Assembly (NCBI GenBank): GCA_017619275.1 | Contig: JAFZSR010000076.1 | Coordinates: 1 to 64,000 of the forward strand | Origin: Prevotella sp. | GTDB taxonomy: Bacteria; Bacteroidota; Bacteroidia; Bacteroidales; Bacteroidaceae | Direction of reading: 5' to 3' | Length of the DNA stretch: 64,000 nt | Shown here: piece by piece, positions 1-64,000 of the stretch | Numbering within the stretch: the stretch's first letter is position 1 | How the letters are laid out: the number at the start of each line of letters is the position of its first letter | Translations under genes and position numbers: made by a program | Notes under the pieces: model-generated | The model's database searches: none | What the model saw: only the letters and a program-made list of their open reading frames with translations | What the model was told of the DNA's origin: nothing

Positions 1-72
1 ATATATATATAATATATTAGTAATCAGTATATTACATTAATTATTATAGTTTGTGGCTGATTTCAGACCGTG

Positions 73-107
73 CAAAAATAATTGTCCTAATTGTCCTAAT
101 TGTCCTA
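73..107. repeat. Leftward -7-like box and three 9-bp tandem repeats
   Basis: Three perfect tandem copies of ATTGTCCTA lie at 81-107. Just left of them, CAAAAATA at 73-80 reads TATTTTTG on the minus strand, matching the Bacteroidota -7 box and pointing out of the window. The rest of bases 1-142 is AT-rich and shows no gene. Whether the box drives a leftward gene cannot be seen here. Confidence 0.4.
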
Positions 108-142
108 CGGCTCGTTACCTCCGTTAAAACCAAACCCATATC

Positions 143-3100
143 TTATTTGAACGCATTCTCGGACAGACCCTTGCCGCCGATGCGCAGGTGTTCCATATAG
201 GAGGGCACGGTGCGCCCGAGATACTTGTCGACATAGAGCTTGGCCAAATACTGGCCGAGCATGAAGCCGTGTCCGCGCAGGCCGGTGCAGAGTCCCACTT
301 CGGGGTCGACGATGTAGCGTGGCTCGGTGTAGCGCCCGGCCCACACGGCCAGGATGCCTACGTCGCGCAGGTTGGGAATCCACTCTGCAAAGACCTGGCT
401 GACCACTTCGATGAACTCTTGGCTGTTGTACTTGATGTTCTGGCGGGTCTCGTAGGCATCGGTGTCGGGACTGGCGCAACCGATGATCTGGCCGGTGTGT
501 CCCCACTGCTGGCCATAGACGGCGCTAAAGCCTTTGTAGTGGCGGCGGTCGATAATCATATCCAGCGGACGGCCGCCCACGCCCATCATGGGCAGACGGC
601 GCGTGATGAAGGCCTGGTGCTTCACGGGATAGAGGGCAGCGTCGAGGCCGAGCTGACTGATGAACTTCTCGGCTCCCCATCCCATGGCATTGACGAAATG
701 GTGGCAGGTGTACTCCACATAGTGCCCCTCGTGGTCCTGAACCAGTGCGACATAGCCCTGGCCCTCCTTCTGCACGTGCAGCAGCTGGCAGTCTTCGAAA
801 CAGCGTCCTCCATGCTCGGTGCCAATGGCGCGCAGGTAGTCGATGACTCGGCCGGGCGTGGCCTGCCAGCAGTTGCGGGTGATAAGGGCGTGGCTATAGG
901 TGGGGCGGCTGTCGTCCCAGAGGGGCGAGATTTCCTGCTTGAATTGGCGGCGGTCTATCATATAGGCGTCGCTCCAGGCTCGCGATGCGTCGAGCTGCTG
1001 GTAGGTGGCCTCGTCGTGCACCAGATTGACGTAGTGGGTCAGCCGGTAGTTGATGTTATACTGCTGCTGCATCTGGCGGAACAGCTCGTGGTTGTGCTCG
1101 GCGATGTCGGCAATGTCGGGATTCGAGAAGGCGGGACGCCCGCCGCCGATGCATCGCCACGAGGCGCCACGGCTGTAGTTGATCATCACGGGATGCTTGT
1201 CGGCCTCGGCGAAATAGCGGAACAGCGCACTGCCGGCAATGCCGCCGCCAGCAATGAGCACTTCCACCCGCTCTTTACGCACATTGTTTGTTTTTGGGAA
1301 CATCATCACCTCTTGGGTCTGGCCGTTGAAGAGGTCTCCCATGGTGACGGGGTTGGAGAGTGGGGCGCGAGGCGTGGCGTCGCCCACCAGTTCTATGCCA
1401 TGGCTGCGCAGCAACTGGCGGGCACGAGGGATGCAACGCTTGCCGCGACAGGGGCCCATGCCCAAGCGGGTGATGTGCTTCAGCTCGTCGACGGAAATTG
1501 TCTTGCGGTCGCCCACGGCCTTCAGCATGTCATCCAGCTTGATGTCCTCGCAATGGCAGACGTAAAGCTCATCTGTCTGCTCCACTGCAGCGCTTTGACG
1601 GGGTATGGGGTAGGGGGTGGCCCTCTCTTTCAGGATGAAGCCCTTCACATCGGTCAGCGGGAGCTTTTCGTCCTCCATGTCTTTCACTTTGACGCGAGCC
1701 ACATTCGTCTTGTTGGGCTTGCGCAATAGCCTCTCAACGATGCCCTCGCCCACCTTCTTGCCGTCGTTGTCGACGAGCAGCACCTCGGAACCTTCTTCCA
1801 CCTCGTATTCCACAGGCAGGAAGCACACGCCCTTCTGCACGTCGTAGCCGAAGATGGCCAGACCGGGACAGTTGCTCACGCACTGCATGCAGCCGATACA
1901 CTTGTCGTAGTCCACCGTCGGCGTGGTGTTGGTGGCCAGCTTGGTGATGGCTCCATGCGGACAGCTGAACGAGCATGGATTGCAGGCAAAGCCATAGAGG
2001 CAGTCCAGCTGCACGAAGGGCTTCTTCGCCATGCGCTCGGGAGTGGGCAGCAGGGGCTTGTCGAGGATGCGGACGGGATGTTGCTGTGAGTCGATATATT
2101 GTCGAGAGATGTCTAAGTAGTCGTCATAGTTGAAGCGGATGCCCATGGCCTGGGCCACCTCGTAGGCCACCTGTCGGCCACGCAGCACAGCACTGGTGCC
2201 TTCGCCGATGCGCACAGCATCGCCAGCGCCGTGGACATTGAGTCCAAACACTTCGCGTCCCTTCACGATGAGTTGGTTGTCGGGAATGAGACCGGTGCAG
2301 ATGTTGATGAGGTCAATATCGTCAATCACCTGCTCGGTGCCGGCTATGGGCTTGAAGTTCTCGCACTGGGCAATCACGGCGCCGGTGATGCCCGTGTAGT
2401 CGGCGTTGGGAATGGCACGCACCAGCGTGTAGCCCGTCATGATGGGGATGCCCAAGCGGCGCACGCGGTTGGCCTGCACGGGGAAGCCGCCCTCGCGGGG
2501 CATGGCCTCGATGATGGCGCGGATGGTGGCACCCGCTTGCATACCCTGGTAGGAGGTGAGGTATCCTATGTTGCCCGCTCCCACGGTGAGCACCCGCTTG
2601 CCCAGCAGGGTGTGCTCTTGGTTCATCATCTTCTGGAACACAGCAGCGGTGTAAACACCAGGCACATCGTCGTTCTCGAAGGCAGGCATGAAGGGAACGG
2701 CACCTGCGGCCACCACTAAATGCGCTGCATCCACGTAGGCCATCTCGCCGGTGATGGTGTTCTTTACGGCCACTCGTCGTCCTTCCAACAAATCCCACAC
2801 TGTGGTGTTGAGCAGGATGCCTTCCTGGTTCTCGCCAGCCAGCGTCTTGGCAATGTCGAAGCCGCGCATGCCGCCGAACTTCTTCTCCTTCTCGAAGAAG
2901 AAAAACTGGTGGGTCTGCATGTTAAACTGTCCGCCCACCTTGCTGCCAGCGTCGATGACGATATTGTCGATGCCAAAGGCGTTCAGCTGCTCGCGACAGG
3001 CCAAGCCGGCGGGTCCGGCACCTACGATGGCCACCTGCGTCTTATACACCTTCACCTGGCGCGGCTGCTGGGGGCGCACCGCAGGAATGCCGCCCTCGCC

Positions 3101-3385
3101 GCTGTCGAGGTGCCGCACCTCCTTGATGCCGTCGACCAACGTGACGCAGATGCGGCGCACCTGTCCGTCGACCAGCATTTCGCAGGCACCACATTTTCCT
3201 ATGCCACAGCTCAGGCTGCGGTTGCGGCCGTCCAGGCTGTGGCTGTGAACAGGAAAGCCAGCCTGATGCAAGGCGGCGGCTATGGTGTAGCCTTTGGGGC
3301 CTTGCACCGTTTTTCCTTCGTAGGTGAATTCAACCATCTCGCTTTGCGGGATGTCCAAGATGGGATGTGTGTTAATCTTGTACAT
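143..3385 (-). CDS. Fused multi-domain FAD/Fe-S oxidoreductase (sarcosine oxidase / proline dehydrogenase / HcnABC-like)
   Basis: A 1080-residue fusion. Domains in order: a 2Fe-2S ferredoxin-like domain (about 17-95, cysteines 60, 65, 68, 80); a pyridine-nucleotide-disulfide-type FAD domain (GAGPAG at 122-127); two CxxCxxxC-type clusters near 470-520 typical of 4Fe-4S ferredoxin; a BFD-like 2Fe-2S domain near 620-680 (CHCED, then GPCRGKRC); and a second FAD domain of the glycine/sarcosine oxidase (DAO) type from about 710 (AGGGIAGSA). In heterotetrameric sarcosine oxidase, dye-linked proline or hydroxyproline dehydrogenase and hydrogen cyanide synthase these parts are separate subunits. The likely role is oxidation of a small amino acid or amine with electron transfer through the Fe-S clusters. 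The substrate cannot be read from sequence. It stands alone with its own promoter. Family confident, function not. Confidence 0.85.
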   Translation of the reverse strand: MYKINTHPILDIPQSEMVEFTYEGKTVQGPKGYTIAAALHQAGFPVHSHSLDGRNRSLSCGIGKCGACEMLVDGQVRRICVTLVDGIKEVRHLDSGEGGIPAVRPQQPRQVKVYKTQVAIVGAGPAGLACREQLNAFGIDNIVIDAGSKVGGQFNMQTHQFFFFEKEKKFGGMRGFDIAKTLAGENQEGILLNTTVWDLLEGRRVAVKNTITGEMAYVDAAHLVVAAGAVPFMPAFENDDVPGVYTAAVFQKMMNQEHTLLGKRVLTVGAGNIGYLTSYQGMQAGATIRAIIEAMPREGGFPVQANRVRRLGIPIMTGYTLVRAIPNADYTGITGAVIAQCENFKPIAGTEQVIDDIDLINICTGLIPDNQLIVKGREVFGLNVHGAGDAVRIGEGTSAVLRGRQVAYEVAQAMGIRFNYDDYLDISRQYIDSQQHPVRILDKPLLPTPERMAKKPFVQLDCLYGFACNPCSFSCPHGAITKLATNTTPTVDYDKCIGCMQCVSNCPGLAIFGYDVQKGVCFLPVEYEVEEGSEVLLVDNDGKKVGEGIVERLLRKPNKTNVARVKVKDMEDEKLPLTDVKGFILKERATPYPIPRQSAAVEQTDELYVCHCEDIKLDDMLKAVGDRKTISVDELKHITRLGMGPCRGKRCIPRARQLLRSHGIELVGDATPRAPLSNPVTMGDLFNGQTQEVMMFPKTNNVRKERVEVLIAGGGIAGSALFRYFAEADKHPVMINYSRGASWRCIGGGRPAFSNPDIADIAEHNHELFRQMQQQYNINYRLTHYVNLVHDEATYQQLDASRAWSDAYMIDRRQFKQEISPLWDDSRPTYSHALITRNCWQATPGRVIDYLRAIGTEHGGRCFEDCQLLHVQKEGQGYVALVQDHEGHYVEYTCHHFVNAMGWGAEKFISQLGLDAALYPVKHQAFITRRLPMMGVGGRPLDMIIDRRHYKGFSAVYGQQWGHTGQIIGCASPDTDAYETRQNIKYNSQEFIEVVSQVFAEWIPNLRDVGILAVWAGRYTEPRYIVDPEVGLCTGLRGHGFMLGQYLAKLYVDKYLGRTVPSYMEHLRIGGKGLSENAFK

Positions 3386-3466
3386 GATAGTGTCTTTATT
3401 AGGTTAACAGGCCGCAAATTGCCCAAAGGCATTCCCTTCGGCAATTGGTCTTCAGTTATTTGGCCG

Positions 3467-3474
3467 CAAAGATA
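3467..3474 (-). promoter_or_regulatory. -7 box of the oxidoreductase gene
   Basis: TATCTTTG on the minus strand, followed by GCGG, about 80 bp upstream of the start at 3385. It matches TAnnTTTG; no clear -33 box. Confidence 0.6.
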
Positions 3475-3579
3475 ATAATAATTTGACGAAACGGCAAGAA
3501 TACTTCAAAAATTTTTAATCGGAAATTTCATTGCACCCAGCACTGTGCCGGCGTCGGCGTGTACCTGAAGAAGAAATGA

Positions 3580-6500
3580 TTATCTGGCAAGAGCCAAGTC
3601 AATGAGCAAAACGGCGGTTTCGGGTTCTTCCCTTGGGGCGTCCTTTGCTTTCCATGCCACTACGAAGCGCACAGTGGCGGAACGGACGGTGTAGCCTTTT
3701 TCTTTCCACGACATCAGCGTCGCCCTCATACTCGTCGACAATTTGGCTACTGCCTTATGAGAAGTGGGAACGATGAAACAACTATCCTCCAGACTCAATG
3801 TATCGCCACTCCGCAGTGCCAACACTTCTTGTTTGATGGGTTTGAAAAAATCGAGGAAAACGTCTTTATGCGACAGTTGCAGCACGATTTCGTCGGGCAT
3901 GGGGTAGTGGTTACGATTCTCGTAGCGTTGGTCGACAGGAAGACGTGCAAAGAGGTCGCTATTGGTATGGATGAACAGGCGTTTCTTGGCGCGGGTCATG
4001 CCTACGTAATATTGACGAAACAGCTTTTCGTCTTTATAGAGGTTGTCGGCAATAAGCATGTACACATCGTCGAACTCACGGCCCTTTGCCTTGTGAATGG
4101 TGGACACGACAACCTCGGCCTTGTCGGCATCGCAGAAGTCTTCAACAGCCGACTCAAAGACGAAATCCCAGAGGTCGGTGCGGTATTTGGTGCGATGGGT
4201 CTGCTCAAACAGCTCTGTGCAACGTCTAACTAGCGATATGCATTGGCTCCCGTCGTAAATCTCGAAGGTGGCGCGTTTCGCCTCCTCCCACAATTCATCG
4301 GGAATGAGCGGGGTGCTTGACCGTTTGTCGATAAACTTCATCAGGTACTTTATCTCGGCCAGGTTGGAAAAGCGGAAGCCCTCCATCGATTGCACCAGTT
4401 TGCCCTGAATGCCGTGCTTCCGCAAAAGGGCCATGAGTGTCACTGCCTCCTCGTTCGTTTGAGTTAATACATACGTGGTGCCGCTGCCTCGACGAGCCAT
4501 CAAGTCTTCCACTAGGGGCTGATACATGTATGGCGACGAATGGCGTGTCAGCGCTACGCATCCGTCCTCCTTGCTCATGGAGACGATGGGCGTGGATTTC
4601 ATTCGCTTGCAAATACCGGCGACGAAAGCGTTGGCAAAATCCACCACATGATGGGAACTGCGATAGTTCTCGGTCATCTCTATGAAACGGCTGCCTGGTT
4701 CTTTGGACAATTGAAAAAGGTATTGAGCGTTGGAACCGCGGAACTCGAAGATGTTCTGGTCGTCGTCGCCCACCGCTATTACCCGCATCTCCTCATTGTT
4801 GTTCATCAATGCCGTAACAAGTGCATATTCCTCGGCGCTCATGTCCTGCGCCTCGTCGATGACCAACACCGTCTTGCCTATTTTGTTGGGTTCCGCCTCG
4901 CCCTGATTGATCATCTCTGCGGCCCTTGCCACCACGTCCTTTGCGTCTTCCAAATTACCAATGCGCCCCAACAGGTCGAAGCTATAGGAATGGAAGGTTT
5001 TGATTTCCACATAATAGGCGGCTTCACCAATCAGGCTTATCAACCGCTGCTTGAACTCCGTAGCGGCCGCCCGCGAGAAGGTCAGCATCAGCAGTTGCTC
5101 GTGCTTCACGTCTTCAAGCAAGAGGAGCGATGCCAGCTTGTGAACCAGTACCCGCGTCTTCCCGCTGCCAGGCCCCGCCGCCACGACAATGCAACGCGAT
5201 TCCTTGTCGGAGATGATTTCCTTCTGTCGTTCAGACAACTGGGCGAAGAGCTTCTGATATTTCTTAGGCGTGATATTACGTTGAATCTCGCGAATGCGTT
5301 CGCCCTTGAAATATTTGGTGACGAAACGCTTGTAGTCCATTTGGAAATAGTCCTGCACATATTGTTGTGCGGCCTGATAGCTACGCACCATCAGGTTGGC
5401 GTATTCGCCAACAATATGCACCTGTTGAATCTTCTGCTTGTAGAACTCGTCGAGCATGCGGTAGTCTTCCTGTTTATACCGCAGCTTCATGTCCTTCAGC
5501 CGTTGGATGCTCATGGCATTATAGAGTACCATGAAACCGCCGTCAAGTTTCAATGCCCCGATGTTCGACAGATAAAGCAGCGCCTCTTCCACATCTTCAA
5601 TTTGTGCATTCTCCAATGAGCCGAAAAGCATTTGATTGTTGGCCTTGACCTGGTTCAACAGGTCTACAATGGAGAACTGCACCATCTTGCTTTGAGCGTC
5701 TTCTTTATCGGACATCTGACCGTAGAGCCATTCCAAAGCAAAGCGGCAAATCGCCCACCGCAGCTCGCTGCGGCCGATGGTCGGGTCGATGTCTGCCAGC
5801 CGTTTCATCTTGATGTTCCGGGCTGGGTCTTCTTGTTTTCGGATATATCCCTTTACGGTGAGGAAATAGAGTAGGGTGCGAATGCTCTTCTCGTTGGAGG
5901 TGGCGATGCCGCTGTTCACCGCATCGTCGTTCAGTTGCTTATAGGATATGATGAGGCCGCTGTCGGGGATGTGTTGCAGGATGTATTTCTCGAGTTTGGC
6001 GAAACGTTCAAGCAGCAACATCGACTTGCGTTCCGTAGCACCCGCATCCTGGAGATAGGCCGTGATGTCTTTGCTGTCGGATAGAATGCCCTCCTGCCGC
6101 ATTCGCACAACAGCTGAAACCACCTCATTTCTGGTCAGTCCGAGAATGTCGGCCAGATAGTCTACTCTCGACTCTGCCTCAGCATCCTGCGCCTTGGCGA
6201 TATGTTTCCGCGAAATCAATGACTTGATGATTCTGATGGCTTTTTCTCGGTCCTCCTGGTCGAAAAGCACCGACGCCGTGATGCGCTGTCGGGCCTCGTC
6301 CATATTTCTGACTGCGATGCCCGTGGCATAAACGTGGGGCATATTGTTTCCCCGCTCCAGATAGCCAGCCTGTTCTAATGCTGCAATGGCAGTTCGTACG
6401 CGGGTTTCAATGTCTGGAGCTGTGTCGCCCCACCCAGCCGAGCGGGCAATCTCCAAAGAGGAGCAACTGACCTGTGGCCGTTGTCTGGTCATCTTCTTCA

Positions 6501-8364
6501 CTGCCATCCATACCTGTTGAATCTCGCTGATGCTGAGTTTCGTCTGATTCAACAGCACAAAGTGCTTGTCAAGGTCGCTTTCGCTGTAGAGCACATAGCA
6601 CCGGGCACTGAGTTGTGGGTCGCGTCCAGCCCTTCCTGCTTCTTGGACATAATTCTCCAGAGAGTCGGAGATGTTGTAGTGCACCACCAGGCCTACATCT
6701 TTCTTGTCGACACCCATACCAAAGGCCGATGTGGCCACAATGATGCGCACACGCCCCGACATAAACTCATCCTGATTGGCAATTTTCTGGTCGGTATCCA
6801 TCTTGCCGTTGAATGGCAGGGCACGGTAACCGTCGCGTGTCAATCGTGCCGACAGTTCATGCGTACGACGGGTACGGGCCACATAGACAATGGCTGGGCA
6901 ATCGTATTCAGAAAGTAGCGCTCTCAGCTTTTGATACTTGTCTTCATCGGTGTCGGCATGAATCACAACGTAATGAAGGTTGGTGCGGGTGGCTTTCGAG
7001 GCATAGATGTCCAAGTTGAGCCATAGCGTCTGTTTGAAGTAGTCGCAGATGTCCTGTATTACCTTAGGCTTGGCTGTAGCCGTAAAGCACGATACGGGTA
7101 TGGCTTGCTTGCAGCCCTTCTTTTGCTGGTATTCGCGAATAAACTTTCCGATGTAAAGGTAATCAACGCGAAAGTCCTGACCCCACGCCGAGAAGCAATG
7201 GGCCTCGTCGATGACGAAGCGCACCACGTGGCGAGCCAACAGAATCTTTTCGATGGTCTTCGAGCGAAGCATCTCCGGGGCTATATATAATAAGGAGGCC
7301 TCGCCGTCTTGCACCCGTTGGATGGCTAATGAGCGAGTGATGGGGTCGAGCAATCCGTTGATGGTGACGGCATCGGCGATGCCCCTTTCTGCAAGATTGT
7401 CCACTTGGTCTTTCATCAACGACTGCAAAGGGGAAATCACCACCGTCAGTCCATGCACCGTGCGGCCCGCCATCAGTGCCGGCAACTGGAATGTCAGCGA
7501 CTTGCCGCCACCCGTGGGGAATATTGCCAACAACGACCGTCCTTCAACAGCCGCCTTTGCCGCCCGCTCCTGCAGCGGCTCACCCTCGTAGGTGCGAAAT
7601 TGGTCATAGCCGAAGAATGCCTTCAGGTTATTGTGAATGTCCAAGAAATGATTGCAGTATTCGCAGTCGGGTTCCGAACAATGGCGCTGACGCAAAACGC
7701 TCATCACATATTCCACCCCAGGATAGTTGTGCAGCACCCAGCCAGGTGTGATAGATCGCTCGTCGGTAGTGTCGATGAGCGACAGGGCGTAGGCCAGCTC
7801 TATGGGGAACTGCTCAATCAAGGCTGCAATATCGGCATATTGGCAGATGCGTCCTTTGTACTCGTTCCATATCAATCCCGACAAGTGAGCGGGAGCAGCT
7901 TTGGCTTCGACCATGTCGAGAAAACCTTGGAACTCCACTTTCCCTTGAAGCAAGGTGGAAAGTATTCTGCGCTTTCTGTCTGGCAACTGCTGCCAACAAG
8001 CTATCTCATCCATCAGCAGGTCGCGTGCCTTCTCGCAGTCGTTCACCGGATTGTTCATCTGCTCACTCATCAGCTTGTCGTCTTTCAGCAACCTATGGTA
8101 AGGACGCTCTGGAAAGAGCAACGGCGACATGTAGAGCGTGTCGACTAAGGGTATCTGCAAATCGCCCTCGGCAAAAAGATATTTAGCGTCGTGATGGACG
8201 ATGTTATGTCCGCAAAGAAAATCCACGTCATGCAGGAAAGCCATCAGTTCCTCTTTTGAGCAACCATGATAAACAGCTCCATCATATCGCAAAGCGCCGA
8301 TATCATGGATTCTGTGGTCGCTCAAACTGACCTCAACATCTACGATGGCATACTGCCCATTCAT
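3580..8364 (-). CDS. Exonuclease-RecQ-UvrD triple fusion helicase
   Basis: A 1594-residue protein carrying two helicase superfamilies. Residues 1-110 look like a DEDDh 3'-5' exonuclease: D9/E11 in the first motif, D59 in HNIVHHD, and YHRLLKD near 89. A RecQ-type SF2 core follows, with Walker A GGGKS near 285 and DEAHCFSAWGQDF near 386. The C-terminal third is SF1 (UvrD/Rep-like): GPGSGKT near 1063, DEAQDMS near 1168 and STIHKAKGREFDD near 1425. It probably processes DNA repair or recombination intermediates, combining unwinding with end trimming. It lies 12 bp after the AlkD-like gene, so it is probably co-transcribed with it and with the TfoX-like gene. Similar large RecQ-annotated proteins are known in Bacteroidota (general knowledge). 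The division of labour between the two motors is unknown. Confidence 0.88.
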   Translation of the reverse strand: MNGQYAIVDVEVSLSDHRIHDIGALRYDGAVYHGCSKEELMAFLHDVDFLCGHNIVHHDAKYLFAEGDLQIPLVDTLYMSPLLFPERPYHRLLKDDKLMSEQMNNPVNDCEKARDLLMDEIACWQQLPDRKRRILSTLLQGKVEFQGFLDMVEAKAAPAHLSGLIWNEYKGRICQYADIAALIEQFPIELAYALSLIDTTDERSITPGWVLHNYPGVEYVMSVLRQRHCSEPDCEYCNHFLDIHNNLKAFFGYDQFRTYEGEPLQERAAKAAVEGRSLLAIFPTGGGKSLTFQLPALMAGRTVHGLTVVISPLQSLMKDQVDNLAERGIADAVTINGLLDPITRSLAIQRVQDGEASLLYIAPEMLRSKTIEKILLARHVVRFVIDEAHCFSAWGQDFRVDYLYIGKFIREYQQKKGCKQAIPVSCFTATAKPKVIQDICDYFKQTLWLNLDIYASKATRTNLHYVVIHADTDEDKYQKLRALLSEYDCPAIVYVARTRRTHELSARLTRDGYRALPFNGKMDTDQKIANQDEFMSGRVRIIVATSAFGMGVDKKDVGLVVHYNISDSLENYVQEAGRAGRDPQLSARCYVLYSESDLDKHFVLLNQTKLSISEIQQVWMAVKKMTRQRPQVSCSSLEIARSAGWGDTAPDIETRVRTAIAALEQAGYLERGNNMPHVYATGIAVRNMDEARQRITASVLFDQEDREKAIRIIKSLISRKHIAKAQDAEAESRVDYLADILGLTRNEVVSAVVRMRQEGILSDSKDITAYLQDAGATERKSMLLLERFAKLEKYILQHIPDSGLIISYKQLNDDAVNSGIATSNEKSIRTLLYFLTVKGYIRKQEDPARNIKMKRLADIDPTIGRSELRWAICRFALEWLYGQMSDKEDAQSKMVQFSIVDLLNQVKANNQMLFGSLENAQIEDVEEALLYLSNIGALKLDGGFMVLYNAMSIQRLKDMKLRYKQEDYRMLDEFYKQKIQQVHIVGEYANLMVRSYQAAQQYVQDYFQMDYKRFVTKYFKGERIREIQRNITPKKYQKLFAQLSERQKEIISDKESRCIVVAAGPGSGKTRVLVHKLASLLLLEDVKHEQLLMLTFSRAAATEFKQRLISLIGEAAYYVEIKTFHSYSFDLLGRIGNLEDAKDVVARAAEMINQGEAEPNKIGKTVLVIDEAQDMSAEEYALVTALMNNNEEMRVIAVGDDDQNIFEFRGSNAQYLFQLSKEPGSRFIEMTENYRSSHHVVDFANAFVAGICKRMKSTPIVSMSKEDGCVALTRHSSPYMYQPLVEDLMARRGSGTTYVLTQTNEEAVTLMALLRKHGIQGKLVQSMEGFRFSNLAEIKYLMKFIDKRSSTPLIPDELWEEAKRATFEIYDGSQCISLVRRCTELFEQTHRTKYRTDLWDFVFESAVEDFCDADKAEVVVSTIHKAKGREFDDVYMLIADNLYKDEKLFRQYYVGMTRAKKRLFIHTNSDLFARLPVDQRYENRNHYPMPDEIVLQLSHKDVFLDFFKPIKQEVLALRSGDTLSLEDSCFIVPTSHKAVAKLSTSMRATLMSWKEKGYTVRSATVRFVVAWKAKDAPREEPETAVLLIDLALAR

Positions 8365-8376
8365 TTTCTACGTTTT

Positions 8377-9156
8377 TTATTCCGATACTTGCATCCAGTA
8401 TTTCCGTTCTTCGTCGGTCATCTTTTCGATGGCATAGCGGAGGGTGGTGCGGGGCATGTGGTGGGCGTGGCGGCGCAGGAAGTCGCGGAGCAATTGCATG
8501 GAGACGCGCTTGCCCATCTCACGGAGCATCCAGCCTACGGCCTTTTGCATGAGGTCGTGAGGGTGGTGGAGGTGCACCTCGGCGTAGCGGAGGCACCACG
8601 AGGGGTCGCCCTGCTGCGTGGTCTTCCAAGTGCACACCATGCTCATGCGTTGCCGCCAGAGGTTCTCGCTCTGGGCCAGGGCGTCGAGGGTGCTTCGTTT
8701 GAAGTCTTCCTCGGGTGTGTCGCCCGCCAGGCGCGTGGGCAGCAGCAGCCAGTGGCCCAGTAACTTCGGGGCCGACAGGTCGACGAGGTCCCAATTGTTG
8801 GCTTGCTCGGCATACTGGAGATACATCGAGAGTATCTCGTCGCGCCCTTGGATGGCCGACGGGTCTTGCTCACATCGCTTCGTGGCCAACCGCCCGAAGT
8901 CCTCCACCAGTGTGAGCAGACCGCAGAGCCTCACTTCGTGCCAGCGGCTCATCAGCAGCTGGGGTACCTCGGCCAGGGGTAGGCTCTGGTACACTTGCTT
9001 TACCACTTCGCGCGTTTGCGGCACCTTCAGCCCCAGGAATTCGTCGCCTTCGCCATACTCGCCCTCGCCGGTTTTGAAGAAGCGCATGAGCACGTCGCGC
9101 TGCTCTTCGTCGCGCAGCGTTTCCATATATTGTATGATTTCCTTTGCAGTTGTCAT
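8377..9156 (-). CDS. DNA alkylation repair protein (AlkD-like)
   Basis: About 259 residues from the start chosen at 9156 (MTTAKEIIQ). An in-frame start 27 codons further upstream would overlap the TfoX-like gene and adds a basic, unconserved-looking leader. The body is all-helical and fits the HEAT-like repeat fold of AlkD glycosylases, which remove bulky or charged alkylated bases. Typical stretches are GLKVPQTREVVKQVY near the start, WDLVDLSAPKLLG in the middle and HHPHDLMQKAVGWMLREMGKR near the end. It sits between the TfoX-like gene (4 bp away) and the helicase fusion, which supports a small DNA-repair operon. Confidence 0.85.
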   Translation of the reverse strand: MTTAKEIIQYMETLRDEEQRDVLMRFFKTGEGEYGEGDEFLGLKVPQTREVVKQVYQSLPLAEVPQLLMSRWHEVRLCGLLTLVEDFGRLATKRCEQDPSAIQGRDEILSMYLQYAEQANNWDLVDLSAPKLLGHWLLLPTRLAGDTPEEDFKRSTLDALAQSENLWRQRMSMVCTWKTTQQGDPSWCLRYAEVHLHHPHDLMQKAVGWMLREMGKRVSMQLLRDFLRRHAHHMPRTTLRYAIEKMTDEERKYWMQVSE

Positions 9157-9160
9157 CGGC

Positions 9161-9484
9161 TTAATGCTTTCTTTTCTTTTCCTTTGGCTCGGGCAGCGCC
9201 AGACACGTTTCTGCGACGAGCTGGGAAAGATAGTCACGGTCGTCCACGTCGGCGATGTAGAAGTAATCTTTCGCCCCGTCGTAGGGTGGGCGCATGTCGA
9301 TGACGCGTAGGAGGGGCCGCACGGCTTCCGTGGGGTTCAGATAGAATCTGTCGTCGCAGATGAGCCCAAAGATCTTCCCGTTGCAATAGATGCCGTAGTC
9401 GCCAAACATCTTCTTCACCACGATGTCGCCTGCTCTGCTACACTGGTCGGCGATGTACTGCACAAAGTCTGAATTGCTTGCCAT
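9161..9484 (-). CDS. TfoX N-terminal domain protein
   Basis: About 107 residues starting at MASNSDFVQYI; the upstream in-frame methionine falls at the promoter and is unlikely. Features fit the TfoX N-terminal domain: VVKKMFGDYGIYCNGKIFGLI, then DRFYLNPTEA and PYDGAKDYFYIADVDD. TfoX/Sxy controls competence in gammaproteobacteria, but there it has an extra C-terminal domain that is absent here. Single-domain forms in Bacteroidota have no assigned role. It is first in a probable operon with AlkD-like and helicase genes. Confidence 0.85.
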   Translation of the reverse strand: MASNSDFVQYIADQCSRAGDIVVKKMFGDYGIYCNGKIFGLICDDRFYLNPTEAVRPLLRVIDMRPPYDGAKDYFYIADVDDRDYLSQLVAETCLALPEPKEKKRKH

Positions 9485-9503
9485 AACTTTCTGTTTTTGT
9501 TTG

Positions 9504-9511
9504 CAAAGGTA
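9504..9511 (-). promoter_or_regulatory. -7 box of the TfoX-AlkD-helicase operon
   Basis: TACCTTTG on the minus strand, followed by CAAAC, 20 bp upstream of the start at 9484. The leader would be very short. Confidence 0.65.
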
Positions 9512-9558
9512 TGAATAAATCCTCATTTCGAAGAATAATCCTGCGTCAATTTGACGCC

Positions 9559-9653
9559 CATGCCAAAGAAATGTCCACAGAGCACACAGAATTCACAGAA
9601 TGATTCTGAGTATTCCGTGTCTTCCGTGTCTTCAGTGTACATTTCTTTGCATG
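9559..9653. repeat. 95-bp imperfect inverted-repeat element
   Basis: Outer arms CATGCCAAAGAAATGT and (reverse complement of the right end) CATGCAAAGAAATGT are nearly identical. Inner arms are runs of CACAGA-type and CCGTGT/CTTC-type repeats that also pair. It fills the gap between the TfoX-like gene and tRNA-Cys. No transposase or clear target duplication. It is probably a non-coding mobile or REP-like element. Confidence 0.7.
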
Positions 9654-9676
9654 CGCATAAAAAAAATCGCAAAAAA

Positions 9677-9708
9677 TTTGGCCATACGGGAAAAATGTAC
9701 TACCTTTG
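9677..9708 (+). promoter_or_regulatory. tRNA-Cys promoter
   Basis: TTTG (-33) at 9677-9680 and TACCTTTG (-7) at 9701-9708 are separated by 20 bp, a textbook Bacteroidota promoter, 17 bp before the tRNA. Confidence 0.8.
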
Positions 9709-9725
9709 CACCGCAATTGATTCAA

Positions 9726-9797
9726 GGTGCCTTGGATGAGTGGCTTAGTCAACGGTCTGCAAAACCGTCTACAGCAGTTCGAATCTGCTAGGCACCT
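9726..9797 (+). tRNA. tRNA-Cys (GCA)
   Basis: Cloverleaf of 72 nt: acceptor arms GGTGCCT (9726-9732) and AGGCACC (9790-9796), discriminator T as expected for cysteine, anticodon GCA in the loop of ACGGTCTGCAAAACCGT, and a TTCGAAT T-loop. CCA is not encoded. Own promoter and terminator. Confidence 0.95.
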
Positions 9798-9809
9798 CGC
9801 AATTCGGTC

Positions 9810-9843
9810 GGAAGTCCTTTATCTAAAGGGCTTCCATTTTTTT
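9810..9843 (+). terminator. Terminator after tRNA-Cys
   Basis: Stem GGAAGTCCTTTA / TAAAGGGCTTCC with a 2-nt centre and one G-T pair, followed by a run of Ts from 9837. Confidence 0.85.
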
Positions 9844-9864
9844 ATGTAGGTGCTTAGTGATGAC

Positions 9865-9898
9865 AAAAAGAAAAGAGGTTCAATCGAACCTCTTCTCT
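9865..9898 (-). terminator. Terminator after tRNA-Arg
   Basis: Hairpin built on GAGGTTC / GAACCTC (loop 9882-9885) extended by AG-rich flanks. On the minus strand it is followed by CTTTTTG. It starts a few bases past the 3' end of tRNA-Arg. Confidence 0.75.
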
Positions 9899-9903
9899 TT
9901 TCG

Positions 9904-9977
9904 TGACTCCCGCGGGATTCAAACCCACAACCTTCTGATCCGTAGTCAGATGCTCTATTCAATTGAGCTAGGGAGCC
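9904..9977 (-). tRNA. tRNA-Arg (ACG)
   Basis: Minus-strand cloverleaf of 74 nt: 5' arm GGCTCCC, 3' arm GGGAGTC with discriminator A, anticodon stem-loop CTGACTACGGATCAG giving ACG, and T-arm GTGGGTTTGAATCCCGC. The wobble A would be deaminated to inosine to read CGN codons. CCA not encoded. Confidence 0.95.
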
Positions 9978-9998
9978 ATCCTTTTCGTTTTGCGGTTG

Positions 9999-10030
9999 CA
10001 AAGGTACGCACTTTTTTTTGTTCTGCCAAA
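9999..10030 (-). promoter_or_regulatory. tRNA-Arg promoter
   Basis: On the minus strand TTTG (10027-10030) and TACCTTTG (9999-10006) are 20 bp apart, as at tRNA-Cys. Confidence 0.8.
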
Positions 10031-10097
10031 CATTTCCTCACTTTTTTTCAAAAAAAGTTGTTTTCGGGGCATATTTGGCAGGTTGACGGTCTTAATT

Positions 10098-11318
10098 TCA
10101 GAAATTATATGAGAATCCCAGCGATGAGTACTCCTTAAACTGCCAGTAGCCCAGGTCGTCGTCCCACTTGTTTGAGTCGTCAAAGCGTGGGAAGAGGAAC
10201 AGGTTGGCCGATATGTACTTGGAGACGCGCATCGAGAAGGTGTTTTCCCACTCAATCTCTGCACGGTGGTAGCTGGTGAAGGTATAGAAACGTGTCTTCC
10301 AGGTCACCACATCGTTGATCTTCCATTCCAGTGCAGCCGTCACCTGCGAACCGAGGTCGGTAAGGTGGTGCTTACCGTTGTCGATACCATAACGTCCGGG
10401 GAACCAGTCGAAATCGTCAACCGTTTTTTCGTCTTTCTTCTTCCAGAACTTCGTACGGTCGACGTAGCGGTAGTTCACGGCGAAGGGCGAAAGGTTGATG
10501 GTGCCCGTCAGCTTGTCCTTCAAGGCCTTCACTTTGTATTCCATACCAAGACCTAAGCTAATGTTCAGCGGCGAGAGGAAGTCGGAGTAGGTGCGAATAT
10601 CGTTCGACTTGAAACCACGCGAGAACTGGGTGTAGGCCAAGGCTTGGAGGGTGTAGTACCACTTGTTGGCGGCCTGCAGACCCACCTTGCCGGTGTAACG
10701 GATGAGGTCTTCGTTAGCCTTGAACTTGTGCACCTCGTCGGTGCGCGAAGTCTGGAAGCCCAGCTTCATTTCCAGTTTGTTGTCCCACTTCCACTTCGAC
10801 TTGTTGTCGTAGTTGGCTTCCACCGTCAGGCTGCCCACGGCTGAGTAGTTGCTTTCACCACCCTTGTACCAGTTGCCGGTGACGTAGTTTTGCATGAACT
10901 GCAGGTAACCGTCGCCCTTGCGGGTCCAGAACTTGGGTTTCTCCACCGTCACTTCTACCGGGTCGGCATCGGGTGCTACGGGCATGGGGGCCGACTGGTC
11001 GACCATCGTAGCATCCTGCACGATGGGCTTGTCGATGATGTCCTGCCTCAGTTCGCCTGCGGCGTCCTGCTCCGTCTCGGTCACTTCCACCAAGTCGGGC
11101 CTGTTCAGGTAGACGTGCATCAGTGCCTGGTTGATGGCCTGGCTCACCTCATCGGGGTCGTCGGAGGTTATCGACATTTTGTCGGCAGCCACCGAGTGAT
11201 AGAACGTGAGCGGCGCAAACAGTTTGTAGTACTGTCCGTTGTTAACGGAATCATTCTCCTGCGCGGCGCTGGCGCTGAGCGCCATGACAGCCGCAATTGA
11301 TAACATTGTTTTTCTCAT
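10098..11318 (-). CDS. DUF3078 outer-membrane beta-barrel protein
   Basis: 406 residues with a cleavable signal peptide (MRKTMLSIAAVMALSASAAQ). After an acidic, proline-rich linker the C-terminal two thirds alternate aromatic and polar residues as in an outer-membrane barrel and end in YNF, a typical terminal strand. The block FWTRKGDGYLQFMQNYV followed by TGNWYKGGESN is characteristic of the DUF3078 family, conserved in Bacteroidota with unknown role. It is monocistronic, divergent from yidC, and the intergenic region carries one copy of the CTCGTACGAG element. Confidence 0.85.
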   Translation of the reverse strand: MRKTMLSIAAVMALSASAAQENDSVNNGQYYKLFAPLTFYHSVAADKMSITSDDPDEVSQAINQALMHVYLNRPDLVEVTETEQDAAGELRQDIIDKPIVQDATMVDQSAPMPVAPDADPVEVTVEKPKFWTRKGDGYLQFMQNYVTGNWYKGGESNYSAVGSLTVEANYDNKSKWKWDNKLEMKLGFQTSRTDEVHKFKANEDLIRYTGKVGLQAANKWYYTLQALAYTQFSRGFKSNDIRTYSDFLSPLNISLGLGMEYKVKALKDKLTGTINLSPFAVNYRYVDRTKFWKKKDEKTVDDFDWFPGRYGIDNGKHHLTDLGSQVTAALEWKINDVVTWKTRFYTFTSYHRAEIEWENTFSMRVSKYISANLFLFPRFDDSNKWDDDLGYWQFKEYSSLGFSYNF

Positions 11319-11326
11319 AATTGGTG

Positions 11327-11334
11327 CAAAGTTA
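11327..11334 (-). promoter_or_regulatory. -7 box of the DUF3078 gene
   Basis: TAACTTTG on the minus strand, followed by CACC, 8 bp from the start codon, so the mRNA would be nearly leaderless if this is the only promoter. Confidence 0.6.
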
Positions 11335-11397
11335 CGAATTATTAACTAAACTGCCAAGCTTTTCGCCCTATTTATTTTTGGGGGGTTATACACGGTG

Positions 11398-11466
11398 AAA
11401 AAATCTCGTACGAGATTTTTTAAAAAGTCGTTACCAAATTTCAAAAAATCGTCACCAAAATTTTAT
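11398..11466 (-). repeat. CTCGTACGAG element, copy 1
   Basis: Read on the minus strand: two roughly 20-bp direct repeats of the form G(T)AACGA..TTTT..GAAA, then a perfect palindrome of 24 bp at 11398-11421 centred on CTCGTACGAG (11405-11414) with A6/T6 flanks. Copies 2 (29459-29525) and 3 (53719-53798) match over the same layout. The 431-bp gap between the DUF3078 gene and yidC holds only this element and the two promoters. Confidence 0.8.
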
Positions 11467-11665
11467 GAAGCGCCACCATGTTTTCGGACCCTGCAAATTA
11501 GGCTGTTGTGAAGGTTGTTATCTGCCTGTTGTGACGTAGCACAAAATAGATGAACAGTCGAATGATTGGCCTTGTTTTTTCTTTCAGTGCCGACGGTTAC
11601 TCAAAAAATTTGACGGGCTGTATTATTTTCTTCTTCCATTCTGCTCGATTGTGGTTTTTTCTTCG

Positions 11666-11673
11666 TACCTTTG
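11666..11673 (+). promoter_or_regulatory. -7 box of yidC
   Basis: TACCTTTG, followed by CACC, about 75 bp upstream of the yidC start. Confidence 0.65.
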
Positions 11674-11749
11674 CACCCCGATTTCACGTGGCATCAATCT
11701 GCCTTACGCGAACATTTTATAAACAATACAAATTATATAACGATACGAG

Positions 11750-13627
11750 ATGAACAAAAATACCGTTACCGGCTTTGTGCTCATTGCCCTGGTGCTCATT
11801 GGATTCAGCTGGTGGAGCCAGAAGGAGGCCGCCAAGCAGCAGGCCGCCATGGAGGTTGAGCAAGCAAGACTGGACTCCATCGCCCGTGCCACTCCGAAAG
11901 AGCCCGACTCTGCCAAGCTGGCCGAGCAAGCCGCCCTGCAGTTGCAGGCCGACAGTAGTCGCACCTTCTTTGCCGCCATGCAGGAGCAGGAGTCGCAGCA
12001 GATTGTGCTCAAGAACGACAAGGTGGAGCTGACACTCGACACCCGTGGTGGCGTGGTGAAGAAGGCCATGGTGCTGGGATATAAGGACTACAAGGGCAAC
12101 CCCGATGTGACCCTCTTCGAAGGCAGCGACCAGATGCTGAGCTTCACCCTGCCCACCAAGAAGGAAAACATCTGCACGGCCGACTTGAACTTTGTGCCGA
12201 CGGAGACCAGCGCCCGCACTGCCACGCTCACCGCCGAGGGAGCCGAGGGCAGTCGCATCGTAATGCAATATGAGCTGGGCGACAGCTATTTGCTCCATTT
12301 CTCCATTCGCACCGAAGGCATGAACGGACTCTTTGAGCCTGGCCGACAGTTGATGAGTGTGGAGTGGCGCGACTCCTGCCGCCAGCAGGAGAAGGGCTAC
12401 ACCTTCGAGAATCGCTACGCTTCGCTCACTTATAAAGACCGCAATGGCGGCACCGACCATCTGAGCGAAGGCAAGGGCGATGCCGAGAGTCCCGAGGAGG
12501 CTCTGGACTGGGTGGCCTTTAAGACGCAGTTCTTTGCGTCGGTGCTCATTCCCAAGACGCAGTTTGAGAAAGGGGCTTACCTGGCCAGTGCCGTTCACAC
12601 CAAGGAGTCGCACTATCTGAAATCGTACCTGGCCCAGCTGAAGACTCCCTTCAGTCCGCAGGATGCCACCGAGTTCGAGATGTACTTTGGCCCCAACGAT
12701 TTCCAGATATTAAAAGGCATGAACGACCAGAGCCGCTTCGGGCGCGACCTCGACCTCGACGACCTGGTGTATCTTGGCTGGTGGCTCGTCAGTTGGATCA
12801 ACCGTTGGTTCACGCTCTATGTCTTCGATGGACTCACCGCTCTGGGCTTGGGCATGGGCATCGTGCTCATCCTGATCACTCTGTTGCTGAAAGGCCTCAC
12901 TTTCCCCATGGTGAAGAAGAGCTACATGTCGAGTGCCAAGATGCGCGTGCTGAAGCCAAAGATTGAGGAGGCTACCAAGCAGTACGACAAGCCCGAAGAC
13001 CAGATGCAGAAGCAGCAGGTGCAGATGCAGATGTATTCGCAGTATGGCGTGTCGCCGTTGGGCGGCTGCGTGCCCATGCTCATACAGATGCCTATCTGGA
13101 TTGCCATGTTCTTCTTCGTGCCCAATGCCATACAGCTGCGCGGCGAGAGCTTCCTGTGGATGCAGGATCTCTCCACCTACGACCCCATCATCGAATGGGC
13201 TAAGCCCATCTGGGGCATCGGCGACCACCTCTCGCTGACGTGCATCCTGTTCTGTGTATCCAATGTGCTCTACAGCTACATGACGATGCGCCAGCAGCGC
13301 GACCAGATGATTGGTCAGCAGGCCCAGCAGATGAAGTATATGCAGTACATGATGTATATCATGCCCGTGATGTTCTTCTTCATCTTCAATGACTACAGTA
13401 GCGGCCTCAACTTCTATTATTTCATCTCGTTGTTCTTCTCGGCCGTCATCATGTTTGTGCTGCGCCGCACCACCGACGATGCTGCGTTGCTGGCCAAGCT
13501 GGAGGAAAACTACAAGGCCAACAAAAACAATCCCAAGAAGAAGGGTGGCTTGGCAGCCCGCTTAGAGGCCATGCAGAAGCAACAGGCCGAGATGCAGCGC
13601 TTGCGTGAGCAAATGAAGAAGCGTTAA
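11750..13627 (+). CDS. yidC: Membrane protein insertase YidC
   Basis: 625 residues. An N-terminal membrane anchor (TGFVLIALVLIGFSWWSQ) is followed by a large periplasmic beta-rich domain (about 60-340) and the conserved C-terminal insertase core with about five membrane segments: LGWWLVSWINRWFTLYVFD, IVLILITLLLKGLTFP, the YGVSPLGGCVPMLIQMPI hairpin region, and the last two helices near 535-570. The tail is basic (KKKGGLAARLEA onward), fitting ribosome contact. YidC inserts and folds inner-membrane proteins with or without SecYEG. Monocistronic, closed by a strong terminator. Sure of the family. Confidence 0.97.
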   Translation: MNKNTVTGFVLIALVLIGFSWWSQKEAAKQQAAMEVEQARLDSIARATPKEPDSAKLAEQAALQLQADSSRTFFAAMQEQESQQIVLKNDKVELTLDTRGGVVKKAMVLGYKDYKGNPDVTLFEGSDQMLSFTLPTKKENICTADLNFVPTETSARTATLTAEGAEGSRIVMQYELGDSYLLHFSIRTEGMNGLFEPGRQLMSVEWRDSCRQQEKGYTFENRYASLTYKDRNGGTDHLSEGKGDAESPEEALDWVAFKTQFFASVLIPKTQFEKGAYLASAVHTKESHYLKSYLAQLKTPFSPQDATEFEMYFGPNDFQILKGMNDQSRFGRDLDLDDLVYLGWWLVSWINRWFTLYVFDGLTALGLGMGIVLILITLLLKGLTFPMVKKSYMSSAKMRVLKPKIEEATKQYDKPEDQMQKQQVQMQMYSQYGVSPLGGCVPMLIQMPIWIAMFFFVPNAIQLRGESFLWMQDLSTYDPIIEWAKPIWGIGDHLSLTCILFCVSNVLYSYMTMRQQRDQMIGQQAQQMKYMQYMMYIMPVMFFFIFNDYSSGLNFYYFISLFFSAVIMFVLRRTTDDAALLAKLEENYKANKNNPKKKGGLAARLEAMQKQQAEMQRLREQMKKR

Positions 13628-13663
13628 TCCTGTGCCAAGGATTACTCACACGATACAAACAAT

Positions 13664-13697
13664 CATCCGAATCGCCTGGCGATTCGGATGTTTTTTT
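13664..13697. terminator. Strong terminator between yidC and the pseudouridine synthase
   Basis: CATCCGAATCG pairs with CGATTCGGATG around CCTGG, followed on the plus strand by seven Ts. It lies between convergent genes; the clear T-run serves yidC. Confidence 0.9.
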
Positions 13698-13736
13698 GTG
13701 GGGAAAACTGTCGTGGTGAGGATAGCAAAGTGTTTC

Positions 13737-15335
13737 CTAAAAAGGGCACTCCGATGAGAAACTCATCGACGTTTCCGTAGCTGGGTGAACAAACTCCAGC
13801 GAGGCGGCATGAAGGCATAGGCGCTGAGGATTATCCTCGATGGAATGGCCATAAAGCACATCGCCCACGATGGGTGTGCTCAGCCCCTGCTCATGGGCGC
13901 AGTGCATGCGCAGCTGGTGGGTTCGGCCGGTGTGTGGCGTTAGGGAGATTCGTGTCTGTCCGTGGCCGCTGCTCAGCACGCTATAGTCGGTCACGGCTTG
14001 GCGCCCGTGTTCATGGTCAACCACCTGTCGGGGGCGGTCGCTCAGGTCGGGACGCAGGGGCAAATTAATGGTTCCGCTGCCTTCAACTATTCCTTCAAGT
14101 AGGGCAATGTATTTCTTTCTGACGGTGCGATGAAGGAATTGCTGCTGCAGATGATGATAGGCCTCCTTGGTTAGCGCCACCACCAGCAGTCCGCTGGTGT
14201 CTTGGTCAAGGCGATGAACCATATATACCTCGCTGTGATTTGTGCTTAAAATACTCTTCACCGAAGGCTCGTCGGTCTTGCCAGGTACGCTGAGCAGCCC
14301 CGATGGTTTGTCGACAACGATGAGGTGGTTGTCTTCAAAAACGATATCCAACTTAGGGAGCGTGGTCTTGGGGCTGTCGTCCTCCAGCTCCATGCCTTTA
14401 AGCATCCACTCCAAGATGGGCTTGCATTTTCCCCGACAGGCGGGATAGAACTGTCCGTGGTGGCGCACTTCCATACGCGGCGAGCGTCCCATCCAGAACT
14501 CGGCCATACAGAGTGGCTTCAAGCCATGGGCGAAGGCATACTGCAATAGCTTGGGGGCGCAACATTCGCCGGCTCCTGCCGGGGGCACACGCTGTGGGGT
14601 AGGGGCGAAGATTTCGGTCAGGGTGCGCTCGTCGCCTTGTGGGTTTAGCATGTGGAACTGGTCGAAGAGCCATCGTTGTAGGGCATCCGAACGCCGTTTT
14701 CGTTCTTTCTTGAGCTGTTCGATGACTTCTTCCTGCGCTTGCACTTGTGCCTCGGCTTCCTCGATGGTTTGCTTCCATCGCACCTTCATCCGGTGATACT
14801 CTGCCTTCTGATATTGGCTTTCACGTATGAGTTCCGCCTCGTCTACAAGCCCTCTGCGCGCATCGCGATGAACCTTGGCTTCAGCCATCATCTGCTTGTA
14901 GTCAGCAAGTGCTGCTTCGGCTTGTTGACGTAATGCCTGGAAGTGGCTTTTTGACAGTTTAAGCGATGGTTGGCTTTCTTTAATGGAAATCTCTCTGTTG
15001 ATGTCGGTTATCGATTGTTCCTCTCGCTTAAAATAACCGTCGTTTTGCAAATAGTCAAAAACGGCTGGAACGAACCAATGCCAGTCTTCTCGCCCGCCAA
15101 TTTGTCCGCTGTAGGCGGCTAGGAATCCCAGCTCACCCGTGACAGGAATTTCACACACCAGCACGCCGAACATCTTCCCCGCTGCCACTTCTGCGGTCCA
15201 GTCGTTGTGGGCTTCCACCCATGCCGTCACTTCTTTGGCCGCCAGCTGGCAGAGCGGGTGGGGGGTGTAGCGGAACGGATTGTTCAGCTTTGAAGGGCGT
15301 TCCTGCGTAGTTGACAGTGGGTGAAAAAGGTTCAT
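13737..15335 (-). CDS. RluA-family pseudouridine synthase with long N-terminal extension
   Basis: 532 residues from the start chosen at 15335 (MNLFHPLST). The C-terminal 215 residues are a RluA-type catalytic domain: HRLDQDTSGL contains the catalytic aspartate, with VVDKPSGLLSVPGK before it and GRTHQLRMH near the end. The N-terminal 300 residues hold an unassigned domain (FGVLVCEIPVTGELGFLAAYSGQ), a charged coiled coil, and a cysteine-containing segment (GECCAPK). The target uridine cannot be assigned. A -7 box at 15342-15349 lies 6 bp from this start, so either the mRNA is leaderless or translation begins elsewhere; 13 codons upstream is another methionine (MAVIGKKP). A few family members in Bacteroidota carry such extensions (recollection, not checked). 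Confidence 0.85.
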   Translation of the reverse strand: MNLFHPLSTTQERPSKLNNPFRYTPHPLCQLAAKEVTAWVEAHNDWTAEVAAGKMFGVLVCEIPVTGELGFLAAYSGQIGGREDWHWFVPAVFDYLQNDGYFKREEQSITDINREISIKESQPSLKLSKSHFQALRQQAEAALADYKQMMAEAKVHRDARRGLVDEAELIRESQYQKAEYHRMKVRWKQTIEEAEAQVQAQEEVIEQLKKERKRRSDALQRWLFDQFHMLNPQGDERTLTEIFAPTPQRVPPAGAGECCAPKLLQYAFAHGLKPLCMAEFWMGRSPRMEVRHHGQFYPACRGKCKPILEWMLKGMELEDDSPKTTLPKLDIVFEDNHLIVVDKPSGLLSVPGKTDEPSVKSILSTNHSEVYMVHRLDQDTSGLLVVALTKEAYHHLQQQFLHRTVRKKYIALLEGIVEGSGTINLPLRPDLSDRPRQVVDHEHGRQAVTDYSVLSSGHGQTRISLTPHTGRTHQLRMHCAHEQGLSTPIVGDVLYGHSIEDNPQRLCLHAASLEFVHPATETSMSFSSECPF

Positions 15336-15341
15336 CGGTTG

Positions 15342-15349
15342 CAAAGTTA
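15342..15349 (-). promoter_or_regulatory. -7 box of the pseudouridine synthase
   Basis: TAACTTTG on the minus strand, followed by CAACCG and the ATG. Spacing implies a leaderless transcript. Confidence 0.6.
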
Positions 15350-15474
15350 CAGGTTTTTTCCCAATTACCGCCATTTGTCGAAAGAAAAACACGTGAAGAA
15401 ATGATGAATTCGCATAACTGGAGAATATAGGTTCAGAAATAGGGCGGTTGGAAGCACAAAATAGTACGGATTCT

Positions 15475-15504
15475 TTTGTTGCTTGTTTTTTTTTTGTATC
15501 TTTG
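15475..15504 (+). promoter_or_regulatory. Promoter of the zinc-ribbon/kinase/AAA/FHA operon
   Basis: TTTG at 15475-15478 and TATCTTTG at 15497-15504 with 18 bp between; leader of about 20 nt before the ATG at 15533. The only clear promoter seen for the four-gene operon. Confidence 0.75.
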
Positions 15505-15532
15505 CACATCATTTTAGTTAAAAGGTATTTTT

Positions 15533-16447
15533 ATGAACGAAGATACTACCCTAAGGCCCGCTATGTCACAGCGCGAACTGGAGCTGAAGAAGGAAGCTGC
15601 ATCGGTTCAGCCGACGATGGCCATGCACAAGGCTCATGCTGTGGGAATGGCTTGTCCTCACTGTGGTGTGGTGAACGAACCCGAAGCCCGTTTTTGCGCT
15701 TCATGTGGTACGTCGCTGCATAGCAGCAAGTGTCCACATTGCGGTAGTGAACTTGATGCCGACGCCGACTTCTGCGAGTCGTGCCACCGTTATATTCGCC
15801 CTGATGTATGTTCATTCTGTGGTGCCAGTTTCAGCAAGGACGACATCTATTGCCCCGAGTGTGGCTCGCCTCGTGGTGGCATCGTCTGCCCAGCCTGTCA
15901 TGCGCTGAACGATTTCTCCTTCTGCAAGCAGTGTGGGCGTCCTCTTACTGCGGATGCCCGTCAGCTGATTGCCCAGCTACGCCAGCGCCCCGACTATCGG
16001 GAACTGGTGCGCTTGGCTCACGAATATGACGAACTGCAGATGCAGTTGCCCTACGACAACGATGCCGATTTGATGCACGATGAGGCCAGTCTGCAACTGC
16101 GCGACCGTGTGTTGAGGCTTTTGGCTGAAGATGCTGGCGTGGAGCCCCACGTTGTTCCCATGAAGCCGCGTCGGGTGTCGAAGGAGAATCTCGACAACCA
16201 AAAGAAAGACAAGTTGGAACTCATCTCGCGTCTGCTCGACCAGATGGCCGTCCCAGCCATGCCCTCGCCAGCCAAGGTGCGCAACTATGCCATGGCCCAA
16301 AAGCCCCAAGGGGTGAAGCTGGCATGGCGGTGCAACTACAAGCATGCCCTCCATAGCAGTCCCTGCGGATGTGCGAAGCCACAGCTGGGGGGCAAATGGG
16401 AGGTACTGGGACAACAATCCAACCAAGAAGTAAAGGACGACAAATAG
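15533..16447 (+). CDS. Four-zinc-ribbon protein with N-terminal DTTLRPA peptide
   Basis: 304 residues, no signal peptide, so cytoplasmic. Four CxxC-x(8-10)-CxxC ribbons follow in tandem: C41/44-C55/58, C67/70-C81/84, C93/96-C107/110 and C119/122-C131/134. A helical charged region (about 140-240) follows, and a C-terminal patch contains C267 and C278/C280. Residues 4-10 read DTTLRPA, repeated at residues 25-31 of the kinase encoded next. The zinc ribbons suggest a protein- or nucleic-acid-binding scaffold. I infer it is a kinase substrate: the TT pair would be phosphorylated and read by the FHA protein of the same operon. First gene, 9 bp before the kinase. Confidence 0.85.
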   Translation: MNEDTTLRPAMSQRELELKKEAASVQPTMAMHKAHAVGMACPHCGVVNEPEARFCASCGTSLHSSKCPHCGSELDADADFCESCHRYIRPDVCSFCGASFSKDDIYCPECGSPRGGIVCPACHALNDFSFCKQCGRPLTADARQLIAQLRQRPDYRELVRLAHEYDELQMQLPYDNDADLMHDEASLQLRDRVLRLLAEDAGVEPHVVPMKPRRVSKENLDNQKKDKLELISRLLDQMAVPAMPSPAKVRNYAMAQKPQGVKLAWRCNYKHALHSSPCGCAKPQLGGKWEVLGQQSNQEVKDDK

Positions 16448-16456
16448 ACCCTACTG

Positions 16457-19354
16457 ATGGACGACAATAATATAACCATACGAATGGCTGGCGGGAATCC
16501 TGGCAATACGGAACCCATCATCAACACCGACACCACGTTGCGTCCTGCCAGCGACACGTCAGGGAAAACATCCACCAACGATGCCTCGCCCAGTCTGTTT
16601 TATCTAAAAGACGAATGTTATCAGTTGGTTGACACCCTCAGCCAAAGTTCTGGCGAGGCACAGGTGTTTTTGGTGAGAAAAGAAGGCGACAACCAGGACC
16701 GTGTGTTGAAAGTGTACTATCCTAACTTCAATGTCGACAAACGGTTATCGCAGGTGGTGGCCAACTTTCAGTTTGAAATGATAGTCAAACTGTTCGACTA
16801 TGGCAAGACCTATATCGATGGCAAGCATCGTTACTATGAATTGATGGAGCATTTGCAAGGTGGCACGCTCCAGGACTACGACCTCAAGGGCGACTTGGTG
16901 CAGTTCCGCCGCATCGCGTTGCAGGCTGCCGCCGCCTTGGCCTATTGCCATCATCACGGGCTGTTGCACAAGGACATCAAGCCCTCCAATTTTTTCTTCC
17001 GCAATGCTGACCATCAGCAGCTGGTGCTTGGCGACTTTGGAATCTCTGCCCTGCGCGAAGAAAATGCAAATACTTACCACACCACGCAAGCCCGCACGCC
17101 CATCTATGCCGCTCCCGAGATGTATGCCGACGTTATCGACGGCAAGGTGGAGATCACCGAAGCGGCCGACTATTATTCGCTGGGCATCACCCTCTTCAGC
17201 TTGTGGTTAGGCGAAAGCCCCATGAGCAGCAACGAGCGTGTGATGATGCGCCAAAAGAGCGAGGGAAGGCTACCCCGAATGGCCGAGCTGCCCGACAGGG
17301 TGAGGGCACTGGTACAGGGGCTCACCGCCGTGAATCCACATAACCGTTGGGGATACGACCAAGTGGAACGCTGGTTTCAGGGCGAGGATGTGCCGGTCGA
17401 CCTCACGTCGCCATTCCTGCGTTACAAGAGTTTTGTTGTGGATCCCGAGGAAAACCTCGTGGCCGACAACGTGGAAGAACTGGTCCCTATGCTGGCCAGC
17501 CACGAACAGGTGGGCATCAACTATCTCTACAACGGGCGCATTGTGGCATGGCTTGAGAGCAGCGGCAACACCAAGATGTCGGAACTCATCAAGGACATCA
17601 TCACCAACCGGTATCCTGTCGATAAGAAGGCTGGCTTCATGAGCGCTCTTTACACCATGAATCCCGCTTTCCCCTACACCGACCTGCAGGGTAACAGCTG
17701 CAGCGACGTTCACAGTGTCGCGTTGGCCTTATTGGCGCAGCAACCGCAATATGGCATCTGCCTGCAGCGGCCCAACGACCCGCTTTTCCTTTGGCTTGAA
17801 ACTCATGTGGAGTGCGATATCAATCGGCTGCGTTCCTATTTCACTCCCGATGCCGACAGCCGTGTGGCGGTGCTGAAGTTGGTGTATGAGATAGACCCTG
17901 AGGTGCCGTTCTTGGCACGTCACCCTTCTTCCACCGTCAAGGAAATCAGTCATGCTTACGGATATTGTAATCTGAGCGATGACGATTGGCAGGCTTTATG
18001 CGACGGTCGTCTGTTGTCGTGGATGTATAGCCACGAAGACATGATGGCCTGCGAGTCGCTGCGCATTCTCACCCAACACAAGCCCTATTCGGTCCAGTTG
18101 GCCTACAAGGTGCTTTACAATTTGGACCGCGAGGCAGCCTACGACCTGCGCGAGGCTAATACGCCTGAGTTGGTGGGCCAATTGCTGGGCAATGAGCTAA
18201 TGCTGGCACAGCATTTGAGCGATACGGAATTTGCTGAGCAAATGCGGGATTATACCGACCCTGACGGGCGTTTCTTCTGTTACGCGCAGCTGCACGGATG
18301 GATTGCCTTGATGAGCGAGGCCACCCGCTGTTTCAATCTCTCGTCGGCTGAAAACCGCGACCGCCTCAGCGCCTATGACCTGCGCACAGCACTCTACCGT
18401 TTCTGCCGCATTTTGGGAGCCGTTCCCACTTATCAACTACCAAACGGCGTTGTGCTCACCGATTGTGCCAAACTCGATTTGGGGCAGGCGGCATCGCTGA
18501 AGACTGAACTGCGCAACGGTTCACTGGCCCAGTGGATGTCGGTGTTCTATCACGAAGACCCCACACAAGACTTCCAAGAGGAATACAGCTATGAGCGTAC
18601 CTTGGAAGCTTGGATTATGGCCGTGGGAAGCATCGACAGTCAACAGATTTACTATCGCCGCTTCACCAAAGCGTGCGAAGACACGAAGGAGCGCGTGGCC
18701 GAGGTGCGGCGGCAGTGGGAGAATTCGCGTGCCAAGGGTCGTTTGTGGCGTTCTGTGTTCTATGCGCTCAGTGGCTTGTGGATTTTGCTTGTGCTTGTCG
18801 TGGGTATCAGCGGGCGCAGCTATCTTTTCGACCACACGTTTATGGCCATTGCCCTGCCCCTGGGAGGAATGAGTGCTGTCATCGTGGGCGTTCATGCCTA
18901 CTTCAAGGGTATTGGCCCCATGCTTTCTACCATCATTGGACTGGTCGGCGCTGTCACCAGTTATATTCCAATCCTCCTTATGCAGGCTGTGCAAAACAGC
19001 CAACCCTCGTTGCTGAACTTTGTTGTCGTGGCCATCACGCTGGTTTATATGCTGGTGTGTCACCTGACGGCATTCAAGGAAAAGCATATCACCGAGAGCG
19101 ATGACATTAGGGAACTCTTCAAGGCAGATGACGTGAAATCGTCGCTGCTCGAACCACTCTACTATACGTTCAAGACCCGTTCACAGCGTTACAAGGGCAC
19201 AAAGTTTGGCATGCTCGATGAATTGAGCGACCATGTGAAATCCCTTTCTGGCGAGTCGGTGATGCACTATGTGCTGTGGTCGATGATGGTGCTGGTTTTG
19301 GTGCTGGAGTTCTGCATCTTTAGTGGCAAATTGCTTGATGCTCCATTGCCATAA
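16457..19354 (+). CDS. Membrane-anchored Hanks-type Ser/Thr protein kinase
   Basis: 965 residues. The kinase domain spans about 55-320: K85 (VLKVYYP), HKDIKPSN with D173, DFG at 193-195 and AAPE at 218-221, so all catalytic residues are present. The glycine-rich loop is weak (SQSSGEAQVF). Residues 320-765 form a long cytoplasmic helical region I do not recognise. From about 767 come four hydrophobic segments (for example LSGLWILLVLVVGI and MLSTIIGLVGAVTSYIPILL), and a fifth near the C-terminus (VLWSMMVLVLVLEFCIF). The N-terminal tail has DTTLRPA at 25-31 and a weaker ITIRMA at 6-11. The kinase probably phosphorylates itself and the upstream zinc-ribbon protein. Downstream gap to the AAA gene is 25 bp. 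Confidence 0.9.
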   Translation: MDDNNITIRMAGGNPGNTEPIINTDTTLRPASDTSGKTSTNDASPSLFYLKDECYQLVDTLSQSSGEAQVFLVRKEGDNQDRVLKVYYPNFNVDKRLSQVVANFQFEMIVKLFDYGKTYIDGKHRYYELMEHLQGGTLQDYDLKGDLVQFRRIALQAAAALAYCHHHGLLHKDIKPSNFFFRNADHQQLVLGDFGISALREENANTYHTTQARTPIYAAPEMYADVIDGKVEITEAADYYSLGITLFSLWLGESPMSSNERVMMRQKSEGRLPRMAELPDRVRALVQGLTAVNPHNRWGYDQVERWFQGEDVPVDLTSPFLRYKSFVVDPEENLVADNVEELVPMLASHEQVGINYLYNGRIVAWLESSGNTKMSELIKDIITNRYPVDKKAGFMSALYTMNPAFPYTDLQGNSCSDVHSVALALLAQQPQYGICLQRPNDPLFLWLETHVECDINRLRSYFTPDADSRVAVLKLVYEIDPEVPFLARHPSSTVKEISHAYGYCNLSDDDWQALCDGRLLSWMYSHEDMMACESLRILTQHKPYSVQLAYKVLYNLDREAAYDLREANTPELVGQLLGNELMLAQHLSDTEFAEQMRDYTDPDGRFFCYAQLHGWIALMSEATRCFNLSSAENRDRLSAYDLRTALYRFCRILGAVPTYQLPNGVVLTDCAKLDLGQAASLKTELRNGSLAQWMSVFYHEDPTQDFQEEYSYERTLEAWIMAVGSIDSQQIYYRRFTKACEDTKERVAEVRRQWENSRAKGRLWRSVFYALSGLWILLVLVVGISGRSYLFDHTFMAIALPLGGMSAVIVGVHAYFKGIGPMLSTIIGLVGAVTSYIPILLMQAVQNSQPSLLNFVVVAITLVYMLVCHLTAFKEKHITESDDIRELFKADDVKSSLLEPLYYTFKTRSQRYKGTKFGMLDELSDHVKSLSGESVMHYVLWSMMVLVLVLEFCIFSGKLLDAPLP

Positions 19355-19379
19355 GTATTAAAAAAGAAAGAAGACGAGA

Positions 19380-22300
19380 ATGATTTGCAAATTCTGCAAT
19401 AGGGAAAACAGAAACGAGGCCAAGTTCTGCAAATGGTGCGGCGAACTCATTGAGACCCGCGCCCTCGACAGGCTGGTAGGCTTGGCCAACGTGAAGAACC
19501 AGCTGAAGACCATCGTCGATGCTTCTGCCTATCTGCGGTCGCGCACCAGCGTGGCATCGATGCGCCTGTCGGTCAATGCTATTATCATTGGCGAAACAGG
19601 TACGGGAAAGACAGCCTTGGCGGCCATCATCCGCGACTATTTCTTCCAGCACAAGATGATTGGCAAGCCCAAGCTCACCATGGTTGATGCCGTGGACTTC
19701 CAAAGATTCGTCGACAAGTGGGACGAGAATATCAGCAAGGCGAAAGGCGGCATCCTCTTCTTCGACAACGTGCAAAAGCTGTTGCCCGACAGATACAGTA
19801 ACCAGGTGAACCCGCTCGACAAGCTGTTTGTGGAGATGGGAAAATGGAATGGCGACCCCATCGTCATCATGGCTGGACTGCCCAAGGGACTCGACGACTT
19901 TCTGGAGAGCAACCCTGCCGTCACCAACCGTTTCAAGTACACTTTCCGTTTGCCCACGCCAAACTGTCAAGAACTTTGCGACATCGTGAAACTGGAGCTG
20001 AGCACGAAATACGGTGTCAACCGTTTCTCGCCCGAGGCCGACAAACGACTCTCCCGCTTCTTCAAGTATCAGATTAAAATAAAGGACGAGACCTTCGGCA
20101 ACGCCCATCTGGCCATGAAGACTGCCGAAGATATCTTCACCTCGTTCATCAGTCGAGGCGCCCAGAATGAGCAGGTGGAGAAAGACGACATCCAAGGCTA
20201 TGTGCCCGAGGAACGCTCTCTCGATGACATCTTGGGCGACCTTGACAGCTATATTGGCATGGGCGAGGTGAAGCATGCTGTCCGCGAGATTGCCTACGCC
20301 GTTCAGAACAGTGTCCAAAGGGCTGAACGCGGCTTGGGCGAGCAGGAGAAAATGTCGATGCACATCGTGCTCACTGGAAATCCAGGCACTGGCAAGACCA
20401 CTATCGCGCGCAAGCTGGGCGAAATCCTCGCAGCCATCGGCTATTTGGATTCCGGCCACGTTGTGGAGGTGGATCGCTCGAAGATGGTGAGTCCTTATCA
20501 GGGCGAGACGCCCAAGGTGGTGAACGCGCTCTGCGACAAGGCCATGGGTGGCATCCTCTTCGTTGACGAGGCCTACACACTGGCCCCCGTCAGTCAAGCC
20601 GGCGACCGCGACAACCAAGGTGCGCAGGCACTGGAGACGCTGATGAAGCGGATGGAGGACGACCGTGGTAAGTTTGTGGTCATTGCTGCGGGCTACCGCA
20701 CCGAGATGGACAATCTTTTCCGCGTCAACCCCGGCATGAAGAGCCGCTTCAACTATTTCCTGAACATCGACGACTACACGCCCGACGAGCTGTTCCATAT
20801 CATGCTCGTCTTTGCCAAGGAAAAGAAATACATCTTTGCTCCCGATGCCCAGGCATTGGCTCAGAAGATGATAGGCGAGCTGCACAAGCAACGCGACAAG
20901 GACTTCGCCAACGGACGCACCATGCGCTCGCTCTTCGACCAGATTTGCAAAAACCAGGCGAAGCGCTTGCAGGGCGGCGACATGCAGCTGATGACCAACG
21001 AGCAACTGATGACCATCATTGCCGAAGACATTCCATACGAGGCTCCAAAGGAGGTGGATTATACGGAGTGCCTGAAGAAGTTCGAGGGAATGGTGGGACT
21101 GGAAAGCGTGAAGCGCGAAGTGGGCAACCTCGCTGCTTTCCTGAATCTGCAGATTAAGCGTGGCGAGAACAATACTTTCCAAGGAAAGCATTATGTCTTT
21201 ACCGGCAATCCCGGCACGGGCAAGACCACCGTTGCCCGCATCATGGCCGATGTGTTCAAGACGCTTGGCATCCTCTCGCGCGGCCAGCTTGTCGAGGCCG
21301 ACCGTTCCAAACTCGTGGCTGGCTATTCCGGTCAGACGGCTATCAAAACCAACCAGCTCATCGACACGGCCATGGGCGGTGTGCTTTTCATCGACGAGGC
21401 CTACACGCTGAAGTCGAATGATAACGACTCCTTCGGTTCCGAAGCAATCGACACGCTTTTGAAGCGACTTGAGGACGACCGTGGCAAGTTCATCTGCATC
21501 GTTGCCGGATATACCGACCAGATGCACGACTTTATCGATGCCAACCCAGGATTGAAGAGCCGCTTCACCCAAACCATCCATTTCGATGACTATACCCCTG
21601 ACGAGTTGACGCAAATTTTCGTGAATCTGGCCAAGGCAAAGAACTTCACTATCGACGAGGCCACTCATGCCGCCATCCATCGTGAGTTTGAGCAGCTGTA
21701 TCTGCGGCGCGACAAGAACTTCGGCAATGCCCGCGAGGCACGTCGCATCTTCAACGAGTCGGTGGAGAAGCAGAGCCAGCGACTGGTGGAGCAGATGCAT
21801 TCGCCGGGCTTCAGCGAGGACGAGATGTTCCGTCTCACCATCAACGACCTGCCTACCGCCAAGGCGGCAACGGCACGTCCGCTCGACGAGGTACTCAACG
21901 AGCTCGACGAGTTCATCGGCATGCGTTCGGTAAAGAACAGTCTGCGCCGCTTGGCCGTGCAGAGCATGTTCATCAAGCAGCGTGCTGCCATGGGAGCTGG
22001 AAAGGTGCAGCAGATGGCCATGAATTTTGTGCTCACGGGCAATCCGGGCACAGGCAAGACTTCCATCGCCCGAAAGATGGGCGAGATACTGCAGTCGATG
22101 GACATCCTGCCCACCAACCACGTCATCGAGGCCAGCCGTGCCACGCTGGTGGGTAAATACATGGGCGAGACGCCAAAGATTGTGAATGCCATGTGCGACA
22201 AGGCCATGGGCGGCATCCTCTTCATCGACGAGGCCTATACGCTGAGCGACCAGAACGACCAATATGGCAAGGAGGCCATCGACACGTTGATGAAGCGCAT

Positions 22301-22700
22301 GGAGGACGACCGTGGAAAATTCGTGGTGATTGCCGCTGGCTATCAGGCACAGATGGACGAGTTCATGCAAGCCAACCCGGGACTGGCCAGCCGCTTCTCG
22401 CACCAGCTGCATATTGAGGACTATAATGAGGACGAGCTGCTGGCCATCTATAAGAAGATGGCACAAAAGGAGCAATACGTGCTGTCGCCGGCCGCCGAGT
22501 TTAAAGCCCTCAACATGATTTGCAAGATGTTGCTTCGGAAGGACGAGAACTTTGGCAATGCCCGTGAGATGCGCAACCTGCTCGACCAGACCGTGCAGCA
22601 GTTGTCGCAGCGCGTGGCCCAGCTGCCCCCCGAAAGCGTCACCAAGGAAACCTATCAGCTCATTCTTCCCGAAGACGTCCCCGAGCCTCAAAATGCCTAA
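19380..22700 (+). CDS. Tetra-AAA+ ATPase (four tandem CbbX/SpoVK-type modules) with zinc ribbon
   Basis: 1106 residues. An N-terminal ribbon (C3, C6, C17, C20) is followed by four AAA+ modules. Walker A: GETGTGKT 71-78, then GNPGTGKT at 333-340, 609-616 and 887-894. Walker B: FFDN at 127-130 in module 1, and DE at 396-397, 672-673 and 950-951 in modules 2-4. Module 1 therefore lacks the catalytic glutamate and is divergent; modules 2-4 are close to CbbX (the red-type Rubisco activase) and to C-terminal domains of ESX EccA proteins. Each module ends in a helical lid with a motif like NFGNAREARRIF. Proteins of this class remodel partner complexes. Here the partners are probably the kinase, zinc-ribbon and FHA proteins. 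An unbroken antisense frame across the gene is a composition artefact. Confidence 0.92.
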   Translation: MICKFCNRENRNEAKFCKWCGELIETRALDRLVGLANVKNQLKTIVDASAYLRSRTSVASMRLSVNAIIIGETGTGKTALAAIIRDYFFQHKMIGKPKLTMVDAVDFQRFVDKWDENISKAKGGILFFDNVQKLLPDRYSNQVNPLDKLFVEMGKWNGDPIVIMAGLPKGLDDFLESNPAVTNRFKYTFRLPTPNCQELCDIVKLELSTKYGVNRFSPEADKRLSRFFKYQIKIKDETFGNAHLAMKTAEDIFTSFISRGAQNEQVEKDDIQGYVPEERSLDDILGDLDSYIGMGEVKHAVREIAYAVQNSVQRAERGLGEQEKMSMHIVLTGNPGTGKTTIARKLGEILAAIGYLDSGHVVEVDRSKMVSPYQGETPKVVNALCDKAMGGILFVDEAYTLAPVSQAGDRDNQGAQALETLMKRMEDDRGKFVVIAAGYRTEMDNLFRVNPGMKSRFNYFLNIDDYTPDELFHIMLVFAKEKKYIFAPDAQALAQKMIGELHKQRDKDFANGRTMRSLFDQICKNQAKRLQGGDMQLMTNEQLMTIIAEDIPYEAPKEVDYTECLKKFEGMVGLESVKREVGNLAAFLNLQIKRGENNTFQGKHYVFTGNPGTGKTTVARIMADVFKTLGILSRGQLVEADRSKLVAGYSGQTAIKTNQLIDTAMGGVLFIDEAYTLKSNDNDSFGSEAIDTLLKRLEDDRGKFICIVAGYTDQMHDFIDANPGLKSRFTQTIHFDDYTPDELTQIFVNLAKAKNFTIDEATHAAIHREFEQLYLRRDKNFGNAREARRIFNESVEKQSQRLVEQMHSPGFSEDEMFRLTINDLPTAKAATARPLDEVLNELDEFIGMRSVKNSLRRLAVQSMFIKQRAAMGAGKVQQMAMNFVLTGNPGTGKTSIARKMGEILQSMDILPTNHVIEASRATLVGKYMGETPKIVNAMCDKAMGGILFIDEAYTLSDQNDQYGKEAIDTLMKRMEDDRGKFVVIAAGYQAQMDEFMQANPGLASRFSHQLHIEDYNEDELLAIYKKMAQKEQYVLSPAAEFKALNMICKMLLRKDENFGNAREMRNLLDQTVQQLSQRVAQLPPESVTKETYQLILPEDVPEPQNA

Positions 22701-22728
22701 TTTGTAACTCGTAATTCGTAATGATAAA

Positions 22729-23229
22729 ATGATTGTTTGTCCCAACTGTAAAGAAGAAATCGACGACGATTCCCGCTATTGCGACCAATGCGGCCAGTCG
22801 CTGCTCTTCTGCGAGCGATGTGGACGTGTGGGTATAGGGCGACGGTGCACCAGTTGTGGTGGACTCATGCTCTCGGCCAATGTGCATGCGCATACGGTCG
22901 CCACAACCGCACACAGGGTGGAGCCTGCCGTGCCACAGATCACGCTCTCTAACGACGAGCTGCACATACGCTTCACCGGTTCCGATGGTGCCATCATTGG
23001 CCGGCGACAAGGCCCCTACACTCAAATCTTCCATCAGCACATGTATGTCTCTGGCACGCATGCAAGGCTCAACTATAACCCTGGCTCTGGATGGACCGTC
23101 ACCGACATGCACTCCTCGAATGGAACCCGCCTCAATGGCCAGCCACTGCAGCCCGATGTGGTGGTGCCCATGAGGAATGGTGATACGCTCGTCATTGCCA
23201 ATGTGTCACTCCATGTCATCATCCGCTAA
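22729..23229 (+). CDS. Zinc-ribbon and FHA domain protein
   Basis: 166 residues. The N-terminus has two ribbons: C4/C7-C18/C21 and C28/C31-C40/C43. A FHA domain occupies about 70-166, with the phosphothreonine-binding residues in place: G91-R92, S108 and H111 (SGTHA), and N131-G132 (SSNGT). FHA domains bind phosphothreonine peptides. In this operon the obvious source of such peptides is the kinase, and the DTTLRPA tails of the kinase and first protein are the best candidate ligands. Last gene of the operon; metA starts 18 bp later and may be read through. Confidence 0.9.
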   Translation: MIVCPNCKEEIDDDSRYCDQCGQSLLFCERCGRVGIGRRCTSCGGLMLSANVHAHTVATTAHRVEPAVPQITLSNDELHIRFTGSDGAIIGRRQGPYTQIFHQHMYVSGTHARLNYNPGSGWTVTDMHSSNGTRLNGQPLQPDVVVPMRNGDTLVIANVSLHVIIR

Positions 23230-23247
23230 GAAATAAACGAAGAAAAT

Positions 23248-24165
23248 ATGCCACTCCGACTTCCCGACCGCCTGCCGGCCATCGATTTGCTGAAGAGCGA
23301 GAACATCTTTGTGATGGACGACACACGAGCCCATTCGCAGGATATACGCCCTTTGCGCATCGTCATCCTCAACCTGATGCCGTTGAAGATTACCACCGAG
23401 ACCGACCTCATCCGTCTGCTTTCCAATACGCCCCTGCAGCTCGACATCAGTTTCATGAAGCTTAGGAGCCACACCCCCAAGAACACGCCCATAGAGCACA
23501 TGATGATGTTCTATCGCGATTTCGCTGTTATGCGCAACGAGAAGTTCGACGGCATGATTGTCACTGGGGCACCTGTTGAGACGCTCGACTACGAAGACGT
23601 GGGCTATTGGGACGAAATCACCGACATCTTCGACTGGGCACGCACCCACGTCACCAGTACGCTCTTCATATGCTGGGCTGCTCAGGCCGCACTCTACCAC
23701 TACTATGGCGTGCCCAAATATGGCCTGGACAGCAAGATGTTTGGCATCTTCCCGCAGCACATGTTGCTGCCTCGTCTGCCCATCTTCAGGGGATTCGACG
23801 ATGTGTTCATGATGCCCCACAGCCGTCACACCGAGGTGCGCCGTCCCGACATTGAGCAGCACCCCGAGCTGACGCTGCTGGCTGAGGGCGACGAGAGCGG
23901 CGTCAGCATTGTCATGGCTCGTGACGGTCGTGAGTTCTTTATCACCGGTCATCTGGAGTATGCCCCCCTGACCCTTGATTCAGAATACCGGCGCGACTTG
24001 GGCGTTCGCACCGATGTGGGACTGCCACGCAACTATTACCCAGCCGATGACCCATCACGACAGCCCATCGTCAGCTGGCGTGCCCATGCCAACTTGTTCT
24101 ACAACAACTGGGTGAACTATTACGTCTATCAGGAAACGCCATACGACATTTCCTTGATCAGTTAG
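23248..24165 (+). CDS. metAA: Homoserine O-acetyltransferase (MetA family)
   Basis: 305 residues, usual length for MetA. It transfers an acyl group to homoserine in methionine synthesis. The catalytic cysteine is C142 (FICWAAQAA), with H235 and E237 in GHLEY. Residue 111 is glutamate (PVETLDYE); in studied MetA enzymes glutamate here favours acetyl-CoA and glycine favours succinyl-CoA, so acetyl transfer is predicted despite older 'succinyltransferase' annotations. It follows the signalling operon closely but belongs to an unrelated pathway. Confidence 0.95.
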   Translation: MPLRLPDRLPAIDLLKSENIFVMDDTRAHSQDIRPLRIVILNLMPLKITTETDLIRLLSNTPLQLDISFMKLRSHTPKNTPIEHMMMFYRDFAVMRNEKFDGMIVTGAPVETLDYEDVGYWDEITDIFDWARTHVTSTLFICWAAQAALYHYYGVPKYGLDSKMFGIFPQHMLLPRLPIFRGFDDVFMMPHSRHTEVRRPDIEQHPELTLLAEGDESGVSIVMARDGREFFITGHLEYAPLTLDSEYRRDLGVRTDVGLPRNYYPADDPSRQPIVSWRAHANLFYNNWVNYYVYQETPYDISLIS

Positions 24166-24176
24166 GAAAAGGAGCG

Positions 24177-25976
24177 ATGAGAGAACTGGAACTGCTGGCT
24201 CCCGCCAAGAACCTGGAGTGTGGCATGGCGGCTATCGACCACGGCGCCGATGCCGTCTACATCGGTCCGCCGCTCTTTGGTGCACGTGCCGCCGCCGGCA
24301 ACAGCGTGGACGACATTGCCGCACTCTGCCGTTATGCTCATCGCTATGGTGCCAAGGTCTATGCCACGGTCAACACGCTGCTACACGACGATGAGCTGCC
24401 CCAGGCCGTTGCGCTGCTTGGGCAGCTGGCCGATGCCCAAGTAGATGCAGTTCTCATACAGGACATGCGTCTGGCTCCCAGTCAGCTGCAGCCCCTCTCC
24501 ATGCACTTTCACGCCTCCACCCAGGCCGACAACCGCACCGCCCAACAAGTGGAATGGCTATGGCAGCAGGGCTTCAAACGTGCCGTGCTGGCTCGTGAAC
24601 TCAGCATCGACGAGGTGGCTGCCATCCACAAGCAAGTGCCCCAGATGGAACTCGAAGTGTTTGTTCATGGGGCTCTCTGCGTCAGCTACAGCGGCCGTTG
24701 CTATGCCTCCGAATACTGCTTCAACCGCTCGGCCAACAGAGGTGAGTGCGCCCAGTTCTGCCGAATGAAATTCGACCTCCTCGATGCCGATGGACGTGAG
24801 CTACTGCACCAGCAGCACCTGCTCTCGCTGAAGGACCTGAACTTGAGCCGCCACCTGCATCGTCTCATCGAGACAGGAGCCATCTCGTTCAAGATTGAGG
24901 GACGCCTGAAGGACATCGCCTACGTGAAGAACGTCACCGCCGCCTACAGTCAGCTGCTCAACCAATACATTGCCAGCCATCCGGGCCAATATGTCAGGGC
25001 TTCGCGCGGACAATGTAGCTACACCTTCCAACCCGACCTCAACCGCACGTTCAATCGGGGCTATACCACCTACTTCGCCGATGGGCGTCAGCCGTCGATG
25101 GCGTCGTTCTTCACTCCCAAGGCCATTGGCCAGCAGGTGGGACATGTGAAGGAGGTGCGCCACGGATGGCTCACCGTTGCTGGAACTGCCGCTTTCGCTA
25201 ATGGCGATGGCCTCTGCTATTTCGATGCCCATCAGCAGCTGCAGGGCTTCCGTGTCAATCGTGCCGAAGGCAACCGGCTGTTTCCTCAGCGCATGCCCAC
25301 CGATATGCGTCCTGGCACGCCCCTCTATCGCAGCAACGACCAGCAGATGGACCGCATGCTGACCAAGCCTAGCGCCGAGCGCAAGATTCCCGTGGTGATG
25401 AGTCTACGCCCCACGCCCAATGGCTTTGCACTCTCCATGGACGGTCGCACCGTGCAGATGCCCATGGAGCATCAACAGGCAAAGAGTCCGCAGCGACAGA
25501 ATATCATCGACCAGCTTTCCCGCTTGGGCGGCACCCCGTACGTCTGCACACACGTCGACCTTCCTGCCGACTTCAACTATTTCATCCCCAGCAGCCAGTT
25601 GGCGGCAATGAGGAGGATGGTAATGGAACTAAACCAAGAACCCACCCCCAGCAGACCCTCCCCCCAGCCCCTCCCTGCAGGGAGGGGAGTAGATAGTTCT
25701 GCTGTCACCACAACCAATGGCAAGTCTATATACGCCCCTCCCTCTAGGGAGGGGACGGGGGAGGGTCTGTTGGGGGAGGGTCTGCTGGGGGTGGGTTCCC
25801 CCCTCATGCAATGTCGCTACTGCTTGCGCTACGAACTGGGCTACTGCGTGAAGCATGGAGGACAGCGCCCCACATGGCATGAACCGCTCTCGCTGCGACT
25901 GGCCGATGGCAGATGCTTCACCTTGCAGTTCGACTGCCGGCAATGCCAGATGAACGTTTTGGCGACCAACAAATGA
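24177..25976 (+). CDS. U32-family peptidase (tRNA/rRNA hydroxylation type) with in-frame repeat insertion
   Basis: 599 residues. The U32 signature is clear near 160-195 (FVHGALCVSYSGRC, then SANRGECAQFCR). Family members include TrhP/RlhA, which take part in prephenate-dependent hydroxylation of tRNA or rRNA, so an RNA-modification role is more likely than collagen degradation. Residues about 488-541 are a low-complexity Pro/Gly/Ser stretch encoded by a 161-bp inverted-repeat element; before it lies the normal domain (SSQLAAMRRMVMELN) and after it a cysteine-rich end (MQCRYCLRYELGYC) that looks genuine. The frame is kept through the element. The start is 11 bp after metA. Confidence 0.88.
   Translation: MRELELLAPAKNLECGMAAIDHGADAVYIGPPLFGARAAAGNSVDDIAALCRYAHRYGAKVYATVNTLLHDDELPQAVALLGQLADAQVDAVLIQDMRLAPSQLQPLSMHFHASTQADNRTAQQVEWLWQQGFKRAVLARELSIDEVAAIHKQVPQMELEVFVHGALCVSYSGRCYASEYCFNRSANRGECAQFCRMKFDLLDADGRELLHQQHLLSLKDLNLSRHLHRLIETGAISFKIEGRLKDIAYVKNVTAAYSQLLNQYIASHPGQYVRASRGQCSYTFQPDLNRTFNRGYTTYFADGRQPSMASFFTPKAIGQQVGHVKEVRHGWLTVAGTAAFANGDGLCYFDAHQQLQGFRVNRAEGNRLFPQRMPTDMRPGTPLYRSNDQQMDRMLTKPSAERKIPVVMSLRPTPNGFALSMDGRTVQMPMEHQQAKSPQRQNIIDQLSRLGGTPYVCTHVDLPADFNYFIPSSQLAAMRRMVMELNQEPTPSRPSPQPLPAGRGVDSSAVTTTNGKSIYAPPSREGTGEGLLGEGLLGVGSPLMQCRYCLRYELGYCVKHGGQRPTWHEPLSLRLADGRCFTLQFDCRQCQMNVLATNK
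25638..25798. repeat. 161-bp inverted-repeat element inside the U32 peptidase gene
   Basis: The ends are inverted copies: GAACCCACCCCCAGCAGACC on the left, and the same sequence as reverse complement on the right. Inside, CCCCTCCCTGCAGGGAGGGG and CCCTCCCTCTAGGGAGGGG form two further palindromes. The right arm contains a tandem duplication of GGGGGAGGGTCTG(T/C)T. No target-site duplication is evident. The element is open in the frame of the host gene. Confidence 0.85.
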
Positions 25977-25983
25977 TTGCGAA

Positions 25984-27024
25984 ATGAGAAATGAGCGAAT
26001 GACACGAAAGATGATGTGTCGGCTTCTGAGGAAGCTGACAGCTTTATCATTTATCATTTATCATTTATTATTTAGCGTAGCGCTTACTTCCTGCTATCGC
26101 CAGCCTTCGCCCACGCCCGATGGCTGGGTGCCCACGGCCGAGCAGGTGGACTCCGTTTCGTTCTACACCACCCACCACTACACCCAGAACTACAACTTTG
26201 TAGTCACCGCCGACTCGTTGCCCCTCATCATCCAGCAGCCAGGCGAGGCCATCGGCGGCATGCTCGTCGACACCATCCGTGTCCATCGCGACGAACGGAT
26301 AGTGGTGGCCGACATTGCCACTTTCGCCTCCGACACCATCGACAGCGTGTGGGTGCAGGTGGCACGCGACCAGCTCACCATGGGTTGGCTGCACGAGGGC
26401 GACCTGCTCGCTGCTGTCGCCCCCGACAACCCTGTGTCGCGCTTCATCGATTTCTTCTCCGATAGTCACCTGCTTATCATGCTTGCCGTGGTGGTACTAT
26501 GTCTCGCGCTCTATGTCGTGCGGCGTCTCTATCGCCGCCAGGCACCCATCGTGCACCTGCGCGACATCCCCTCTGCTTATCCCACGCTGATGTGTCTGCT
26601 CGTGGCTGTGGCTGCCGTGGTCTACAGCACCATCCAGCTGGCCGACCCCGAGTCGTGGCGACACTACTATTACCACCCCTCGCTCAACCCCTTTGCGCTG
26701 CCTGTCCACCTAGGCGTGTTCCTAGCCATCGTGTGGGCGCTGGTGGTGGTGGGTGCTGCCACACTCTACGACGTGCTTCGTCTATTGTCGCCAGGCCAAG
26801 CCTTGCTCTATCTGTTGGGGCTTGCCGCCGTGTGCAGCGTGTGCTATGTGGTGTTCAGCGTTTCCACCCTTTTCTATGTCGGTTATCCCCTGCTGGTGGC
26901 CTACGTCATCTTCGCCCTGCACCGCTATTTCCGCCACAGCCGCCCACGCTACGCCTGTGGCCAGTGCGGTTTGCCCCTACGTTCAAAGGGACGTTGTCCG
27001 CGCTGCGGCTCTATGAACGTTTGA
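25984..27024 (+). CDS. Multi-pass membrane lipoprotein with C-terminal zinc ribbon
   Basis: 346 residues. A lipoprotein-type signal ends at LTSC (C37). An exported domain (about 38-155) is followed by about five membrane segments (for example LLIMLAVVVLCLALYVV and LMCLLVAVAAVVYST). The C-terminus is a CxxC-x(10)-CxxC ribbon (CGQCGLPLRSKGRCPRC). I do not recognise the family. The ribbon resembles those of the signalling operon 3 kb upstream, with MetA and U32 between; a link is speculation. The signal segment (CRLLRKLTA) is nearly the same as in the LptC-like gene at 50451-51137 and looks repeat-derived. Starts 7 bp after the U32 gene. Confidence 0.7.
   Translation: MRNERMTRKMMCRLLRKLTALSFIIYHLLFSVALTSCYRQPSPTPDGWVPTAEQVDSVSFYTTHHYTQNYNFVVTADSLPLIIQQPGEAIGGMLVDTIRVHRDERIVVADIATFASDTIDSVWVQVARDQLTMGWLHEGDLLAAVAPDNPVSRFIDFFSDSHLLIMLAVVVLCLALYVVRRLYRRQAPIVHLRDIPSAYPTLMCLLVAVAAVVYSTIQLADPESWRHYYYHPSLNPFALPVHLGVFLAIVWALVVVGAATLYDVLRLLSPGQALLYLLGLAAVCSVCYVVFSVSTLFYVGYPLLVAYVIFALHRYFRHSRPRYACGQCGLPLRSKGRCPRCGSMNV
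26012..26077 (+). repeat. Repeat-like segment encoding a signal peptide (copy A)
   Basis: GTCGGCTTCTGAGGAAGCT is a near-palindrome (GGCTTCT/GGAAGCT) followed by tandem TTATCATT units. A related segment lies in opposite orientation at 51053-51105. Here it encodes the hydrophobic start of the zinc-ribbon lipoprotein. Confidence 0.65.
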
Positions 27025-27071
27025 GCTTCAATAACAGCTGCAAAAGTAATAAATTCACAGAAGTGGTATCT

Positions 27072-27500
27072 CTATGGTCTGGCCAGCAGGTCGTAGGGAA
27101 TGTCGTCGCAGAGCATGGAGCAAGCCATCATTTCAGCCGTAGACGATTCGGTCGGCTGGGTGGGCGACTGAGCCACAAGAGGCTCCACCGGCTTCATGTA
27201 TTTCGTGACGGTTCGCGTCTGATAGATGGTATCGTGGACGGTATTTGTTTGCACTACTGTGTCGTGCTGCACTTCGATGGCCTGAGCCAAGGGCTGGGCG
27301 TCGTTGGGCTGGGGTGCACGGGCGGCATGAAGCCCATAGCCAGCAATGAAGCTAACGAGGCTGGCGGCAATGGCCATGACGGCAGTGAGGCTACGCGTTT
27401 TGCGAGGACTGGGTGACCATGAATCAACGTCCATACGACTGTTGATGGCCTGGCGCTGACGGCGGGCCGACTGGATAATATCTTCATTTGATATTTGCAT
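27072..27500 (-). CDS. Single-pass membrane protein, probable anti-sigma partner
   Basis: 142 residues. A short cytoplasmic N-terminus (about 1-38, with IQSARRQRQAINSRM), one membrane helix (VMAIAASLVSFIAGYGL) and a threonine/proline-rich outer part. It overlaps the end of the ECF sigma gene by 17 bp and follows it in the same operon, which is the usual position of an anti-sigma factor. I see no zinc-binding anti-sigma motif and no sequence identity I can name, so the role is inferred from context and topology only. Confidence 0.7.
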   Translation of the reverse strand: MQISNEDIIQSARRQRQAINSRMDVDSWSPSPRKTRSLTAVMAIAASLVSFIAGYGLHAARAPQPNDAQPLAQAIEVQHDTVVQTNTVHDTIYQTRTVTKYMKPVEPLVAQSPTQPTESSTAEMMACSMLCDDIPYDLLARP

Positions 27501-28062
27501 AATTCTTGAGCTTTTTGCGGATGATGTTCATTGTTTTATGGAGTCGTGACTTGACGGTACCCTCTGGAACGCCAACAATCTCGGCAATCTGTGGGATGGT
27601 CAGTTCCTCTTCATAATGGAGAGAGAACAGCTGGTGCAAAGGAGCTGGCAGTTCAGAGAGCACTTGTGCGAGGGCCTCGTCCAGCATGGCAGCATCAAGG
27701 TCGACCTCTATCTGCTGATGCGACACTGGTTCGGCATCCAGCGAGGCCATCAGCTGTGCTTCATAAGCATTACTCCTATAGTGGTTTTTGCAGATGTTAT
27801 AGGCGATGGTAAAGAGCCATGTATCAACATTTCGTCCTTCCTGATAGCTATTGCGTGCTTCGTATGCCCTCAGAAAGACATCGTGTGTGGCGTCGGCTGC
27901 CAGTTCCTCATCGCCTCCCAACTGCACAAAGAAGAATCCTTTCAGTCTTCGGGCGTAGCGGCGATACAGCTCTTCAAAAGCTGTATCGCTGCCCGCCTTT
28001 GCCCGCGCCATCAGCTGTTCGTCGGTCTGCTGGCGCAGCGGTTTCAGATGGAAGATGCTCAT
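27484..28062 (-). CDS. ECF-family RNA polymerase sigma factor
   Basis: 192 residues with sigma region 2 (about 20-85: DATHDVFLRAYE, TWLFTIAYNICKNHYR) and region 4 (about 130-185: PQIAEIVGVPEGTVKSRLHK, a helix-turn-helix). ECF factors redirect RNA polymerase in response to envelope or other signals. The gene is between an exported protein (overlap ATGA) and the putative membrane anti-sigma protein, so the three probably form one signalling unit. Confidence 0.93.
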   Translation of the reverse strand: MSIFHLKPLRQQTDEQLMARAKAGSDTAFEELYRRYARRLKGFFFVQLGGDEELAADATHDVFLRAYEARNSYQEGRNVDTWLFTIAYNICKNHYRSNAYEAQLMASLDAEPVSHQQIEVDLDAAMLDEALAQVLSELPAPLHQLFSLHYEEELTIPQIAEIVGVPEGTVKSRLHKTMNIIRKKLKNYANIK

Positions 28063-29327
28063 TTCAGATACGCTTTGAACTCATCCACATCAAAGTTTTC
28101 CTTCTCCAAGCGGTCGATGATATCGGTAAAGATATCGCGCAGCCATTGATAGCGCTCCTTATTATGCTGTTTGTAGTAGGGCAACTGGTCGTGCAGCAGT
28201 CGAATATAGTTCATGGCGTAGGCATCGGCGCTGAACGAGAAGAGCTGTGTGTCCTTCATTTTCGGATGGAACGGCATGCGCAGGTACTCCAGACGATAGC
28301 ACTGTTCTATGTTGCGGCGCTTCACGGTCCTATTGTCGTAGGGCTTGGTAGAGTAGCGTATGGTCAGCCCCTCGTTGTATAAGCGGGCCTTCAGTTCGTC
28401 GGGCAGGCCATATCCTAAAACATACCCTTGCATGTTGTGGGCCGACAGATAGACGGGACGCTTGGAGTGGTCGAAGATGTAGCGCATGATAGCCCGCTGC
28501 TTCTCTATTTGATCCTCGTACCCCTGCTCGTACCACGCCTTGTCGTAGGGAATACCGATTTGTCCAAACACATCCTTCACATATCCGGGAACCATAGCGG
28601 CATTCTCGTCATAAAGAATTTTGTCCTGATGCACGCCCAACACCCGTTGCAGGATGAGCTTACCGATGATGTCGCCCTCATGGGTACCGCAGTAGACGGC
28701 ACCCGTCTCCATGCCCTGCAGCTCGTTGAAGTGATATTGCAATGTCTCTTCAGGATACTGCCCGCTTTCATAGAAACGCTTCAGCAGCTGGTTGATCCGC
28801 ACGGTGTCACTTTTCGGAATGAGGTGTTGTATCCAGCGCTCGTAGTCACCGGCCAAGGCATCGGCGGGTAGCGTAGCGATGGCAGAATCGGCATACGCAT
28901 CGTGGTGCATGTACAGCGTCAGCATGTCGTGTTCTTTTGCCAGTTTCTCCTCCTCTTCAGGGAGATAGCTGCCTTCGTAGGCGCAATAATAAAAGGTGTA
29001 GGTGCCGGGAATGGCTTTCTCCATACGTCCCACTACGTTCAGCTGCTTGCGATATTCCTCGCTGCCTTTCCAGTCCTTGGTGGTATTGATCCTGCGGTAA
29101 ACCTTTTTCTCCGACACATCGAAGAGGTTGCGCCAAGAGACTTCGTCCATTGGATGATTCTGGACGTAGGTGTTCCAGTAATTGTAAAGGCTGTCCGTCT
29201 TCACCGAGTCACCGTATAAAACCAGAATCTCTTCTCTGTCTATACGTTCCGTTTTTTGTGCACTGGCTCCAGTCATCATGGTGACGGACACCAGCATGGT
29301 CATAACAATCCGTTTCATACTTTTCAT
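28059..29327 (-). CDS. Exported protein of unknown function upstream of an ECF sigma factor
   Basis: About 422 residues with a signal peptide (MKSMKRIVMTMLVSVTMMTG, cleavage after GASA). Starts at 29327 or 29318 are both plausible. The mature part is helical and charged; stretches such as VSWRNLFDVSEKKVYRR and AVYCGTHEGDIIGKLILQ are visible, and no known domain is recognised. YCGTHEGD hints at an enzyme-like turn but this is not enough to assign a role. Its stop overlaps the sigma factor start by 4 bp (ATGA), so expression is coupled; it may be the regulated or sensed envelope component. Confidence 0.75.
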   Translation of the reverse strand: MKSMKRIVMTMLVSVTMMTGASAQKTERIDREEILVLYGDSVKTDSLYNYWNTYVQNHPMDEVSWRNLFDVSEKKVYRRINTTKDWKGSEEYRKQLNVVGRMEKAIPGTYTFYYCAYEGSYLPEEEEKLAKEHDMLTLYMHHDAYADSAIATLPADALAGDYERWIQHLIPKSDTVRINQLLKRFYESGQYPEETLQYHFNELQGMETGAVYCGTHEGDIIGKLILQRVLGVHQDKILYDENAAMVPGYVKDVFGQIGIPYDKAWYEQGYEDQIEKQRAIMRYIFDHSKRPVYLSAHNMQGYVLGYGLPDELKARLYNEGLTIRYSTKPYDNRTVKRRNIEQCYRLEYLRMPFHPKMKDTQLFSFSADAYAMNYIRLLHDQLPYYKQHNKERYQWLRDIFTDIIDRLEKENFDVDEFKAYLK

Positions 29328-29458
29328 TTTTGGGTTTTGTTTTGACAGCATACACACGAAACGGAAAATCGTTCATTTTATTTTCAATTCGGCGGGCTTC
29401 TTTATGGTCTTTTTCAGGCAATATAAAATGCCCTTGCCAAAGAAGGGTTACACCGTCC

Positions 29459-29525
29459 AAAATTTTGGTAACGATTTTTTGAAAAAAGTTAACGACTTTT
29501 GAAAAAAACTCGTACGAGATTTTTT
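29459..29525 (+). repeat. CTCGTACGAG element, copy 2
   Basis: Two 20-bp direct repeats (GTAACGATTTTTTGAAAAAA, then GTTAACGACTTTTGAAAAAA) and the palindrome core CTCGTACGAG at 29509-29518. Lies in the 355-bp gap between divergent genes, 58 bp upstream of the -35/-7 region of the TRL-like gene. Apart from this and the promoter I see nothing else in the gap. Confidence 0.8.
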
Positions 29526-29559
29526 CCGTCTCGCTATCGCAAAATTCCGGATCACAATG

Positions 29560-29590
29560 TTGCAACTTTCAGAATTAATCACTAACTTTG
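29560..29590 (+). promoter_or_regulatory. Promoter of the TRL-like lipoprotein gene
   Basis: TTG at 29560-29562 and TAACTTTG at 29583-29590, 20 bp apart; leader of about 85 nt. Confidence 0.7.
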
Positions 29591-29682
29591 CAACCGCGAT
29601 TCGTAAGAATCCAAGCTACAAGTCCTAGATCCTAATCTAAATGAGTAAATATTGTTTTATTTCACTTTAAACCAAAACAACA

Positions 29683-29982
29683 ATGAAAAAGAAATTTTTG
29701 ACAATGGCTGCGTCTGCAGCCCTCGCAGTTCTCACACTGGGCAGCTGCGCAACAATTAACTCTGGTGCTGCACTCGCAGAAAAGGCTCCCATTGGACCGA
29801 AGATGGGCGAAGCAACGAGTAACATCATCCTCGGCCTCTTTTCGTCGAAGGGTGAGCAGAACAACATCAAGCAGGCTGCCGAGAATGGTGGCATCAAGAA
29901 GGTGACACAGGTGGAGTATATTGACCAGTCCGTTTTCTTCGGTCTCTTCATCAAGCACACCACCCGCGTCTATGGTGAGTAA
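29683..29982 (+). CDS. TRL-like family lipoprotein
   Basis: 99 residues with a lipoprotein signal ending in LGSC (C22). The mature part has the TRL-like layout: a glycine turn with MGEATSNIILGLFSSKG, then IKQAAENGGIKKVTQVEY and a final FIKHTTRVYGE. The family is common in Bacteroidota and its function is not known. Monocistronic between a CTCGTACGAG element and a terminator. Confidence 0.85.
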   Translation: MKKKFLTMAASAALAVLTLGSCATINSGAALAEKAPIGPKMGEATSNIILGLFSSKGEQNNIKQAAENGGIKKVTQVEYIDQSVFFGLFIKHTTRVYGE

Positions 29983-30007
29983 TAATTGTAGATAGGTAAT
30001 TCTATCA

Positions 30008-30046
30008 ATAAGGGGGCAACCTTAGGGCTGCTTCCTTATTTCATGT
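30008..30046 (+). terminator. Terminator after the TRL-like gene
   Basis: AATAAGGGGGCA pairs with TGCTTCCTTATT (two G-T pairs), followed by TTTCATGTTTTG. Also lies beyond the end of cmk, which is convergent. Confidence 0.7.
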
Positions 30047-30085
30047 TTTGACTTGTTCCCGCCCCCCAAAAGGGGACGCTTGGAA

Positions 30086-30781
30086 TTAGGATTCCTCAAT
30101 CTTCTGCAAAGCCAAATCGAGCAACCACTGGTTTTGCTCGTCAATGGTCATGTGGCTGTTGTCGAGCAGGATGGCATCATCTGCCTGCTTGAGGGGCGAC
30201 ACCTCGCGGTGCGAGTCGATGTAGTCGCGCTCCTGCACATTTTTCAGGATGTCGTCAAAGTCGGCCGGCATACCCTTTTGTTGCAATTCATCGTAGCGTC
30301 TTTGTGCACGCACCTGTGCCGATGCGGTGACGAAGACCTTCAGCTCGGCATTGGGGAAGACGACGGTGCCAATGTCGCGGCCATCCATGACGATGCCTCC
30401 ACTTTGGCCCATTGCCTGCTGCTGGGCCACCATGGCCTCGCGCACGAAGGGTAGGGCGGCGATGGGACTGACATGGTTCGACACTTGGAGCGAGCGGATG
30501 AGCTCCTCCACACACTCGCCGTTGAGATAGGTGATGGGGCGCCCGCTGGCAGGGTCGAGTTGGAAGGTGATGTGAATCTGGTCCATCTGTTGTTGCAACT
30601 CGTCGGTGAGAATGGTGCCGTCGGGCTGGATGAGTTGATGGCGCAGGGCATAGAGCGTGACGCTACGATACATGGCACCAGTGTCTACATAGATATAGCC
30701 CAATTGCTGGGCGAGCGCCTTGGCCATGGTGCTCTTTCCACACGATGAATGGCCATCGATGGCGATGGTAATCTTCTTCAT
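30086..30781 (-). CDS. cmk: Cytidylate kinase
   Basis: 231 residues. P-loop GHSSCGKS at 10-17, [15 protein letters not shown], and [13 protein letters not shown] are characteristic of Cmk, which phosphorylates CMP/dCMP with ATP. Length is normal. Downstream of porQ by 9 bp on the same strand; porQ-cmk adjacency is common in Bacteroidota. Confidence 0.96.
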
Positions 30782-30790
30782 TTCGATTAA

Positions 30791-31735
30791 TTAAAGGATA
30801 TAGCTAAAGTTAATGACCAGCGATGGTGAACTGACGTGCAGTTTGGCGTAGGCCACGTGAAGCTTTAATCGCTCCAGTTGGATGCCGCCGCCCAGGGAGA
30901 GGGCAGTTCCATGACTGCTCTGTCCTTCACCGTCGGATATCTTCATCTCGGCAGCTCGCATGGCGTTGTAGCCTGCGGCTAAATAGATTTGTTGTGACAA
31001 AAGCAGGTCCGCGCCCAGCACAAGGTGCTTGCCCAGTCCGTGCTCCCAATCGTTGAGGCGCACCAAGGTGGCTGAGAAGCGGAGCGGCGAGTTCACCAAT
31101 CGCTTGCTCACGCCCAATTGCAGGTCGAGTGGCATGCGCTCGAAGTCGTCTTCGTAGGCGGTGAGTTGTCCGCCCAAATTACGTGCTACGGCCGATATGC
31201 TCCACTGGCGATCGACATCGTAGTAGTTGAGTCCCAGGTCGACGGCGGCGGCCAACGAGTTGTAACGCCCAATGTAGGAAGTGACCATCTTGGCGGTGAT
31301 ACCTCCGCTGATTCGACGGCTGAGGTTATAGGCGAAGGTTCCTCCCACGGCAATGTCCTTGGCGCTAAAGGTACCCGTCTGTTCGCCGGTATAGGTGGTT
31401 TCGTTCATCTCGCCATAGCTGATGAAACGTCCTTGCACGCCCCAGGTGCCATGCTCGCCCACATACTGCTGATAGGCTCCGGAAGCGGTGACGCATCCCT
31501 GCATGTAGGTCATCATGCCCAAGGAGAGCGAGCGGTTGGCAACGTTGCTGATGAGTGCGGGATTATGGAAGGCGACGGTTCCATCGTCGTCGCTCATAGT
31601 GATGTTTTCACCGCCCAAAGCCGTGGCGTGGGCACTCACCGGCAGCCGCAAGAAATTGAACGCCGTCTGGCTGTCTTGCGCACGGCAGAGGAGCGCAGAA
31701 ATGGTGAGCAGAGCAGTAAAAACAACTTTTTTCAT
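30791..31735 (-). CDS. porQ: Type IX secretion system protein PorQ
   Basis: 314 residues with a signal peptide (ALLTISALLCRAQ) and a FadL/PorV-like outer-membrane barrel ending in INFSYIL. The start of the mature protein, FNFLRLPVSAHATALGGENI, is the family hallmark, and DDGTVAFHNPALI follows. PorQ belongs to the attachment complex of the type IX secretion system, working with PorU, PorV and PorZ to anchor cargo. No other T9SS gene lies in the window. Confidence 0.9.
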   Translation of the reverse strand: MKKVVFTALLTISALLCRAQDSQTAFNFLRLPVSAHATALGGENITMSDDDGTVAFHNPALISNVANRSLSLGMMTYMQGCVTASGAYQQYVGEHGTWGVQGRFISYGEMNETTYTGEQTGTFSAKDIAVGGTFAYNLSRRISGGITAKMVTSYIGRYNSLAAAVDLGLNYYDVDRQWSISAVARNLGGQLTAYEDDFERMPLDLQLGVSKRLVNSPLRFSATLVRLNDWEHGLGKHLVLGADLLLSQQIYLAAGYNAMRAAEMKISDGEGQSSHGTALSLGGGIQLERLKLHVAYAKLHVSSPSLVINFSYIL

Positions 31736-31757
31736 CTAAATAATCTAAATTTTGATG

Positions 31758-31765
31758 CAAAGATA
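31758..31765 (-). promoter_or_regulatory. -7 box of porQ-cmk
   Basis: TATCTTTG on the minus strand, 22 bp from the porQ start. Confidence 0.65.
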
Positions 31766-31788
31766 CAGCTTTTTTCAAATATCCGTGC

Positions 31789-31796
31789 TAAATTTG
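31789..31796 (+). promoter_or_regulatory. -7 box of the tonB gene
   Basis: TAAATTTG followed by CATG, back to back with the porQ promoter. Leader of about 100 nt if translation starts at 31901. Confidence 0.6.
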
Positions 31797-31900
31797 CATG
31801 CGGAATTCGAATTAATAACGATTTTCTTGGCAGATTATTGCAAACAACGCCGCGTTTTATGCCTCTTAGAGGGGTGGAAACGCCCGTTGTGGCACTAGCG

Positions 31901-32602
31901 ATGGAAGAGAAGAAGAGCAGGAACGCCGACTTGGAGAGCCGCCGTCCTCAACGATTGATGCTGGGGTTGGTGGTGGCGTTGGCCTGTATATTCGTGGCGT
32001 TGGAGTACACCATTGAACCTGATGACCCGCTTGACGATGAAGACCTGCTGGCGCGCCTCGACAACGAGATGGAGCTGCCTCCCATGTTGCAACAGGAGAA
32101 CGAGCTGATTCTGGCCCCGAAAGTGGAGCCGAAGCCCGAAACAAAGATTGTGGTGGTGGAAGACGAAGAAGAGACAACTTTACTGGAAGACGATGAACCC
32201 GTGGAGACAGATGCCGACGATGACATGGAAGCATTGGATGACGAAGAACTTGTGGAGATGGAACCACCGCCACCACCCGACGACGAGGTGCTACCGCTAC
32301 GCGTGGTGGAGGAGTTGCCACAATTTCCCGGTGGTCCCGTGGAGTTCATGAAATGGTTGACACGCAACCTGAAATACCCCAAGGCACTGGAGGACCAAAA
32401 GCTGACGGGAAAGGTGGTGGCCGAGTTTATCGTCAATACCGACGGCTCCATCACCGACGTGAAGGTGGTGAACTCATTGCATCCGCTATGCGATGCCGAA
32501 GTGCTTCGCGTGCTCCGCATGATGCCCCGTTGGACGGCCGGTATCGAGAACGACCAGCCGTGCCGTACCAAAGTGTGCATCCCCGTGGTGTTCAAGATAT
32601 AA
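31901..32602 (+). CDS. tonB: TonB-family energy transducer
   Basis: 233 residues from the start chosen at 31901 (MEEKKSRNADLESRR), which matches the usual beginning of Bacteroidota TonB proteins; an ATG at 31859 would add 14 residues. One membrane anchor (LMLGLVVALACIFVALEYT), a periplasmic linker very rich in Asp/Glu with a PPPPPDDE run instead of the usual proline-lysine linker, and a C-terminal TonB domain (FPGGPVEFMKWLTRNLKYP, GKVVAEFIVNTDGSITDV). It couples the proton-motive force to outer-membrane transporters. No ExbB/ExbD nearby. The long ORF extending upstream of 31859 is antisense to porQ and not real. Confidence 0.92.
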   Translation: MEEKKSRNADLESRRPQRLMLGLVVALACIFVALEYTIEPDDPLDDEDLLARLDNEMELPPMLQQENELILAPKVEPKPETKIVVVEDEEETTLLEDDEPVETDADDDMEALDDEELVEMEPPPPPDDEVLPLRVVEELPQFPGGPVEFMKWLTRNLKYPKALEDQKLTGKVVAEFIVNTDGSITDVKVVNSLHPLCDAEVLRVLRMMPRWTAGIENDQPCRTKVCIPVVFKI

Positions 32603-32633
32603 TTTTCCAAGAGAACAATAAGAATAATATATA

Positions 32634-33608
32634 ATGTATCAAGCAGAAGAATTGATGAAGAGCGTGAACGACGCTTTGGAGGCACGGAAATACGTGCGCC
32701 AACCTGCGTCGCTCTACGAGCCCGTGAGCTATGTGCTGGCCATGGGGGGCAAACGCATACGCCCCGTGTTGATGATGCTGGCCTACAATCTCTACAAGGA
32801 CCATCCCGAAAGTATTATATCTCAGGCACTGGCCTTAGAGACCTACCATAACTTCACGCTACTGCACGACGACTTGATGGACCGTGCCGAGAAGCGTCGA
32901 GGCCATGCCACGGTGCATATGCGTTGGAATGCCAACACCGCCATCCTGTCGGGCGACACCATGTTGCTCATGGCCTTCGAGCAGATGCAACAATGTGATG
33001 CCCGCCATCTGCCCAAGGTGATGGGCCTCTTCACCGAGACGGCTTTGCAAATCGACGAGGGACAGCAATACGACATCGACTTTGAGACGCGCAACGACGT
33101 AGCCGAGGAGGAATACATTGAGATGATTCGCCTAAAGACCAGCGTGCTCCTGGCCTGTTCCTTGAAGATGGGTGCCATCCTGGCCGATGCCTCCGATGCC
33201 GATGCTGAGCGGCTCTATCGCTTTGGCGAGTGCCTGGGATTGGCTTTCCAGCTACAAGATGACCTGCTCGACGTCTATGGTGATGAGGCGACCTTTGGCA
33301 AGGCCATAGGAGGCGACATCGTCACCAACAAGAAGACCTACATGCTCATCAACGCACTGGGCCTTGCCGATGAAAGGCAAAGCACCGAGCTTCAGCGATG
33401 GCTCGCCGCCACCGATTTCGACCGCCAAGAGAAGGTCCAAGCCCTCACAGCCATCTACAACGAGCTGGGCATCCGACAACTATGCGAAGAGAAGATCAAG
33501 CACTATTTCAACGAGGCTCAGCGCTTGTTGGAGCAGGTGAGTGTGGCCGACGAGCGCAAAGAACCCCTACGGCAATACGCTGCACAAATGATGAAACGCC
33601 AATATTGA
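32634..33608 (+). CDS. Trans-isoprenyl diphosphate synthase
   Basis: 324 residues. Both aspartate-rich motifs are present: LLHDDLMDRAEKRRG and LQDDLLDVYGD, with GGKRIRPVLMML near the start. Enzymes of this class extend isoprenyl diphosphates; in Bacteroidota the product usually supplies menaquinone side chains or geranylgeranyl/octaprenyl chains. Chain length cannot be read here. Same-strand cluster with tonB (31 bp upstream) and tatD (9 bp downstream). Confidence 0.93.
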   Translation: MYQAEELMKSVNDALEARKYVRQPASLYEPVSYVLAMGGKRIRPVLMMLAYNLYKDHPESIISQALALETYHNFTLLHDDLMDRAEKRRGHATVHMRWNANTAILSGDTMLLMAFEQMQQCDARHLPKVMGLFTETALQIDEGQQYDIDFETRNDVAEEEYIEMIRLKTSVLLACSLKMGAILADASDADAERLYRFGECLGLAFQLQDDLLDVYGDEATFGKAIGGDIVTNKKTYMLINALGLADERQSTELQRWLAATDFDRQEKVQALTAIYNELGIRQLCEEKIKHYFNEAQRLLEQVSVADERKEPLRQYAAQMMKRQY

Positions 33609-33617
33609 GCCAGCGCC

Positions 33618-34406
33618 ATGAGGTTCATCGACACACATGCACACCTTGACGGAGATGAGTTTGCCGCCGACCGCGACGACGTGATGCAACGGGCACGCTT
33701 GGCTGGTTGTAGCGCCATCTTGGTGCCTGCCATCGACCTTCCTACGTCGCGCGCCATCATCGAGCTCTGCCAGCAGCACCCTGCCTTCCTTCATGCCATG
33801 GTGGGGTTGCATCCTGAAGAGGTAAAAGTCGGGTGGAAGGACCAGCTTGACGGCATCCACCAACTGCTCGTCTCCCATGCTTCCCAGCTCGTCGCCATCG
33901 GTGAGGTGGGACTTGACTACTATTGGAGCCGCGAGTATGAGCACGAGCAACTGGAGGCTTTCGAACAACAGGTGCGATGGTCGGTGGAGACCCGTTTGCC
34001 CTTGATGATTCATTGCAGGAAGGCTCAGAACGAGATGGTACGGCTCTTGCGGGGCTACGAGAAGGAATTGCCGGGAGGCGTGTTTCATTGTTTCACCGGC
34101 AACGAGCACGAGGCCTTGGAATTGCTCCAATTCCCGCGCTTCGTACTGGGCATTGGTGGCGTGCTCACCTTCAAGAAAAGCCACTTGCCGCAGGTGCTCG
34201 CTTCGACGGTGCCCTTGGAGCGCATCGTGCTCGAGACCGATGCCCCCTATATGGCGCCTGTGCCCAAGCGTGGTCAGCGCAACGAGAGCGCATACATCAC
34301 CCACGTCATCGAGCGCTTGGCCCAAGCCTACGGAGTGGACGAAGACATGGTGGCCGACATCACCACGAACACCGCACAACGCCTCTTTGGATTGAAAAAC
34401 GAATAA
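33618..34406 (+). CDS. TatD-family metal-dependent hydrolase
   Basis: 262 residues. Metal-ligand motifs of the amidohydrolase-like barrel: DTHAHLDGDEF at 5, IGEVGLDYYW, MIHCRKAQ, FHCFTGNEHEA and ETDAPYMAPVPKRG. TatD enzymes are 3'-5' DNases or deoxyribonucleases; bacterial YcfH/YjjV paralogues have the same motifs, so the precise subfamily is open. Overlaps nothing; 9 bp after the prenyl synthase. Confidence 0.93.
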   Translation: MRFIDTHAHLDGDEFAADRDDVMQRARLAGCSAILVPAIDLPTSRAIIELCQQHPAFLHAMVGLHPEEVKVGWKDQLDGIHQLLVSHASQLVAIGEVGLDYYWSREYEHEQLEAFEQQVRWSVETRLPLMIHCRKAQNEMVRLLRGYEKELPGGVFHCFTGNEHEALELLQFPRFVLGIGGVLTFKKSHLPQVLASTVPLERIVLETDAPYMAPVPKRGQRNESAYITHVIERLAQAYGVDEDMVADITTNTAQRLFGLKNE

Positions 34407-34426
34407 ACTAAATACATTTATTTACT

Positions 34427-36013
34427 ATGAAGCTTAAAGATATACTAACCGGCAAACTGAATGTCGAAGAGTGGGAGAGCAAGGGCTATGAACTGCCCAA
34501 GTATGACATAGAGGCTGTGCGCCGCAAAACCCGCGAAGAGCCCACATGGGTGCACTTCGGCGGAGGCAACATCTTCCGTGCCTTCCCTGCCGCCATCTTG
34601 AACGATGCTTTGGACACGGGCCAATACGACCGTGGAGTAATCGTGGCCGAGACCTTCGACTTCGAAGTCATCGACAAGGCCTACGCCCCCTACGACAACT
34701 TGTCACTCCTCGTCAGCCTTCAGTCGTCGGGGACCATTGAGAAGAAGGTCATCGCCAGCGTGACCGAGGCCTTGAAGGCCGACCCCCAATTCGACGATTG
34801 GAAGCGACTGGTGGAAATCTTCCGTCAGCCCTCGTTGCAAATGATTTCGTTCACCATTACCGAGAAGGGTTATACCTGGAATGAAGCCGACCTCGCAAGA
34901 GGCTTGAAGCCCCTCTTTGCTATGGGTAAGGTGTGTGCTTTGTTGCTGGAGCGTTTCCAAGCAGGACAGCTCCCCCTGACGGTGCAATCGATGGACAACT
35001 GCTCGCACAATGGCGATAGGGTAAAGGCGGGCGTCTTTGCCTACGCCGAGCGCTGGGCGAAAGAGGGCTTGGTGCCCCAGGCTTTCCTCGACTATCTGAA
35101 CGACGAGACGAAGATTACCTTCCCCTGGTCGATGATTGACAAGATTACGCCCCGTCCGCATGAGAAGGTGAAGGAGTTGTTGGCCGCCGATGGCTATGAA
35201 GATAATAATTATATTGAGACCGAGAAGCACACGTTCACGGCTCCCTTCGTCAATGCCGAGGAGGTGCAGTATCTGGTCATCGAGGACAACTATACCAACG
35301 GACGTCCGCCGCTCCATCTGGGCGGTGCCCTTTACACTACCCGCGAGACAGTGGACAAGGTGGAGACGATGAAGGTCACCACCTGCCTCAACCCCCTGCA
35401 CACCGCCATGAGCATCTATGGCTGCATGCTGGGCTATACCCTTATCAGCGCCGAGATGGCCGATGCCGACCTGCGCCCCTTCGTCCAGAAACTGGGATAC
35501 ATCGAGGCCATGCCCGTGGTCACCGACCCTGGCGTGCTCAACCCCTACGAGTTCATCGGCGCCGTCATCAACCGCCGTTTGCCCAATCCCTTCATGCCCG
35601 ACGCTCCGCAGCGCATTGCCATGGATACCAGCCAGAAGCTGCCCATCCGCTTTGGTGAGACCATCAAGAAGTATATCAGGCGTGGTCTCGACATGGAGAA
35701 CCTGGTGCTCATCCCCCTCACGTTGGCCGGTTATGCCCGCTATCTGAAGGGCATCAAGGACGACGGCACCCCCTTTGAGCCTTCGCCCGACCCCATGCTC
35801 GCCGAGATGCAGGCCATCGTGGCTCCGCTCGAAGTCGGCAAGGCCGATCAGGACTATTCGTGCCTGCGTCAGCTCTATACCCGCAGCGATGTGTTCGGCC
35901 TCGACCTCTATGAGGCTGGCTTGGGCCCAAAGATTGAGGGCATGGTGCGCGAGCTGTTCGCTGGTCAGGGTGCCGTGCGTGCCACCTTGCACAAATATGT
36001 TGAAGCCAGATAA
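34427..36013 (+). CDS. Mannitol/fructuronate-type polyol dehydrogenase
   Basis: 528 residues, typical of the long-chain mannitol dehydrogenase family. The N-terminal NAD-binding part contains HFGGGNIFRAFPAAIL, the middle FTITEKGYTW, and the C-terminal part a helical domain with SMDNCSHNGDRV and KITPRPHEK. Members reduce fructuronate to mannonate (UxuB), tagaturonate or fructose to mannitol. No uronate genes lie nearby, so the substrate is left open. Starts 20 bp after tatD. Confidence 0.88.
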   Translation: MKLKDILTGKLNVEEWESKGYELPKYDIEAVRRKTREEPTWVHFGGGNIFRAFPAAILNDALDTGQYDRGVIVAETFDFEVIDKAYAPYDNLSLLVSLQSSGTIEKKVIASVTEALKADPQFDDWKRLVEIFRQPSLQMISFTITEKGYTWNEADLARGLKPLFAMGKVCALLLERFQAGQLPLTVQSMDNCSHNGDRVKAGVFAYAERWAKEGLVPQAFLDYLNDETKITFPWSMIDKITPRPHEKVKELLAADGYEDNNYIETEKHTFTAPFVNAEEVQYLVIEDNYTNGRPPLHLGGALYTTRETVDKVETMKVTTCLNPLHTAMSIYGCMLGYTLISAEMADADLRPFVQKLGYIEAMPVVTDPGVLNPYEFIGAVINRRLPNPFMPDAPQRIAMDTSQKLPIRFGETIKKYIRRGLDMENLVLIPLTLAGYARYLKGIKDDGTPFEPSPDPMLAEMQAIVAPLEVGKADQDYSCLRQLYTRSDVFGLDLYEAGLGPKIEGMVRELFAGQGAVRATLHKYVEAR

Positions 36014-36054
36014 CATGTTATAACAACACATTAACTTTTAAACAAACATCAATT

Positions 36055-37419
36055 ATGAAACAAAAGAAGTTTATCCTCCAGGAGAGTGAGATTCCAACCC
36101 AGTGGTACAACATCCAGGCCGACATGCCCAACAAGCCGCTGCCTCCCATCCATCCCGCCACGAAGCAACCGCTTGGCGTCGACGACTTGGCACACATCTT
36201 CCCACGCGAGTGCTGTGTGCAGGAACTTGACACCGAGCATGCCTTCATCGACATTCCCCAGGAGGTGCTCGAAAAGTATAAGTTCTACCGTTCCACGCCT
36301 TTGGTGCGCGCCTACTCCCTTGAAGAGGCACTGGGCACACCAGCCCACATCTATTTCAAGAATGAGTCGACCAATCCGCTTGGCTCTCACAAAATCAATT
36401 CGGCCCTGCCCCAATGCTACTATGCCAAGCAGGAGGGCACGACCAACGTGACCACTGAGACGGGTGCCGGCCAGTGGGGCATGGCGCTGAGCTATGCTGC
36501 CAAGCTCTACGGCTTGGAGTGTGCCGTCTATCAGGTGAAGATCACGATGCAACAGAAGCCCTACCGCTCGATAGCCATGCGCACCTTCGGCGCCGCCGTC
36601 ACCGGCTCGCCCTCGATGTCTACCCGTGCCGGTAAGGACATCATCACCCGCGACCCCATGCACTCCGGTTCGTTGGGCACAGCCATCAGCGAGGCCGTTG
36701 AACTGGCTACCACCACGCCCAACTGTAAGTACACGCTCGGCTCGGTGCTCAACCATGTGGCCCTGCACCAGAGCATCATCGGCCTAGAGGCCGAGAAGCA
36801 GATGGCCATGGCTGGCGAATATCCCGACATGGTGATTGCCTGCTTCGGCGGAGGCTCCAACTTTGGTGGCATCGCCTTCCCCTTCATGCGCCATAACCTG
36901 AAGGACGGCAAGACCACCGAGTTCATCGCTGCCGAGCCAGAGAGCTGTCCCAAGCTGACCCGCGGTAAGTTCCAGTACGACTTTGGCGACGAGGCTGGCT
37001 ACACCCCGTTGCTGCCTATGTTCACCCTGGGCCACCAGTTCAAGCCCTCGAACATCCATGCCGGTGGTCTGCGCTATCACGGTGCTGGTATGATTGTGAG
37101 CCAGCTCATTAAGGACGGTCTGATGCACGGCGTCGACATCCCCCAGTTGGAGAGCTTCGAGGCCGGCATGCTCTTCGCCCGCACCGAGGGCATCATCCCC
37201 GCTCCCGAGAGCTGCCACGCCATTGCTGCCACCATTCGCGAGGCCAACAAGTGCAAGGAAACCGGCGAGGAGAAGGTCATCCTCTTCAACCTCTCGGGCC
37301 ACGGTCTCATCGACATGCCCAGCTACGACCAGTATATCAACGGCGACCTGCAGAACTACTCCGTCAGCGATGAGCAGATAGCCAAGAACGTAAGCGAACT
37401 GGAGCAGATCATCAAATAA
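36055..37419 (+). CDS. trpB: TrpB2-type tryptophan synthase beta chain
   Basis: 454 residues, longer than classical TrpB and of the TrpB2 type: N-terminal extension with EIPTQWYNI, then NESTNPLGSHKINSA with the PLP lysine K113, TETGAGQWGMAL, and FGGGSNFGG for phosphate binding. It condenses indole and serine to tryptophan. No trpA or other trp gene is adjacent, as usual for TrpB2, which is thought to salvage indole or work apart from TrpA. Followed 3 bp later by mtaB. Confidence 0.93.
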   Translation: MKQKKFILQESEIPTQWYNIQADMPNKPLPPIHPATKQPLGVDDLAHIFPRECCVQELDTEHAFIDIPQEVLEKYKFYRSTPLVRAYSLEEALGTPAHIYFKNESTNPLGSHKINSALPQCYYAKQEGTTNVTTETGAGQWGMALSYAAKLYGLECAVYQVKITMQQKPYRSIAMRTFGAAVTGSPSMSTRAGKDIITRDPMHSGSLGTAISEAVELATTTPNCKYTLGSVLNHVALHQSIIGLEAEKQMAMAGEYPDMVIACFGGGSNFGGIAFPFMRHNLKDGKTTEFIAAEPESCPKLTRGKFQYDFGDEAGYTPLLPMFTLGHQFKPSNIHAGGLRYHGAGMIVSQLIKDGLMHGVDIPQLESFEAGMLFARTEGIIPAPESCHAIAATIREANKCKETGEEKVILFNLSGHGLIDMPSYDQYINGDLQNYSVSDEQIAKNVSELEQIIK

Positions 37420-37422
37420 ATA

Positions 37423-38784
37423 GTGGATACATCCATCTTTCAGGGCAAGACGGCGGCTTACTTCACCTTGGGGTGCAAGCTTAACTTCTCCGAGACATCC
37501 ACCTTCGGGCGTTTGTTGCAGGAGTTGGGCGTGCGCACGGCCGAAAAGGGTGAGCAAGCCGACATCTGCCTTGTCAACACCTGCACCGTCACCGAGATGG
37601 CCTCGCGCAAATGTCGCCAGGCCATCCATCGGTTGGTGCGCCAACATCCCAATGCTTTTGTGGTCGTCACCGGATGCTATGCCCAGCTGGAACCCCAGGC
37701 GGTGAGCCACATCGAGGGCGTCGACCTGGTCTTAGGGAGCAACGAGAAGGCTCGGCTGGTGCAATTCCTGGCCGAGGAGTGGGGTAGGGACGTCGCATGC
37801 CCCGCGCCCTATTACACACAGAAGACGAAGGACATCACCTCCTTTGCGCCCAGTTGCTCGCGAGGCAACCGCACGCGCTATTTCCTGAAGGTGCAAGACG
37901 GCTGCGACTATTTCTGCACCTATTGCGCCATCCCCTACGCCCGTGGCTTCAGCCGCAATCCTACTATCGCCTCGTTGGTAGAGCAGGCTCGCCAGGCGGC
38001 CGACGAAGGAGGAAAGGAGATTGTGCTCACCGGCGTGAACATTGGCGACTTCGGCAAGACCACCGGCGAACACTTCATCGACCTGGTGAAGGCGCTTGAC
38101 GAGGTGGAAGGCATCAGCCGCTATCGCATCAGTAGCCTTGAACCCGATTTGCTCTCAGATGAGTTGATCGATTTCTGCGCCCATAGCCGGGCCTTCATGC
38201 CCCACTTTCACATCCCCCTCCAGAGCGGGAGCGACGAGGTGTTGCGCCTAATGCACCGCCACTATGATAGCCGTCTTTTCGTAGAGAAGATTCAGCATAT
38301 TAAGCAAGCCATGCCGCATGCTTTCATCGGTGTTGACGTGATGGTGGGGTGTCGTGGAGAGACTCCCGAATGCTTCGAGCAGACCTTTAGCTTACTCCAA
38401 CAACTACCTGTCAGCCAGTTGCATGTATTCCCATATAGCGAGCGCCCTGGAACCGCTGCACTACGCATTCCCTACGTGGTAAGCGAGGAAGAGAAGAAAC
38501 GCCGAAGCAAGCTCCTCCTCGACCTCTCCTACCAGAAGACCGAGGCTTTCTATGCCCAGCATATTGGCCAACAAGCCGAGGTGCTGATGGAGAAAGCGAC
38601 CCGAGGACGTGCCATGCATGGCTTCACCCGCAACTATGTCCGCGTGGAATTGCCCCCGCAGCTGGCCAGTCCCGAACTCGACAATCAGATTGTCGCCGTC
38701 AGGCTTCTTGAACCCCCGAAGTTAGGTGGACGGGCGTCTCAGGCCGATACGGAACCGAGAGCCTTGCGTTGTGAATTGATATAA
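37423..38784 (+). CDS. mtaB: tRNA t6A37 methylthiotransferase MtaB
   Basis: 453 residues, starting at GTG 37423, only 3 bp after trpB; no ATG fits better. The UPF0004 domain has cysteines in FTLGCKLNFSET, VNTCTVTEMASRKC and TGCYAQ; the radical-SAM motif CDYFCTYC follows near 163; a TRAM-like end lies past 390. It adds a methylthio group to t6A at position 37 of tRNAs reading ANN codons. VLTGVNIGDFG and PLQSGSDEVLRLMHR are conserved in this subfamily and distinguish it from MiaB and RimO. Confidence 0.95.
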   Translation: MDTSIFQGKTAAYFTLGCKLNFSETSTFGRLLQELGVRTAEKGEQADICLVNTCTVTEMASRKCRQAIHRLVRQHPNAFVVVTGCYAQLEPQAVSHIEGVDLVLGSNEKARLVQFLAEEWGRDVACPAPYYTQKTKDITSFAPSCSRGNRTRYFLKVQDGCDYFCTYCAIPYARGFSRNPTIASLVEQARQAADEGGKEIVLTGVNIGDFGKTTGEHFIDLVKALDEVEGISRYRISSLEPDLLSDELIDFCAHSRAFMPHFHIPLQSGSDEVLRLMHRHYDSRLFVEKIQHIKQAMPHAFIGVDVMVGCRGETPECFEQTFSLLQQLPVSQLHVFPYSERPGTAALRIPYVVSEEEKKRRSKLLLDLSYQKTEAFYAQHIGQQAEVLMEKATRGRAMHGFTRNYVRVELPPQLASPELDNQIVAVRLLEPPKLGGRASQADTEPRALRCELI

Positions 38785-38795
38785 AATGATTTTGG

Positions 38796-38890
38796 GTCGT
38801 TTGGGGAGTTGGTCGTTTAGTCGTTTAGGGAAGGCACATACGACGGTGGTAACATCTCCAAACGACTAAACGATGAAACAACCAAACGAC
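38796..38890. repeat. 95-bp inverted-repeat element
   Basis: Ends GTCGTTTGG and CCAAACGAC are inverted; arms contain further copies of GTCGTTTAG. Left arm and reverse-complemented right arm agree at roughly three quarters of 36 positions. It fills the gap between mtaB and the GT2 gene. Non-coding. Confidence 0.7.
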
Positions 38891-38900
38891 TAAGATAGTA

Positions 38901-39980
38901 ATGAATTCAGCATCTAGTTCAAAGCCCCAGCTTGCCATCGTCATCCTCAACTGGAACGGCTCGACCATGCTCAGCCGCTATCTGCCCAGTGTGCTTCGCG
39001 ATTCACAAGGCGAAGCCACCGTCTACGTGGCCGACAATGCCTCGACCGACGATAGCGTGCCGATGTTGCGCCAACAATTCCCCCAGGTGCAACTCATCCT
39101 CCTCGACCGCAACTGGGGCTTTGCCGAGGGCTACAATCGCGCCCTGGCCACGATTGATGCCGAATACTATCTGCTCCTCAATAGCGACATTGAGACCACT
39201 CCTGGATGGCTCACACCCATGCTCAGTTTCATGGAGGCCCATCGCGACGTGGCCGTGTGCCAACCCAAGCTTCGCTCCATGGCCCATCGCGACCAGTTTG
39301 AATATGCCGGTGCCAGTGGCGGCTTCATCGACCGTCTGGGCTATCCATATTGCCGTGGAAGGGTGTTCAACACCGTGGAGCAGGACAACGGACAATACGA
39401 CAACCCCGCCGAAGTGCATTGGGCCACGGGAGCAGCCCTCATGGTGCGTGCCAGCGTCTATCGCCAAGTAGGGGGGCTTGATGCGCGTTTCTTTGCCCAT
39501 CAGGAAGAAATCGACATGTGCTGGCGCATACGTCTGCTCGGCCATAAGATTTATTGTCTGCCCAGTAGCGTCGTCTATCATGTGGGAGGCGGCACCTTGC
39601 CCAAAGCCAATCCCATGAAGACCTTCCTCAACTTCCGCAACAACCTGACTATGCTCTATAAATGTCTGCCCGACGAGGAATTGAAGCCCGTGATGCGCCG
39701 TCGCTGGTGGCTCGACTATTTAGCGGCCTCACAGATGCTATTGCTCAATTTCAACTGGGGTGACTTCCGCGCCGTATGGCGGGCCCGTCGCGCATTCAAA
39801 CAATGGAAGAACGATTTCGAAGCCGACCGAAAAGCCATCCAAGAGGCCGTTTTTGACGCCAACCACGCCAAACCCGCTCCTTTTTCTTTGCTTTGGCAAT
39901 ACTATATCAAGCGTCACAAGCGTTATACCGACCTGCCAGCAAGTCTACCAGACACACCATCCTCTACCGCTGATCGCTGA
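38901..39980 (+). CDS. Family 2 glycosyltransferase
   Basis: 359 residues. GT-A fold motifs: IVILNWNGSTMLSRYLPSVL at the start, VADNASTDDSV, LLLNSDIETTPGW (NSD replaces DXD) and HQEEIDMCWRIRLLGHK, as in rhamnosyl- or dTDP-sugar transferases such as WbbL. Acts on the cytoplasmic face on a lipid-linked or protein acceptor; no polysaccharide cluster surrounds it, so the acceptor is unknown. No signal peptide or transmembrane helix. Confidence 0.9.
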   Translation: MNSASSSKPQLAIVILNWNGSTMLSRYLPSVLRDSQGEATVYVADNASTDDSVPMLRQQFPQVQLILLDRNWGFAEGYNRALATIDAEYYLLLNSDIETTPGWLTPMLSFMEAHRDVAVCQPKLRSMAHRDQFEYAGASGGFIDRLGYPYCRGRVFNTVEQDNGQYDNPAEVHWATGAALMVRASVYRQVGGLDARFFAHQEEIDMCWRIRLLGHKIYCLPSSVVYHVGGGTLPKANPMKTFLNFRNNLTMLYKCLPDEELKPVMRRRWWLDYLAASQMLLLNFNWGDFRAVWRARRAFKQWKNDFEADRKAIQEAVFDANHAKPAPFSLLWQYYIKRHKRYTDLPASLPDTPSSTADR

Positions 39981-40076
39981 TAATTAGCATTTTAGAGTGT
40001 GGTAAAAATTTATTAGACTTTTTTTATCCAAGACGCCATAACGTACTAAGTAACTGCTACTTCTCTAAATTGCGAC

Positions 40077-40155
40077 GTGAAATACATGTTTCATGTCGTG
40101 AAATATATGTTTCATGCTTTGAGATACATATTTCATGCCTTGAAACAGAGATTCG
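40077..40155. repeat. Array of 21-bp tandem repeats with palindromic core
   Basis: Three full units at 40077-40097, 40098-40118 and 40119-40139, plus a partial fourth. Typical unit core is GAAATACATGTTTC, nearly self-complementary. It lies in the 448-bp gap between the GT2 gene and the RsbW-like gene, upstream of the latter's promoter. Aside from it and the promoter I see only AT-rich sequence. No spacers, so not CRISPR. Confidence 0.75.
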
Positions 40156-40342
40156 TTGTGGCAGAATTACCATTTGGTTGCACGTAAAAACCCGAAAAGC
40201 GATGGGGATACCGACAAAAACGACGGCAACGAAATGGCGAGTGCCCCCACCGAACCTGCGAAAGTAGTTTCTTTTCACGGCTGATGCAGAAAGTGAAAGA
40301 AAAAAAGGGGCGTTGATTGATGGCGGTTTTGTTTTTTTTTCG

Positions 40343-40350
40343 TATCTTTG
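40343..40350 (+). promoter_or_regulatory. -7 box of the RsbW-like/STAS operon
   Basis: TATCTTTG followed by CACC, about 80 bp before the RsbW-like start. No well-spaced -33 box. Confidence 0.65.
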
Positions 40351-40428
40351 CACCTGAATTGAAAAAATGCGAGTATTGGATAGACTTGCCTGGTGCATGA
40401 TGAAAAAGTAGTCGCCAAACAGAAAGAA

Positions 40429-40842
40429 ATGGAAATGAAAAAAATGATTAGCATTGTCAACCGCGTGGAAGAACTGGAGCGCGTGACGCGCTTCGTTGAG
40501 GACATCTGCGACGAGTTGAACCTCGACATGGAGCTTCAGATGAATCTCAACCTGGCTATGGAAGAGATGGTGTCGAACATCATCTTCTACGCCTATCCCG
40601 AAGGTACGGAGGCCAACATCGACATCTCGGCCACATCCGATGGCAGAGAGATCACCTTTGTCATCAGCGACCAAGGGCAGGAGTTCGACCCCACCAAGGT
40701 CGACGAAGCCGACGTGAACGTGAACCCAGCAGAGCGCTCGTTGGGGGGCATGGGCATCTTCATCGTGAAGAACATCATGAACCAGGTGACCTATCAGCGA
40801 CTGGAAGGCAAGAACCTGCTCACCATGAAAAAAGAAATTTGA
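40429..40842 (+). CDS. RsbW/SpoIIAB-like anti-sigma kinase (HATPase)
   Basis: 137 residues from the ATG at 40429; a GTG at 40393 would add 12. The HATPase_c fold is clear: N-box NLAMEEMVSNIIFYAYPEG, G1 ISDQGQEFDP and G2 SLGGMGIFIVKNIM. In partner switching such a kinase phosphorylates an STAS protein and binds a sigma factor or other target. The STAS gene follows 42 bp later. No SigB/SigF-type sigma gene is nearby, so the output is unknown. Confidence 0.88.
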   Translation: MEMKKMISIVNRVEELERVTRFVEDICDELNLDMELQMNLNLAMEEMVSNIIFYAYPEGTEANIDISATSDGREITFVISDQGQEFDPTKVDEADVNVNPAERSLGGMGIFIVKNIMNQVTYQRLEGKNLLTMKKEI

Positions 40843-40884
40843 CCTTTGAAACATAACGCAAATAATCCTAAATCGTAGATAAAA

Positions 40885-41193
40885 ATGACCGAAATTATAA
40901 AGCAGGATGGTAAAACCATCATCAAAACCGACAAGCGCATCGACACCATGAATGCAGCCCAGTTTGAAAAGGACATAGAACCGGCCCTTCAGGATGCAAC
41001 CTTAGATATAGAGATGGATTGCAACGAACTGAACTACATGGCCAGCTCGGGACTGCGAATCATCCAGAAAACCATGCGCACGGTAATGATGAAAAAGGGG
41101 AAGTTCAAACTTACCAACGTGAGCCCCGAAATCTACAAGGTTTTGGCCATGACGGGATTTACCAAGTTCATGACCGTGGAGCAGAAAGCATGA
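40885..41193 (+). CDS. STAS-domain anti-anti-sigma-type protein
   Basis: 102 residues, single STAS domain (SpoIIAA/RsbV-like). The phospho-acceptor region is YMASSGLRII with S54/S55; the N-terminal strand has KTDKRIDTMNAAQFEKDI. It would be the substrate of the upstream kinase. Its stop overlaps the start of the next frame (ATGA at 41190-41193), so a third partner is translationally coupled. Confidence 0.9.
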   Translation: MTEIIKQDGKTIIKTDKRIDTMNAAQFEKDIEPALQDATLDIEMDCNELNYMASSGLRIIQKTMRTVMMKKGKFKLTNVSPEIYKVLAMTGFTKFMTVEQKA

Positions 41194-41459
41194 TACCCGA
41201 AGACCAGCTCATTGCCGACTTTCGTCAGTTACAAGAAGAGCATGAGTGCCTGAAAGCCGATTATGAACACCTACGCCAAATGTTCGACGACATGGGGCAG
41301 GGCTACGAAGAGGCGCTGAACCTTTACGACAAGGCAATGGAGTCGGGTCGAATGAAAACCGAATTCATTCGGCAGATCTCCCAGGAGATACGCACACCGC
41401 TCAACATCCTCAGTGGGTTTACCCAGGTTCTCACCACCCCAGGGCTATCCGTTTGTTAA
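41190..41459 (+). pseudogene. Truncated sensor-kinase remnant (HisKA fragment, Gln in place of His)
   Basis: 89 residues. A coiled coil (about 8-55) leads into FIRQISQEIRTPLNILSGFTQVL, which aligns with the HisKA H-box. The usual histidine (SHEIRTP) is replaced by glutamine. The frame stops right after the first helix, and the 147 bp before malQ cannot hold the missing dimerisation helix, ATPase domain or receiver. I read it as the 5' remnant of a lost histidine kinase or phosphatase gene in the RsbW-STAS operon. A short functional protein is possible but less likely. Confidence 0.65.
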
Positions 41460-41500
41460 TACAATAGTTATTTGTTACGCAGAAAGTAATTTGTAGGGTA

Positions 41501-41522
41501 GGGGTGCAATCGTTTGCGCCCC
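41501..41522. repeat. REP-like hairpin at the truncation point
   Basis: GGGGTGCAA pairs with TTGCGCCCC (one T-G pair) around TCGT. It lies 42 bp after the stop of the truncated kinase. It could be a terminator or a mobile REP element linked to the deletion; no T-run follows, which favours a REP. Confidence 0.6.
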
Positions 41523-41573
41523 ATTATCGTGTGTTTCATGCCGATAAAAGAATGCCAGCTTTAAAAAAATCAT

Positions 41574-41581
41574 TACTTTTG
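41574..41581 (+). promoter_or_regulatory. -7 box of malQ
   Basis: TACTTTTG, about 25 bp upstream of the malQ start. Confidence 0.55.
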
Positions 41582-41606
41582 CGAAAACTAATAACTACAC
41601 ACTATC

Positions 41607-44036
41607 ATGGAATTGCTTTTCAATATTGAGTATTATACATCGTTTGGCGAGCAGCTGCGGTTGAACATCCTTGGACAAGAAGGAAGTCCGACAACCCACC
41701 ACATGCAAACCAACGATGGCCATCAATGGACTTGCCGAGTGCAATGGGATGGCCAGCCGGGAACTTATTTCGACTACTACTATAGCGTAGAGCGAGGCGA
41801 GACGGAAGTTCGCCATGAGTGGTTGGTGGCACCTCATAGACTGGAGTTGGCCGCCAAGATGGGCGTGCGCTATTTCATCTACGACCACTGGATAGATTCC
41901 CCCGAAGATGCCTACCTCTATTCGTCGGCCTTCACCGAGTGCGTGATGAGGCGTCAACGTCAGCTCAGTCCTGGAAGCGAATACCAGCGCACGGTGCGCT
42001 TGAAGGTGCGCGCCCCACAATTGCGCCAAAACCAAAGGCTTTCGTTGGTGGGAGCTCCTCACTATCTGGGAGGATGGAACACCGCCAATGCGCTGGCCAT
42101 GACAGAACATGAGAGCCATGAGTGGGTGGTGAGCCTTGATGGCGACCGACTGCCCGGACGGTTCGAGTTTAAGTTCATTATTGTGAACGACCGAGGCGAG
42201 GTGTCTTGGGAAACCGGCAATAATCGTTTTGTTGAACTACCCGACGTGGGCGTGCAGATGGCCGACGTGCTGGTGTATGAGCTGACGCAGGCTTCGTTCG
42301 CCGCCCATGCCTGGAAGGGAGCCGGCACGGTGATACCCGTGTTCTCGCTCCGTAGCGAGGGGAGTTTTGGAGTTGGCGACTTTGGCGACCTTCGGATGAT
42401 GGTCGACTGGTGTGCCGCCACCCAGCAACGCGTATTGCAGATATTGCCCATCAACGACACCAATATCAGCGGCACGTGGCAGGACTCCTATCCCTATAAC
42501 AGTATCAGCATTTATGCCCTACATCCTCAATACACCGACATGCGGCAATTGCCACCGCTGAAGGATGAGGCTCGCCGAGAACACTTCGAGCAGTTGAGAC
42601 AGGAGTTGAACCAATTGCCACAGATTGACTATGAGCGCATGTTCAGCACCAAGATGGAGTATCTGCGCGAGTTGTTCGCCCAAGAAGGAGCCAAGGTGAA
42701 GCGCACCAAGGCGTATAAGAATTTCGTCGAGGCAAACAAGGAATGGCTGGAGCCTTACGCACGCTTCTGCTATTATCGCGACCTCTATGGCACGGCCGAT
42801 TTCAATCAATGGCCACAACCGCTGGCAAAGCCCGACCAGAAGACAATGGATTTCTGGCACTACGTGCAGTTCAACCTCGACCAGCAGATGCACGAAGCCC
42901 ACGAGCATGCCCGTAGCAAGGGTGTGATCCTGAAGGGCGACATCCCCATCGGCATCAGCCGCGACGGCGTGGAGGCATGGGTGGAGCCGCGCTACTTCAA
43001 CCTGAACGGACAAGCCGGTGCACCGCCCGATGCCTTTAGCGAGGACGGTCAGAATTGGGGATTCCCCACCTACAACTGGGACGAGATGATGAAAGACGGT
43101 TGCCGCTGGTGGGTGCGCCGATTCAGCAAGATGCAACAGTTCTTCGATGCCTATCGCATCGACCACGTGTTGGGCTTCTTCCGCATCTGGGAGATTCCCG
43201 TCCCTCAAAAGAGTGGTCTCTATGGCCAGTTCCAGCCATCCTTGCCTATGACGCGCCAGGAGGTGGAGGCCTACGGCGTGACATTCCACGAAGAACTGTT
43301 TCTGCCCGATCATAAACAAAAGAACGGCAACGCTTGGCATCCCCGCATCAACGCTCCGAAGATGAGCGAGTTCAAATCCTTGCTCTCCGAGGACGAGCAA
43401 CAACGCTTCTGGAACCTCTACAACGATTATTTCTATCGTCGCATGAACCATTTCTGGTATGAGGAAGCCATGAAGAAGTTGCCACGCCTCACTCAGGCCA
43501 CCCGCATGCTTTGTTGTGCCGAAGACCTGGGCATGGTGCCCGATTGCGTGCCTTGGGTGATGAACGAGCTGCGCATCCTGACGCTCGAAATCCAATCAAT
43601 GCCTAAAGACCCTGCCGTGCGCTTCGGTCATCTCAGTCGCAATCCCTATCGCTCGGTGTGCACCATCAGTACACACGACATGTCAACGCTACGCCAATGG
43701 TGGGACGAGGACGAGGAGCGCACGCAAAACTACTACAACACCATGCTCTATCGCTCAGGAGCCGCTCCACATCCCCTGCCCGGATGGTTGGCCAAGGACA
43801 TCGTGAGCCGTCATCTCACGTCGCCCAGCATGCTTTGTCTGCTCTCACTTCAGGATTGGCTCAGCATCAACGAGAACCTGCGTCTGCCCGATCAGAACGC
43901 CGAGCGCATCAACATTCCTGCCAACCCACGCCATTATTGGCGCTATCGCATGCACATGACCATCGAGCAGCTGATGCAATCCGACGAGTTCAACGAGCAA
44001 ATGCGCGAACTCATCGTCAGTAGCGGAAGAGGATAG
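41607..44036 (+). CDS. malQ: 4-alpha-glucanotransferase with two N-terminal CBM20 modules
   Basis: 809 residues. Two starch-binding CBM20-like domains cover about 1-110 and 125-225 (the second has APHYLGGWNTANALAM). The GH77 domain follows: VFSLRSEGSFGVGDFGDL, PINDTNISGTWQDSYPYNSIS, AYRIDHVLGFFRIWEIP and CAEDLGMVPDCVPWVM. It transfers malto-oligosaccharyl units in starch and glycogen use; this plant-type DPE2-like layout is normal in Bacteroidota. No sus-like or other amylase gene adjoins it. Confidence 0.95.
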   Translation: MELLFNIEYYTSFGEQLRLNILGQEGSPTTHHMQTNDGHQWTCRVQWDGQPGTYFDYYYSVERGETEVRHEWLVAPHRLELAAKMGVRYFIYDHWIDSPEDAYLYSSAFTECVMRRQRQLSPGSEYQRTVRLKVRAPQLRQNQRLSLVGAPHYLGGWNTANALAMTEHESHEWVVSLDGDRLPGRFEFKFIIVNDRGEVSWETGNNRFVELPDVGVQMADVLVYELTQASFAAHAWKGAGTVIPVFSLRSEGSFGVGDFGDLRMMVDWCAATQQRVLQILPINDTNISGTWQDSYPYNSISIYALHPQYTDMRQLPPLKDEARREHFEQLRQELNQLPQIDYERMFSTKMEYLRELFAQEGAKVKRTKAYKNFVEANKEWLEPYARFCYYRDLYGTADFNQWPQPLAKPDQKTMDFWHYVQFNLDQQMHEAHEHARSKGVILKGDIPIGISRDGVEAWVEPRYFNLNGQAGAPPDAFSEDGQNWGFPTYNWDEMMKDGCRWWVRRFSKMQQFFDAYRIDHVLGFFRIWEIPVPQKSGLYGQFQPSLPMTRQEVEAYGVTFHEELFLPDHKQKNGNAWHPRINAPKMSEFKSLLSEDEQQRFWNLYNDYFYRRMNHFWYEEAMKKLPRLTQATRMLCCAEDLGMVPDCVPWVMNELRILTLEIQSMPKDPAVRFGHLSRNPYRSVCTISTHDMSTLRQWWDEDEERTQNYYNTMLYRSGAAPHPLPGWLAKDIVSRHLTSPSMLCLLSLQDWLSINENLRLPDQNAERINIPANPRHYWRYRMHMTIEQLMQSDEFNEQMRELIVSSGRG

Positions 44037-44115
44037 AACACACTACTCCCATCTATTAACTTACCACACTCTAAGCTAGGCTCAGAACATAAGTCTCAAA
44101 CTCTAAACAACTCAA

Positions 44116-44427
44116 ATGGTAAAACATGTCATTCTCTGGACATTAAATCCAGAACTCACAGAGGAAGAAAAACAAAACGTGAAAGCCGGCATCAAAGCCG
44201 GACTTGAAGGACTTGTGGGCAAGGTGCCTGGTCTCATCGACGTGAAGGTACACATCGACGGACGTCTCAACTCGTCGAATGCTGATGTGATGCTCGACTC
44301 AACCCTGGAGTCGGCCGAGGCACTGGCGGGCTATGCCAAGCACCCCGAACATGTGGTGGTGGCCAACGGTAAGGTGCGTCCCTACACCATCCAACGCTCA
44401 TGCCTGGACTTTGAAGTGAAAGATTGA
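44116..44427 (+). CDS. Dabb (stress-responsive A/B barrel) family protein
   Basis: 103 residues, one ferredoxin-like Dabb domain: VKHVILWTLNPELTEEEK at the start, LKVGKVPGLIDVKV-like middle (LVGKVPGLIDVKVHID), and YAKHPEHVVVANGKVRPYT near the end. Function of these small dimers is not settled. Its stop overlaps the ATG of rlmD by one base (TGATG), so they are coupled. Confidence 0.9.
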   Translation: MVKHVILWTLNPELTEEEKQNVKAGIKAGLEGLVGKVPGLIDVKVHIDGRLNSSNADVMLDSTLESAEALAGYAKHPEHVVVANGKVRPYTIQRSCLDFEVKD

Positions 44428-45866
44428 TGGCAAGGAAAAAGAAACCACTGCCCGTGATAGAGGGCGTGACAATCGAGGCGGTGGCCGCCGAAGGAAAATG
44501 CCTCTTCCATTGGGGCGATATGGTGGTGTTTGTACCCTGGTGCGTGCCAGGCGACGTATGCGATGTTCAGATACGTCGAAAGAAACATAGCTTCGCCGAG
44601 GGCGAGGTGGTTCGTTTCGTGGAGTATAGCAAGGTGAGAAGCACGCCCTTCTGCCAGCATTTTGGCGTGTGTGGAGGGTGCAAGTGGCAAAACCTGCCCT
44701 ACGAAGAGCAACTGAAGGCCAAGCAACAACAAGTCTTCGACCAGCTCACCCGTATAGGTAAGGTGGAATTGCCCCCCTTCAGACCTATCCTCGGCTCGGT
44801 GCAGACGCAGGCCTATCGTAATAAGCTTGACTTTGGATGTGCCAACAAGCGCTATATCACCAAGGAGGAGATGATGGCCGATGCGAACCCCGAAGCCCAC
44901 CAATCACTCAAGGACCGTCCGGCCATCGGTTTCCATATCACTGGCGCCTTCGACAAGATTCTTCCCATCGAGAAGTGCTGGCTCATGCACCCGCTTCACA
45001 ATGAGATTCGTAATGCCATCCGCGACTATGCGCTGGAGCATGGCATCAGCTTTTTCGACTTGCGTCAACAAAAGGGATTGCTTCGCGATGTCATCATTCG
45101 CAACTCCAATAGTGGCGAATGGATGGTCGTCGTCCAATTCCACTACGATGAGACGGGTGGCGAAGACGAGGCTTTGGCGCTAATGCAATTTGTGGCCGAC
45201 ACGTTCCCGCAAATCACGTCGCTGATGTATCTCAATAATCAGAAATGCAACGATACTATTGGCGATCAGGAAATCATCACGTTCAAGGGAACCGACCACA
45301 TCTTTGAACTGATGGCCGACCTGCGCTTCAAGGTGGGGCCAAAGTCATTCTATCAAACCAATACCGAGCAGGCTTTGCACCTCTATGAAGTGGCCCTCCA
45401 GTTGGCCCATCTATCGGGTACCGAAACCGTCTACGACCTCTATACGGGAACGGGCACTATCGCCAATTTCGTGGCCCGTCATGCCAATAGGGTGGTGGGG
45501 ATAGAGTACGTTCCCGAGGCCATCGAAGATGCCAAGGTAAATGCCCAGCTGAATGGCATCGACAACACAATCTTTTTTGCTGGCGACATGAAGGACATCC
45601 TCACCGATGATTTCATTGCCCAGCATGGCCATCCCGACGTGATCATCACCGATCCGCCACGCGCCGGTATGCACCCCGATGTGGTGAAAACCATCCTCAG
45701 GGCTGCTCCCAAGCGCATCGTTTATGTGAGTTGTAATCCCGCAACACAAGCACGCGATTTGCACGACTTAGACCAGAGCTATCGCGTGGCATGCGTGCAA
45801 CCTGTCGACATGTTCCCCCATACACCGCATGTGGAGAACGTGGTGTTGCTCGAGTTGAAGGGTTAG
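44427..45866 (+). CDS. rlmD: 23S rRNA (uracil-C5) methyltransferase, RlmD type
   Basis: 479 residues. An N-terminal TRAM domain, 4Fe-4S cysteines (CQHFGVCGGCKW and a later partner), an SAM-binding core (YDLYTGTGTIANFVA) and the catalytic motif VYVSCNPATQARDL. RlmD makes m5U1939 in 23S rRNA; family relatives (RumB, TrmA) differ, so the target is the usual annotation rather than shown. The start at ATG 44427 is preferred over the TTG at 44424. Confidence 0.92.
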   Translation: MARKKKPLPVIEGVTIEAVAAEGKCLFHWGDMVVFVPWCVPGDVCDVQIRRKKHSFAEGEVVRFVEYSKVRSTPFCQHFGVCGGCKWQNLPYEEQLKAKQQQVFDQLTRIGKVELPPFRPILGSVQTQAYRNKLDFGCANKRYITKEEMMADANPEAHQSLKDRPAIGFHITGAFDKILPIEKCWLMHPLHNEIRNAIRDYALEHGISFFDLRQQKGLLRDVIIRNSNSGEWMVVVQFHYDETGGEDEALALMQFVADTFPQITSLMYLNNQKCNDTIGDQEIITFKGTDHIFELMADLRFKVGPKSFYQTNTEQALHLYEVALQLAHLSGTETVYDLYTGTGTIANFVARHANRVVGIEYVPEAIEDAKVNAQLNGIDNTIFFAGDMKDILTDDFIAQHGHPDVIITDPPRAGMHPDVVKTILRAAPKRIVYVSCNPATQARDLHDLDQSYRVACVQPVDMFPHTPHVENVVLLELKG

Positions 45867-46673
45867 TTAGTCTTCTACATAGTCGGCCAACCCTTCAGCT
45901 TCCTCGTCGGGGTCGCTGCTACCCAAATCCATCATGGTTGAATAGTTGTCCTCGGTGATGTCCTCATCGTTGGGCTCTTCAATCTCGATGTCATCTTCAT
46001 CGGGCTTGTTGAAGGTGTCCTCGATTTCCACATCGCCGTCTTCGCTCTCGTCGTCATTACTGAACGAGTTGAACTTCATCTTGGGCTTCTCTGCCTCTGG
46101 CTTCAACTTGGCGAAGATGGCCTCCACCCAGGTGCCCTTCGGCACTTCGAGCACCTCGAAACCGTCGGCCAATTTCTTCTCATAAAGTCCCCCCTTCTTG
46201 TGAAGCCTGTCCTTGGGCAGGGTAGTGGTTGAGATGTCGAATCCGCTCTCAATGATGTCCTTGATGCTCTGAGAGAGGGAATCCCAACCGCCTCCAAAAT
46301 TGCGGTCGAGCACCTCGATCAGCTTGGCGGCCGAGATATGGCGAATGTTCTCATAGTTCAGGTCGGTGACGCGGCTGATAGGACGTTTCTTGATGGCCCA
46401 GGTGACCTTCACGTTCTCGTCCATCTTCACCTGTCCTACCTTGTATCCCATCTTTTCGTACTTCTGCTTCTGTAGTTTCGACTCACCGTTGATTTCCTCA
46501 ATCATGAAGGCGGCACGGATGATGTCTACATAGTGCCGCACGTTGTCTTTCACGTCGGCATCTTTCTCGGCACCCTCCCATAAGCGAAAGATATCATTTT
46601 CCTGAACATCCCAAACACTGCTTTTCGTAAGGGTTTTCAATGTAAGTGTTTTCTTTTCAGTTTGTTGATCCAT
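45867..46673 (-). CDS. Conserved hypothetical protein with acidic C-terminus
   Basis: 268 residues, no signal peptide. The N-terminal 200 residues look globular (WDVQENDIFRLWEGAEKDADV, IRHISAAKLIEVLDRNFGGGWDSLSQS), followed by about 65 residues rich in Asp and Glu. I do not recognise the family. Its stop codon begins immediately after the stop of rlmD, so convergent genes share no spacer. Cytoplasmic and, from the tail, possibly chaperone- or DNA-mimic-like, but that is speculation. Confidence 0.8.
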   Translation of the reverse strand: MDQQTEKKTLTLKTLTKSSVWDVQENDIFRLWEGAEKDADVKDNVRHYVDIIRAAFMIEEINGESKLQKQKYEKMGYKVGQVKMDENVKVTWAIKKRPISRVTDLNYENIRHISAAKLIEVLDRNFGGGWDSLSQSIKDIIESGFDISTTTLPKDRLHKKGGLYEKKLADGFEVLEVPKGTWVEAIFAKLKPEAEKPKMKFNSFSNDDESEDGDVEIEDTFNKPDEDDIEIEEPNDEDITEDNYSTMMDLGSSDPDEEAEGLADYVED

Positions 46674-46704
46674 AGGATTATTTTTGTTTTTTTGTTTATA
46701 GCTG

Positions 46705-46712
46705 CAAAAATA
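46705..46712 (-). promoter_or_regulatory. -7 box of the acidic hypothetical gene
   Basis: TATTTTTG on the minus strand, followed by CAGC, about 30 bp upstream of the start at 46673. Confidence 0.6.
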
Positions 46713-46829
46713 AATACTTTATTTCTTATTAGCAAGTTTTTTTTCAAATATTTTCATCCATCACACGATTTTGCTGAAAGTTTGTGGGGAAAAGGGGAAC
46801 ATCATTGCTTAGTGATGTGTAGAAATAAG

Positions 46830-46871
46830 TTCAGGAGGCAAACAGCTCGTAGCTTGTTTGCCTCCTGAACG
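46830..46871. terminator. Long hairpin after the PpiD-like gene
   Basis: GTTCAGGAGGCAAACA pairs perfectly with TGTTTGCCTCCTGAAC, 34 bp past the stop of the PpiD-like gene. No long T-run follows on either strand, so the hairpin is clear but termination is inferred. Confidence 0.7.
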
Positions 46872-46905
46872 AACCATTCCGTCTGGAATGATGCTTGCTT
46901 TCGCT

Positions 46906-49086
46906 TTAGAACTGGTAGCGGTTGTCCTGTACCTTAGCCTTGTCGCGCAACACGTCGAAGATGCCGGTTGTGCGGTTGTACTGCGAAGGCGAGAGAGCCA
47001 TGATGGCGCTGCGGATGAGCGATGTCTCCTGCTGCTTGCGGTCGAAGGCGGCATCCTTGGCTTCGCGGTTGACGACGTTGAAGAGGAACACACCATTGGT
47101 GCCCTTCACGATATTCTTTGCGGTTTCGCCCACGGCGGTGGCGGCTACGGCACCGCTGAGTCCACGCTCACGCTGGCCCTTCACATTGACAGTGTTGGGG
47201 AAGGTGATGTGGCTGATGGTGTCGACAAGGGCGCCCTTGGCCTGAGCCTCGGCAACGGTCTTGACACCTTCCAGCTGCTTAATCAGCATATCGGCTTTCT
47301 TGTCCTTCAGCACCTCTGCACGCAGGAACTCCTCAACGCTCTGCTGATCGAGATAGCCCACGGGGTGAACCTTCGTCACGGCAACGGCCAGGAAACGACC
47401 ATCGGCAGAATTCTGATAGATCTCGGAGATGCTTCCCTCGTTAGCCTGAGCAAAGGCCCACTTGACGGCCTCGCGGCTATTGGGCAGTACCTGATTGGTA
47501 CCGACACCATTGGCATTGCTCCTCAAGTTCTGCTGATCGAGCACCTGGAAATTGTACTTCGTGGCGTTCTGGTCGATCTCAGCGGCGTTCTTGCACTCGC
47601 TAAGGAACTGGCTAAACTGGTTGAATGCGTTCTCATAGGTGTCGTTGCTGAAGCGCACCTCGTTGCTCACGATGGCCACATCGTAGAGGGTGACGGGCTG
47701 GCGACGCTCGGTGACAACATAGAGACGAACGTGGTCGCTCATGGTGAGATGGCGAGCCTCGTTGAGGTTGGCCTCGTGCAGAGCGGTGTAGAGTGCCTTA
47801 TTGTCGGAACTGATGCTTTCCTCGTTTTGGTAGGTGTTGGCGCTAAACCAAGCCTTTGTGGCGCTCTGCCCCATGTTGACGGCTACGGTGTCGAAAGGTG
47901 TGCCACTACGGAGCACGGCAACCAAACTGTCGGCTGTCTTCACGGCGTCCTCAATCGTCTGTCCACCGATACGAATGTACTTGTAGCCAATGGAGTCGAT
48001 ACCCTGATAACGGCGGTTGAGGCGGGCAACGGCCATGTTCTCAACCATCTTGCCAGACTGCATGCTGTTATACTTGAATGGAGCGGTGACTTGCTTCTCC
48101 GAAAGCGAGTCGAGAGCGGCCTTCAGGGTAGCGGAGATGCGGTTCAGACCTGCCACGTTATATGGCATTCCCTCGCGGTAGACGATGGTGGAACGGTGCG
48201 AAGCCATGATGTCGGCCAAGGGCATGCTGTCGGCACGAAGCTCGTCGGCTGCGGTGAGAAGGCCATCGCGCAGGGTGTTGATGTCAGTCTCGGAAGGAAC
48301 CACATTGCAAACGGCATACTTGATGTCGCGCGTCTCGGTGTTCCACTTGAACATCTCCTTCTTCTCGTCGTACTTGGCCTTCAAGTCGGCGTCTTCAATC
48401 TTCACATCGTTGTCGTTTATGGTGGAGAAGGCGAGCGAAGCCAACTCAATCTGACTCTCACCATTCTGGCCGTCGAAAGCAATCTTTGCCGATGCCTCGT
48501 TGCTGAGCATGCAACCCTGCAACAGGGTCATATACTTCGACATGAGGAGCTGCTGGCGGAGCAATTTCTCGACAGTCTTCCAATAGAGGTCAAACTCCTG
48601 ATACTGGTCGGGCGAAGCCTGCTGAAGGTAGTTATAGACTTGCGTCACGTTGTTGAAGTCGAAAGCGCCGGTCTGCTGGTTGTAGAACATGGGGAGCAAG
48701 GGCAGGTTGCCTCTCTGCAGGATGGGGTGAGTGCCTTCCTGAAGCACTTGCTTCACCTCTTGGTCGGTGACGCCGAGGCCCAGCTTTTCAGCTTCTTTTT
48801 CCACAATCTGATTCTGCACGTAGCTCGACCATACGAACTCACGCAGTTGATCCTCGTCGACGTCCTGTCCAATCTGCTTGAACACGTTCTTGTACTCCTC
48901 GACGTTGGTTTGATAGTCTTGGATGGACAGTTTCGAGCCCATCACTTCTCCCACTTGCTGGCGAGCCTGATTGCTTGATGTCTCGCACGAGCGTGTAAAG
49001 TCAGTCGCAATGAAGCCAAAGAGGGCAAGACCGATAATACCGACGAGCCACGGTCCCCAGCTTCTGATTTTTCCAATTGCTGCCAT
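46906..49086 (-). CDS. SurA/PpiD-like periplasmic chaperone, anchored peptidyl-prolyl isomerase
   Basis: 726 residues. One N-terminal membrane anchor (WGPWLVGIIGLALFGFIATDF) places the rest in the periplasm. A SurA_N-type helical region follows (about 40-190), with a rotamase-like middle region and a long C-terminal chaperone part. PpiD-type proteins help fold outer-membrane and secreted proteins. Fourth in a run with the barrel protein, LptC and GldE-like gene, a common Bacteroidota arrangement, but it also has its own -7 box. Confidence 0.88.
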   Translation of the reverse strand: MAAIGKIRSWGPWLVGIIGLALFGFIATDFTRSCETSSNQARQQVGEVMGSKLSIQDYQTNVEEYKNVFKQIGQDVDEDQLREFVWSSYVQNQIVEKEAEKLGLGVTDQEVKQVLQEGTHPILQRGNLPLLPMFYNQQTGAFDFNNVTQVYNYLQQASPDQYQEFDLYWKTVEKLLRQQLLMSKYMTLLQGCMLSNEASAKIAFDGQNGESQIELASLAFSTINDNDVKIEDADLKAKYDEKKEMFKWNTETRDIKYAVCNVVPSETDINTLRDGLLTAADELRADSMPLADIMASHRSTIVYREGMPYNVAGLNRISATLKAALDSLSEKQVTAPFKYNSMQSGKMVENMAVARLNRRYQGIDSIGYKYIRIGGQTIEDAVKTADSLVAVLRSGTPFDTVAVNMGQSATKAWFSANTYQNEESISSDNKALYTALHEANLNEARHLTMSDHVRLYVVTERRQPVTLYDVAIVSNEVRFSNDTYENAFNQFSQFLSECKNAAEIDQNATKYNFQVLDQQNLRSNANGVGTNQVLPNSREAVKWAFAQANEGSISEIYQNSADGRFLAVAVTKVHPVGYLDQQSVEEFLRAEVLKDKKADMLIKQLEGVKTVAEAQAKGALVDTISHITFPNTVNVKGQRERGLSGAVAATAVGETAKNIVKGTNGVFLFNVVNREAKDAAFDRKQQETSLIRSAIMALSPSQYNRTTGIFDVLRDKAKVQDNRYQF

Positions 49087-49139
49087 TTAATTTGTTGATG
49101 TTTTATAGTTTGTTTTTTTGTTTTTTTTGATTCAGCGTG

Positions 49140-49147
49140 CAAAATTA
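49140..49147 (-). promoter_or_regulatory. -7 box of the PpiD-like gene
   Basis: TAATTTTG on the minus strand, followed by CACG, about 55 bp upstream of the start at 49086. Confidence 0.55.
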
Positions 49148-49176
49148 CAAATTTTGCGTGAAACAACGGCATCTTT

Positions 49177-50445
49177 TTACGAAAAATTCGCTTTTTCATT
49201 CACTTTTAGTCGAACAAGTTCGATTTTTGTGGCCGTATTCTTCACTATTTTGAATTCGAAGTGCCCAATCTTGATAATTTCGTTGAGTTTCGGGAAACTT
49301 TGATACTCGTGCAAGATGTAGCCTCCCACCGTCATATAATCGTCGCTTTCGGGAAGGTCGAGGTCGAACATTTCGTTCACTTTTTCTATTTCCAATCTCG
49401 CCGAAAGCATGTATTCGCCATTGTCGAGCCGCTTGGCCACATAGTTCACCGAGTCGTGTTCGTCTTCGATGTCGCCAAAAATCTCTTCCACGATGTCTTC
49501 CAGGGCGATGAGTCCGCTCGTGCCTCCAAACTCATCGACGACGATGCCAAGCGAGCTTTTCTTCTGGAGCAACATTTGCATCATCTTGCTGGCGAGCATG
49601 GTTTCAGGGACAAAGGCGATGGGCCTGATGCTCTTGCGCCAATCTTGTGGATTGCGGAACATCTCTTGCGAATGGATATACCCCACGATATGGTCGATGT
49701 CTTCGTGGTAGACAACGATTTTCGAGTGTCCGCTCTCCACGAAGAGCTGCTTCAGTTCGTCTATGCTGGCGGTGTCTTCCACGGCGTCCATCTCGGTGCG
49801 TGGCACCATACAGTCGCGAACACGCGTCTCCGAGAAGTCGAGGGCGTTCTGGAAGATGCGCACTTCCTCGTCAATCTTCTCGTTGTCGTTGGCGTTGTCC
49901 AAACTGCTCTGCACCAGGTAATCAAGGTCAACCTTGGTGAATTCTTTGTCGTCTTCTTCCTTTGTTATTCGGATGCCCACCATTCGAAGCAATCCCTTGG
50001 AAAGCAGGGTGGCAAAGCGCGATATGGGCCATAGCACCACATAGCAAATCCATGCTGGCAGGGCGAAGAACGAGAGCATGCCGTTGGGGTTTGACTTGAA
50101 GATGGTTTTGGGGAGGAACTCACCGGTGAAGAGCACCACGAGGGTGGAGAGCAACGTGTCGGCCGTGACTCGCGATGCGTCGTCGAACGTCTTGAACAGG
50201 GTCTGGTCGAAGATTTGGGCAAAGAGGATGCCGTAAATGACCAGCGCGATGTTGTTACCCACCAACATGGTGGAAACAAAGTTGGAAGGATGCCGGTAGA
50301 AGAGGTCGATGGCTCGTTGCGACAAGCTTTTCTCGCGAGCAACTTCGGCCAATAGTCGATTGCTCGATACAAAAGCGATTTCCATGCCCGAGAAGAAGGC
50401 CGAGAAAATCATCGCCACCAGTAGTCCTATAATGAGCGAATACAT
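49177..50445 (-). CDS. CNNM/CorC-type membrane protein with CBS domains (GldE-like)
   Basis: 422 residues. A DUF21 membrane domain (about 1-180: LIIGLLVAMIFSAFFSGMEIAFVSS), two CBS domains (about 200-320: MVPRTEMDAVEDTASIDEL, DFAGTSGLIALEDIV-like), and a CorC_HlyC C-terminal domain. Family members take part in Mg2+/Co2+ efflux or, as GldE, gliding. Its position between LptC and the PpiD-like gene is conserved across Bacteroidota (recalled). The upstream gene is only 5 bp away. Confidence 0.9.
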   Translation of the reverse strand: MYSLIIGLLVAMIFSAFFSGMEIAFVSSNRLLAEVAREKSLSQRAIDLFYRHPSNFVSTMLVGNNIALVIYGILFAQIFDQTLFKTFDDASRVTADTLLSTLVVLFTGEFLPKTIFKSNPNGMLSFFALPAWICYVVLWPISRFATLLSKGLLRMVGIRITKEEDDKEFTKVDLDYLVQSSLDNANDNEKIDEEVRIFQNALDFSETRVRDCMVPRTEMDAVEDTASIDELKQLFVESGHSKIVVYHEDIDHIVGYIHSQEMFRNPQDWRKSIRPIAFVPETMLASKMMQMLLQKKSSLGIVVDEFGGTSGLIALEDIVEEIFGDIEDEHDSVNYVAKRLDNGEYMLSARLEIEKVNEMFDLDLPESDDYMTVGGYILHEYQSFPKLNEIIKIGHFEFKIVKNTATKIELVRLKVNEKANFS

Positions 50446-50450
50446 AACAA

Positions 50451-51137
50451 TCAGTATTTTGGACGTTTCTCGGCCGCAGGTCTTACGTAGTTAGCCTCAG
50501 CGGTTGTATCACTGGGAGCCGGTTCGGTTGCGTTGTTGCCTCCTTCCATGTCGTTTGCCAGGAACGATCCCTTCGAATTAGTCACAAGATAGTGTTCCAT
50601 CTTCTCGTCACTTCGGAAATAGGAGCCTTCCATGGTGCGCTCGGGCGTGACGACACGCGAGAATACGGTGCTATAAAACTCATGTTTCAATCCGTCCCAG
50701 AATAGTTCTTCGCTGGTGTAGATGAGTCCTTTGGAATTGCGGATGCTCACGCGACCGCGCAATTTCCATAGTCGTTGACGATCGAAATACCAAGCAGTGT
50801 CGGCCTGTATATATCCTTCCACATGGAATTGTTCGTCGAACTGCTCGAAGAAAATTCCCTTCATGAACTCCCATCGTGAGGGATTCTTGGCAGTGTTCAC
50901 TTCCCATCGCTCTGTGACGATGCGATATTTGATAACCCCCGAATCGCTGATGAGCGTGTTCACGCCGAAGCTCTGCATCATGGCCACCGAGTCTTCAGGG
51001 TTCACGGCATCGGCAATGTGCTCCTGCGCTTCACTACAGGCAAAACTCAATGAAAGATGATAAATGACAAATAATACGGCTGCCAGCTTCTTCAGAAGCC
51101 GACAGACGCCATTGGGTTTCATCTTCTCGCTTGTCAT
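50451..51137 (-). CDS. lptC: LPS export protein LptC, lipoprotein form
   Basis: 228 residues from ATG 51137. A lipoprotein signal ends at FAC (C34). The mature part carries an OstA/LptC-like fold: FGVNTLISDSGVIKYRIVTERWE, FFEQFDEQFHVEGYIQADTAWY, WKLRGRVSIRNSKG. LptC carries LPS across the periplasm from LptBFG. Its signal segment (CRLLKKLAA) is almost identical to the zinc-ribbon lipoprotein at 25984 and looks repeat-derived, so the ancestral N-terminus was probably replaced or extended. Confidence 0.88.
   Translation of the reverse strand: MTSEKMKPNGVCRLLKKLAAVLFVIYHLSLSFACSEAQEHIADAVNPEDSVAMMQSFGVNTLISDSGVIKYRIVTERWEVNTAKNPSRWEFMKGIFFEQFDEQFHVEGYIQADTAWYFDRQRLWKLRGRVSIRNSKGLIYTSEELFWDGLKHEFYSTVFSRVVTPERTMEGSYFRSDEKMEHYLVTNSKGSFLANDMEGGNNATEPAPSDTTAEANYVRPAAEKRPKY
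51053..51105 (-). repeat. Repeat-like segment encoding a signal peptide (copy B)
   Basis: On the minus strand GTCGGCTTCTGAAGAAGCTG followed by GCAGCCGTATTATTTGTC and TTATCAT units matches copy A at 26012-26077 (25 of the first 27 bases). It encodes the LptC lipoprotein signal. Confidence 0.65.
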
Positions 51138-51163
51138 CAATTATTTAGGCCGCAGACCGCTCA

Positions 51164-52462
51164 TCAGTTAATTCTGAATTTGGCAAACCACCGCTCGTTG
51201 AAGGTGAGGCCGATTGAGATGCGGAAAGTGTTGTCGGTGATGAAATCTTTGGCCGACGAGTGTACCCATTGTGCCGAAATGTTCAATACCGAGCGGTTCT
51301 CCCATTTATTCAGCAACGGCAGACCCAATCCGGCACTCAACGTGAGTTCTTTCGGCCCATCGTGCCCATTAATATAATAATAAGGAGTGGCGTATGCAGC
51401 TCCGAACCTCAGATGCACATGCTTCAAATAGCTGCTGGGATGGTCGGGATTGGCAACGTAGTCGGCACCTATGCTCATCCGTGTGCGGTTGCAAAGCAGA
51501 TTGCTGCGCAGGGCATATACGCCTTTTTGCTCATCATAATCGGGATAGTCCACGTCTCCCCATTGCTGCATCTGCAAGTCGGCGGCCACGGTAAGGCGAT
51601 CGCGGTGATGCCAAGCCAGTCCCACGCCGTAGGACGTGGGCAGCTTCAGTCCGTTTTCGATGGTGAGGGTGGTGGTGTCGCTCACTTGGGTCGAGGTGTT
51701 CGTGTTCATAATCTGGCAGGTGGGATCCGACCCCAGCTTATGTCCCAGTCCCAAAGTGGCTCCCAGCGTCACCTGGTCGTGTCGTCCTATTGGCTGTTGC
51801 CATTGCAGTCCGAAGGTAAGGTTATAGCTGTTCACGTTCACCTCGTAGGTCTTCGATAGGGAGTTGACGGTGGTGGTGGGACTCGATGCTACGCTACGCG
51901 TGTAGTTACCCCATAGGAAAGCGGCATTTACGCCCACCGAGAGGGGCTTTATAGGACTCCATCCCATACCCATAAACACCTGGTGCAGACCGCCTTTTCC
52001 CGAATAGCTTTGAGTGATGGTTCCCACATTGTTGTTCAGGTAGCTGCTGGTGCTATACGAGTAGCCCACATCGCTAAAGGGCAACAATCCAAAGCTCATA
52101 CCCAGGTGTTTGCGCAAACGAAAAAGGCCAACAGCATAATCGAAGTCGGCGTTGCGGGCATTCACCTTTGTAGAGCCTTCCTTGAAGTTGGTGATCTGGG
52201 CAGAAAGACCAGCATCGAAGAGCATAGTGAGCGAGTCGACGGCTGAATAAGAAGCAGGGTTGAGCGTGTTCACCATTGTTCCGCTGCGAAGTGCCAATCC
52301 TGTGCCAGCCATTCCCTTTTGTGCAGTCTGCGACTGGTCGGCCAGCAGTCCCATGCCAAATTGGCTGTAAGGCGAGATGGTGCCACTTTGGTTGTTTGTC
52401 TGGCCCAGGGCAGATATCGTCATCGTTGCGGTCAAAAGTCCGCAGAAGAGTCGTTTTCTCAT
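51164..52462 (-). CDS. Outer-membrane beta-barrel protein (PorV/FadL-like fold)
   Basis: 432 residues from the start chosen at 52462 (MRKRLFCGLLTATMTI), downstream of an AT-rich leader that is not coding. A signal peptide ends near ALGQ. The mature start SPYSQFGMGLLADQSQTAQKG and the LNPASYSAVDSLTML motif resemble the PorV/PorQ and OMPP1 families; the protein ends in aromatic-rich strands. Function unknown; it is the first gene of the run towards lptC, the GldE-like gene and the chaperone. Confidence 0.82.
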   Translation of the reverse strand: MRKRLFCGLLTATMTISALGQTNNQSGTISPYSQFGMGLLADQSQTAQKGMAGTGLALRSGTMVNTLNPASYSAVDSLTMLFDAGLSAQITNFKEGSTKVNARNADFDYAVGLFRLRKHLGMSFGLLPFSDVGYSYSTSSYLNNNVGTITQSYSGKGGLHQVFMGMGWSPIKPLSVGVNAAFLWGNYTRSVASSPTTTVNSLSKTYEVNVNSYNLTFGLQWQQPIGRHDQVTLGATLGLGHKLGSDPTCQIMNTNTSTQVSDTTTLTIENGLKLPTSYGVGLAWHHRDRLTVAADLQMQQWGDVDYPDYDEQKGVYALRSNLLCNRTRMSIGADYVANPDHPSSYLKHVHLRFGAAYATPYYYINGHDGPKELTLSAGLGLPLLNKWENRSVLNISAQWVHSSAKDFITDNTFRISIGLTFNERWFAKFRIN

Positions 52463-52486
52463 TGTCGATATTTTGATTTCAGCGTG

Positions 52487-52518
52487 CAAAGTTACGAATA
52501 AGATGTCGAACCACCAAA
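52487..52518 (-). promoter_or_regulatory. Promoter of the barrel/lptC/GldE-like run
   Basis: Minus strand TTTG (52515-52518) and TAACTTTG (52487-52494), 20 bp apart; 25 bp upstream of the chosen start. Confidence 0.7.
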
Positions 52519-52578
52519 ATGTTTTTGTTTTTTTAGTAACTTGTAAAAAGCATGAAAACAATGACAGCGAGTAAAGAG

Positions 52579-52627
52579 TTGAGAGTTTAGCGACTACACC
52601 ATTAAACTGAAGTCGCTAAACTCTCAA
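52579..52627. repeat. Inverted repeat with 17-bp perfect arms
   Basis: TTGAGAGTTTAGCGACT pairs perfectly with AGTCGCTAAACTCTCAA around 15 bp. Lies between the esterase and the barrel gene, 55 bp past the esterase stop. No T-run, so either a processing hairpin or a repeat element. Confidence 0.75.
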
Positions 52628-52681
52628 TTTCGAGGAGTAACTATTCTATTCTCTGCTTAACTAGCGATGGTTGGGGTCAAC

Positions 52682-53605
<924 letters not shown>

Positions 53606-53718
53606 TTATTTCGTTATTCTCCAAATATTTTACAACTAATATAATATACTTTTTTGCTGTCCACTTTATTCAAATTCGTATCAGGATAATTGAGTGGATT
53701 ATTGGCTCTGAAAAACAA

Positions 53719-53798
53719 GTTAACGCTTTCTGAAAATTCGGTAACGATTTTTTGAAAAAAGTTAACGAGTTTTGAAAAAATCTCGTACGAGATTTTTT
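53719..53798 (+). repeat. CTCGTACGAG element, copy 3
   Basis: Three roughly 20-bp direct units (GTTAACGC, GTAACGAT and GTTAACGAG, each followed by T/GAAA runs) and then the palindrome with core CTCGTACGAG at 53782-53791. It lies in the 395-bp gap between the divergent esterase and Sel1 genes, where nothing else but promoters is seen. Confidence 0.8.
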
Positions 53799-53913
53799 AG
53801 CGTTCCAACAATCAATATAATGACCCCTTATTTTTATCATGAATTGGGGCTATTGGCAGAACCTGTTTGGCGGTTTGTTCAAATATTTTGGAAAAAACGA
53901 TTTCTTTTTCATG

Positions 53914-53940
53914 TTGTGTCACTTTTTTTTCGTATTTTTG
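53914..53940 (+). promoter_or_regulatory. Promoter of the Sel1 gene
   Basis: TTG at 53914-53916 and TATTTTTG at 53933-53940; leader of about 20 nt. Confidence 0.65.
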
Positions 53941-53961
53941 CAGGGCTAAATAACAATCAAC

Positions 53962-54432
53962 ATGAAAAGACAACTGTTTATTTTATTGTTTGCCATGATA
54001 GGCTGCCTGCCTATGTGTGCACAGAATGCTGACGCGCTCTACGAAGAGGGCAAGGCGCTCTACGATGCGAAAAACTATGTGGAAGCCATTGCCAAGTTGA
54101 AACCTGCCGCCGAGAAAGGACACAAAAAGGCGCAGTATCGCATGGGGCGCTGCTACGACAAAGGCAATGGAGTAGGGGAGGACAACGTGGAGGCCGTGCG
54201 CTGGTATGCCAAGTCGGCCGAACAGGGATATGCCAAGGCTGAGTATCAGATGGCTCGTGCCTATTTGAAGGGAAAGGGCGGACTGAAAGTCGACAAGAAG
54301 AAGGCCAAGTCATTGCTGAAGAATGCCGTGGGGGGCAAGAAACACGGAAAGGAAATCCTTGACGAAATAAAGAAAGACGCTGCCGAAGGCGACAATGAGG
54401 CAAAACAATTACTTGAACTATTAGCGGACTAA
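53962..54432 (+). CDS. Exported Sel1-repeat protein
   Basis: 156 residues with a signal peptide ([17 protein letters not shown]). Two to three Sel1-like TPR units follow: [48 protein letters not shown] and [20 protein letters not shown]. These are protein-protein docking repeats. Its promoter follows a CTCGTACGAG element, and ispD starts 14 bp later and is probably co-transcribed. Confidence 0.88.
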
Positions 54433-54446
54433 GGCATAGATTTAAA

Positions 54447-55103
54447 ATGGATTACGTTATTATTGTCGCTGGAGGAAAAGGACTGCGCATGGGCGGCGAT
54501 GTGCCCAAACAATTTCTCCCCATTGCCGGCATTCCCGTGTTGATGCGCACGATGATGCGGTTCCACGAGTATTCGCCAGCCCTGCAAATCATTCTGGTGT
54601 TGCCACGCAATCAGCAGGACTACTGGAGGGATTTGTGTCGGCAGCACCAGTTCAACATTCCTTATCAGCTGGCCGATGGTGGCCGCACGCGCTTCCACTC
54701 GGTGCAGAACGGTTTAGCGCTCATCCCCGATGCCGAACAGGGAGTGGTGGGCGTTCATGATGGCGTGCGTCCTTTTGTGTCGGTCGACGTCATTCGCCGC
54801 TGCTACGACACGGCCCGTGAGTTGGGTGCCGTCATCCCCGTCATCCCGGTGGTGGAAACCCTTCGCCATCTGCCCACCCGAAAGAATGTGCTTCGCAGTG
54901 ACTATTGCTTGGTGCAGACACCCCAAGTGTTTGACATAGCATTATTAAAGGCTGCCAATGGGCAGCCTTACAATCAAGCCTTCACCGACGATGCCTCGGT
55001 GGTGGAGTCTTGGGGACACCAAGTTCAAACCGTGGAGGGCAATCGCGAGAACATCAAGATTACCACTCCTTTCGACCTTTGCGTGGCAGCGGCGCTAATT
55101 TAG
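54447..55103 (+). CDS. ispD: 2-C-methyl-D-erythritol 4-phosphate cytidylyltransferase
   Basis: 218 residues. Nucleotide-binding loop [16 protein letters not shown] near the start, [22 protein letters not shown], and TDDASVVES near the end, all as in IspD. It makes CDP-ME in the non-mevalonate pathway. Its stop overlaps the stop of pheS on the other strand by 4 bp. Confidence 0.95.
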
Positions 55104-56164
55104 TCGGCTGCCTCGAATTCGTGGAGGAAACGGGTGTCGTTCTCCGAGAACATGCGCAGGTCGCTGACGCGATATTTCAGGTTGGTGATGCGCTCCACGC
55201 CCATGCCGAAGGCATAGCCGCTATAGATGTCGGGATCGATGCCGCATTCGCGAAGCACGTTGGGGTCAACCATTCCGCATCCCAGTATTTCCACCCATCC
55301 GGTGTGTTTGCAGAATCCGCAACCTTCGCCTCCGCAGATGAAGCATGAGATGTCCATCTCGGCCGACGGCTCTGTGAAGGGGAAGTAGCTGGGGCGCAGA
55401 CGAATCTTCGTGTCGGGGCCGAACATCTCGCGGGCAAAGCTCAGTAGCACTTGTTTCAAGTCGGTGAACGACACGTTCTTGTCGATGTAGAGTCCTTCCA
55501 CCTGGTGGAAGAAGCAGTGTGCGCGTGCAGTGATGGCCTCGTTGCGATACACTCGTCCGGGGCAAATCACGCGGATGGGAGCCTTCAGCTTGCCGTCGTC
55601 GGTGTGCATCTGCTCCATCACGCGGGCTTGCACCGAGCTGGTGTGTGAGCGCAGCAAGATGTTCTTGGTGACGTCGCCGCCGGCATGCTGGCTCACGAAG
55701 AAGGTGTCCTGCATGTCGCGTGCGGGATGGTCGGGAGCAAAGTTCATGCGGGTGAACACGTGCAGGTCGTCTTCCACCTCGGGGCCATCGGCGAGCACAA
55801 ATCCCATACGCGAAAAAATGTCGATGATTTCGTTGGTGACGATGGTGAGCGGATGGCGAGTACCCAAACGGATGGGGTAGGGGGTTCGCGTCAGGTCGGG
55901 ACATTCCGTAGCGGCGTTGTCGCACTGCTGACAGTCGTCGCGCAGCTGGTTGATGCGATCCAGGGCCATCTGCTTCAGCTGGTTGATTTTCATACCAACC
56001 TCTTTCTTCTGCTCTGCCGCAACGTTGCGGAAATCGTTCATCAGAGCGGTAATCTCACCTTTCTTGCTTAGGTATTTCAAGCGCAGCTGTTCCACCTCTT
56101 CGGCGTTCTGTGCGCTTAGGGTCTCCACTTCTTTCAGGAGTTCGTTAATCTTGTCTAAAATCAT
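55100..56164 (-). CDS. pheS: Phenylalanyl-tRNA synthetase alpha subunit
   Basis: 354 residues. N-terminal coiled coil ([23 protein letters not shown]), then the class II core with motif 2 ([18 protein letters not shown]) and motif 3 ([15 protein letters not shown]), and [13 protein letters not shown]. No internal anomalies. Works with PheT, which is not in the window. A repeat-bearing spacer precedes it. Confidence 0.96.
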
Positions 56165-56186
56165 TTTTGTAATTTCAATTTTCAGT

Positions 56187-56224
56187 CTTCAATGTTCATT
56201 GTTCAACGTTCAATGTTCAACGTT
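56187..56224. repeat. Short tandem GTTCAA-type repeats
   Basis: TCAATGTTCATTGTTCAACG followed by TTCAATGTTCAACG forms a run of GTTCAA/GTTCAT words. The last unit overlaps the stop codon of the TTD14-like gene, so the final residues and stop are repeat-encoded. Confidence 0.6.
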
Positions 56225-57317
56225 TCAGTGCCAGGTTATAGTTGTAGTATTCCTTGTCGCCTGTTACTTCCTTGACTATTTCGAGGAATGGGGGTAGCTT
56301 CAGGTCTTCGCCCTCCGCGATGCCTTTTGTTTCGAGCATCACCAGCCCTTGCAGCTGTTCGTGATAGGTGTCCACCTCGAAATATTGTCCTCGCCAGATG
56401 AAACTGTGACGTGTCTTGTCGATGGTGTTTCTCTCAGGGTCGGCCAAAGGCAACATCATCTCAAAGAGGTGCTGGTTGATTTGGCGTTCCGTCACGATTT
56501 CCTCATGTTCGGCCGTCTTCTTCTTCGTAGTGTGCACATACACCACCTTTTGTCCCCAGCAATGTTTGCGCAAGCGTTCTTCAGCATCGGGATAACCTTT
56601 CAGGTAGGTCTGCGTGATATGGCTTTCAATGGCGTCTTCGGGCATTTGTCCCGTCACGTTGACGATGTATTTCCTTTCCTCCACAATCGGCTGAGGCAGT
56701 GCCAGCACGTTGCTGATTTCCTTCAGCACGCGGTGCATCTTAGCCTCAAAGTCGTCGTGATTGTTGATGACGCGCAGGTGGGGGTGCCCTGTCCAGGCAT
56801 GAATCACCTTCTTGTCGAGCGAGCGTGCCACGCGCAGCCCTTCCTCGTTCATCTGCTCGTAGCGCTGGGCGTTATTGGCCGTGGTATAATATTGCTCGGC
56901 ACCGTCGGCTGCCGACACCAAGTGGAGCACGGCATCGTAGCGCTCGCGCAACTGTGGCGTCGATGTGCCCACGGCGCGCGTGATGTCGTCCCACATCTCT
57001 GGAGTCATGTAAGCGGAGATGTCCATGGCGCCACGGTCGCACACGATGACAGATGGCTTTTGGCATTGTTGCGCCATCCTCAGGAACTTGTCTTCCATCG
57101 CCAGTTGCAGCTCAAGCGTTGCTTTCTCTCCTTCATAGAAGAAAGCCTGATTCTTAGTCAGATAGTTCATGCCAGCCTGAGTCATCAGTGTGGGCACTTC
57201 GGGTATGGTAAACACTTTGAATCCTAAGCCCGAGAAATGCTCAATAATCCTGACGAGCGCAGTGGTTTTGCCGGCGCAAGGACCGCCGGTGAGCACTATT
57301 TTTTTGATATCGTCCAT
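56217..57317 (-). CDS. P-loop NTPase with CYTH-like domain (TTD14-like)
   Basis: 366 residues. The N-terminal NTPase has GGPCAGKTTA (11-20) and IVCDRGAMDISAY as a Walker B-like motif, and the C-terminal half resembles a CYTH/triphosphate-tunnel domain (ERKYIVNVTG, then IESHITQTYL and TRHSFIWRGQYFEVD). The same two-domain layout is known in eukaryotic TTD14. It may bind or cleave a nucleotide or polyphosphate-like substrate; the biological role is unknown. Separate promoter at 57340-57347. Confidence 0.82.
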   Translation of the reverse strand: MDDIKKIVLTGGPCAGKTTALVRIIEHFSGLGFKVFTIPEVPTLMTQAGMNYLTKNQAFFYEGEKATLELQLAMEDKFLRMAQQCQKPSVIVCDRGAMDISAYMTPEMWDDITRAVGTSTPQLRERYDAVLHLVSAADGAEQYYTTANNAQRYEQMNEEGLRVARSLDKKVIHAWTGHPHLRVINNHDDFEAKMHRVLKEISNVLALPQPIVEERKYIVNVTGQMPEDAIESHITQTYLKGYPDAEERLRKHCWGQKVVYVHTTKKKTAEHEEIVTERQINQHLFEMMLPLADPERNTIDKTRHSFIWRGQYFEVDTYHEQLQGLVMLETKGIAEGEDLKLPPFLEIVKEVTGDKEYYNYNLALKR

Positions 57318-57339
57318 AACGCTTTTTACTTTTCGGTTG

Positions 57340-57347
57340 CAAAAGTA
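57340..57347 (-). promoter_or_regulatory. -7 box of the TTD14-like gene
   Basis: TACTTTTG on the minus strand, about 23 bp upstream of the start; pheS probably uses the same transcript. Confidence 0.55.
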
Positions 57348-57419
57348 CTGATATTTTTCGGAATATCAAAGCAATCACTTCATGTTTTTTCTTCCTATGT
57401 GGTTGAAATCAAAATCCGC

Positions 57420-58439
57420 TCATTTTGCCTGGATGTCAATCTTGGGTATGCGGCCGTCCTTCATGCGCTTAAACTCGCGGAAGGCGGTGGTGCGACGGAA
57501 ACCGTTACCGCCGGAAGGGATGCCGTCGTGATAAAAGAGGTACGACTTGCCTTTGAAGTCGATGGTGCCGCCGTGAATGGTAAACGAGCCTGGCGACTCG
57601 TCGGTGATGCGACCTTCGTAGTGCCAAGGGCCGTGGATGCTCTTCGACGTCGAATAGGCCCAGTGCTCCGGCACGCCGCCAGCGGCATACTCCAAGAAAT
57701 AGGTGTCGCCAATCTTATAGATCCACGGCGCTTCCTCAAAGCCTGTCTTCATCACCCTTCTGTGGAGCTGATAGTCCATCTTCATACATTTTGGCCCGAA
57801 CTGTGCCTCGTCGTCCAGCATGGCGCGCATATCGCAGATGCCGTTGTCGGCAAAGTTATTGTCGATGCTGATCATGTCTTCGTTCAATTTGGCATACCAA
57901 CAGCCGTTGTTACCCCAGAAGAGCCACGCCTGTCCGTCGTCGTCGATAAATACCGAGGGGTCGATGAAGCCCCAGTTTCCTGGAATGAGCGGCTTCCCGA
58001 GGGCGTCAGCCCAAGGACCTTCCGGACGGTCGGCTACGGCCACACCGATGCCGTGCAGGTGCTTGGTAGTGTCCTCTGCGGCCACATACCAATACCACTT
58101 GCCGTTGCGCTCGATAGCCTGCGAGGCCCATGCATTGTCGCCCTGCTTGGCCCACTTGAAGTTGGCAGTGGTCAACACCACGCCGTGGTCCGTCCAGTGT
58201 TCCATGTCGGTGGTGGAAAACAACTGCCAGTCGGGCATGCGGAAGTAGGTCGCCGTGTCCAGGTCGTGACCCGTGAACACATAGAGACGGTCGCCCGATA
58301 CCACAGGGGCTGGGTCGGGGTTGTACATGTGGTTATTCACTCGCCTCATTCCCGAGCTTTGCTCGCCTACCCGTTGCCTTTGCGCTTGCATGGTGATGGC
58401 CAACAACAGTGTGATAGCCGCTAAAACTGTTCTTTTCAT
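57420..58439 (-). CDS. Exported glycoside hydrolase family 43 enzyme
   Basis: 339 residues with a signal peptide (MKRTVLAAITLLLAITMQAQ). Five-bladed propeller motifs: YNPDPAP with the base D42, GFIDPSVFIDDDGQAW for the middle aspartate, and GFEEAPWIYK for the acid glutamate. Likely an arabinofuranosidase or xylosidase. Residues 23-31 (RVGEQSSGM) directly follow the signal peptide and are encoded by a 35-bp repeat also found in sbcD; they are not part of the propeller. Confidence 0.9.
   Translation of the reverse strand: MKRTVLAAITLLLAITMQAQRQRVGEQSSGMRRVNNHMYNPDPAPVVSGDRLYVFTGHDLDTATYFRMPDWQLFSTTDMEHWTDHGVVLTTANFKWAKQGDNAWASQAIERNGKWYWYVAAEDTTKHLHGIGVAVADRPEGPWADALGKPLIPGNWGFIDPSVFIDDDGQAWLFWGNNGCWYAKLNEDMISIDNNFADNGICDMRAMLDDEAQFGPKCMKMDYQLHRRVMKTGFEEAPWIYKIGDTYFLEYAAGGVPEHWAYSTSKSIHGPWHYEGRITDESPGSFTIHGGTIDFKGKSYLFYHDGIPSGGNGFRRTTAFREFKRMKDGRIPKIDIQAK
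58347..58381 (-). repeat. 35-bp coding repeat, copy in GH43
   Basis: On the minus strand it reads AAAGGCAACGGG, then TAGGCGAGCAAAGCTCGGGA and ATG. Core hairpin CGAGCAAAGCTCG. One mismatch to 62671-62705; same frame in both genes, giving RVGEQSSGM. Confidence 0.9.
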
Positions 58440-58458
58440 ATTCTATCTTGTTTTGTGT

Positions 58459-58698
58459 TTATAAACGGAGAAGCATATTCGAAACAATGGGGTCTATCAT
58501 CTGTTTGGGGACATCGCACACCTGAGCGAATTTGGGCCACCCAGATGCTATCTCGCATATTTCATCGATAATCGGTGCTGCATCCTTTATATTTATATTG
58601 TTGAGATGCGCAAACTCCAGCAAATCTTGCCGATTGATATCGTCAAACTTCCCATTGATTGACATTTGGTGGGTTGCTGTCCATCCTCCATGCCACAT
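58459..58698 (-). pseudogene. HipA C-terminal remnant
   Basis: 79 residues. From about residue 12, SINGKFDDINRQDLLEFA and WPKFAQVCDVPKQMIDPI resemble the C-terminal end of HipA kinases. Full-length HipA or its two-part Bacteroidota version would be over 300 residues; the catalytic part is gone. The frame begins right after the stop of the HipB-like gene, so an internal deletion fused the hipA start to its end. The remaining piece cannot be a kinase. Confidence 0.75.
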
Positions 58699-59046
58699 CT
58701 ACCATTCCGACTCCTCCTGTTTTGCGTTATTCAGTTTGCCTACAGCCCGTTTTCGCTGGTTGGTCTTCGAGGCCTGCATCATATTGTAGTATTCGTTTGG
58801 GCTCAGCTGTTCCTCTTCCACCAACTGTTGCAGCATATCCAGTTTTCCCAGCGTGCGCAGCATCCGCAGGAGTGAATCAAACGAGCGAATCTCCCCTTTC
58901 TCTATCTTCTTGACGGTAGAGAGAGAAACATTCGCCGCTTCCGACAAACTCTGCTGAGTAATGTTCTGTTTCAGTCTGGCCGACTTCAGGTTCCCCCCGA
59001 TTCTAGCGAGGATGGCCATGTCTGTCAACATGTAAATGTCATCCAT
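58699..59046 (-). CDS. HipB-like XRE-family regulator
   Basis: 115 residues. A helix-turn-helix domain (about 20-70: IGGNLKSARLKQNITQQSLSE, ANVSLSTVKKIEKGE, FDSLLRMLRTLG), followed by a charged tail. This resembles HipB, the antitoxin and autorepressor of HipBA. Its partner toxin has decayed. Free regulator remains, possibly still acting on its own promoter or other operators. Confidence 0.85.
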   Translation of the reverse strand: MDDIYMLTDMAILARIGGNLKSARLKQNITQQSLSEAANVSLSTVKKIEKGEIRSFDSLLRMLRTLGKLDMLQQLVEEEQLSPNEYYNMMQASKTNQRKRAVGKLNNAKQEESEW

Positions 59047-59074
59047 AATGGTTCTAAATTAACCTTTTTCGGTG

Positions 59075-59082
59075 CAAAGATA
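59075..59082 (-). promoter_or_regulatory. -7 box of the HipB-like gene
   Basis: TATCTTTG on the minus strand, followed by CACC, 28 bp upstream of the start. Confidence 0.65.
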
Positions 59083-59143
59083 CGAATAAAAGTTTAATTT
59101 AAAGCTATACAGGGTCAATTTTTATTTGATGTTGCGATAATTG

Positions 59144-62032
59144 TCAATCGAAGATGTTTACGACTTTTACACTACTGCTTGAGTTGTTCCCCTCTTGGTC
59201 CACCTGAATCTGAACAGGAATACATTCGCGTAGGTCGAGCACGTGGCTGATTATACCAACATGACGACCAGACTTGGTATGAAGCGAGCGTAGCGTGTTG
59301 ATGGCATTTTGCAGAGGTTCGCCACTGAGCGTACCAAAGCCTTCATCAATGAATAGCGTATCTACAGCCAGTTGTTGGCCTATATCACTGAGTGCAAGGG
59401 CCAAGGAAAGCGAGACGAGGAAACTCTCTCCTCCAGAAATCGTACTTGCTGCTCTGCTGACATAGCCCTGATAAGCATCCTCTAACGAAATGACAAAAGT
59501 GCCTGGCGCTACCTTCAGCGTATATCGATCGGTCAGTGTCTTCATGTAGCTGTTGGCCGAATGTATCAGGCTGTTCAGTACATAACTCTGCGCTATCTTT
59601 CTAAAGGTGTTACCCTTGGCGTCGCCAATGAGCTGGTTTAAACGCGACCATTTCTGATAATCGGCCTTCTTGCTCTCTTCGTCTGCCATCAGCACACCAA
59701 GACGCTTTTTGTTGCCTTCATCAAACTTCAATTCCTGGTTGATGGCACCTTTTCTTATATTGGCCTCCGTCATTTGTTTGTCACTCTCTTGAACCCGTTC
59801 TTCAAGGAATTCGGCCGTATCCTCTTTTGCAAATTCAGGCTTATTCTGCAGATGCTCTTCTTGCTGTTTTTTGACAGCCTGCAAAAGTGCCATTTGAGTC
59901 AGCTCATTGCGTCGCGCTTTGTCTAAAGCCTCGTTCTTTTTACTTATTTCCTGAGCTGAGTAGGCATTAAGAGCCGTCAGCACATCCTCTGTGACACCTT
60001 CATGGCTTGAATAGAAACCGTCCAACAGTTTCTGGTTCTCCTCGATAGTGGCTTTCAATTGCTCAATGTCCTTGCGCTTGGCTTCAGCCAGTTCTTTCCC
60101 AACAACAATCTTCTGCTTACAGGCCTCAACAGCCTGTCTGTTCTTGTCAACTACGTTTTTCTTTGCATCCCAATTATTCCTCAGAGTATCCAGCGTTTTT
60201 CTATGTTCCTTTACTTCTTTTTCTTTTTGTTCGCCGTCTTTGATTTGATTTTCAAGCTCACCAAGTGCCAGATTGGTTTTATTTTTTAGGTCTTCAAGTA
60301 CAAAAGGCACATTATCATCAATGATCTCTATGCCACAAGCCTTACAAGCAGCTGCCAGCTTCTTTTCCACATTCTCAACGGTCTTGTCTTTGTCAAGGTT
60401 GTCTTTATCTCGTTGCCAGACTAGTGTGGCAGTTTTGACTTCTGCATCAAGTTTGTTTTTCTCCGCAACAATGTCTTTGTACTCCTTTTCCGAATCTTTG
60501 AACGATGATGTCAGACTGGCCACCAGTTTTGCCAGTTCTTCTTCATGAGGAAGTTCAGAGACGATCTCTTGTCCACAGACAGGGCATTTATCACCCTGTT
60601 GTAGTTTCTGACGCATGGTCTTGGCGAACTTGTCTATAGTGTCTTTCTGCTTGTCAAGCAAGTCCTTGCAGGCATTCATCTTCACCTCGGCATCATGAAT
60701 CTTAGCCGGGTACTGCTCAAGTTTTTTCTTGCTCTCCTCAATGCTGACCAACGAGTTTGCCAGAGCCTGACGGGCATTCTCTACCTTCTCATTGGCTTCT
60801 GCCAATGAAATGAGCTGCTCATTAGCCGTCTTGATATTCAGCAGCAAGTCTTTTGCCTCTTCATGCTGCTTTCGCAGAACCGATATGTTTAGTGCAGCCA
60901 GATTCTCTTCCTGAGACCTTACGGCCATTTGCTGTTTTTCAAACAACTCTTTTGCCGTTTCAGCCTCTTTGCCTGCTTTTTCAAATGCAGGATTGAGTAT
61001 CTCCGTTAGTTTCTTGCTCTCAGCATCAATAGTACCTTGCTGTTGGTTATATTCTTTATTTCGCACCTCAACTTTCTTCCTGGCATTGTTTCTGGTCGTC
61101 AACCAGTTCCTAACATCAATCGTAGTCTGCCATCCTCTTACCAGCTCTTCTTCTTTCTTGAAGTCATCGCTATGGGTGATGGCGGAAGCCTTTTCGCACT
61201 CTTCAGTGGCCTTCTTTTCTTTCACAGTCAGTTCGCCATCCGTTCTTAGCCAATCGCATTTCTTTTTATCCGTTTCATATTGCTTTTTGGCTTCCTGGTA
61301 CTGGATTTCAAAAGCTTCAATTTCTTCTTTCTTCTGGGCTATTTCCTCCTCGTTCAGTGTGTGGGTATTGTTCACCAGCTGCTGTGCATCTTCCCACAAT
61401 CGTTTTTTCTGATTGGTCACCTCGAAGACCTTTTTACCCACCTTCGTATAGATGTCCACGCCCGTAATCTTCTCCAGAATCGCCGCTTTTTCCTCATCCT
61501 TGCTGTTGAGAAAACGGGTAAACTCTCCCTGTGCCAATAAGGTGGTACGGCAGAATTGGTTGAAGTCGAGCCCAATTGCGGCTTGAATCTCAGTACCGAT
61601 TTCCTTGTCCCTTGTATACGTGTAATCAGCGTCAAGGTTTTTAAGACTCCACGACTTCCCCTGTAGGTTTCCTGTAATTTTCCTATATGCTCGGGCTACA
61701 GACCAAGTGGCTTCATAATGAACACCGTTACTTCCTGTAAAAGTCAGCGTCACATATGCTTCACCGGTGTTCCTGCGCATTAGCTGACGAGGATCTTTGG
61801 TCTTGACACCCTCATTTCCGTCTTGTGTTTCCCCTTGCATCAAGGTTTCTGAAAGTCTTGGCGTGTCAGCAAAGAGAGCCAGACAGATGGCATCCAGTAT
61901 CGTAGACTTGCCCGCGCCTGTCTTTCCTGTTATCAGGAACACCTCGCTACCAGCTAGAGGCTGTGCTTCAAAGTCAATCGTGGCATCCTCTATCGATGCA
62001 ATGTTGTGTATGGTAAGTTTCTGTAATTTCAT
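59144..62032 (-). CDS. sbcC: Exonuclease subunit SbcC
   Basis: 962 residues. N-terminal Walker A GKTGAGKST (36-44); coiled coils with the zinc hook CPVCGQEI near 482; C-terminal ABC signature TISGGESFLVSLSLALALS and D-loop LFIDEGFGTLS. With SbcD it forms the ATP-dependent Mre11-Rad50-type nuclease that opens hairpins and processes DNA ends. Downstream of sbcD by 17 bp. Codon use is more AT-rich than in most neighbours, though the family is ordinary. Confidence 0.95.
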   Translation of the reverse strand: MKLQKLTIHNIASIEDATIDFEAQPLAGSEVFLITGKTGAGKSTILDAICLALFADTPRLSETLMQGETQDGNEGVKTKDPRQLMRRNTGEAYVTLTFTGSNGVHYEATWSVARAYRKITGNLQGKSWSLKNLDADYTYTRDKEIGTEIQAAIGLDFNQFCRTTLLAQGEFTRFLNSKDEEKAAILEKITGVDIYTKVGKKVFEVTNQKKRLWEDAQQLVNNTHTLNEEEIAQKKEEIEAFEIQYQEAKKQYETDKKKCDWLRTDGELTVKEKKATEECEKASAITHSDDFKKEEELVRGWQTTIDVRNWLTTRNNARKKVEVRNKEYNQQQGTIDAESKKLTEILNPAFEKAGKEAETAKELFEKQQMAVRSQEENLAALNISVLRKQHEEAKDLLLNIKTANEQLISLAEANEKVENARQALANSLVSIEESKKKLEQYPAKIHDAEVKMNACKDLLDKQKDTIDKFAKTMRQKLQQGDKCPVCGQEIVSELPHEEELAKLVASLTSSFKDSEKEYKDIVAEKNKLDAEVKTATLVWQRDKDNLDKDKTVENVEKKLAAACKACGIEIIDDNVPFVLEDLKNKTNLALGELENQIKDGEQKEKEVKEHRKTLDTLRNNWDAKKNVVDKNRQAVEACKQKIVVGKELAEAKRKDIEQLKATIEENQKLLDGFYSSHEGVTEDVLTALNAYSAQEISKKNEALDKARRNELTQMALLQAVKKQQEEHLQNKPEFAKEDTAEFLEERVQESDKQMTEANIRKGAINQELKFDEGNKKRLGVLMADEESKKADYQKWSRLNQLIGDAKGNTFRKIAQSYVLNSLIHSANSYMKTLTDRYTLKVAPGTFVISLEDAYQGYVSRAASTISGGESFLVSLSLALALSDIGQQLAVDTLFIDEGFGTLSGEPLQNAINTLRSLHTKSGRHVGIISHVLDLRECIPVQIQVDQEGNNSSSSVKVVNIFD

Positions 62033-62049
62033 AGTTGCGTCCTCCCTAG

Positions 62050-63249
62050 TCAGTCGTTACGTGCATCATTGGCCACCATGTTCATGGCCTCGTTAAACAT
62101 CGCTTCCATCTCCTCGTTGAAGTTGATGCCAGCATATTCTGCATAGCGTTTGGCTATCTCGATTGGCTCTTCCGATTGGAATTCCTGAACGGTCAACACC
62201 TTCGCTTCTGTTTGATTTGCAGTCTTCCTCTTGGCATTGACATAGCAGAATCGACACTGCTTTCCTTCTGTCAGATTTGCCGCTTCTGCATTTGCCTCTA
62301 CCGGCAAGAAATCATCAATCTCCACGTTCAGGCGTATATAGGCAGGAATGTCATTAGGGAACTTTCCTAAAAACTCCTTGGCTTCTTCCCACGAGGCCAG
62401 TCCATCTGTCGGCAATGTGACCAAGGGATGTGGATTCTGTATTTCGATTTCCTCCACCTTTGGCGTATCACCATGCTTTTCAATCTCAACCATGCTAATG
62501 GTATGATTGAAGTTCTCATCAAAGCTGACGGGTAGGGGAGTGCCGCAATATCTCACATCATGTTTCCCACTATGAACGAATTGCCCATGGTGGATATGTC
62601 CCAAAGCCAGATAGTCGTAGCCTTCGCCCATCTTTTCCAGTTCCAGCGAGTCTATGCCTCCTACAGTGTACATTCCCGAGCTTTGCTCGCCTACCCGTAG
62701 CCTTTCAGTAACATGGTCATGTCCCGAGAAATCACATCCTTTCACGGTCGTATGGGCCGTCATCACCACTGGCAGCCCCTCCAGGTTCTTCTCTGCCACT
62801 CTGTCCAGCAACTGTTGGAAGAAACCTTCAGGGATGTTCCTCTCATTCGTGTACGGAACAGCAACTATGAATCCTTTCCCTGGCACTTCGATGATATGCT
62901 CGTCTGGATTTTCCTTCTCCAGTTGACCGATGGCATACACTTTCAGTGCCTTCCATGGAGTCTGGAAAATCTCGTGCTTTGCACCGCTATCGTGATTGCC
63001 AGCCGTCATTACAATCGTCATCTCAGGATGTGCCTCGTGGATCCTCACGAGCCCGTCCGCCAACATTGTCTGTACGGCAGCCGATGGCTGTGGCGTATGA
63101 TACACATCGCCGCATAGCAGAAACACATCCGGCTTCTGTTCTTTCACGATCCCTGCCATCTGTTCCAGCATGGCCAGTTGCTCTTCCGTCCTGTCATAGT
63201 TATACAACGTATGCCCAAGATGCCAGTCGCTCGTATGCAATATCTTCAT
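62050..63249 (-). CDS. sbcD: Exonuclease subunit SbcD with repeat-encoded segment
   Basis: 399 residues from the start at 63249 (MKILHTSDWHLGH). Calcineurin-type phosphoesterase motifs: TSDWHLGH, LLCGDVYHTPQPS, TAGNHDSG, TAHTTV and LALGHIHHGQF. It provides the Mre11-like nuclease of the SbcCD complex, so a hairpin-opening enzyme. Between TAHTTVKGCDFSGHDH and YTVGGIDSLELEK lies RVGEQSSGM (about residues 185-193), encoded by the 35-bp repeat and close to an active-site loop; SbcD homologues as I recall them have a short variable loop here. Confidence 0.93.
   Translation of the reverse strand: MKILHTSDWHLGHTLYNYDRTEEQLAMLEQMAGIVKEQKPDVFLLCGDVYHTPQPSAAVQTMLADGLVRIHEAHPEMTIVMTAGNHDSGAKHEIFQTPWKALKVYAIGQLEKENPDEHIIEVPGKGFIVAVPYTNERNIPEGFFQQLLDRVAEKNLEGLPVVMTAHTTVKGCDFSGHDHVTERLRVGEQSSGMYTVGGIDSLELEKMGEGYDYLALGHIHHGQFVHSGKHDVRYCGTPLPVSFDENFNHTISMVEIEKHGDTPKVEEIEIQNPHPLVTLPTDGLASWEEAKEFLGKFPNDIPAYIRLNVEIDDFLPVEANAEAANLTEGKQCRFCYVNAKRKTANQTEAKVLTVQEFQSEEPIEIAKRYAEYAGINFNEEMEAMFNEAMNMVANDARND
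62671..62705 (-). repeat. 35-bp coding repeat, copy in sbcD
   Basis: Same repeat as 58347-58381 with one base difference (AAAGGCTACGGG). Core hairpin CGAGCAAAGCTCG. Encodes RVGEQSSGM in sbcD. Confidence 0.9.
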
Positions 63250-63275
63250 AAACTCATGAATTTTCAATTATGCTG

Positions 63276-63283
63276 CAAAGTTA
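63276..63283 (-). promoter_or_regulatory. -7 box of sbcDC
   Basis: TAACTTTG on the minus strand, followed by CAGC, about 26 bp upstream of the sbcD start. Confidence 0.65.
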
Positions 63284-63376
63284 CGTAAAGTCGAGCGCAA
63301 AACAAAGAACTATGTTTCTTTTTTTTGCCCGAGACAGAGTAACATTCCTTTCACAAACACATTTCCTCTCAATTAC

Positions 63377-63407
63377 TTTGTGGTTTGAGGAGAAATGTTT
63401 AACTTTG
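63377..63407 (+). promoter_or_regulatory. Promoter of the small repeat protein
   Basis: TTTG at 63377-63380 and TAACTTTG at 63400-63407, 19 bp apart. Confidence 0.75.
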
Positions 63408-63436
63408 CAGACAAAAGAACATCTAAAGAACGTGTT

Positions 63437-63628
63437 ATGATGAGACAAACATTACGAGACCGCAACCAGCATGTGATTGGCTATATCGATGTGGAATTCA
63501 GCGGCCGCCAGTGCCTGCGCGACAGCAACAACCACGTCCTCGGCTATTACGAGCCCGGTCGTAACCAGACCGTAGACTCCAACTACCACGTCATAGGAAA
63601 TGGTAATATCCTTACCACACTCTTATAG
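63437..63628 (+). CDS. Small protein of three HVxGY-type repeats
   Basis: 63 residues from ATG 63437 (MMRQTLRDR); an upstream in-frame ATG at 63395 lies in the promoter. The sequence is three imperfect units: LRDRNQHVIGYI, LRDSNNHVLGYYEP and TVDSNYHVIGNGN, ending NILTTLL. Similar short HVxGY-type proteins occur in Bacteroidota (recollection). Function unknown; the repeats suggest a small beta-structure. Divergent from sbcDC with its own strong promoter. Confidence 0.8.
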   Translation: MMRQTLRDRNQHVIGYIDVEFSGRQCLRDSNNHVLGYYEPGRNQTVDSNYHVIGNGNILTTLL

Positions 63629-63676
63629 CCGCTTTCCACAAACATTAACCAGTCTTCTATTTGTTTAAACAGCGAC

Positions 63677-63745
63677 ACAGTCTATATAAACCGTGATGCA
63701 GTTTTTATAGACTACGACGTAGTTTATAAAAACCACGACGTAGTC
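63677..63745. repeat. Array of 21-bp tandem repeats
   Basis: Units at 63677-63697, 63698-63718 and 63719-63739 plus a 6-bp partial. Cores contain the palindrome ACTACGACGTAGT at unit junctions. The remaining 372 bp to the window end shows no gene, only AT-rich sequence. Confidence 0.7.
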
Positions 63746-64000
63746 TGAAGAATGTTTGCGTGTTTGTGGGTTATACTTATACAACTGCTACGTTTCCGTT
63801 CTGCGTTGCCGACTATTTAAAATATAGTTTTGATTTGAATCGGCATTATGATAAATAACTGCATATGATTCTAACCACACTATCCTATTTGTGTATCTCA
63901 ACAAACACAAATGAGACTCCCTTTATGGCAGGTTGACTTGAATGTATTATGTACGTTATACAAACCCCTTGCATTTGAGAACTTGCTCATTATATAATAT

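Follow-up and report, generated by a model that had tools for sequence, protein, structure and literature searches.

Phosphothreonines bound by FHA domains are known from several systems, described here after excerpts of the papers cited. In Mycobacterium, the FHA protein FhaA docks on a flexible segment of the kinase PknB through juxtamembrane phosphothreonines (as cited in PMC12077195). The FHA domain of DgcB from Bdellovibrio binds the protein's own N-terminal EKpTSIV tail, with an acid at -2 and an aliphatic residue at +3, and in OdhI phosphorylated T15 fills the FHA pocket (both PMC6733907); T15 is probably the second threonine of a pair, T14-T15, judging from T14 as the PknG site. The ETTS motif of GarA/OdhI is treated in PMC12321487. 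In the type VI pathway, Fha uses R30 and S46 to bind a phosphothreonine near an N-terminus (PMC3953482), and TIFA builds oligomers in which the FHA domain of one molecule binds the terminal phosphothreonine of another (PMC13283784).

Here, an operon of Prevotella sp. was analyzed in a 64,000-nucleotide stretch of DNA (the window) and compared with related loci. The results indicate that [DE]-x-T-[ILMVF]-[RK] is probably the phosphothreonine tag of a five-gene signalling module, predicted to be written by a kinase, read by an FHA protein, and erased by a PP2C phosphatase. The features of the window are as follows.

15533..16447, + strand: zinc-ribbon protein, 304 aa (ORF; Pfam DZR, E=3.1e-20)
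15542..15562, + strand: first copy of the tag (DTTLRPA, residues 4-10), with its second T, T6, as predicted phosphosite
16457..19354, + strand: Ser/Thr kinase, 965 aa (Pfam Pkinase, E=2.3e-30)
16457..16597, + strand: N-terminal tail of the kinase, about 47 aa, evolving fast except for the motifs
16469..16489, + strand: first tail motif, NITIRMA, with T7; N replaces the acid at -2
16529..16549, + strand: second copy of the tag (DTTLRPA, residues 25-31), with its second T, T27, as predicted phosphosite
16658..17365, + strand: catalytic domain of the kinase, residues 68-303 (Pfam)
19380..22700, + strand: AAA ATPase of the CbxX/SpoVK/EccA type, 1106 aa (Pfam AAA and AAA_lid_6; TIGR02881, 777.6 bits)
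22729..23229, + strand: zinc-ribbon-FHA protein, 166 aa, predicted tag reader (PF00498; AlphaFold2; Foldseek)
22993..23196, + strand: FHA domain with the pocket R92, S108, N131 (with G91, H111, G132)

The gene order is zinc ribbon, Ser/Thr kinase, CbxX-type AAA, zinc-ribbon-FHA, and then usually PP2C. A regular expression picked up PP2C as the gene after FHA in 70 of 73 loci; it missed L067 and L075, where the next ORF is also PP2C-like, and none was seen in L068. The operon of the window has lost PP2C. In 69 of the 73 loci metA lies within the next three genes (flanking genes were tagged by simple patterns or by eye). The zinc-ribbon protein has double zinc ribbons and, by eye, a small C-terminal Cys/His patch; also by eye, hydrophobic membrane-like segments lie close to the C-terminus of the kinase, and the AAA ATPase has an N-terminal zinc ribbon. 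The kinase is intact: its Hanks-type catalytic features are present, K85, H171, D173, N178, and D193-G195 being invariant in alignment A1 (7 rows), with equivalents of K85, D173, and D193-G195 in A3. T7, D25, and T27 of the tail are likewise invariant in A1, but not in the more diverse A2.

The sequence-only reading had reported DTTLRPA as common to the zinc-ribbon protein and the kinase, and the ORFs and their translations bore this out. The zinc-ribbon protein begins with MNEDTTLRPA and the kinase with MDDNNITIRMAGGNPGNTEPIINTDTTLRPASD, in which D25-A31 is encoded at 16529-16549. The N-termini, of 38 and 47 residues, have a word of 7 residues in common, compared with a maximum of 5 in 20,000 shuffles of both. 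The codons, said to differ at most positions, differ in all seven cases (9 of 21 bases). ITIRMA, correctly placed at kinase residues 6-11, is the same motif earlier in the tail, at a position close to that of the first motif of kinases from another class of Bacteroidota, e.g. MADDNDKTIRLD, and the FHA gene is indeed in the same operon, as the fourth gene of the run. In the whole genome, a degenerate DNA pattern for D-x-T-Φ-R-P gave 14 matches versus 18 for the reversed pattern, so the peptide is not generally enriched; by eye, only the two copies in the window were near the N-terminus of a plausible protein. The repetition of the tag, its restriction to threonine, the C-terminal FHA tag of another class, and the PP2C gene normal in the operon had escaped the earlier reading.

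Absence of the motif from most homologues, which would have refuted the tag, was not observed in the kinases. The strict motif [DE]-x-T-[ILMVF]-[RK] occurred in 72 of 78 Prevotella-group tails, with 138 copies versus a mean of 2.2 and a maximum of 8 after shuffling. Among these 78 tails are L001, which is that of the window, and two identical ones, L055 and L056; L067, L075, and L079 (the latter without its N-terminus) were dropped from the tail statistics as the anchor was not found, L095 was handled with the distant set, and loci L084-L094 were compared outside the counts. L067 and L075 show T-x-R by eye. In the six tails without the strict motif (L007, L011, L021, L040, L062, and L066), only the looser form was seen by eye, and T-x-[RK] was present in 79 of 79 tails when L095 was added. 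Among 63 representative tails, including L095, 57 carried 106 strict copies versus 1.8 in shuffled tails. The serine version was found in none of the 78 tails, against a small expectation of 1.3, with serine making up 7% of the tails, and once in the 63 representatives.

The motif reached a density of 22.4 per 1000 residues in the 79 tails, compared with 0.08 for the kinase body, 0.09 for the AAA protein, and 0.37 for flanking ORFs, the last being mechanical calls that include shadow frames. The median identity of 400 sampled pairs was 0.713 for the first 300 residues of the body and 0.295 for motif-stripped tails, barely above the 0.26 of shuffled ones; outside the motif, the kinase tails have drifted almost to randomness. 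With looser forms counted, a kinase tail carries up to about ten copies. Position +2 drifts: arrays of the form T-I-V-A or T-T-V-M have V there, G272 has R after Q, and G336 has V after D. Position +3 is mostly proline in the group of the window. Outside the catalytic domain, the strict motif was absent from all 18 control kinases, of which four had looser T-x-[RK]-P words. Which threonine of the pair would be phosphorylated had been left open; the comparison favours the second, which by sequence is the conserved one of the two. Overall, the reading as a phosphothreonine tag is partly supported.

In the zinc ribbons, conservation of the motif was confined to the L004-L083 set, where 59 of 77 homologues have T-x-[RKN]-P near the N-terminus (+2 is N in 27 of 77); beyond that set the tag was absent from 8 of 8 proteins, namely those with a readable N-terminus (the copies of G336, G643, G543, and G047 are shorter or cut). 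The zinc-ribbon tag therefore looks like a local gain. The zinc ribbon of G1057 has no tag by eye. The tag is missing more often alongside T-x-V arrays (5 of 6 versus 13 of 71, Fisher P 0.002), an association that was given no weight because the species are related.

The candidate reader has an FHA fold (Pfam E=1.7e-14; AlphaFold2 mean pLDDT 91.6) with an intact phosphothreonine pocket, invariant in 24 of 24 proteins and recovered by a regular expression in 73 of 73. The best Foldseek match was the DgcB FHA-tail complex (E=2.3e-6), and further matches were the FHA domains of CEP170, RNF8, FhaA, MDC1, GarA, and OdhI.

Of 15 kinases further away, 10 also carry the motif, among them kinases of the other class, whose tails contain DKTVRAG, EKTIRLN, and others; the kinase of G056 has five DKTLKP and one DKTLRP. 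The strict motif was absent from the kinases of G362 (same genus), G336, G047, G843, and G1019, in which only the looser form was seen by eye. In the other class, 6 of 8 FHA proteins end in [DE]xT[IV]R[VIL] (EKTIRV, DKTVRI, EKTVRL), a seventh ends in DKTERV, and that of L193 has no C-terminal tag. No such tag was found at the C-terminus of FHA proteins from the window's own class (73 of 73, plus G056, G272, and G362), and the first 60 residues of 71 Prevotella-group FHA proteins lack the strict motif, which has 3 matches elsewhere in these proteins. A genome-wide use of the C-terminal tag was rejected, since 7 other-class genomes gave 27 matches versus 26 for the reversed pattern. Among the 27, the only reading frames of at least 200 aa with arginine at +2 were four operon FHA proteins; the pattern missed the FHA tag of G543 and does not cover the variant of G843, and the FHA of G493 is absent from its contig. 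In an AlphaFold2 model of the L149 FHA, the last seven residues had a mean pLDDT of 54, and at this confidence no docking was seen; as the model is unphosphorylated, it does not speak against self-docking.

Compared with PknB-FhaA, the common element is the flexible segment of the kinase, and the FHA domain of FhaA is among the fold matches; here, however, one encoded motif is repeated, N-terminal, and common to other proteins of the operon. DgcB is the closest solved fold, and its acid at -2 and aliphatic +3 recur in the other-class C-terminal FHA tags; the mostly proline +3 of the window's group is unlike that of DgcB. DgcB differs in having a cyclase as its output and in carrying its tag N-terminally; the present tag is found chiefly in the kinase and, in the other class, at the FHA C-terminus. 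The threonine pair after an acid resembles the ETTS switch of GarA/OdhI, but there the FHA protein itself carries ETTS; the window's FHA protein lacks such a tag and scored 21.4 bits with the OdhI family model (cut-off 200). The combination of kinase, FHA, and phosphatase is that of the type VI threonine phosphorylation pathway (PpkA, Fha, PppA), yet the type VI models were far below their cut-offs (TagH 34 versus 120.25 bits, ClpV 47.2 versus 884.95 bits). The A4 profile aligned with the archaeal FHA protein ArnA (5a8i, E=4.2e-5, positions 4-185, zinc ribbon and FHA), a weak match in which no single stretch passes alone. ArnA contains a zinc finger and acts with different partners. TIFA is an animal protein, and the comparison with it is limited to the other-class tagged FHA proteins. 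Matches to anti-phage defence systems were not specific: the kinase matched defence-kinase models (best mad6, E=1.8e-36) and the AAA protein TRIP13 and IetA models, apparently over shared domains, and these matches were confined to the two proteins, the zinc-ribbon and FHA proteins having none. NCBIfam MADS6 gave 90.8 bits against a cut-off of 460.

The motif might be merely the preferred phosphorylation sequence of the kinase, with tail sites that tune the kinase, the zinc ribbon as a plain substrate, and the FHA bound elsewhere, e.g. to the activation loop. A kinase consensus would equally produce threonine only, acid at -2, aliphatic +1, and basic +2, so the restriction to threonine may stem from the kinase and not from the FHA; the activation segment TTQARTP also holds threonines, and StkP, from a genus that has no FHA domains, carries seven phosphorylated threonines in its juxtamembrane domain (PMC12077195, excerpt). 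Taken alone, however, this explanation, which we consider unlikely, accounts neither for the tag at the C-terminal end of an FHA protein in another class nor for the operon partnership with an FHA of invariant pocket. Clearly less probable is a linear docking motif independent of phosphorylation that binds, for example, a zinc ribbon or the AAA ATPase, with the kinase and FHA serving other targets. A short conserved word within a fast-evolving tail and the zinc-ribbon and AAA genes in the same operon would suit it, but the missing serine version, with the small expectation noted above, is more simply explained by a phosphothreonine reader.

Near-identical tandem copies in some tails (L012, L061, and L066) recall a neutral expansion of low-complexity repeats within a disordered tail, combined with a chance match in the zinc ribbon. 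This is highly improbable: the same motif recurs across lineages with otherwise almost unalignable tails and on three different proteins, all codons have changed between the window's copies, and the shuffle tests also speak against it. The O-glycosylation sequon of Bacteroidota is D-[ST]-[AILVMT], which the DTT of the window happens to fit. It was rejected with near certainty, as D precedes the conserved T in 0 of 144 strict motifs (T does so in 17 of 144); moreover, the tail precedes the kinase domain and should be cytoplasmic.

For the phosphothreonine tag, the following working is proposed. In its own N-terminal tail, the kinase, probably membrane-bound, would phosphorylate the second threonine of every motif; in the Prevotella group, it would also phosphorylate the matching threonine near the zinc-ribbon N-terminus. 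The FHA protein would dock on the phosphorylated sites, so that an active kinase may gather several FHA molecules and the zinc-ribbon protein beside the AAA ATPase, and PP2C would reset the assembly. As the other-class FHA ends in the tag, FHA molecules could there also bind each other or themselves. With the tag on the kinase tail, often on a partner too, and a phosphothreonine-recognizing protein in the same cluster, the motif looks like a built-in docking tag. A further-reaching idea, to be taken as tentative and rather doubtful, is that one encoded tag serves as the module's own phosphothreonine alphabet in Bacteroidota, moved in evolution between zinc ribbon and FHA, and that an FHA assembly, either a cluster or a filament, forms around a membrane kinase and an AAA remodeller with a valence governed by kinase activity.

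Among the matches listed in open-licence papers (titles and beginnings of abstracts), none dealt with the operon or motif, and our impression from this literature is that such signalling has been little described in the phylum Bacteroidota. The predicted site, reader, writer, and eraser would share one operon, with natural site variants across many species, and this grouping allows direct tests of FHA specificity, kinase specificity, and multivalency in bacteria. The motif also provides a sequence-based rule by which cognate kinase-FHA pairs can be identified.

The window derives from a Prevotella-like metagenome-assembled genome (3.59 Mb, 85% complete), for which the named relatives in a genome scan were mostly Prevotella, Prevotellaceae and Xylanibacter ruminicola. 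Four plus-strand genes form one tight run:

15533-16447, + strand, zinc-ribbon protein (first gene)
16457-19354, + strand, Ser/Thr kinase (second)
19380-22700, + strand, AAA ATPase of the CbxX/SpoVK/EccA type (third)
22729-23229, + strand, zinc-ribbon-FHA protein (fourth)

Elsewhere in the window, a 1594-residue protein (3580-8364, minus strand) resembles by eye an exonuclease-RecQ-UvrD-type helicase fusion. The peptide DTTLRPA occupies residues 4-10 of the zinc-ribbon protein and 25-31 of the kinase, as the sequence-only reading had claimed, and the two copies differ in 7/7 codons, where a difference at most positions had been stated. A 7-residue word common to two such N-termini was reached in none of 20,000 shuffles (maximum 5). 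The FHA protein proposed as the binding partner of DTTLRPA is indeed encoded in the same operon as both carriers. The kinase peptide ITIRMA, previously regarded as a weaker form, is a further motif copy in which position -2 relative to the conserved threonine (position 0) is N.

One scan of species genomes yielded 80 loci (L004-L083). Of these, 79 have the zinc-ribbon gene and 73 the FHA gene, with gene order retained; the loci without one or the other are on contigs that stop early. From these loci and the window, 78 kinase tails (N-terminal segments preceding the catalytic domain, the window's included) were extracted, three loci being left out for want of an anchor. The strict motif [DE]-x-T-[ILMVF]-[RK] occurred in 138 copies in 72/78 tails (residue shuffles: mean 2.2, maximum 8), and T-x-[RK] in 79/79 when L095 from the distant set was added; the expected retention among homologues was thus borne out. 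The serine form was absent from the 78 tails (1.3 expected). In 63 representative tails, 106 strict copies in 57 tails (1.8 expected) and one serine version (1.0 expected) were counted. When tails were anchored on T-x-[RK] alone, position -2 was acidic in 63% (background 15.5%), position +1 aliphatic in 71% (background 20.5%), and position +3 proline in 89/216. Position -1, which in DTTLRP is the first T, was free, 43 of 144 strict copies having G there, 17 T, 13 A, 13 K and the rest other residues; therefore, of the two threonines between which the earlier proposal had not chosen, the comparison of tails points to the second as conserved. In the window kinase, T7 and T27 were invariant in a seven-member alignment and not in a more diverse one; the placement of repeats in such fast-drifting tails is partly arbitrary.

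In some species the tail has expanded into arrays, for example of DGTIRPA (L012, L013), ERTTVMDG (L061), DKTIVA (L066) and DATLVGMS (L049). In six loci (L046, L049, L051, L061, L066, L077) the arrays had V at +2 (T-x-V) rather than R, the kinase-nearest copy was still T-x-R-P, and the zinc-ribbon tag was absent at five of the six.

The variation of the flanks around a retained motif was likewise confirmed. Median pairwise identity over 400 sampled pairs was 0.713 for the kinase body, measured on its first 300 residues, and 0.32 for the tails, falling to 0.295 with the motifs excised, compared with 0.26 after shuffling. The tails had 22.4 motif copies per 1000 residues; the corresponding densities elsewhere were 0.08 (kinase body), 0.09 (AAA protein), 0.12 (PP2C), 0.22 (FHA protein) and 0.37 (flanking ORFs). 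The strict motif lay outside the catalytic domain in 0/18 other kinases retrieved by these searches and inside it in one (L100); the looser T-x-[RK]-P was present somewhere in four. A 184-residue stop-to-stop open frame at L118 (G000:C79:43562-43578), ending ...VVDITLRPEDYQ, carries the tag sequence near its C-terminus, possibly as an extra target, possibly by chance.

In the zinc-ribbon N-termini of the Prevotella group, T-x-[RKN]-P was found in 59/77 (1.9 expected from shuffles) and the strict motif in only 15/78; this tag is looser than the kinase motif. It was absent from all eight zinc ribbons tested outside L004-L083, same-genus genome G362 included, and looks like a gain within the group.

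The FHA protein is the predicted reader of the tag, the kinase its predicted writer and PP2C its predicted eraser. FHA residues G91, R92, S108, H111, N131 and G132 were invariant in 24/24 proteins, all 73 Prevotella-group FHAs passed a regular-expression check of the pocket, and the kinase catalytic residues were invariant in the alignments. The model of the window FHA protein was confident (mean pLDDT 91.6); its best solved match was DgcB bound to its own tail (E=2.3e-6), others being CEP170, RNF8, FhaA, MDC1, GarA and OdhI. Its linker is short (protein of 166 residues versus approximately 180-200 in most relatives; L068, 161), and the whole genome gave three FHA-domain matches. By a pattern test, a PP2C gene follows the FHA gene in 70/73 loci. 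Visual or pattern inspection placed one there also in G272, G362, G497, G543, G643, G688, G953, G1057 and G843, and not in G1015. In the window only 18 bases separate the FHA stop (23229) from metA (23248); at this place nearly all relatives carry a PP2C gene approximately 250 codons long. The nearest PP2C of this genome, on another contig, is 35% identical to that of G362, and no close copy of the operon PP2C was found elsewhere in it; as the genome is incomplete, one may exist.

A near relative of the kinase was present in 11/35 sampled genomes of the genus. Wider samples of the order (393 genomes), the phylum (395) and another class of Bacteroidota (second class, 294) gave matches in 6, 7 and 7 genomes, with partly the same genomes recurring, and three families (80, 79 and 9 genomes) in 6, 3 and 1, partly overlapping the other samples. 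The strict motif was found in 10/15 more distant kinases, counting the outlying G362 (none strict). The G056 tail has five DKTLKP and one DKTLRP, six strict copies in all, and that of G272 a single strict copy plus a run of SGTQRP, whereas G336 (DGTDVMP) and G047 (DGTIIS) have none. In the second class, G497, G493, G543, G643, G688, G953 and G1057 each have 3-5 strict copies (DKTIRPS, DKTVRAG, EKTIRLN and others), G1015 one, and G1019 and G843 none; drifted forms are present in several lineages. The first motif begins at residue 5 or 6 in 7/10 second-class kinases (window kinase: NITIR at residues 5-9). By eye, the second-class repeat unit in the L147-L149 and L151 tails often seems to extend beyond the tag (DKTVRAGxxIISA[DN]), I-I-S-A or the like recurring after it.

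In second-class FHA proteins the tag stands at the C-terminus: ...GEKTIRV (G497), ...SDATVRV (G643), ...LDKTVRI (G688), ...TEKTVRI (G543), ...DEKTVRL (G953) and ...PDRTVRL (G1057). With the variant ...QDKTERV of G843 this applies to 7/8 proteins (6/8 strict), the count omitting G493 and G1019, whose FHA genes lie outside the examined stretches; the G1015 protein has no C-terminal tag. A scan of seven second-class genomes gave 27 tag-like C-termini versus 26 for the reversed pattern, and among the 27, arginine at +2 in a frame of at least 200 residues was confined to four operon FHA proteins. An AlphaFold2 model of a tagged FHA protein placed the tail at low confidence. The C-terminal tag was absent from the window-class FHAs (73/73 of the Prevotella group, plus G056, G272 and G362), although an STLRG lies in the linker of the G272 protein. 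In G843 (L160) the unusual E at +1 is common to the kinase tail (EATERE) and the FHA C-terminus (DKTERV), one case that hints at joint drift of both copies.

The motif is best read as a predicted phosphothreonine docking tag, because a threonine-only motif is conserved in otherwise drifting tails, because it is common to the kinase, its neighbor and, elsewhere, the FHA protein, and because the same operon holds kinase, FHA and PP2C; we propose that the tag would be phosphorylated. According to PMC6733907, the peptide bound by DgcB is EKpTSIV (position -2 Glu, position +3 Val), and pT15 of OdhI occupies the same pocket. The second-class FHA-end tags resemble this peptide at both positions, -2 being acidic and +3 Val, Ile or Leu; the tag of the window shares the acid, but has proline at +3. 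That phosphorylated kinase tails or N-termini recruit FHA proteins in bacteria is already known from PknB-FhaA (phosphorylated kinase tail, cited in PMC12077195) and PpkA-TssL-Fha (phosphorylated N-terminus, PMC3953482). New, as far as the literature was searched, is an encoded, repeated tag that switches carriers inside one operon across classes. Since the window kinase seems to be membrane-bound, our guess for the role of the module past assembly would be stress or envelope signaling.
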